Below the pieces are notes generated by a model that saw only the letters and a list, made by a program, of their open reading frames with translations, was not told the origin of the DNA and did not search any database. The position numbers and the translations under genes are program-made. Below are positions 1-32,832 of a stretch of DNA of 32,832 nucleotides, piece by piece (the first letter of the stretch is position 1; each line of letters starts with the position of its first letter). Source of the stretch: Cyanodermella asteris (taxonomy: Eukaryota; Ascomycota; Lecanoromycetes; Ostropales; Stictidaceae); assembly GCA_900618795.1 (NCBI GenBank), contig UYJD01000006.1, forward strand, positions 1,317,466 through 1,350,297. Direction: 5' to 3'.

Positions 1-578
1 TGCTAGCTAGTTTAGCTGCAACCTATCTCGACATCAGGAACCATAGCACGAAAGTACACGAACCCTGTTTCAGCACGTACGAGAGTAATCTCGCCCACTA
101 TCCGCCAACTCTCACCGCCGATGCACGGACATTGCCTAGAGACTACTCGCTTGGGATACCCACCTCCACGAGCATCACGCCATACTCCCAAATGACTCTT
201 TCGAAAGAAACAACCCCGCCGTCCCACAAACCACGAGGCTTGAGCTCGTGGTCCAACGCTAGGGCGACCCCGCAACGTGGAAGTTCATCAAGGGGGCTGC
301 GGCAATTGTGCATATCCCAGATTGTGCTTCGAGACTAACTGGCCTTCGGCCTTGGCGCAGGGCCATCTTTGCTGGCCCACGGATACTGAAGGGCATTGCT
401 GCTCTTGAAAGAAGTACCTAAAAGTCTGCCGCTCATGGCTTCGATATCCCGATGGGAGCTGTGCGGCGCTGTTGTCGCACTTGCATTTCCGATATGACTA
501 GGATTGGTGCAAGGTTCACTCAATCTGACGACATTTATTGTGTATTCTCAATAGGGCTAGACTGCAATGCCAGGCAGC
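1..578. other. Left-edge intergenic DNA, possible gene remnant
   Basis: No gene can be supported here. On the minus strand an open stretch at 12-275 carries the words CFFRKSHLGVWRDA and ESWRIVGE. These faintly recall the C-terminal end of fungal HET-type proteins (often '...WRLVGE.YVHG...'), but there is no start codon or continuing exon. It could be the end of a decayed gene extending left of the window. The rest is 3' flank of the UstYa-like gene. Confidence 0.2.
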
Positions 579-1334
579 TCACATGCTTAACTTGCCCACT
601 CGCGGCCAAATGCAATCTGAATACCAGCTTGTCACCTGCTCAATCAGCAACTCCGACCCGTTGTCAGTCTTGATTGCATGTTCCATCAGATGCGAGCAAT
701 GTACAGAGTGCTTAAGAGTCATCGGGTCGGGCAACGGAGTTCCTTCCACATAACTCTGGTGCACAACGTTCCAGACGAACATGCAGTGCTTGTAGTGAAA
801 CCGCCGGTCAACCCAGACCGTGGCGTGCCACTGGAGCACTTCCGGATCATCCGGAAGCTCCTGCGTCCGCTCGGCGTCGGCCCACCAACGTATGGGCTTG
901 TCGACTTCGGTTTCACGCATCCTCAGCCAGTGCTCGTCGGACAGGGATTTGTAGTAGCACTCAGGCCCTAACCAGGCATAGGTCATGGAGTCAAACACGC
1001 AGCCAAGGGCGTAGGCTTCCTCGGGACTTGTGCCACAACGGCCAGATTGACCTGGAGCAGTGGCGATCGTGTCAGGATGCTTGAGGGCATGCGAATCTCC
1101 TTCCGACGGAGTTTGAGATCGAAAGTTGCGCAGGGTCTGGATCAGGACTGTCGTTGCGAGAATGGCGATGATGCCCCAGGTGACCAGATCTTGTAGAACT
1201 GGCGAACGATATCTGCGTGCTTTCTTGGCTGGCGTACCGACGCTCTCGTCGTCGAGGGACTCGGTGTCGATTGAGCTTAGCAGCGAGAACTGGCTCGGAT
1301 CTGGTCGTTTCTCGATCTCATAGCGGGCAGTCAT
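579..1334 (-). CDS. UstYa/DUF3328-like membrane oxidase-type protein
   Basis: Single-exon gene of 251 residues starting at an ATG. Visible parts: an N-terminal cytosolic tail of about 48 residues with a basic KKARRYR patch; one membrane segment at about 50-68 (VTWGIIAILATTVLIQ); then a lumenal domain with CGTSPEEAYALGCVFD and two HXXHC motifs, HYKHC and HSVHC. Paired HXXHC motifs are the hallmark of the UstYa family, whose members oxidise or cyclise ribosomal peptides in the ustiloxin, phomopsin and asperipin pathways. The CGTSPEEA...GCVFD block marks a divergent fungal subfamily whose chemistry is, to my knowledge, unassigned. The gene is transcribed away from a Kex2-repeat precursor gene starting at 2685, which supports a role in modifying that peptide (inference). 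Membership of the broad family is fairly sure; the substrate is not. Confidence 0.78.
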   Translation of the reverse strand: MTARYEIEKRPDPSQFSLLSSIDTESLDDESVGTPAKKARRYRSPVLQDLVTWGIIAILATTVLIQTLRNFRSQTPSEGDSHALKHPDTIATAPGQSGRCGTSPEEAYALGCVFDSMTYAWLGPECYYKSLSDEHWLRMRETEVDKPIRWWADAERTQELPDDPEVLQWHATVWVDRRFHYKHCMFVWNVVHQSYVEGTPLPDPMTLKHSVHCSHLMEHAIKTDNGSELLIEQVTSWYSDCIWPRVGKLSM

Positions 1335-1838
1335 GGTGCTGCAATTGATGGAGACCTGATGTCAGGCTGAATAACGAGACGGTCTCTCGGCTGCGAAAGT
1401 TTCGAGGGCCAGCTGCAAAAGCTTCTTGTATACTTTGAGGAGATCTTTGTGAAAGAACAACCGCAGAGAGAAGGGGGCAGGTCATTCTCCAGTTTGAGGA
1501 CCGCGCCTGATCTTAACAAAGGCGAGCCTTGCGTCTTCCATGTGCATGGCCCCGAAATACCATCAAGGTCAGGAAAGTCCTTGACTGATATGGCCTGATG
1601 TGGCGTCAACTATCTTCGACACATCACGCCATGTTTACTGGCTGTGGATTGCGCTACCCGCACTAGCATAGCTGGTTTGTGCAGGGGTCGAAAACGGCAT
1701 TTCGCTTTCCAATACCTTGCGACCCCTTGTACTTGACTCAGACCACGTCTGAAGCCGCACAATGAGATCTTTGCTAGCTATAGGAAGCTAGCTTCATCCG
1801 GAGACGGACCGCCTTCCGTGATCCTGAACTTCATATGT

Positions 1839-1862
1839 CTCCGCCCAGACCCGCTGGCGGAG
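1839..1862. promoter_or_regulatory. Candidate Zn2Cys6 site, everted CCG-N14-CGG
   Basis: The 7-bp arms CTCCGCC (1839-1845) and GGCGGAG (1856-1862) are perfect inverted complements around a 10-bp spacer. They place CCG and CGG triplets 14 bp apart. Fungal Zn2Cys6 regulators bind such paired CGG triplets, and pathway-specific members often control small metabolite loci. No binding data are available, and a chance hairpin is possible. Confidence 0.3.
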
Positions 1863-2598
1863 CGCAAATAGTGGATCGCTGATAGCAAGGAACTCAGAAC
1901 GGTGTTATGCTGCAGTTGTCGGAAACTAGCGGTCCTGACGCACACTGAGTATGGAATCCACACTATATACCTGATGTATTTACTTGACGGTAGTGCTTGT
2001 CAGCGGCCGTCAAGCTGGGCTTGTACCGTGAAGCCGCAATGAGCATTTCGCCTATGTGATGACCCAGCAGCTCCAGTGTAGCCTGTTCACAATTGGCATA
2101 TGGCGTGTCCTTTCTCCATCGCTTCGCTAGAGCGCCCGGATGTCACAATGTGCTAGACTCAAGTACGGGAGAAGTAAGAGGCTATCTAGCGTAGGCGTCG
2201 GCTTGCAACTCCGAGTGTACTACGCTGCCGTACCACAGAGAGACTGTCCGCCATCATGTCATCACGGAAAGCCACGCTCCTTCATCGACAACGAGTACCG
2301 CTTCTAGCGTGGATGGCGAGGTCTGAGCTGGCTCCAATTGGTGGCTAGTTGGTGCGAGAGGAATCACACCATTCATGCAAGTGCCTGCATGCATCGAGCA
2401 TCGAGATGGCCTTCGCTGCTGGTTGTGAGACTGAGATGGAAGCACCTTCTGCAAGCATCAGCACGAATTAGGATCGCTGCGTAGGAGTGTGGGGAAAAGC
2501 ATCACGCAAACAGGGCTCTCTCGATTCATTGTCAGCCATCGTCTCGCTTGGATGGACGTTCGTCGGAGAGTGCTTTGTGTACCACTTCCCAAAAGTTG

Positions 2599-2606
2599 TA
2601 TATAAG
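2599..2606 (+). promoter_or_regulatory. TATA box of the repeat-precursor gene
   Basis: The sequence tatataag lies about 80 bp upstream of the ATG at 2685, a usual fungal distance. It fixes plus-strand transcription and supports the ATG at 2685 over the longer in-frame open stretch that starts near 2487. Confidence 0.6.
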
Positions 2607-2684
2607 GGTTGCCCCGTTTCCGTCTCGTTCATAGCGTTTCATTTTCACCAACAGTCCCAATTTTCATCGACCACCATCCTGATC

Positions 2685-3167
2685 ATGAAGCTCTCTTCCG
2701 CCATCGCCTGGGCCATACTTGCCTTTACGGCAGTCTCTCTGCCAACTGATCAGGCTGCCAGAGCTGTCTCAGGAAAGATCGATCGTCGCGAGCCCGAAGC
2801 AGCCGTCTCCGGAAAGATTGACCGTCGCGAGCCCGAGGCCGCCGTGTCAGGAAAGATCGACCGTCGCGCTGAATCCGGCAAGATTGATCGCCGCGCCGAG
2901 TCTGGCAAGATCGATAGACGTGCGGAATCAGGGAAGATTGATCGTCGTGCCGAGTCCGGAAAGATTGACCGTCGCGAGCCTGAAGCTGCCGTATCTGGGA
3001 AGATTGATAGACGCGCGGAATCTGGAAAGATTGACCGTCGCGCTGAGTCTGGGAAGATCGATAGACGCGCAGAATCTGGCAAGATTGATCGTCGCGAGCC
3101 TGAAGCTGCCGTGTCTGGCAAGATCGATAGACGCGCCGAGTCCGGGAAGATCGACAGACGTGCGTAG
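2685..3167 (+). CDS. Secreted Kex2-processed repeat precursor, 13 x SGKIDRR
   Basis: A 160-residue protein with a signal peptide (MKLSSAIAWAILAFTAVS) and a short pro-region. The rest, up to a terminal Ala, is a tandem array of 13 units ending in SGKIDRR. One unit follows the leader directly, four carry an EPEAAV spacer and eight an AE spacer. Each RR is a Kex2-type site, so cleavage would free AESGKID and EPEAAVSGKID peptides. EP, EA and AE spacers resemble the dipeptides trimmed by Ste13-type aminopeptidases in yeast alpha-factor. All 13 heptapeptides are identical in protein yet differ at silent codon positions (ATC/ATT, GAT/GAC, CGT/AGA), showing selection on the peptide. There is no aromatic residue in the core, unlike ustiloxin. 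It could be a RiPP precursor modified by the divergent UstYa-like protein, or a linear pheromone-like signal. Confidence 0.85.
   Translation: MKLSSAIAWAILAFTAVSLPTDQAARAVSGKIDRREPEAAVSGKIDRREPEAAVSGKIDRRAESGKIDRRAESGKIDRRAESGKIDRRAESGKIDRREPEAAVSGKIDRRAESGKIDRRAESGKIDRRAESGKIDRREPEAAVSGKIDRRAESGKIDRRA
2766..3161 (+). repeat. In-gene tandem repeat, 27-bp and 39-bp units
   Basis: Thirteen units, either 27 bp (AESGKIDRR) or 39 bp (EPEAAVSGKIDRR), with the first lacking most of its spacer. The order of spacers after the first unit is long-long, four short, long, three short, long, short. The recurring short-run-then-long pattern suggests growth by duplication of blocks rather than of single units. 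Confidence 0.9.
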
Positions 3168-4016
3168 GTTAGGATAACCTCAAGAAGACCACTCCTGTCA
3201 AATGACCAGGAGCCGTCGGGTGCCAGCAGGGAATGACAGAGGGATGAACGCGATAACGAGGACATGGGAGGAAGGAATGACCTTTGCGCAACATTTTCGC
3301 AGGAAAACTAGTGCAACGCTTAGGAAATGAAGACATGTAAATGCTTTCGATCATCGAGACCAAATGCCGTACAATCATTAGCGAGAGAAGATCAGAATGG
3401 ATGACGCATTGAAATTCCCTGGTACAATGTGACCCCAAATGCACGACTTGGCCTTGAGGGTAAGCTTAGCAACGTCCTCGTCTCCGCAAGACTCTGAGTG
3501 GCGGAGGGAGATATGGCTGGCCTGTATCAAGTGTCGGGAGCTGCATCCTAGGGCTGGCAAGGCGGCTGGAAGACGCAATGGTCGGCGTGATCGCGTACAT
3601 ACTGCACCCTTGGACAGGAGAGCTACTCAGCCACTTGTGCTGTCATGGCTTGTTCGTCATTTGAGCAATTATCTGACCGTTGAGTGATGCTTTACGATAG
3701 AGGATGAAGTGTGAGGTTGAAGCCGTTAAGCGCTGTCAACGATCTTCAAAACTGCCGGCTTAGTCAGCGTCACTGAAAATGTGCCCAAATCACCGATTTT
3801 ATTGTATCGTGCAGCAATGACCCTTGCATTATCAAACAGGCACTTGGGGTTGCAGGTTTTGGGCTGGCATTTCATGTCTAGTAAGATTCAAATGCGCTCT
3901 TCCAACGAGGAGCCATTCAATGTCCACTGGCTTTCTCGTCCCGTTGAGACCAACCTGCAGCTGTTCCTGCACGGTTGTCACAAGACACGTCCGTTCAACC
4001 AGCTAATCAACTTTGC
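3168..4016. other. Intergenic, 3' flank of precursor and of HET remnant
   Basis: No ORF here looks real. The open stretches at 3439-3687 and 3781-4044 have no recognisable motif. Part may be the lost 3' end of the HET-type remnant, because its last readable block ends at a GTAAGT-like donor near 4100. Confidence 0.4.
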
Positions 4017-6175
4017 TCATACCAGCAGCGTTCGCTGCCCTTGAGCCGATTTGTTGGTTCGGCTGATATGCAAACCTCTCTTCGAATTTGGACTTACCGT
4101 GGTATTTTGGATCGCGTTGAATGCCTCTAGTCCAATATTCCGTGCAGTTTGAAAGAGATTTTGCGACTGCTCATCTTCAGAGAATACGGCCACCATAGCG
4201 GTGTTCTCAAATTCGACTTTTCCCTCCGTCACTTCGACCTTGCCCAGGCAAGCCACCAAATGGTTCTGCCGTGGTCTTCTCTGTCGAAGAACTTGATGAC
4301 GGTCCAGGTTCCGTTACGAAAGGCTCCCATAGGTTTTCACCCGTCCGGCCAGGTTTTTGGTTTTCTTCTTTATGCCTCCCCAACCAGTTGCCACCACCGC
4401 CCAGTTCCAGCTTCGCGAAACTGGATAGAATTGCGAGATACGGCTGGCTCGTTGATCGCGGTCAGCCCCGACTTCCCAGGTCTGACGTGACTGTCCAGAA
4501 TGAACCCTTCCCCTCTGATGCTAAGTCCATTCGGCGTCAGAGCCCCAACGTTCTCTCGATGCCATAGTATGAACCGTCTGAATGGGCTAAGATCTGGCAA
4601 GTTATCGTCTAGGTCTTGAATCAGAGTCCTAGGCACCCATCGGTGTCCAGGGGTGTCCAGCTTGGCGGTGGTGAAGCGCCATGTTCTGAGGTAAGCCCCC
4701 TAATTCGTGGGCGATGAGCTGCCACAGCTTCACCAAACCGCGCTCAGGGTCATCTTTTCCTCCGTCCCTCAAGATATCGGCATTGTTCAAATCAAGCAAC
4801 GTGCTTATGCACAGAGGTTCGTCTGAAGGCACAGTCATCGAACGGAATTGTGACATCGTATCCAGGAACGCAAGTCCACTTTTTATTATGTTGCTAGCTC
4901 GTGTTGTCGCCAATTCATTCGATGCCCAACGCAGTCGAACGAGCAAGTCTTCATCTGTGGCATGATGCAGGACGTTGAGCTCACGACGTAGCTCATTGCT
5001 GAGTTGGTCAATCGTCACGGAGCGGTCTTCGAAGCTAGAGGACCAAGACATTCGCTAACACGTCTTCCAATGAAAAACATATGGAATCAGCACCAGTGTG
5101 GAAAGGCTTTTGCATCTTGAGCGGTTCACCTGAAGAGTCCAAAGCCTTGTAATCCAACCCGAGGTGAAAATGCGAAGAAGTACCTCATACCGTGCTATAT
5201 TCTTGATCGCGATCGATTCAAAGCTGGCATTCAGGACCAGTACGTGCGAAGCACACTCATAATCATTCCGCATCCGACCTAGTACCTTGCCCTTGGCTTC
5301 ATTATCGTGGATTGCACAGCATCATGTGTCCAGCCAGAGGCAAAATTCTTTCTCAGGCTCGATTGGCAGCTCACGCATGATCCCTAGCACGCGCCTCAAT
5401 TGGCACGTTGGTAGTGAGTTATCCTGTGGGCCACCAGGCCCGTCGGCCCGAACGTGCAACAACGTCACGTAGGCGAACGTAGCATTTGAGCCCTTCGGGC
5501 CAATTTCGATCACATCAATTCGCAAGCCATGTATCGTTTCTTTCAGCTTCAGCCCGTGAAGCTTATCCTTATGTAGGACCCTAACAACTTCATACTGGTC
5601 GCACCCAATCAGCTCGCAATCGCAGTCTCCAGTCCTGTGCTTCAGCTTGTAAGTCTTCAGATAAATCTGGTAACACTTACACAGCGGCACCGAGCATCCG
5701 GCGTGGTCCCTTCCCAGATACGATCGACTAATTCTGCTGACCACAAATCGGGCCTGTATCGACATGAACCGGTGTGCAAGCGTGCGGACCTCATTCGGGC
5801 ACACACCATTCGCCATCATCTCCTGCTCGATTTTACCTGGCGGAAAGTCCGTACTTCAAAATCGCATCTTCTTAATCGGCACGTCAGAGGGGAGCTGGGC
5901 CACCAGAACGTGCTGGACAGACCGATTGAAGATCTCGGCGATTGAGACGATTGATTACTTAATGCGCCAGTCGAATTCTGGGGAAATCAGCCCCCATGTG
6001 CCATGGACTTGCCCTGGTCTGCATAGGAGCAGGATAAAGCGAGGGAACTTGCCTTGACATCGAGCTTGAACTCGCTTAGTATGTCTCTTGTGTCGCCGTG
6101 CAGTTCAGAATCATTGCTAAGCAACCAAGCCGTACCGTACTTTTCTGGCCACATGAGGATTGGAACAGATTTTTC
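4017..6175 (-). pseudogene. Decayed HET-domain (heterokaryon incompatibility-type) gene
   Basis: Pieces of one fungal HET-family protein follow each other in the right order on the minus strand but fall in different frames. Readable landmarks are DFPPGKIEQEMM, a Cys-rich stretch (DHAGCSVPLCKCYQ), NSLPTCQLRR and FCLWLDT of the HET core, SHVLVLNASFESI, YEVLLRIFTSGWITRLWTLQ, PSDEPLCISTLLDL, DDPERGLVKLWQL and WVPRTLIQDLDD. HET proteins trigger cell death when unlike strains fuse, and this subfamily is common and fast-turning-over in ascomycetes. The reading is interrupted at several places (at least five) by stops and frame changes, and the core Trp of the usual SHVWSDG word is altered, so I call it non-functional. 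Further readable blocks at about 5955-6175 (MWPEKYGTAWLL, PRFILLLCRPGQVHGTWG) may be its 5' part or a second broken gene. Confidence 0.75.
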
Positions 6176-6604
6176 ATACTCGTCTGTAATGAATGGAAGT
6201 CTGAGATCGAAATAGTCTCATCGCGTGGTAACAGAAGGTGTCTCATCTTCGATACCGCATCTGGCTATCGAAACGCACACATGGTCCAAGCTTCTCAACT
6301 CATTCGAACAGGGGCGCACTGATTCTTCGTTCGGGTTATATTGAGGTGAGCGGTGCTGATAGGATCGGCCCAGACCTCTGCTATGAGCCACAATCCTGTC
6401 AGGGGAATCCTTTTCCGACTTGAGGCGGGGGTGCGGGCGAAGCTGTGGAAATCGAACATTATGCCCCAGCCAAAAAACTGCCAGCAAGACCTACACGAAC
6501 ATGTCTATAACATGTTCACTGAAAGCCGGAGCTGAACAAGTAGACTGGTCCGTTGTGACCGTGACTGTCATCCCATGTCGGCCCTCTAACACTCCGGACT
6601 CGGT
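6176..6604. other. Intergenic between HET remnant and NPR2
   Basis: About 430 bp with only short unsupported open stretches. It probably holds the 3' UTR of NPR2 on its right side and former upstream sequence of the HET-type gene on its left. Confidence 0.4.
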
Positions 6605-7926
6605 TCATTTCTGGATAATGACCACGTCCTTCATCCCTTTCAGCCTCGCCACCAGCTCCTTCTCATTCATGACCAGCTCCGTACAAATCTCATCAAAGCA
6701 GTGCTTTCCATCCAAAAAGTCCTCCAATTGCTTCTTACTTTCCCCCAACCCTCTCGAACTCGTCCTCTTCGCTCGGTCCTTCCGACTGACCTTCTCGCTC
6801 GGTATCGTCGTGATCGCATACTTGTGCACCCGGTACAGAATTCCCTTGACAACCCCAAAAGTGACCAGCCGCCGCACATCAACCACGCCCATGAGGTCCG
6901 CGTGGTCGAGACACCAATTCCTGAGCGCCAGACCCTGGCGCATGCTGCAGTACAACTCCACGAGCTTGACGCAGTCGACCGCGTCGGAGAGCTTCTTACC
7001 CGTCGTGGCATCGACGGTCGTAGCCGAGCTCGGCGCCAGGACGTAGCGGCGACATTCCTCCTGCAGCTCCCTGTCCCCGGTGAAGTTGCGCATGTCCGCC
7101 GTCGGAGCGTAGCTGGCGCCAAATGTGAAGACGTCCAGGAGCGTCACGACGCCGTAGTAGAGCAGATGCTCGACCGCCTTCTTGACGAGCCCGTAGTCTG
7201 CGTCCGCTTTCCGCGAGATTGTGCGGATGCTGTTCACTCCGTCCAGGAACGGCAGGATTCGCAACATGGTCAGGTCCCAGTTTGCGTCTGTGAGGTCGTC
7301 CAGTTTCACCGTCGCCAGCGGGACGTAGTGAGGCTTCAACCCCGGCGGCGGCGGATACGTGGGGAACAACTTGATGTTCAACGTGTTCCGATCGTCGATC
7401 GGGATCATCGTCTCGCAGTAGTTGTTCAGGTCCTCGAGCAGGATCTCGCAGAGCGCGTACAGGCGGCCCGTGTTGGGCGCGGACACGTCATGGCTCAGGA
7501 ACTGCGAGTCCTCTTCGAGCTGCTTGAAGAGCTCGGCGAGCTTGGAGATGACGGACGCGTACGCGGGCGTCGCCGTGCGGTGGTGCAAGACGAGGGAGAA
7601 GGAGAAGATGAACTCGTTGCGCTCGTACTTCTCGCTCGAGTACAGACAGATGGGGTGGGAGAGGACGCGGTATGGACCAACAAGGAGGCTGAGGGGCAGA
7701 GAGCAGAAAGATTGACGGGGGATGACGGTCGAGGAGATGACCGACCAGTCGACTAAAGGTGCTGGGAGGTCTTTTGAGTTCGAGGTTATGCTGTTATTGG
7801 GAACCTGATGGACGACCGTCGGACCTGTACATGTCAGCTGCGGCGCAAAAGAATGTACGGCTAGCTTGTAGAGGAGCGCAAACCAATTCGCATGTCGAAT
7901 TTGCTGTAGAATATTGCACGTATCAT
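6605..7926 (-). CDS. NPR2: Nitrogen permease regulator 2 (SEACIT/GATOR1 subunit)
   Basis: Two exons, 7884-7926 and 6605-7824, with a 59-nt intron (7825-7883) that has a GCTGACA branch site and ends in TACAG; 420 residues. Exon 1 encodes MIRAIFYSKFDMRIG and exon 2 continues PTVVHQVP, matching the NPRL2 N-terminal longin-like start. Further family words are VISSTVIPRQSFC, PYRVLSHPICLYSS, KYERNEFIFSFSLVL, DLTMLRILPFLDGVNSI and HLLYYGVVTLLDVF. Npr2 pairs with Npr3 and Iml1 in SEACIT at the vacuole and restrains TORC1 when amino acids are short. The first exon is easily missed because it codes only 14 full codons. The donor GTTTGC is weak, but frame and family fit make the model firm. Confidence 0.93.
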
Positions 7927-8778
7927 CGTCGTGTTCTACGTGGTCCTGAGGCGTTATTGGGGAAATAGACGACCGGTTTCCGCTTCGTACCCAGCGAGCA
8001 TGCGTCTAATGAGATCATGAGTTGTCGAAATGGGGGTGCATGGCGGGCGAACCGAAGTCTGGACGGGCACATTCCATCACCCAATTACACCGGTAGGTCC
8101 GTTTACACCATCAAACCTAAGTAGAGGACTACTGATAAAGCACCTGACAACATAGCTTCATTCGCATCCGCCACGGACCTAGCGAGATACGCACGAATGA
8201 GATACGGAAGGGAACCACGGAAGTACTATTCAAAGCAGGTACGCAGATTACAACCGCAGCGCCTTTTATGTGCCCGCCTTGAATGCAACGGACGGACGGC
8301 TAAGATCGTTGCAACGATCGAGGCCTTGCTCTGTGTCTACGTGATATTTGTGAAAGCTTTCGAGGAATCATTTGTGCTGACTTGACGATCAAACATAACA
8401 TCCGAGGTACAGACGATTCCCGCACAGTCAACGCTGGAGACAACTGCCCCTACAACAGGCAAGGAATGCGGCTATCATCACAATTAATGTTCTGGATTGT
8501 GTTGTCCGCACATCATTGAATTAGAAGGTAATCACGGCCTGTTCAAATGAGCCTTAGCGCATGTATGAGAAAGCGAGCAGCAATGAGAGGACAAATCACT
8601 CTCGGGCCTTGGTGCATCAGATCCAATATGGACCTCGAGCCTTCCCCAGATCGGCATATATGCCCATAATATCCCCACCATGACCAAGCAACAAACAGTG
8701 CTGATCGATCGTGCATGCCGGTCAAAAAGGCTTCGTAGTACCCGGCCAAGATTTGCAGGCCATCACTCAACATGGCCT
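7927..8778. other. Intergenic, NPR2 promoter side
   Basis: About 850 bp between the NPR2 start and the 3' end of the SRA-domain gene, both on the minus strand. It should hold the NPR2 promoter and the upstream gene's 3' UTR. A minus open stretch (8543-8818) overlaps the end of the SRA gene in another frame and shows no motif. Confidence 0.4.
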
Positions 8779-10335
8779 TTAACGATAGATCTTTTCCCTC
8801 TGCTGGATATTTCTCCAAGCTGCTAGCTCCTCAATAGTCGGACGTTTCGTTGGTCCTTCGTATCGGATCGGTGATTGCTCCGGGCAGCGCGTCAGGTGAT
8901 AGCGCCAAAGGTTCGTTGCAATCTCGACCACCTGCTTGTCATCGATCTTGTACAGGCCATCATACCTGATGCCTTCGTCTGGGTGATATTTGTTTCCCTT
9001 GTTAGCGGATCTGAACACACGAATCTCCGAGGCATTGTCGTACGATACATCCATCATTTTCGTCGCACGTGTGATGTCCTCGAGCTTTGCTTTGTTGGTC
9101 TGGCGAGTGCCGCAATACCACAATGTCTCGCCAAAATCTTCATCTTTCGAATATTCCGGGTTGGCAGAGACGACGATCGAAATTGCCCCATCAGTGCTGT
9201 TCCCAGCTATGCCTGCTTGGGTGGAGCCATGAGCACCATCTGTTCACAATATTAGTGAGCGGAAACTCAGGAACTGGTAGGAAAACGAACCTCGCCATGC
9301 AGCAATTTGCAAGGGCCACCACTGGCCATTGTAAAGACCAAGGTCACCTCTTCCAACGGGATTTTTCTTATACGGATAATCGTCTTCGATAGACCACTGA
9401 TGGCGCGTGCCTTCCTTGACCTCATCACTGTACTTGTTGCGTTTCAGACCATGGACGAGGTCGCCCGACAGCATTCCTGAATTCCAGCGCCGGGCAAGCG
9501 TTGCAATGTCCTCAATGACATCAGGGGGGAACATATCCGCGTCCTCAAGCAAATATTGCCTCACACCCTCTTGTCCAAGGAAATCAACCGCTCGAAGGGT
9601 GGCCATGTTCAAATTCTGCTCAACCCACAGACTGGCGATGATCTTACGGATTTGCTGTAACGAGTCTGCATTTTCGTGAGCTCGGTACTTCCGCATCTTC
9701 TCAAGAAACCTGGTCAGTTTGTTCTTGAGGACACGGTGCACCTCCTGGTCGATGAGCTTCGCTTTATTGTAGGCTGCTGAGGTCGTAAAGTCCAGTCCTC
9801 GGAATTTGACCGTTGTGCTGCCTGGTGTTAGATTTGTGGATCCAAAACATGAGAGAAGCCAAAAGCAGTCGCCGATACGTTGACCAATGTCGATGATACA
9901 CAACAACATCAACTCATCAATTTGACACACGTTGCGCGAACCATGAATCCTCTTCATCACTTACATTCGCTTGCTCCTCTTCACAGGTCGAGGATCGGAC
10001 GCAGCTGTGACAACAGGTCGCTTGGGGACCCTTATGCTCGCAAGACTGGCAGCGGTGATGGCCTTCGGCCCGTCTTCAGAAATGTTTGCGGCTGGGATGT
10101 TGACTGGAGCGCGGGCTGATGTATGAAACTTCATGGACTGGCCACGGTTCTGCGTTCTTTTTTCCGTCTGGCTCGACGGACGCGCCCTGGTCTCATCTAT
10201 GCTTAGCTGTTCAATGTTCGGTCCGGGCGACGTGACGCCCTCCTCTCGAGAATCCGGTGCTGCCGCGACGGGAAGCGGCCGCCTTTTGCTGACATAGCCA
10301 TTCGACGGTCCGAAAGGCCCAAAGCGCTTGGACAT
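8779..10335 (-). CDS. SRA/YDG-domain protein (modified-DNA reader type)
   Basis: Three exons, 9965-10335, 9291-9817 and 8779-9239, joined by introns at 9818-9964 and 9240-9290; 452 residues. Residues 1-123 are basic and disordered, ending in the nuclear-localisation-like PVKRSKR. A middle helical region follows (LIDQEVHRVLKNKLTRFLEKMRK). The C-terminal SRA domain (about 275-435) shows GLYNGQWWPLQIAAW, DGAHGSTQAGIAG, GAISIVVSANPEYSKDED, WYCGTRQ, IRVFRS, YDGLYKI and WRYHLTRCP. SRA domains flip out and bind 5-methyl- or 5-hydroxymethylcytosine, as in UHRF1 and plant SUVH proteins. Here no RING, PHD or SET domain accompanies it. The acceptor of intron 1 (GGCAG) was chosen because it is the one that keeps frame; that junction is less certain than the second. 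Confidence 0.85.
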
Positions 10336-11385
10336 TACGTATCTGGATCGTCAATGATCGTTGGGATGTCGATGGTCGTTAAGTTGTCGCTGATCGAGGG
10401 CCAGTGACTATGAAAAAGCGCGAAGGTGGACGCAAAAGCTCAGATGACGAACCTGCCACGGCTTTGATCAGTGATTGCTGCACGTAAGACGGTGTTGGGG
10501 CCTTGGTTCGAACGGGGTTGCGAATCGATCAGGTTACAATCATAAGGTAGGTCTGCGCCTCGTGCCGCATCTATGCCAAAGCACTGAATTGGCAAAGAAT
10601 GATGACAGAAGTAGAAGCAGTAAAATGGACGCCTATTGATGTAGACAAACGGCCAGTGTTCAAGCCGAGAGAAGCTTGAGACCAAAGGTCAGATCAGCGT
10701 GAGTTGAAGTCGCGACGGGACGAATGTGGCGTCAGCGGGGCTGATGAGGTCGTAAACAATCTGCGCGAGGAAGGCACGATCGTGTACGCGATTGCCACGA
10801 AATGAAGGACCAAGCGCGACTTGGCGCGTCTACGCTCACTCAGACCTCATCGCCAAATCAGACAGTAAATAGACGCGCTGATAGATGTTGGCACACTCGC
10901 CGACGTCTTGCTAGACGTGCTTGGGGATTTTGGGCACCAAGCGTGAGTTGGTGGTGAAGAAGCTTTGGCCACCTCGAAGTCTCAGCCGCCTCACGCGAGA
11001 TTGCGGCGATGTGGGGCTCAACGGTGACGGCCATAGCGGCTTACGATAATAGACGGATATTTTGTCTGTCTTACCCACTTCTACAGTGGAAATGTAATGG
11101 TTCGTATGCACTTGGATGTATGGGTAGCTGCGTGGAACGCTGTCCCCTTTAACGTTCGATTTGGGCCGTCTGTCATGATCGGTTCACGGTCAACCGTCGG
11201 CCGCCGGCCTGCTGCATGTGGGCCAATCCGTCCATAACCATACATAGCCTAATGCTTCATCGATAGTCTTGCGATCTGCTTGCGCATTGCCTTCTATAAA
11301 GACCTGGGGCTTGCCGTGACAACTACATGGAAGAGAGACAATGCCGCATCTGCGGGAGTTCTGCAACCATGCTTCAAAGCCGCCT
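10336..11385. other. Intergenic between SRA gene and SDS22
   Basis: About 1.05 kb with no supported gene. It holds the promoter of the SRA-domain gene and the 3' flank of SDS22. Open stretches at 10440-10685 and 10911-11111 (minus) show no family signal. Confidence 0.45.
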
Positions 11386-12698
11386 TTACGATACCTGCAC
11401 AAATGCTGAAAGTAGATTAGACTTTGTTCCCTGAGGTTTACACACAAGCGCAACTTACTGGCATCAATCTGCTTGATATGTGGTATCGCCAAGCGCACTT
11501 TGTTGCGATATGTTACCTCGTTCTGCCGTTGTAAAGGGTTGCCTTCCAAGTAAACCGTTTCCAAGCTTTCCCTGTCGCGCAGCTCGTCCTCCACTTCCTG
11601 AAAGCTGCTCAGTTGATTGTCGCTCGCCCAGAACTCCTCGAGGTCTGTCAGATGCTTGAGACCTTCTAGCTTCGTGATCTTGTTGGCGCTGATATCGATC
11701 ACACGGAGCTTGGTGTTTCGCTGCAGGTGCTCTCCGATTTCTGTCAGGGCGTTGTGACTGATGTAGAGCTCCTCGAGGTTCGGCAGTTCACTGAGTCCGG
11801 CCAAGCTCGTCAGTCTATTCGCTTGGATGCTCAGTATCTTCAGGTTCGATAGGGCTGAAAGGTTCTTGAGCTCGCTGATCTTGTTTTTGCCCAGCCATAA
11901 CTCTTCCAGACCTGAGAGCGCATCCAGATTCTCAATTTCACGTATTCGATTCGCTCCAAGTTCAAGGTTGCGCAACTTGGTGAACGTTTCCAGGTTTTCG
12001 ATGCGCGAAATCTTGTTTTGAATGAAGAAGAGGTCCGTCAACTTGGCCATGTGGCCAATGGATTTGATGTGCTTGATTTTGTTGTAGGAAAGGTCCAACC
12101 AGGTCATGTTGCTGAAGGGCTCCAGCCCCCGGATGTGTGAAATAAGGTTATCGTAAAGATCAAGTTCTTTGAGTGTCTCCCCGAGCGAGGCAGGCAGATC
12201 GATCTGAGAGATCTGATTTTGTCGGAGGCAAAGGCGCTGCAGAAACGTGAATACGAGCACACCTTTGCAAAAAGAATCACATTGAGAAATGACCACGCAC
12301 CTGCACTTTCTTGAACCTGGCCAGATTCAGCGCCGGTATCGACACAATACCACAGTGTACGAGATCGATGTCCTGTAATTGTCCAAGTCAGCTTGCGTTC
12401 TCGTCCGGATGCCACCCCGGCACGTGCAAGTCATAAGTGGGAGATCAGGTTCACTCACATCCTCATCCTCGGGATAGTCCTCGAGCAAGTCCTCGTCCGC
12501 TGCAATCTGCTCCACAGGCGGGGCGTCCTCATCAGAATAATCTGGATCTGACAGCGCCTCCGGATTCGCCAGGACGGCTTTCTTGTCAACGCGCAGCTTG
12601 CCGTCCCAGCCTGTCGAGCTCCGCGGTCCTGCCGATTTTGAAGATCCTGCGTCGGACGGAGGCGGAGGCGCGCCAGCGGACTGCTCTATCTCAGCCAT
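11386..12698 (-). CDS. SDS22: SDS22, leucine-rich-repeat regulator of protein phosphatase 1
   Basis: Four exons, 12459-12698, 12301-12372, 11459-12236 and a 20-nt last exon 11386-11405; introns of 86, 64 and 53 nt; 369 residues. The first 80 residues are acidic and disordered. After DIDLVHCGIVSIPAL come about eleven SDS22-type leucine-rich repeats of about 22 residues (such as TLKELDLYDNLISHIRGLE, NLKILSIQANRLTSLAGL). A cap follows with ESLETVYLEGNPLQ and the family's terminal IDATFV. Sds22 binds PP1 and is needed for its mitotic and nuclear functions. The tiny last exon (ATFVQVS, stop) was picked because its acceptor TTTCAG restores the conserved ending; using the next AG (GTGCAG) would give an unrelated tail. 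Confidence 0.95.
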
Positions 12699-14131
12699 GA
12701 TGAATGGTGATTACGCAGGTGGTTTGGCTGTCGAGGCAAGAGGTCGGCGTGGCGTGATTGGATTGCAAAGTATATGTCGCGTGTCGTTGGCAGGGATTGG
12801 CTGTACCCTTGGTGTTGAGGTCTTAGTGGGGCCGGAAGGGGGGCAGGCCAGGGACAGAAGGCTGAGGTTGTTGACGGCTCCTGCAAAAGGGGAGCAAACA
12901 ATTTTCCTGAGCAGTGATCAGACTGATACTAATCGATCTGCTGTATAATGTGTTTGTGTGTCGATTCGCAGCCACTCCAGTGCCAGGCGTTCTCAATAGG
13001 CGACTATGTGGGTCCACGGCTCTGCTGACCTGATTGCATTGGTACCGTAGGAAACGCCTTTCCGCGTGATGAGAGAAATGTACCCGATTGACGTTACCAA
13101 CCGGCATCATTGAGTCTAATGGTGAGCACGGGCCCCGGGAAATGATCCCCGTGGAGTTGGAGTTGCAGTTGCTTTCGCAACATAGAAAGCTTAAAGGTAA
13201 GAGAAAACAGAGGGTAATTACAGTGTTCGAGTCACAGAAGCCTGCCCTTCACTTTCAGGCCACAGTGAGCGTCTGAGACGCAGGGTCTCCACGATATTCG
13301 GGCAAGGATCTCGCTAAAATGCTCTCCGCACATCTACCGAGGATGGAGATTACTAGATATATGAAGATCGTTATTCAAGATTAGATGCAAGGGTGCTTTT
13401 GTACAACAAGGTCATGGGCAAGTCCTTTCCTAGGAATAACACTCAAGTCTTTGAGCTACACTCCAGCCAAGGACGTGCTTCGAAATTGAAGGCAGTTCCC
13501 AGCGTGCGTCCCAGATTGTTTTGTGCATGACAGTGCTGAACCAGTTCGCCCTTCTCAACTCTGCATCGCAGTGACTCTATCTCGACGAGTCATGGTGCTC
13601 TGATCGTCTATCCGATCGTTGTCTGCTGGCCTCTCCCGACGCAGACGTATCCCCACAAATGAAAACTGTGAATGCTCGTTTAAAGCATGCTTGCGTGCGT
13701 CCTCCTTGTCCTTCAATTCTTTTGCTTGCGATCCAAAATCTCCATCAGCTGCTCCGGCAAGCGAGGGGTATGTGTAGAATAGTGCTAGGGAAAAAAGATC
13801 GGAATAGGTATCCTGTGATTAGTATTCGCATCGACCCAGTCGTAATGCTCTTCTTTTTGTTATCCGCCCAGCCAAATGATCCTTTTCAAGCAGCTTCGGG
13901 CATGCTTGCGCCGTGCTGAACTCTGCCATAACCGCATCAGAATTTGGCAAAGCATGTATCACACTCGGATTCGTCGGGTGTATCGTATTCTGAGACTGAT
14001 TGTGTGGTTTCGACGTCTGCGTTCTGCCAAACGCCCTGAACGCCGCCGTTGCCGTTCATCGTCGCTTCAGTGGCGCCAGTCCCCTGCCTGAGAAACGTTG
14101 CCCATTCCTCGTAGTCGTAGCTACGGTCAAA
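12699..14131. other. Intergenic, SDS22 promoter and PSR1 3' flank
   Basis: About 1.4 kb with no supported gene. Open stretches on both strands (for example 13659-13919 plus) are short, basic and motif-free. It should contain the SDS22 promoter and the PSR1-type gene's 3' UTR. Confidence 0.45.
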
Positions 14132-15918
14132 CTACAACCCGACATCGAGAACCATGCTCACATCTCGAACCTGTGGTCCTGCAAGATCCTCCAGAACAGG
14201 AATCAAATCCAAAAGCTCGTTGTCATGCGCGTCGCTAAACCAACTGCTGATGGGAACCGCGTGCTGTGGATGGAAGATATATGAGGTGGGGGAGTTATCG
14301 ATGATGATGGTCTCTGCCAGGTTTCTGCCCACTTGGGACAAATCTTTGACGTAGTTGCCTTGGTGGTTGTAACAACTTTCGCGGAACAATCGGTGGTGAA
14401 CGACATTGTGAATGTCGAGCTGGTCCAACAGCGGATCACCGTACTTCGAGACGGATGCCGTGAATACAACCACCTCGTAGAGCTCGCCCACTCTCTTCAT
14501 GAAAGCGTCGACGCCGGGGCGCTTGATGACATAGACATTGTGGTACTGTCCTTCAATCTCGACCGGTATTGTGAAGTCCGCTTGGTGCAGAACCTACACT
14601 TGTCAGCAAGGCAGGGCCAAATCTTCAGTCACAGCAACTCACCTTAAAGCTACTGTGCACCAAGGTCTCGTCCAGATCCAGGACGAGACACTTTCTCCCC
14701 TTGTGCTCGGGTCTCGGTGCAGGGAGAAGCCATTTTTGGGGCTCTACCGGCTCTGGCTGCGCAATGGCAGGTACTAGAGGCGGCACAACGGCGGCGCCGG
14801 GATTGACTTGAGTTATCAGGCTCGACGATTCCGGTACTGTTGTCGCTGCCTCGTCATTTACTCCTTGGCCATTTGCAGGCGCGTCTTGCATAGCAATGTC
14901 AGTGTCCCGCTCCTCTTGTTTGTTCGTACGGTCATCGATGGGGCTGGCACCCTCTTTTTGTTCGACAGCTGCAGCGGCTGCTGTTGCAGCTGCCACAGCC
15001 CCGGCGCTGGCCACTGGGACGGCGGCCTCTGATGGTCCAGACACATTGCCCGGTGCGCTGGCCTGCTGGGTTGTATTGATGGCTCCACTGTTCGTCTCTT
15101 GTGAAAGTTTTTTGCTGTTAGCATCCTGGGTTTCAGGCTGACTCCCCGAATCCTGTATCTTTGGCGCGGCGCCTGCCTTCAGGTCGGAGTATGGAGTTCC
15201 CGCGATCTGTTCATCGTTGAGCTTTGATCCAGTAATACTTGATTCGGTGGCACTGACATCGAGGGCTTTCCCCGGCTGAGCTTTCTCGCCTTCCGCCGTG
15301 GCTTCGGTCTTCTGCTTCCGGACCGGCACGTTTTGTAAGTCGACATCATTCGTGCCTTCATCCGAGCTGCAACAAGAGAACAAGGATGCGAGGAAGCCGG
15401 GCTTACGCGACCTCTTAGCAATAGCGGAGCTGGTGGTAGTAGGGCGCACCGGTTCTCGTGCTGAGCTGGCGCCAGCCGTTCCTGTCGTCACATTTGCAGC
15501 TCTGGCCGATTTTCTGCTGCCTATACTCCCGTTTCTCTTTTTGCTCGCCGTGCTACCCTTGGATGAGCGGCGAACAGGCTGAAGGGTGGCTGTGGGCTGA
15601 GATGACGGGGATGCAGATGCGGGTTGTAGAAGAGCCTCCCGAGCACCATCCGCCGGAGCTTTCTCTGATGTTGACGCGACCAGAGTATCAGCAGTAGATA
15701 CGGTGTTGTCTGCCATTGGCTTCTCGGACGCTGCGTCAACTGCGAAACTGTTAGCTAGCTTGCCCGTGACGTTGTCGCTGGTGAGCAAAACGCGATTCGT
15801 ACCAGAAGCGACCGTCAGTGATGTTTCCGCGTCAGGAGCAGCGACTGAGGTTTGAGGCGCGGAAGCTGTAAGGGTCAATTAAGCGGTCGCGATGGAGTTG
15901 GGAGAAGAGCTCACCCAT
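14132..15918 (-). CDS. PSR1: PSR1/PSR2-type plasma-membrane HAD (FCP1-like) phosphatase
   Basis: Three exons: a 4-nt first exon (15915-15918, ATGG), 14643-15865 and 14132-14593, with two 49-nt introns; 562 residues. The N-terminal 380 residues are Ala/Ser/Thr-rich and disordered, with a short Cys cluster (FSCCSS). The C-terminal CPDc domain has the catalytic DLDETLVH (Asp398, Asp400), [72 protein letters not shown] and [10 protein letters not shown]. In yeast Psr1/Psr2 act with Whi2 in sodium-stress and general stress signalling. The start was chosen because splicing ATGG to the next exon gives MASAPQTS in frame, whereas the open frame across that intron has no ATG before the intron's own stop. 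An upstream start in the long leader cannot be excluded. Confidence 0.9.
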
Positions 15919-18368
15919 TGACGTGATAGGGGCGCCTCTGACCCCGATCACCGACGAAGTAGCGACTTTGTGGCCACGACGGACGACAATCGTAATAGAG
16001 ACTTGGAAAGGGCGTGCTAGGAGGCGAAACGAAGTATGCGACGGGAGGAGGTCTGAGATAGGACGAGATGGGGCTTCAAAGGTGGTGCCGGAGGAGGTGA
16101 AGCTGGCGAAAGGCGCCAAGATCGACGAGCCGAGAGAGCTCTGCTCCCGATGTAGCTCGTCTGGGCGAGGAAGTAGAGGAGATGCGGTATCTGGGCTGGC
16201 AGCACGCGCTCGGGGCGGATGAGCGGCGTGTAAAGCTGCGCGCAGGTGAGATAGGTGGTGGTGTTGGAGATGAGGGATGCGAGTGGCAGGTGTCGAAGTA
16301 TGGGCGCGTGTGCGACCTGCGATGCGGGAAGGGAAAGGCCTGGCGTGCGTGCAGAGCAGCAGGAGCGACCTGGAGCGGTTGGGGCGCGACTACTGAACTG
16401 TGCTGCGCGAGCCGCGAGTGAACCGAGCCAGCGACGAGTCGATTGCTCCCAACTGACTGGAGCCAAAGTGGAAGCGCACCGCTGTAATTGGATCGCTCGA
16501 GGTCCTGCTTGCTTCTACCGCACTACTTGGAGCTGCTCCGGGGTCGTCGGAAATGAGAACGCTCACCTCGCGACTCCCCCTTCTCCACCCTGTTGCTGCT
16601 TGCTTCTCCTGCCAGGGCCAGACCCCGTCAGCTGCCACTTGCGCCGTCAGCAGTAAGTATCTACCTATCCACCCTTGTCACGGATACGATCGATGGCACG
16701 ACGTGGACAGCCCATCTACAGTAGGGTACTGCTTTTGCTGACGTTTGCCACACAGGGAGGACCAGACCTCGTCGTGGGAAGCCGCTGTCATTTCTGTGAT
16801 CAGCCGAGGGCGGCTGCGCTGCGAGAAAGCCACCTACAGCAAAGTCCCTCGTGTGAGTGGCCAGCCAACAGCAGGACGCCTGGCAGCCCAAGCAAGAAAA
16901 GAGCCCAATGGGTGCGCTTAGCTGGGAATTTACAAGCTCGGGAGACCGATGGCAAACTGAGTGCTTCTGTTGGCCGCCGGGCCGCCCAGGTGTCCTGATT
17001 CTGCTAGTCTTTCTGCAGGGATCGCCTGTTTTTCGACCTGGACAGGTGGGGGAAGCTCTTGTAGCTTGTCACGCTGTATGTATCTGCGTGTTGAGCTTAA
17101 CTTCAACCATCGTCCGCATGTCGATCAGCCGTGGTAGGAGTGCGGGACGAGTCCGTACTGTACACCAGCCATGAACATGTCGACCAGACGAGCGTTCACC
17201 AAGTTTGCCTGTGCTTGTTTGTATCTCGTCTCTGCGTATGTCGAATGCCACGCTTTGGTGTAGATATGCAAGAATTGGGTCACGTTGCCCAATTCATGGA
17301 GCCGAGTTCAATGGCAAACGAGTCGATCTTTGGCAGAGACGCGGTGTGGCGCTTCGATATCGCAGCATGTCAACGACCTTGGGTTTCCGATATTTGAGCG
17401 AGATCTGATGGGCAGCTTTCAAATCCGTATGCAGCCTCAACGCGACCAATGCGACGGCAGTGTTCGCCATAGCATGTGATGGATCTGCCCGCCACAGTAG
17501 CCAGCAGCCACGGAAGAAGCCACATTCGAGCGCAGGACTGCAAGAGTGCTTAACGAATCAACCAAATCACAGTCATGAGGTTAATCTGTGACAAGTTGTA
17601 CTTCTCCCAACGACTACTGGATACCTAGTGTCCCACCATCGCTGCCTGTGACAAGATACCCAAGATAAGTGTTTGACCAGCAATGATTTGATCATGAAGT
17701 GAGTGAAAGTTGTCCGCAAAGCTTCATTTGAGAAGACCGTTAGCAAGACAGTTGTCAAGTTGGCTGCATGTCTTCGTCATGGGATAAGCGGCCATTGAGT
17801 ACCTTAAGCCTCGTGCTTTGTGAGACTTGAGAGCCGCATAGCGTTGCTCGTGATAGCGTCCATGCGACACCTTGAGTCGACTCCAGACAGATTTGTGGAA
17901 TCCCAGTGACTGTTCCGTCAGAGGCTATTTGAGTGTACGTAAGGAACTTGGCAGCGGCCAGGCCTCGAAGATGTCTGGGGAGCAGATAGTGGACGCACGC
18001 CGGAGCGCGATCCTTGCGCCAAGCCGATTTCAGAAACCGGCAGGCCGTTTCCACGGGCTCTCAACGGCCCTTCCCCAAATAATGCCTCTATGTACGTAAG
18101 TAGGGTCCTACTAATAATGCTTCCGGAACAGCCAGCCGTGGGCTCATGCATCCTATCAACACTATGCGAGGCTGGTCTCCTCTCCCTTGGCCTATTCATC
18201 ACCTCCTCTACACCATCCCACCGCCACTCCTGCTCTCCTTCTGTCTCGTCGTTCATCCATCATCGCACCTCGTTAACGTCGCTCACAAACGGCATGTCCA
18301 ACACAACGTAATACTCCTAATCGCACGCTTGCGACGCTTCCGCCACTCGCCCTCCCATCTCTCAAGCC
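15919..18368. other. Long divergent intergenic region, PSR1 / RING gene
   Basis: About 2.45 kb between two divergent genes, the longest gene-free stretch here. The minus strand at about 16.0-16.5 kb is pyrimidine-rich and open for 149 codons (16017-16466), which fits a PSR1 core promoter and leader. The plus strand at about 18.17-18.36 kb is CT-rich, typical of a fungal promoter for the gene at 18369. No mobile element or RNA gene is evident. Confidence 0.45.
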
Positions 18369-20144
18369 ATGTCCGCCACCACCCTCCTCAACATCCTCGT
18401 CGAGTACGATTATCCTCAGAAAGGCTCTCCGGCCCAAACCCGACGAGTCGACGTGAGTCGCCATCTCCTTGCGTGTTTCGCGCCCTGGCTGACTCTCATT
18501 AAGAGCGCATATGGCGTCAACTGGGATCTGAACACCCCGAAATTCGTCGTCTTGAATGATAACACCATTCAATCCGGCACTGACATCGAAGGTTTTGTCT
18601 ATGTCCCCGACACAGCTTCCAACGACCCTTGCGCCAACATCACCAGCAATTATATCCCCAACAACATTACCCGTCTCACAAATATACCCTCCTCCAACGA
18701 ATTCGGTGTCATTGCTTTCGGGCCATGGACTTCGAGGAATTGTGTCTTCAACTACTTGAACGATGCCAACAGGAACCAAGCGAGAGCCTTCTACACGTTC
18801 CTTCCGCCGGGGGGGAATATGCCGGGCAAAGATCAGAGCTACGCATCGGGCACGCCACCCAATGTCTCCAGTGTTGCGTGGGATCTTGGAGATGGCGGTC
18901 AGTGGAAGACAACATATAGGTTTCCGGTATATGCTCTAAATACAGGAGATGGCCAAGCTTTGATGACCATGCTGTCAAATTATTCCGGGAGCATTCAAGA
19001 CGTTCCAAACGGCCTCGCTCTGGCCTCGCAGTATCCCAACGGAGCGACCGTGAGGATTTATTCTCAGGCGAACGTCCAGACGAGCACGACACTACCGTCG
19101 CTATGGGTCTTTTTGTTGATCGTCCTGGCCATACTGCTTGGCGTTCTGGGAATTGCTTCAATCGTCATGCGAGTGGTACAGAAACGGCGAAGACGCGACC
19201 TGCAAAGGATGATTGCAAACGGCGATGTTAATCTGGAGCCTTTGGGCGTCGCTCGCATCAAAGTGACGGAAGACATCTTGAGTAAGATGCCACTGTACTT
19301 TTACGTCGAGCATGGTGGTACGCCTGGCGCACCGCATGCGCTGCGGCCCGAGGCCTCCATTGCCGATGCTGCCCCTACAGCAGAGAAGCACACCAAGGTC
19401 TGGGGGATTTTCCCACTGAAGAAGAAATCCAATACCGAGGCCGCCCCCGCCACACAGATGCCCGACAATTTAGAGGAGAAGCCTGTGCTTTTCCCTCAAG
19501 AATCCTGCCCCATTTGCCTGGACGATTACGAAAACCACGTTACTCCGGTGAAGTGGTTGCCCTGCAGCCACGTCTTCCACCCGGCATGTATCGATCCGTT
19601 GATGCGCGAATATTCGAGTTTGTGCCCAAACTGTAAAGCCAGCGTCTTGCCAAAGGACTACGTTCCGGAAGTTACCAATGTGATGGTTCGTCGAGAACGC
19701 CTCAATAGACGCTTCCGTGAGATTGAACAGCGAGAACGGGAGCGTGCCAGCGCCAACCCGAATTTGCCTGGCCACTTCAGCGGCATTGGCCGATTTGTTC
19801 GAGTATCCAACAGCCACAACAACGCACCTAATAACCGAAACTCGGCTGCAGCGGCACCAGTACAACCCCAAGATGTCGAAATGCAGCCAATATCGTCAGC
19901 TGAGACACCTGGCCGGGGCAACTCGGCCAATCCCAGCAGGAACGCGCAGAGGAACGCTTCGAGGACATCAGCTCAGACAGGTGCGAGAAGGCCGGCGAAC
20001 GTGAGCAGAGAAGAATGGGCTCGTCAACGAGCAGCGGACCTGGTCGGGACCAGCGAGACTGTACAGGAAGCCGAGCAGAGGGAAGAAGCTAGAAAACCAC
20101 TTTGGCGCCGAATTTTGGGACCTGTCTTTCCCATCTTGAGATGA
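18369..20144 (+). CDS. Transmembrane RING-H2 E3 ligase-type protein
   Basis: Open for 591 codons. A likely 51-nt intron (18453-18503: GTGAGT donor, GCTGAC branch, TAAG acceptor) lies in frame and without stop, so the spliced product is about 574 residues. The order below uses unspliced numbering. A lumenal part resembling a protease-associated domain (FGVIAFGPWTSRNC, several Asn-glycosylation sites) comes first. One membrane helix at about 244-268 (LWVFLLIVLAILLGVLGIAS) is followed by a basic stop-transfer QKRRRR. A RING-H2 finger at about 380-427 reads CPICLDDY, LPCSHVFHPAC, CPNC. An Arg/Glu-rich helix and a disordered tail end the protein. This is the layout of PA-TM-RING ligases of endosome, vacuole or Golgi membranes. 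No clear signal peptide is seen at the ATG used, so an upstream exon may be missing. Confidence 0.82.
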   Translation: MSATTLLNILVEYDYPQKGSPAQTRRVDVSRHLLACFAPWLTLIKSAYGVNWDLNTPKFVVLNDNTIQSGTDIEGFVYVPDTASNDPCANITSNYIPNNITRLTNIPSSNEFGVIAFGPWTSRNCVFNYLNDANRNQARAFYTFLPPGGNMPGKDQSYASGTPPNVSSVAWDLGDGGQWKTTYRFPVYALNTGDGQALMTMLSNYSGSIQDVPNGLALASQYPNGATVRIYSQANVQTSTTLPSLWVFLLIVLAILLGVLGIASIVMRVVQKRRRRDLQRMIANGDVNLEPLGVARIKVTEDILSKMPLYFYVEHGGTPGAPHALRPEASIADAAPTAEKHTKVWGIFPLKKKSNTEAAPATQMPDNLEEKPVLFPQESCPICLDDYENHVTPVKWLPCSHVFHPACIDPLMREYSSLCPNCKASVLPKDYVPEVTNVMVRRERLNRRFREIEQRERERASANPNLPGHFSGIGRFVRVSNSHNNAPNNRNSAAAAPVQPQDVEMQPISSAETPGRGNSANPSRNAQRNASRTSAQTGARRPANVSREEWARQRAADLVGTSETVQEAEQREEARKPLWRRILGPVFPILR

Positions 20145-20855
20145 CATTATCGATCTCTGTCATCAGGGTGGTTGCCCTTATTACCTATATTCACGAAGCA
20201 TGGGGTGGCGAAATTGGAGCTTTGCGGGCGATACCCCAGGAAGAATGATTAATGTAAATATCTTAGTGACGGCCCCTTTGATATGGAAACGTACACATAT
20301 ATGCACCTCGATGTTGATGCTGGGACTCATGGAAGTAAGGAGCACTCACTCAGCCCTACAGTATCGTGCCTCGACTGCAGACACCATGAAGACGTAGATT
20401 CGTTCCAGTAATCAAAGACCTTTGCTGTCCGCAGTCCTGTGAATGCTGACATGACCCACTTGGCCAGTGGAACGCATGCACAGGAACTTTAGTAGTAAAT
20501 TTGGCATCAGAAGATAGTAGGCGGTTCATCCAGACGTCGCGCATGACATGACGCCCTGGTACGCCGCTGGCCGTTCGGGCTGCACGCCCAGTCACGCCCC
20601 ACAGCGAGCTCTCCCACTCCTACACCTTCCGGCCCATAGGCATCTACATCCATGCTACACACAGCTGTTGATTCCGAAATTACAGGTCAACGGTATATTC
20701 GAGCTTTCATTAGTTTCGGCCGCCGGTGCGCAGGCTCGGAAGGTAAAGTCCTCATGCGGCGTGGCATGGCTGCACATGCTATCGACTGAGCAGTCACGAG
20801 AGCACCCAGAGCAAGCATTCAGCACAAGAAAGAGTTGGGTAGACAGACACAAATC
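20145..20855. other. Intergenic, promoter of FYVE-RING gene
   Basis: About 710 bp between two plus-strand genes; no supported ORF. The frame of the next gene is open a little upstream (to 20835) but has no ATG there. Confidence 0.45.
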
Positions 20856-22607
20856 ATGAGCAGCGCTCCAACTCCACCTTCGCCACCTATTTCACCTTCT
20901 CGACCGCGTCCCCAACCTCATCCTCGGCAGTCCTTCGATACACAGCCTTTCCCAGACAGTCGCCGCCGACAGTCCAGACAACACAGGCACAGCGAGAGCG
21001 ATGTCTTGAATAATGCTTCAAGGCGCTCTGCACGCCATCCGGCTGGTGCTGTATCGCCTCAAGATGCTAGTCAAGCTGGATACCAGACACTCCAGGAGTT
21101 CTTGACCCAGATGGAGCAAGAAGGCCCCGGAGAGCTGAGACCGTCCTCAAATCGCGAAGTCCGCCGACCCCGGCGACTGCACGCCTCAAGCGAAAGTTCT
21201 CGTTATTCGAGCTCGCACACCCCTCGCCCGCACCATTCAAGCCAATACAGCAACCCTCGCTCTCCGCGAGTGACAGGTTTGCGCTCGCCACAAGCCCAGA
21301 CCAGCTTCGCAAGCCCTGCCCTTCCTTCGAGCCCCCACGATGAAGATGACCATGTGGTACATCCTGGAAGCAGAGTGTCCCAATCAACGTATATCAAGCC
21401 ACGATGGCAACCGGATGCTGAGGTAGATACATGTCCGATATGTCAGCGTGGCTTCGGCTTCTTTTTCCGCAAGCATCACTGCAGGAAATGTGGAAGGGTT
21501 GTCTGCGCTCAGTGCTCACCGCATCGGATAACGATCCCCAGGCAGTTCATTGTCGAGCCACCGGGCGAAGAGAATGGTGGAGGTGAGGCGCAAGGGGAGG
21601 TCTTGAGCCCCGGTGCCGAGCATGAAAATAGCTTGGAAGATAGCACGATGTTCGGGGGGCAGGAGGTCAGGCTGTGCAATCCCTGCGTTCCTGATCCGCA
21701 ACCACTCCCACCTCCGGAGTATAGTAGCCCGACAAATACGGCCATGGACGTGCTGGCAACCTTTCCACCAAATGTTGAGGGTCAAGGTACAAGATATCCG
21801 CCAAGGAGAAGTTCACAAGGAAGAGACTGGGTTGGTGGATTCACAGGCGAGATACAAAGACAACGGTCGTCTACAGATCCGCATCGCCAGGGCGTCAGGT
21901 CATCTACTGGCTTAAGGCCAAGGCCAGAGGCCCAACAGTCTCTGGCAGCCGATATGCAACGACTGTCCCTTCCACCACCGCCCCCAGCTCATTCGCATCC
22001 GTATCGCTCTGGGCGACATGGTCATCGTGTTGGTCAATCTGTCGGTGGAATTCCTGCACACGTTGTAAACACTAACGCTCCGCTACCGCCGGTCCCCAGG
22101 CCCGTTCGGCGTATTGCTGAAGAGGACGAATGTCCAATTTGCCATGAGGAGCTGCCACCAAAGGCATCAGATGGCAACGAAGCAGAACGCGAAGCGCATA
22201 TCGCTAGCTGTATTGAGAACTCACTGGGTAGTGGAACGCGTACGATACCGTCTGCTGGCACGCCACCTGTTATGCCGCCGACTCAGTCCAGTTCGGTGCC
22301 GATTCAAACTTCGTCATCCTCGCCAGCAGGCCCATCACGACTTCGCTCGGACACAAGCGCAGATCCATCTGCACAATATGCTGGATGGCGCAGATCGAAC
22401 ATGCTAGTCTACAAGGCTACAGAAAAGGATTGCGTTGACGCCGAAGGGCGGACCAAAGAGTGCGTGATTTGTCTAGATGACTTTGTGGAGGGCGACGAGA
22501 TGGGCCGGCTTGAGTGCTGGTGCACGTTTCATCGCAAATGCATCCGGAGCTGGTGGGATCAGAAAGGTGTGGGAGCGTGCCCGCTTCATCAGCATCAGGA
22601 GCTATAG
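20856..22607 (+). CDS. FYVE and RING-finger E3 ligase, Pib1-like
   Basis: Single exon of 583 residues starting at MSSAPTPPSPP. A disordered Ser/Pro/Arg-rich N-terminus (1-180) is followed by a FYVE zinc finger from about 183 to 277. It has CPICQRGF, the phosphoinositide-binding RKHHCRKCG, RVVCAQCS and a last pair CNPC, with an acidic Gly/Glu-rich insert before it. FYVE domains bind PI3P on endosomes and vacuoles. A middle CCHC finger at 426-452 (C-x2-C-x18-H-x3-C) resembles a UBZ4-type ubiquitin-binding finger. A C-terminal RING at about 536-578 reads CVICLDDF, CWCTFHRKCI, CPLH. Yeast Pib1 has the FYVE plus RING pair; the middle finger is extra relative to it. The role in endosomal ubiquitination is inferred from domain content. 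Confidence 0.88.
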   Translation: MSSAPTPPSPPISPSRPRPQPHPRQSFDTQPFPDSRRRQSRQHRHSESDVLNNASRRSARHPAGAVSPQDASQAGYQTLQEFLTQMEQEGPGELRPSSNREVRRPRRLHASSESSRYSSSHTPRPHHSSQYSNPRSPRVTGLRSPQAQTSFASPALPSSPHDEDDHVVHPGSRVSQSTYIKPRWQPDAEVDTCPICQRGFGFFFRKHHCRKCGRVVCAQCSPHRITIPRQFIVEPPGEENGGGEAQGEVLSPGAEHENSLEDSTMFGGQEVRLCNPCVPDPQPLPPPEYSSPTNTAMDVLATFPPNVEGQGTRYPPRRSSQGRDWVGGFTGEIQRQRSSTDPHRQGVRSSTGLRPRPEAQQSLAADMQRLSLPPPPPAHSHPYRSGRHGHRVGQSVGGIPAHVVNTNAPLPPVPRPVRRIAEEDECPICHEELPPKASDGNEAEREAHIASCIENSLGSGTRTIPSAGTPPVMPPTQSSSVPIQTSSSSPAGPSRLRSDTSADPSAQYAGWRRSNMLVYKATEKDCVDAEGRTKECVICLDDFVEGDEMGRLECWCTFHRKCIRSWWDQKGVGACPLHQHQEL

Positions 22608-23485
22608 CGCAGTCAAGACCTGATTTTGAGCCGCGATGACGGAGAGTCGACACAAATGTCAGACATGAGGCGTCGTTCAGCAGAGCGGCGAGACTGGCGA
22701 AGAGGGTTTCAGCGAGCTGCCTCCGAAGAACGGGCAATTGTAGCAGCAGAACTGGCGAGGGCCACCTCAATAGCACTGCGACATCATGGTGGAGGTTTCC
22801 TCGGAAGATTCGCATGAGATGAAGGACTACAAGACGGCCACAATGTGAGAGTGACAGGTTATTCCGACAGGATTGCGGGGACCGGGCGTTGTTTTTGGCG
22901 TCAAGGGTTAGGACAACTTTCGCATGAGACTCACGATACAGGACGGAGGCGTTATTCTTTTGGCGACGTACCCTATTTTTACCCCTCTCACCAACCCATG
23001 CCATATCATTTCGGACTTTTGCAATGCCAAACCTTCAGCCCCATTCTTGCGTTGTTGGGCATCGTGCTCGATGACATGTTTCTGCAGGCTCGTTGTGAAA
23101 CACGTGGGTGAGACACCGGTCGTGGTGATTCCCGCATCCGCTCAGTGGTTACGAAAATCGTCTTGCCTCGCCCGCATGCGGTTAACACCTCCAATGCAGC
23201 TCAATTTACAAGCCGTGCTTAACACCGATAAAGCTGGCCAACTTCGCTCAAGTACAGAGTCGACGTGTTTGCCATCTTCCCAGGAGCTGATTGCTACGGT
23301 ACTAGCGGTTCTGCCCAAAGAAATGTTGTATCAATTCCAGCATTCGGCAGGAGTTACCATCACCGCCAAAACTCCGACAACCTGAAATACTTGCTAGTAC
23401 GCTACCAAGAGACACAGAACAATCCACTCCACGAGCGAAAAGCCCTCCACGGCATCGGAACAGTCTGATCGGAGCCATTGCGAAA
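22608..23485. other. Intergenic between FYVE-RING gene and orphan membrane gene
   Basis: About 880 bp. A short plus open stretch (22626-22817) is charged and helical-looking but lies directly after the preceding stop in another frame, and is more likely 3' UTR. The 195-codon minus stretch 22417-23004 is partly antisense to the FYVE-RING gene. Confidence 0.4.
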
Positions 23486-24106
23486 ATGTTCTCTCCACCC
23501 GCCATCCACGGCGCCACCACCGCCCTTCTCCCCTTTGTCACACCTTCACATTCCAGCAAATACCCTCCCTACCAGCACCATCACAACCAGGCAATCCATC
23601 TCGAAGGCACACTTACGGCATCCGCCACATCCAACCTCCCGCTGCAAAGCCACGTCCATCCGCACCTCGCCGATCTCTGGTGCGCCTTGCAGACGGTCGG
23701 CATGCTCGTCGCAACCACGATCTTCATCAGCCGCGTCTTCGGCAAGTCGGGCAACATTGGCGTCCTGACCACGGCGTCGGAGGCGCGCCTGAATTTTGCC
23801 GTCTGGGTAGCTGGCGCGGCGTGGGAGTATCATCGCGCGGGAGCCGGCTCGTCGGCGTGTCGTGCGGTGCCGGTGGGGAATCTTGACGTGGTGGGAGTGG
23901 TTACGACGTTTTGCGCGGCGGCGAGCTGCAGGGCGGGGTTCATCTTCTTGTTGGCGGTCGATTGCTTTTGGGAGGATATGTGGGAGTTGGGTTTTGGGAG
24001 AGCGATTTGGTTGAAGTTCGTGGCTGAGAGCGCTGCTGGGCGGGCTGTGCGGCGGGTGGGGAAGTTGGGGGCGATATATTGTGGAGGAGACGGCTTTGAG
24101 GATTGA
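23486..24106 (+). CDS. Orphan small membrane protein
   Basis: Single-exon ORF of 206 residues from an ATG. I do not recognise a family. The first 60 residues are rich in His, Pro and Ser. Two hydrophobic stretches follow, at about 66-86 (LWCALQTVGMLVATTIFISR) and 134-160 (VVGVVTTFCAAASCRAGFIF), then WEDMWELGFGRAIWLKFV. This suggests a two-pass membrane protein. It is convergent with the flavin monooxygenase gene, whose stop is only about 146 bp away. The opposite strand is open for 191 codons over the same DNA but is Arg-rich and low in order, so the plus strand is preferred. Coding status is moderately likely only. Confidence 0.5.
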   Translation: MFSPPAIHGATTALLPFVTPSHSSKYPPYQHHHNQAIHLEGTLTASATSNLPLQSHVHPHLADLWCALQTVGMLVATTIFISRVFGKSGNIGVLTTASEARLNFAVWVAGAAWEYHRAGAGSSACRAVPVGNLDVVGVVTTFCAAASCRAGFIFLLAVDCFWEDMWELGFGRAIWLKFVAESAAGRAVRRVGKLGAIYCGGDGFED

Positions 24107-24252
24107 TCGAGCTGTACACATGTGAAGCTAGTGAAGTGACGATATCAGACAGGAACTTGTCGTAATGGGTCCATCTTGGACTTTGGTAGGTCGGTGTGAC
24201 TGCGAGAGAAGACGCCTTCGCTTCTCCTGAGCTCGAACTTGCGTTTGCGAAT

Positions 24253-25577
24253 TCAGGCGGCGGCTGCTTGTGCTTTCGTTCTCACCGCAGCAAGCTCTCC
24301 TGCCATTTGTGCCATGAGCTCTCTATTCGTCTTCCACTTCTGCATGTTTGGCGTCTCCTTGTCGAAAACCAACCTGTCCCCCATGTCCGTGGCGTACCGT
24401 GCAATCACTCTCGAAAACTCCAGCGTGTTCCGACTCCACTCCTTAACATCGATAACACCGTCGACGAGATCCTTCACCTTCATCGCATGGTACGCCGACT
24501 GAACAGTCCCAGCAAAGGCATGAGGACGAAGCAGGCTCACAGCCTCACCAACCAGCAGGACTCTCCCGTCCATGAACTGGTTCTCTGACGCTTGAAAGTC
24601 GTTGATGACCTGAATACTGGGCGACGAGGTCGAGTTCTCGACTGCCTCGGCGAGGATCGGTGGCAGCTTCTCTCTGGCCCAGGCTTTTGTTTTGGCAATG
24701 TTCTCGGGGCGCATGGCACCGGCGTTAAGAGTACCTTTGTGGCGATGACCAGCCTCGTCAGTAAGGAGATCTTCCAATTCGTCCTCCGTCTGCGCGTGAT
24801 ATACTCCCCACATGATGGTGTCCGGACCGATTTTGTAACCGATCGTACAAGTCGGATAATTCGTAGAGGCCACCGTTGTTCTGTCGTAGATGGGCTGGAA
24901 TTTGGGCGAAACCGTACTCCGTGGCGCGACACCACGGTAGAATACGTATCCGGCGTATTTCTTCTGCACTTCGTGGCCCACGAGCCGTCTGACCGCAGAG
25001 TTTGCGCCATCGGCACCGATCAGAAGGTCAACGGCGTCAATTTGACCTTTGACCCCATCCGTAATATATTGGACCATGAGCTTCCCTGGACTGGACTCAC
25101 TCTCACCTACTTCCGTAATCTCAGCACCGTACTTGTACACGCTCTCCTCATTTCCTTGCGTGACTATATCCAGTGACTGCTTCAGGGCCGTGATCAAAGC
25201 GAACCAGCTTGTGACCGCAGAATTTGGAGGTACCGCAGCTATCCCCGCGGGCGTGCCATCCGGGTCGAAAACCTCGGTGTCTTTGATAGGAAGCGTGAAC
25301 AGAGGGACAGAGGCAGGTTTGTAGCGTTCCAAGAAATCGGCTACGTCTCCTCGGGTCCCAAGTCCTTGACCTCGGTCGGTAAAGAGGTTCTGGGGCGTCT
25401 TTTCGAGAATTAGGACTTTGTGCCCGGCAGAAGCGAGAACGAGGGATGTCATCAGGCCAGAAATGGAGCCGCCGGCCTGGTAAAGTCAGCTTCGTAATCT
25501 TTTCATTTTTTGTTATTATTATTTGAGAATTGGAGAGAGCGTACCACGACGACAGAGAACTCTCTGGATCTTGACAT
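24253..25577 (-). CDS. FAD-dependent aromatic-hydroxylase-type monooxygenase
   Basis: Two exons, 25545-25577 and 24253-25476, with a 68-nt intron; 418 residues. Splicing joins MSRSREFSVVV to AGGSISGLM and so restores the dinucleotide-binding GxGxxG-type fold (GGSISG), followed by VLASAGHKVLILEKT. Later come the second FAD/NADPH motif LIGADGANSAVRRL (Asp167) and the flavin-ribityl motif GEAVSLLRPHAFAG (about 321-334). The RPH word and the general layout resemble 2,6-dihydroxypyridine 3-monooxygenase-like proteins of the PheA/TetX hydroxylase superfamily, which add one oxygen to an activated ring using NAD(P)H. The substrate is unknown. It shares a 1-kb divergent promoter with PEX2 and has its own TATA box. 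No biosynthetic partner genes adjoin it, so a catabolic or detoxifying role is as likely as a biosynthetic one. Confidence 0.88.
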
Positions 25578-26576
25578 TTTGCAATTTCTTTTGGGCTTTT
25601 CGAGGAGAGAGGAATCTGTTCAGATGAGTAGACCAAGTTCATGAAAATTTGACAATTACTGCAGCATTATATATTTCTGTAATCAGTTTCGGGCCCGAAT
25701 GAAGTAGCACAGCAAATGTAATCGACAGATGGATGCTTGCGGCTGAGAGTGACGGGCCTGACGACCCATCCATGGTCAGCGTAGCATGAACTCGATGGAC
25801 TTTCCGATGGAGCATCCTCTGCTAGCTTGCATTCATAGCTCGAGATCACGCTCGTACCAGCCTCCATCACGACTAGCGCCAAATGTGATGGCTCAGAGGA
25901 TGCTTGGCTGCAGCGAGAACTCATCACCAAAGGTGTGATGAAGCGCAGTTGACGTCGGACTCGGGGGCAGGGGTCAACACGCCTTTCGGACTTGGAAGCT
26001 CTGCTGCGCTGTGCGTCTCATGTGGGCGATACTTGTGAGTTGATCTGAATGACAAGTTCGAACGGCTGCCCCACGGACGCTCCGACGATGATGGTACCAG
26101 TGATCGGCTGGTGGCTTCGGGTGGAAAAGACCTTGAACGAGGTCGATATCAAATTGAGCCCAAAACTGCAGTGTTGCACGACGTAGTTTGTATATCAATA
26201 CTTTTGGAGACTAATTGTCGAAAGTGGTCAAGTCGATAATTACGTGGCGCAGCTCAACGAACCGATCTTGACCTTCTTCTTATTAGCCGCCTTGGAGTAA
26301 CACTGATGTATACGGAATCGAAGTCTTGGAATATCGACATCTGATAACGTGAACGTCTGGCATTTGTGCGAACACCGCAGTAGAAGTGCTTGCCAGTCAA
26401 TTACTGGGCCAGAAATCCGCAGTACTTTCCGTACTAGCGTCTGTGCGGTATACACTCAACTTTCAAGCCTCGGCATTCGGTCGCCAATGTCAATTTCCAT
26501 TGCATCAATCACAAGAAGTCTGCAATGGCTCTCATAACCTGCTCGCTTCCTTGACAAATACTCCCAGACGCGAAGG
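25578..26576. other. Divergent promoter, monooxygenase / PEX2
   Basis: About 1 kb separates the two start codons. Besides the TATA box at 25666-25673, I see no supported feature. Open stretches on either strand lack motifs. Confidence 0.45.
25666..25673 (-). promoter_or_regulatory. TATA box of the monooxygenase gene
   Basis: On the minus strand the sequence reads tatataat, about 90 bp upstream of the ATG at 25577. This distance and orientation support the short first exon. Confidence 0.5.
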
Positions 26577-27971
26577 ATGCCTGACGATTCGTCGACGGGT
26601 CCGCCAGGCTCGATCCTCGCCGTTGCCCGCGCCAGAGTCGTCGCCCGCCAGCAACGACTCGCCGCCGAACGAGCAGCCCACGCCGAAGCAAACTCCACAG
26701 CTCGTCACTACGCGTCAGGAATACAGAGACTACCGCCAGTACTACAAGGAATCACGAAATCGAGTTTCGACGCGTGGGATGCCGTCAAGGGACGAGAGGG
26801 AACGAGGCCTGCGTTTCGTGTTGGGCAGGTAGATACGGAGTTGCTGGATGAAGAGTTACTGGAGCTCCTGAAGGGACAAGTGAGAGACGGTCTGAAATAC
26901 TTTGGGAGCCATATAAGCCAGGATTACACGGCGGAGGTCTCGTTAGCACTGCGGGCGATTCTGTTCAAGCTATCGATTTGGGATCACGATGCCTCGTATG
27001 GGGCAGTCTTGCAAGGACTGAAATATACCGATGCAAGGCACCATGGGCCGGTGCTGAAGGCGCCATCGGTATGGCAGAAGACGCTATATGGGATGTTCAC
27101 GGTTACGGGCAGCTATGCCTGGACGAAGTGGGAGGATTGGCTCGTCAGTCAAGAGTCGGATTATAGGGAGCCTTCGCCTTTGGCTAGGAGGCTTTCAAGA
27201 TTAACGGGCATGGTCAGCACTACACATTCGGTTGCCGCTCTTTTCTCTTTCCTTGCTTTCCTCGTCAATGGCAGGTACCGCACGATCCTCGACCGCGTCC
27301 TCAGAATGCGCCTGGCTGCACCCGCGAATCAGATATCCCGCGAAGTGTCTTTCGAATATCTCAACCGTCAGCTCGTCTGGCATGCGTTTACAGAATTTCT
27401 GCTTTTCCTACTGCCGCTGGTAGGCATTGGTCGATGGCGGCGATGGCTATCAAGGGCCTGGAGGAGAACCAAGACAATGATCAAAAGAGGCACATCAGAT
27501 GAGGACGAGGAAGACGAATCAAGCAGCGGAGAGCTAGGTTTCTTGCCCGAGAGAACGTGTGCAATTTGCTACCAGGATCAAAACCCTGCAGCAGGCTCAG
27601 AACAAGATGTTATTGCCGCATCAGGCGCCATGGCTGCCGGTGGTGGAGGCGTAATAGGGAGCGCCCAAACCGACATCACGAATCCGTACGAGACGGTACC
27701 ATGTGGTCATGTGTACTGTTTTGTATGCTTAGCCACACGCATTGAGGCTGAAGAAGGCGAAGGCTGGGTTTGCCTCCGCTGTGGAGAATTGACCAAATCG
27801 TGCAAGCCGTGGTCTGGGGACGTGGTTGAGGAGGTGAGCCGACCATCTACAAGCACCGGCAAGTCTGTGCGATTCGAGGATTTGGCACTGGGCAAAGACG
27901 ACAACGAAGGTGGTGATAATTTTGTGAAGACCAATGGCCACACGAAGGAGGAGATACGGCTTTTTGATTAG
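26577..27971 (+). CDS. PEX2: Peroxin 2, peroxisomal RING ubiquitin ligase
   Basis: Single exon of 464 residues. The conserved Pex2 N-terminal domain shows VDTELLDEELLELLKGQ, LRAILFKLSIWDHDASYGA, LQGLKYTDAR, NGRYRTILDRVLRMRLA and SREVSFEYLNRQLVWHAFTE, with membrane stretches near VAALFSFLAFLVNG and LLFLLPLVGI. The C-terminal RING starts at Cys328 (CAICYQDQ), has an inserted Gly/Ala-rich loop, then VPCGHVYCFVC and CLRCGELTKSC. Pex2, Pex10 and Pex12 form the membrane ligase and retrotranslocation channel that ubiquitinates the import receptor Pex5. The acidic and Thr/Ser-rich segment before the RING and the roughly 60-residue tail after it look disordered. Confidence 0.95.
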   Translation: MPDDSSTGPPGSILAVARARVVARQQRLAAERAAHAEANSTARHYASGIQRLPPVLQGITKSSFDAWDAVKGREGTRPAFRVGQVDTELLDEELLELLKGQVRDGLKYFGSHISQDYTAEVSLALRAILFKLSIWDHDASYGAVLQGLKYTDARHHGPVLKAPSVWQKTLYGMFTVTGSYAWTKWEDWLVSQESDYREPSPLARRLSRLTGMVSTTHSVAALFSFLAFLVNGRYRTILDRVLRMRLAAPANQISREVSFEYLNRQLVWHAFTEFLLFLLPLVGIGRWRRWLSRAWRRTKTMIKRGTSDEDEEDESSSGELGFLPERTCAICYQDQNPAAGSEQDVIAASGAMAAGGGGVIGSAQTDITNPYETVPCGHVYCFVCLATRIEAEEGEGWVCLRCGELTKSCKPWSGDVVEEVSRPSTSTGKSVRFEDLALGKDDNEGGDNFVKTNGHTKEEIRLFD

Positions 27972-28121
27972 GCGCATTGCCAAATACCGACACGAAAACC
28001 GAGCGAAGGCCATCCGCTGGGGGAGGCAGCTTGAGCAGGACGCAGTGATTATTTCGACAACGCTGCTTTGCGAGCAGTTCTCTATTGCAGGTTTCCCACG
28101 TCAGGCCGAAGTCATGGTATC

Positions 28122-29201
28122 TCACGTCCAGTGATACTTGCAAACATCATCGTCCTGAATCCGGTCAATGAGATGGACGCGAATCTTGAGATCCAAGGTA
28201 TCGATCAGCGGGCGATGCGACCCTCCCTTGCGGCAGACCTTGGGCGGATCGATCCCAAAGCATGCCGAGAACATTTTGGAAATCTGATCAAGCTTCTTGA
28301 GTGTCATGGGTCCCTTGCGTTGGGTCAGTCTTGCGATGTCGTCCGCAAACTTATCAGCTCGAGTCCAACCCAGAAGACTTGCACCGGAGCTCATCCATTC
28401 CTCCAGTCCCAATTTGTGCTTGCAATCCTCCTCTTCGCACTCATCATACATCAAGTCCCCTCCTGGCTTGGCAGCACGCCAGCCTTGATAGATGCGTACA
28501 CCATCCGGCTGCATGCCAATCACAAACGAATGGTTCAGCGAAGTCACCTCTCGTTCCCGATCTCGTGCGCGGAGCCTCTCATACGCCATGTCGATGATGC
28601 GAACGCCAATGACACTGCGCCACGCCAGTCTAGTGTCGACAGCCTTCTGCTTCGCTGGCTCATAGACAGCTTTGAAGTCATCGCTCGGGGAAGACTCAAA
28701 ATATGCCAGCGTTGCAAATCCTTGCGGACACACAGACTTGACCCAGCTGAATGCAGAAATCACCTTGTCTGGACCAGCAGCCAGCATCAAGACAAATCTC
28801 GTTACAGCTTCATGGTTATCCCATGATTGGTCCATAAGCATTTGAGTTCCGATTGGCTTGACGACACCATTGGTGACGGGAATGACCTTGACGAACAGAT
28901 CATGACCACCCTTTTCGAGCTGCGTACAGAAACAATCATAAATGTACGACGCAATTCGGGGGCCGTTTTTGAAGCAGATCCTGATGAATTCATCGAGTGC
29001 GTCGAGCGGATCGTGGAGATCAAGAGTCGCTCTGGAGTGATTAAGTTGCTGGGCGAGATGCCGCAATTCTTCTTTTGCTGTTTGCTCGTCTTCGAGCCGC
29101 TTCAAGTGTACGGGTGCATATGGCCCGATTTTCTCTGAGCCGTCTGCGTACTTCCCGAGCTTGTTGAGCTTCTCGTCAGTGGAACCAGAAGATACTTCCA
29201 T
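28122..29201 (-). CDS. Orphan fungal protein, 359 residues
   Basis: Intact single-exon ORF from an ATG; I do not recognise a named domain. It appears soluble and mixed alpha/beta, with no signal peptide or membrane segment. Order-bearing words include FKNGPRIASYIYDCF, FVKVIPVTNGVVKPIG, TRFVLMLAAGPDKVISAF, AWRSVIGVRIIDMAYERL, NHSFVIGMQPDGVRIYQGW and a Cys/acid patch YDECEEEDCKH. The HSFVIG..PDGVRIYQGW block looks like the kind of conserved core seen in uncharacterised fungal families that fuse it to varied N-termini; that is memory-based and weak. The gene is convergent with PEX2 across only about 150 bp and its codons look ordinary, so I believe it is expressed. Confidence 0.75.
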   Translation of the reverse strand: MEVSSGSTDEKLNKLGKYADGSEKIGPYAPVHLKRLEDEQTAKEELRHLAQQLNHSRATLDLHDPLDALDEFIRICFKNGPRIASYIYDCFCTQLEKGGHDLFVKVIPVTNGVVKPIGTQMLMDQSWDNHEAVTRFVLMLAAGPDKVISAFSWVKSVCPQGFATLAYFESSPSDDFKAVYEPAKQKAVDTRLAWRSVIGVRIIDMAYERLRARDREREVTSLNHSFVIGMQPDGVRIYQGWRAAKPGGDLMYDECEEEDCKHKLGLEEWMSSGASLLGWTRADKFADDIARLTQRKGPMTLKKLDQISKMFSACFGIDPPKVCRKGGSHRPLIDTLDLKIRVHLIDRIQDDDVCKYHWT

Positions 29202-29626
29202 TCTGGAAACGATCTGAGCAAGTCGGTTGCTCCTGGCATGGGGCCAGCCTAATATTCAACGAGAAACTATCTGTGGCAACAAAGAGATTTGTATGATTGG
29301 ACGAGGACGCACCAGCGTTGACAGGAACGCTTTCTGACAGGATGGAAAATTACTGCCACGGCAGAGGTGAACCAATTTTGACAGATAATGGTGACTCAGG
29401 CGTCACGTCACCCAAAGCCTACCTCTCCCTGCCAACTTAAGACTATGCAATTAGTGATCGACAAACAGTCTTGTAGCTGTCGTCTATTTAAGGGTCAACA
29501 GCATTTGAGTTAGCAAGATACAGGTTCATACACCGCAAAAGTCGCTGCGACGATGAAAAAGTCATCATGCAGCCTACTAAACGCGAACAATATGTAAATA
29601 TAGTAATTCAATTCGACGTCGTAAGA
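29202..29626. other. Intergenic between orphan protein and oxidoreductase
   Basis: About 425 bp between two minus-strand genes; nothing coding is seen. It should hold the orphan gene's promoter and the oxidoreductase 3' UTR. Confidence 0.45.
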
Positions 29627-30655
29627 TCAGAGCTTGCTTGCCCCATCTTGGAGTACTCTTACCACAACTTTGCCCCAGGTATCTCGTGCACCTAGTGCGT
29701 GAAGTGCTTCACCAGTCTTCTCCAGCCCGACGTACTCCTTATCCTTGTAGACTGTACTCTTGAAAGTTCCGTTCTCCATCATATCGTACAGCGCCTTCCA
29801 CACGCCTTCTATCGCAGCCGGTTCCATCACCGCATACATGCCCCAGTGCAATCCGACAATGCTGCAGTTCTTGAGCAGCACCCTGTTCAACGCCACCTTC
29901 TCAATACTGCCCGCCGCAAAACCGATTACCAGCAAACGTCCATTCCACGCAATGCACTTCATACTCTTGTCGATCAAGCCCACCGGGTCGTAAACGATAT
30001 CGACTCCCCTACCGTCCGTGATCTCCTTCACCTTCTCCGGCCAATTCTCCTCCGTCTTATAATCGATCACATAATCCGCACCATACTGCTTCGCAATCTC
30101 CAGTTTCCTCGCCGCACCCGCCGTGGCAATCACCTTCGCGCCCAGCGCCTTCGCAATCTGCACCGCCGCCAACCCGACACCCCCGGCCGCCGCATGCACC
30201 AACACCCAATCCCCGCTCTTACACCCGGCCCGCGTAACCAATCCCGCATAACTCGTCGGCGCCGTCACCATCAGTCCGGCCGCATCCAAGAAGTCCCAAC
30301 GCCGGGGCATGGGCCGCAAGCTCTTCTCCGCGGCGTGGATCTGGGTCGCGTACGCGCCCTGGGAGGATCCAAAGACTTTGTCGCCGACGGCGAAGGCGTG
30401 GCGGCCGGAGTCGTTTACGGAGGAGGGCTCCGTGGGCACGGAGAGGACGACGCCGGAGAATTCGGCGCCGGCGACCCAGGGGAGGGGTGGTTGGTGTTGG
30501 TATTTGCCCCGGATCTGGAGGAGGTCGAAGAAATTTGTCGCGGCGGCTTCGACGCGGATCACGTAGAGGTTTGGGTCTGGGGTGAGGTCGGGGAGGGTCG
30601 TCACGACCATGTCGTTGGGACCTTTAAGGTATTCGGATACTTGAATTCCACGCAT
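29627..30655 (-). CDS. Quinone-oxidoreductase-like MDR enzyme (zeta-crystallin type)
   Basis: Single exon of 342 residues starting MRGIQVSEYL. The N-terminal GroES-like part shows FFDLLQIRGKYQ, LPWVAGAEFSGVV and VGDKVFGSSQGAYA. The C-terminal Rossmann part shows AAAGGVGLAAVQIAKALGAK, GADYVIDYKTE, GRGVDIVYDPVG, GRLLVIGFAAG and a C-terminal WGKVVVRV. There is no zinc-ligand Cys/His set, so it belongs with NADPH:quinone reductases and enoyl-reductase-like MDRs rather than zinc alcohol dehydrogenases. The likely role is NADPH-dependent reduction of quinones or reactive enones in the cytosol or mitochondrion. The frame is open for another 91 codons upstream but contains no ATG, so the start given is preferred. 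Confidence 0.9.
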   Translation of the reverse strand: MRGIQVSEYLKGPNDMVVTTLPDLTPDPNLYVIRVEAAATNFFDLLQIRGKYQHQPPLPWVAGAEFSGVVLSVPTEPSSVNDSGRHAFAVGDKVFGSSQGAYATQIHAAEKSLRPMPRRWDFLDAAGLMVTAPTSYAGLVTRAGCKSGDWVLVHAAAGGVGLAAVQIAKALGAKVIATAGAARKLEIAKQYGADYVIDYKTEENWPEKVKEITDGRGVDIVYDPVGLIDKSMKCIAWNGRLLVIGFAAGSIEKVALNRVLLKNCSIVGLHWGMYAVMEPAAIEGVWKALYDMMENGTFKSTVYKDKEYVGLEKTGEALHALGARDTWGKVVVRVLQDGASKL

Positions 30656-31404
30656 GATGAGCTGATGGAGAGAGGGTCTATGGGTAGATGGAGTTGTGAG
30701 GAGACAGGACACGGCCGTCAGGTGCTGACTGACGGAGCTCGAAGGTTTGAATGAGAATGCAACAAGAGGCGAACGTGAGTTTTGCAAAGCTCGAGCGCCA
30801 GCGCTGAAGTTGTAATGTAGTGGAGGAGCGGGCTCGAGGGTGTGGAGGGAACCTCGGCTATGGAGCTCATCGCGCGAATGATGCGCTGCGAAGTCGGCTC
30901 CACCTTCAAAATGTTGATGCCAAATCAAATCGCCATCATTCCATTCCAGCAGCTCAGACTCAAGGCGGCAGGAAAGAAGTCACCGGCGGTGTGCCGTTCG
31001 TAGCAGCCAGGCGAATAGCCAAATACCCAGCCAACCACTCACCAGAGTATTCAGCTAAACGCCAGGCTAGTGTATAGATAGATAACTAGCAAGGTACCCA
31101 CCCAGCTGAGTACCTAGCCAAGTATCTGGCTGACTACCTATTTGAGGAGGACGCCGGCGGAGTCTTCTTTCCAGCCACCTTGGACTTTGAATGATCCGGC
31201 CTGTGTTAATTGACACTAATGCTGCGTGCCAAATCGAGCATCCGCTGGGCATATTGGTGCTCAAGCATGTTCATGTAAGCCGAGCACGGGTAGCGTCTAG
31301 GTGGAATCCGTATTGAAACTGTTACGATTTGTCCTCATCATGCAAAACATTGTCTGTGTTAATTGCGTTCATTACCAAGGCCACGCTATAAATGTTCAAA
31401 ACCA
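30656..31404. other. Intergenic with degenerate AGCCAA-rich stretch
   Basis: About 750 bp: the oxidoreductase promoter and the 3' flank of the secreted precursor. Between 31014 and 31140 several near-copies of a short word occur (atagccaaata, ccagccaacca, ctagccaagta, ctagcaaggta) together with repeated TACC and CTAG. No ORF is supported. Confidence 0.4.
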
Positions 31405-32160
31405 TCAAGGAATCGCCTTGCCAACGCCCTCCAGAACCGATACCTCAGTATTGCCAATCGCCTGGCCTGCCATGGCAGCAGCACTAGTAGTTGTGCCGTC
31501 AAGCGAATCTGCAAGACAGATTAGCACTCTTCGCTCTGGATAGGACCTATAAGCCAGGAGTTTACAGTACCTGCTGCGCCCACGACCGGCCCAGTCACGG
31601 CTCCTAGGCCAAGCGCATCACCTACAGCTCCAGCGCCGTTGGCAATCTTGTCCAATTGGCGGCGGACCGCAGGCGGAGCCGGAGTCTTTAGTATTGACGA
31701 GATCAGTCCGGCAGTGTTCTGTGATAGTCAGCAAAGCTTATATGGAGACTGCCGATCTCGTCTCCACGTGGTACGTACATCTTCGGCATCCTCAATGGCA
31801 TAGCCTACACCATTGTCTGTTGAGCTGAGGATGGCGTCGCAGGCTGCGCCTTCACCAGCAAGCTGTCGCTTTCCAGGTGGTGGACCTCCGCCTGGGGCAC
31901 CACCTTTGGGGTTCTTGATGAGGCCGGCGATGTTCTGGAAGTTATGTGATCAGGCCTAGGCTCAAACAAGCAATGAGACGGGAGAACTAATGACCTACCT
32001 CCTCTGCAGCCTCAACGCCGTAGCCGACGCCATTATCTGTCGAACTGAGAATGGAGTTACAGGCCGCGCCCTCGCCTCCTAGTTGGGGGATTGGTGCAGC
32101 GAGAACATGTTGGGAAATATAGATCAAGGACGCAACACAGACAAAGCTTGGAAGATGCAT
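31405..32160 (-). CDS. Secreted Kex2-processed precursor with duplicated exon
   Basis: Four exons, 31999-32160, 31779-31934, 31571-31718 and 31405-31508, with introns of 64, 60 and 62 nt; 189 residues. A signal peptide (MHLPSFVCVASLIYISQHVLA) is followed by three segments. Segments 1 and 2 are repeats of about 37 residues, about 27 of which match (GEGAAC..ILSSTDNGVGY..E.AE.N.AGLI), each with one Cys. Both are cut by a phase-0 intron at the same point, right after AEE or AED, so a whole exon was duplicated. Gly/Pro-rich linkers end in GKR and AVRR, Kex2-type sites. Segment 3 (QLDKIANGAGAVGDALGLG) is Gly/Ala-rich and hydrophobic. Every released piece would start at or near Gln-Leu, which could form pyroglutamate. 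Function is unknown: a wall-associated or effector-like small secreted protein is possible. It is missed when only long ORFs are read. Confidence 0.8.
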
Positions 32161-32832
32161 CTTGAGGGATGGCTGGGAACTTCTGCAGAGACGCAGACAG
32201 AATGAAATAGGAACTGCAACATGACGGTCTTATATGCAGAGCAGGTCTGAGTGTTGAGTGTGGGAGTAGCCCCGACATGTGAAAAGTTAACGGTGTTCTC
32301 GAACGATACTCATACTCAAGATCACCACATGGAGATCGATGATGTAGGAAGCAGCTACAGCAGCCCAGTAATGGTTGCCATCGACGTGATGTTCTCACGA
32401 AGTCTCCAACGCCACCAGAACGTAGGTGGCGCGAACTACAGCTTTGAGTCGTCTCTGTATCGGTTGAGGCTGCAGCAGATGCTTTGCTGCATCAGACACG
32501 AGACCTTTGCAACTGCTGCTGGATTACGTAGTCGAAGGCCCGGTGGTGGCCGCTACTGAGAGGTGTGCATGCTCAAAGCTGGTCATAGATGCATCAGATG
32601 AAGTAACGCTGAAGCGGGTGGCTGTGGAGGAGGTGAACGCTAGTCCTGAAGGGGGAAGAAACAGAACGTTGAGCATCTTATTGAAGAATGCCGTCTGTGC
32701 ATCGCGGATCTTGCCAGAAAGCTCGGTGGGTGAGCTACTCCCACTGCAGCTGTATCACACAGCTACCGTCGATGGGTCAGACGAAGAACCTAGATTTGTC
32801 GGGCAAGTCTGTAGGTCTGGTCAGACGGCTTT
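32161..32832. other. Right-edge promoter region
   Basis: About 670 bp upstream of the secreted precursor. Beyond the TATA box there is an open plus stretch (32251-32559) with no recognised motif, possibly chance. The window ends without another gene start. Confidence 0.4.
32229..32234 (-). promoter_or_regulatory. TATA box of the secreted precursor gene
   Basis: The minus strand reads catataagacc with TATAAG about 70 bp upstream of the ATG at 32160. The word and spacing resemble those of the repeat-precursor gene at 2685. Confidence 0.5.

Follow-up and report, generated by a model that had tools for sequence, protein, structure and literature searches.

A Kex2-repeat precursor divergent from a UstYa-like double-HXXHC membrane protein: a candidate minimal dikaritin-like locus in Cyanodermella asteris

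Fungal dikaritins such as ustiloxin, phomopsin and asperipin-2a, with victorin and the epichloecyclins nearby, are encoded by loci in which a secreted precursor with many cores bounded by dibasic sites lies beside a membrane protein with two HXXHC motifs. A PF11807/UstYa gene is class-defining for dikaritin clusters, some of which have no tyrosinase or S41 peptidase (PMC12048977). In a survey of 7878 repeat precursors (KEPs), 22% had DUF3328 neighbours, with a peak at the adjacent gene, and 65.6% of the DUF3328-linked repeats contained Tyr, so this residue is usual in such KEPs but not universal (PMC7329392). For phomopsin the core is YVIPID (PMC7099791), and PhomYc, PhomYd and PhomYe have been linked to its dehydro-Ile, -Asp and -Pro residues (PMC10880069). 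CctR, which has one helix and a domain in the lumen, binds two coppers through its HxxHC pair (PMC12435403).

The window, by which we mean the whole stretch of 32,832 nucleotides analysed here, contains a comparable arrangement. On the plus strand, positions 2685..3167 encode in a single exon a 160-residue precursor with 13 SGKIDRR units, the first starting at 2769 and the last finishing at 3161 (2769..3161). Its N-terminus, MKLSSAIAWAILAFTAVSL (approximately residues 1–19, 2685..2741), resembles a signal peptide both by hydrophobicity and on direct reading of the translation, the most hydrophobic 11-mer being residues 7–17. The full translation bears out the 13 RR-bounded SGKID repeats of the preliminary description, and all 13 units are identical, with no degenerate copy. 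The first is preceded by ...QAAR-AV, and the 12 spacers between units read AE eight times and EPEAAV four times. By the rule of Umemura 2020, a KEP has at least three repeats of at least 8 aa each between dibasic sites; the four EPEAAVSGKID units of 11 aa agree with it, and the eight AESGKID units, at 7 aa, fall slightly under the length. The product is almost certainly a KEP.

Is the repeated peptide itself maintained? In units gathered with exact motif searches, the 13 copies comprise 12 distinct DNA sequences with a mean nucleotide difference of 0.189, and at least 10 nucleotide changes are required among them, none of which alters an amino acid. Since the DNA varies by about 19% on average and always synonymously, selection maintains the SGKID peptide. 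Ignoring mutation bias and the relatedness of copies, the rough probability of such a pattern under random mutation is about 9e-7, and the same rough estimate gives 2e-9 for the AE- units and 4e-9 for the EPEAAV- units. A KIDRR-coding pattern occurs 63 times in the 28.5-Mb genome, 13 times within this array; outside it, the sole pair less than 1 kb apart lies on opposite strands of contig C8. Among 7994 candidates scored as relatives of the precursor none reached E<=1, a search in which repetitive composition may lower scores. Its Pfam matches (AbiEi_4, Thx) were below cut-off and were dismissed, as were three weak NCBIfam matches far under theirs. In the literature, a text search for the peptide strings turned up two papers, one with SGKID in a bacterial protein and the other with YVIPID.

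Divergently from the precursor, positions 579..1334 on the minus strand encode in a single exon a UstYa-like membrane protein of 251 aa and putative binuclear copper oxidase. Counting from the ATG at 1334, its first HXXHC motif (HYKHC, residues 180–184) lies at 783..797 and its second (HSVHC, residues 209–213) at 696..710, both on the minus strand, so that the earlier claim of a divergent two-HXXHC membrane protein stands. The two start codons are 1350 bp apart, and the shared intergenic region (1335..2684) contains TATATAAGG at position 2599, with 86 bp separating it from the downstream start codon of the precursor. A hydrophobicity scan finds one clear hydrophobic segment at about residues 50–68, with a top 19-mer of 1.98 versus 0.56 for the next non-overlapping one, from which we infer a single transmembrane helix followed by a luminal C-terminal domain. 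This protein shares with CctR an N-terminal tail, a single transmembrane helix and an HxxHC(x)nHxxHC domain, going by the published description of CctR. It differs in that CctR is a binuclear copper DUF3328 hydroxylase acting on a non-ribosomal cyclic peptide, whereas the protein in the window belongs to a subfamily with an additional CG....EA...GC.FD...C motif, in which copper binding is putative. An AlphaFold2 model built from the protein and six relatives had a mean pLDDT of 45.9, which would make matches meaningless, and it was therefore too poor for fold comparison. Searches of solved-structure sequences with both alignments returned chance matches only (best E 0.22 and 0.082), NCBIfam gave no matches for the three membrane proteins scanned, and a Pfam GBR2_CC match of the protein was dismissed as below cut-off.

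Does the protein belong to the UstYa family (DUF3328), as the preliminary description had it? Its label is not borne out by the family's own model, since PF11807 gives no match to the protein at E<=1; a genome-wide PF11807 search likewise gave no match at the window. Profile comparison tells another part of the story. A hidden Markov model of the subfamily, run on the open reading frames of the genomic stretches examined, ranks PF11807 proteins directly below its own members, with E-values of 9.9e-5, 5.9e-4, 0.0036 and 0.005. Aligning the subfamily with eight aligned PF11807-type proteins in hhalign gave 34.9, against a maximum of 19.7 across 297 column permutations; the probability that hhalign itself assigns is only 43%, and the similarity is concentrated at the motifs. 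In addition, a Pfam scan of five paralogues gave PF11807 matches below threshold for two of them (E 0.0069 and 0.042). As far as sequence profiles can tell, the protein is a member of a divergent sibling subfamily of UstYa/DUF3328, and it is in this form that the family assignment survives.

A database search with the protein gave five relatives of 42–48% identity, which span 94–96% of the query and conserve its Cys pattern as well as the two HXXHC motifs. Four are named from Trichoderma/Cladobotryum (e.g. TRIVIDRAFT_53560) and one is unnamed; of the five, three are labelled hypothetical, one is labelled uncharacterized and one carries no name. A search with an 11-sequence alignment returned the same five plus a sixth that is 26% identical across 53%, and TRIVIDRAFT_53560 has no mention in the literature searched. 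In a database of uncertain fungal coverage, the patchy distribution of these relatives is no evidence of horizontal transfer.

Within the genome, the subfamily accounts for eight matches at five loci, the window included. At three of the four other loci PF11807 genes are also present, which suggests that the subfamily is an uncounted part of PF11807 clusters. One of the four, L025 on contig C18, has a KEP, and the other three have none within a 10-kb tile. The last observation would fit a true oxidase that serves some other substrate, for example a product of left-flank genes or of the FMO-like gene that lies further left (L009:5646-7160, minus strand), with its adjacency to the KEP being coincidental. 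We regard this explanation as quite improbable. KEPs are scarce genome-wide, averaging 5.25 per ascomycete strain (PMC7329392), and the divergent 1.35-kb adjacency is the usual layout of KEP/UstYa pairs here, seven of nine pairs being divergent when the window is counted.

The pairing noted earlier is real, and the arrangement recurs in this genome: a repeat precursor was found at eight of 20 UstYa-type loci examined, two of the eight being weaker cases, in a count that omits 15 of the 34 PF11807 loci. A strict repeat scan of 67.9 kb elsewhere in the genome yielded no KEPs; this control territory is small and non-random, and part of it (L022) had been chosen as a weak precursor match (E 0.89). 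The two weaker calls were included on visual inspection: L025 has one partial copy besides two full ones, and the sites of L037 are single-basic (AGR). At L030, L035, L040 and L042 the repeat-bearing frame has no visible signal-like start. The relaxed version of the scan, which skipped frames longer than 900 aa or incompletely read, also returned repeats at L022, L028, L031 (plus strand, three frames), L033 and L039. These were dismissed by eye because they do not combine a signal-like start with nearly identical units between dibasic sites, and the same criterion disposed of readings of the arrays that were antisense or out of frame. The strict scan had also flagged an antisense frame of the window's own array. 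Codon comparisons at L027, L037 and L042 permitted change only at hand-picked positions and are descriptive only.

Set against the dikaritins, the locus agrees in having a double-HXXHC protein beside a KEP and differs in several respects. The enzyme that should carry the class-defining PF11807 domain has no match to it; only one enzyme candidate is visible; and the core has no Tyr for the ether bridge of the class, nor any residue type used in known aromatic cross-links. As described before, SGKID, AVSGKID and AESGKID contain no Tyr, Phe or Trp, and His is missing as well. Neither tyrosinase (PF00264) nor S41 peptidase (PF03572) had a match at E<=0.001 in the readable parts of the contig (C5). 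We favour a compact or minimal dikaritin-like RiPP locus, in which A(V/E)SGKID would be oxidised by a copper enzyme of the Golgi, with a probability of roughly 60%. That the precursor and the gene at 579..1334 act together is probable, and we see even chances for the peptide being oxidised.

The spacers point to the main competing explanation. Because a Ste13-type EPEA precedes some of the repeats, the product might be an unmodified linear signalling peptide, an alpha-pheromone-like molecule or peptide hormone that Kex2, Kex1 and Ste13 process, with the HXXHC gene unrelated or incidental. As in ascomycete alpha-pheromone precursors, some of the Kex2 repeats in the array are parted by spacers that look like XA/XP (Ste13) sites: four of 12 inter-repeat spacers have RR-EPEA, where the Kex2 site is followed by an XP and an XA dipeptide. 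According to PMC6339444, such signatures in Ascomycota generally serve alpha-pheromones, and none is predicted for ustiloxin or phomopsin. Most published KEPs (6120 of 7878) have no DUF3328 neighbour (PMC7329392), and the rest of the genome showed no sign of a canonical repeated alpha-pheromone. There, a search for WCxxxGQxC gave five isolated matches (one in the reversed control) and PYG[LM]P[IV]G gave none, so that no other gene visibly takes the pheromone role. One of the five, on contig C17, was inspected and lies in no frame of at least 40 aa; the broader CxxxGQxC gave 60 matches versus 37 for its reversed form, and visual inspection showed no tight grouping among them.

However, the spacers are mixed, eight of the 12 being AE and not an XA/XP site, and the core has neither two Cys nor the PYGxPxG of described Dothideomycete pheromones (PMC6339444). 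Ste13 signatures have been reported also in KEPs of Basidiomycota and Rhizophagus, and a UstYa-linked KEP of this very genome (L035, contig C3) shows DAEA after KR. The UstYa-like neighbour argues in the same direction, since only three KEPs for pheromones or mating factors have a DUF3328 neighbour (PMC7329392). A pheromone-like product is thus rather unlikely in our judgement. Another role known for KEP-derived peptides is the regulation of cell wall structure (PMC6339444), and the repeat protein could in principle be a source of structural or surface peptides and not of a RiPP. With a short, charged and hydrophilic SGKID and an oxidase-like gene adjoining the precursor, this is very improbable.

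How would a dikaritin-like pathway run with a single enzyme? The precursor would enter the secretory pathway, where Kex2 would cleave after RR and a Kex1-type carboxypeptidase would trim the RR. Once a Ste13-type aminopeptidase had taken off EP and EA, the products would be two heptapeptides, AVSGKID (five copies) and AESGKID (eight copies). The membrane protein would be a Golgi resident whose HXXHC domain faces the lumen and holds two copper ions, and it would oxidise C–H bonds in the peptide either ahead of cleavage or following it. The likeliest chemistry would be desaturation at the C-terminal Ile-Asp, with hydroxylation the next choice. Dehydro-Ile and dehydro-Asp are our leading prediction because the core has no Tyr, Phe, Trp or His and ends in Ile-Asp, as does that of phomopsin, where PhomYc and PhomYd are reported to desaturate these residues. 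The resemblance concerns the cores, and it has its limits: the window core differs in having no Tyr ring and in placing Lys, not Pro, before Ile-Asp. Oxidation specifically at Ile and/or Asp is accordingly a tentative assignment that we consider doubtful. Equally speculative is the more specific proposal that a Pfam-invisible UstYa sibling subfamily, marked by CG....EA...GC.FD...C plus the double HXXHC, alone desaturates the Ile-Asp of an aromatic-free KEP to give a linear dehydropeptide. It would entail, just as tentatively, a fungal RiPP class overlooked by searches keyed to PF11807 or to Tyr cores.

The pairing of a repeat precursor with a membrane oxidase is a known toxin-peptide type; what sets the window apart is the aromatic-free core together with an enzyme that the family model misses. 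If the enzyme acts on the peptide, mining of fungal RiPPs based on PF11807 or on aromatic cores overlooks pathways, and the locus would offer a minimal system of one enzyme and one peptide for the choice of HXXHC copper proteins between cross-linking, hydroxylation and desaturation. A second source of dehydro-aspartate would be notable, since phomopsin A is given as the only natural one in a 2014 review (PMC4282715).

The precursor gene in the window, encoding a KEP (Kex2-processed repeat protein), comprises 160 codons (2685–3167, plus strand). Its full translation bears out the 13 RR-bounded SGKID repeats behind a signal-peptide-like start that the preliminary description had reported: a hydrophobic signal-like N-terminus is followed by 13 SGKIDRR units, spaced by AE (eight times) or EPEAAV (four times). 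A membrane-protein gene runs divergently, with 1350 bp between the two start codons, and TATATAAGG is located 86 bp upstream of the precursor ATG.

The repeat array is strongly non-random. Its 13 units, gathered via the exact motif from a full translation free of degenerate copies, are encoded by 12 distinct DNA sequences that differ on average at 18.9% of positions. All differences are synonymous, which fixes the coding frame; the antisense frames are likewise open. At least ten nucleotide changes are needed, and 24.8% of random changes in these codons are synonymous. The chance that none alters the peptide is about 9e-7 for the SGKIDRR units, 2e-9 for the AE- units and 4e-9 for the EPEAAV- units, rough estimates that ignore mutation bias and the shared ancestry of the copies. 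Across the genome (28.5 Mb, 25 contigs), 13 of 63 matches to a KIDRR-coding pattern fall in this array and no second cluster is found, the sole other pair less than 1 kb apart lying on opposite strands of contig C8. Searches with the precursor returned no paralogue in the genome except one match at E 0.89; of 7994 candidate relatives scored, none reached E≤1.

The divergent partner is a 251-codon membrane protein (579–1334, minus strand). It has six cysteines, a single strongly hydrophobic stretch at about residues 50–68 and, as first described, two HXXHC motifs (HYKHC at residue 180, HSVHC at residue 209). A DUF3328 assignment is not borne out by Pfam: a scan gave no match to the UstYa/DUF3328 model PF11807, which has 68 matches in this genome, where UstYa genes are split into exons, and none at the window. 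We found five relatives with 42–48% identity, four named (Trichoderma or Cladobotryum) and one unnamed; no paper turned up for the name of the T. virens protein in literature largely outside subscription journals. Together with the exon-split UstYa genes, the named fungal relatives suggest that the genome is that of a filamentous ascomycete. The genome itself holds eight matches to this subfamily at five loci, on contigs C5 (the window, at 1317466–1350297), C15, C6, C19 (three) and C18 (two). An alignment of 11 members, five of them paralogues from this genome, leaves C100, E106, A107, C112, D115, C126 and both HXXHC motifs invariant.

How does this subfamily relate to UstYa? Among the ORFs of the window, its flanks and the fetched tiles, a subfamily HMM ranks its own members first, followed by PF11807 proteins at E 9.9e-5, 5.9e-4, 0.0036 and 0.005. 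Compared profile to profile, the subfamily and eight of the genome's PF11807-type proteins scored 34.9 (probability 43%), with the two HXXHC regions paired; 297 column permutations reached 19.7 at most. Sub-threshold PF11807 matches appear in two of five paralogues scanned, and PF11807 genes are also present at every other subfamily locus except C15, namely at C19, C18 and C6. Because the similarity centres on the motifs, convergence keeps a small share of the probability. Judged from sequence, the membrane protein looks like a member of a divergent sibling subfamily of UstYa rather than a DUF3328 protein by the accepted model.

The proposed pairing of such an enzyme with a repeat precursor stands in outline. 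The 68 matches were grouped by hand into 34 loci, and 20 tiles of 8–10 kb were read, covering 19 of these loci and the C15 subfamily locus. A strict scan (at least three near-identical tetrapeptides bounded by dibasic sites) detected arrays in six tiles (L027, L030, L031, L035, L040 and L042); a relaxed scan added one with single-basic sites (L037), and a tandem-repeat search with reading by eye another consisting of two complete copies plus a partial one (L025), giving eight of 20. As a small and non-random control, 67.9 kb of sequence outside UstYa-type loci (the remainder of the window, its flanks L009–L012 and the stretch L022) yielded no array in the strict scan; a repeat flagged in L022 by the relaxed scan was set aside by eye. 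With array limits entered by hand, the nearest HXXHC-family exon lies 0.9–2.7 kb away in all nine pairs, window included, and seven are divergent.

Near PF11807 UstYa genes, one precursor carries nine slightly varying copies of TLNEDAVKFAGR (L037:5434–5946, plus) and another seven of TDEDLAKFGRR (L027:7293–7703, plus); the two look related, sit on contigs C5 and C11, and are perhaps duplicated RiPP loci. Further KEP-like arrays near UstYa genes repeat around ITAKFESYDQ (L030:7183–7512, plus), APLHKNYNSDYSTE (L031:5620–6114, minus), VAYPDAY (L035:5637–6059, plus), APYAPAVDAWLV (L040:6062–6292, plus) and DAIRDVFVAD (L042:6612–7079, plus). An in-frame stop divides the L035 array into two open pieces and may reflect an intron or a decayed gene. 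On C18, KR sites bound the TNIYPGVKYEGDL repeats of a short KEP (L025:3709–3942, plus), which is flanked by PF11807 genes and two subfamily genes; it is the only KEP detected at the four other subfamily loci. The C19 cluster (L023; C19:882500–892499) combines three subfamily and two PF11807 genes, with no KEP detected in its 10 kb, and possibly acts on another substrate type.

KEPs are reported to be cleaved by Kex2, with DUF3328 neighbours at 22% of 7878 KEPs, peaking at the next gene (PMC7329392). The pairing is already known; what is different here is the subfamily of the enzyme and a core that ends in Ile-Asp and lacks aromatic residues. The noted lack of Tyr, Phe and Trp indeed sets the window repeat apart, since all eight other arrays contain at least one of them. 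We found no published report of the window peptide in searches mostly of papers outside subscription.

From processing onward we infer each step. Kex2/Kex1 and a Ste13-type peptidase would free AVSGKID (five copies, counting the first, preceded by AAR) and AESGKID (eight copies). The strongest alternative, a plain linear signal peptide, draws on the EPEA after RR, a Ste13 signature that PMC6339444 calls "generally dedicated" to Ascomycota alpha-pheromones; for ustiloxin and phomopsin that paper predicts none. Motif searches, moreover, found no repeated canonical alpha-pheromone in the genome. Yet the paper also describes this signature for Basidiomycota and Rhizophagus KEPs. The core, for its part, lacks both described pheromone motifs, eight of 12 inter-repeat spacers are AE rather than EPEAAV, and the UstYa-linked L035 array has DAEA after KR.

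For a modified peptide, phomopsin offers a guide. Its core YVIPID (PMC7099791) ends in Ile-Asp, as does SGKID, and phomopsin A contains dehydro-Ile and dehydro-Asp (PMC4282715). Gene inactivation is reported to tie PhomYc, PhomYd and PhomYe to its dehydro-Ile, dehydro-Asp and dehydro-Pro, so UstYa-type proteins are also capable of desaturation (PMC10880069, PMC10512285). In the enzyme CctR, which has one helix and a luminal domain, HxxHC(x)nHxxHC is described as a two-copper, O2-dependent site (PMC12435403). Because the window core shares the Ile-Asp ending that is desaturated in phomopsin, the divergent HXXHC enzyme is predicted to strip two or four hydrogens at Ile and/or Asp of the heptapeptides.

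A second alternative is that this enzyme serves genes other than the KEP. An FMO-like flavin monooxygenase gene (PF00743), a possible member of the locus, lies further left in L009 (5646–7160, minus), across a flank that is readable in part; ustiloxin B biosynthesis likewise employs FMO-type enzymes (PMC12048977). To the right, two ORFs (window 4632–5054 and 5325–5855) match no Pfam family and the next scanned ORF is NPR2 (6608–8005), so extension of the locus in this direction looks unlikely. A FAD-binding monooxygenase-like gene (PF01494; 24256–25485, minus) is too far right to tie to it. Contig C5 gave no tyrosinase or S41 peptidase match. Elsewhere, S41 matches lie about 1.9 kb (C15:364177–364815) and 6.2 kb (C12:856141–856317) from PF11807 matches (C15:361891–362256 and C12:849528–849893), the same proximity of S41 peptidase and UstYa gene as in dikaritin clusters.
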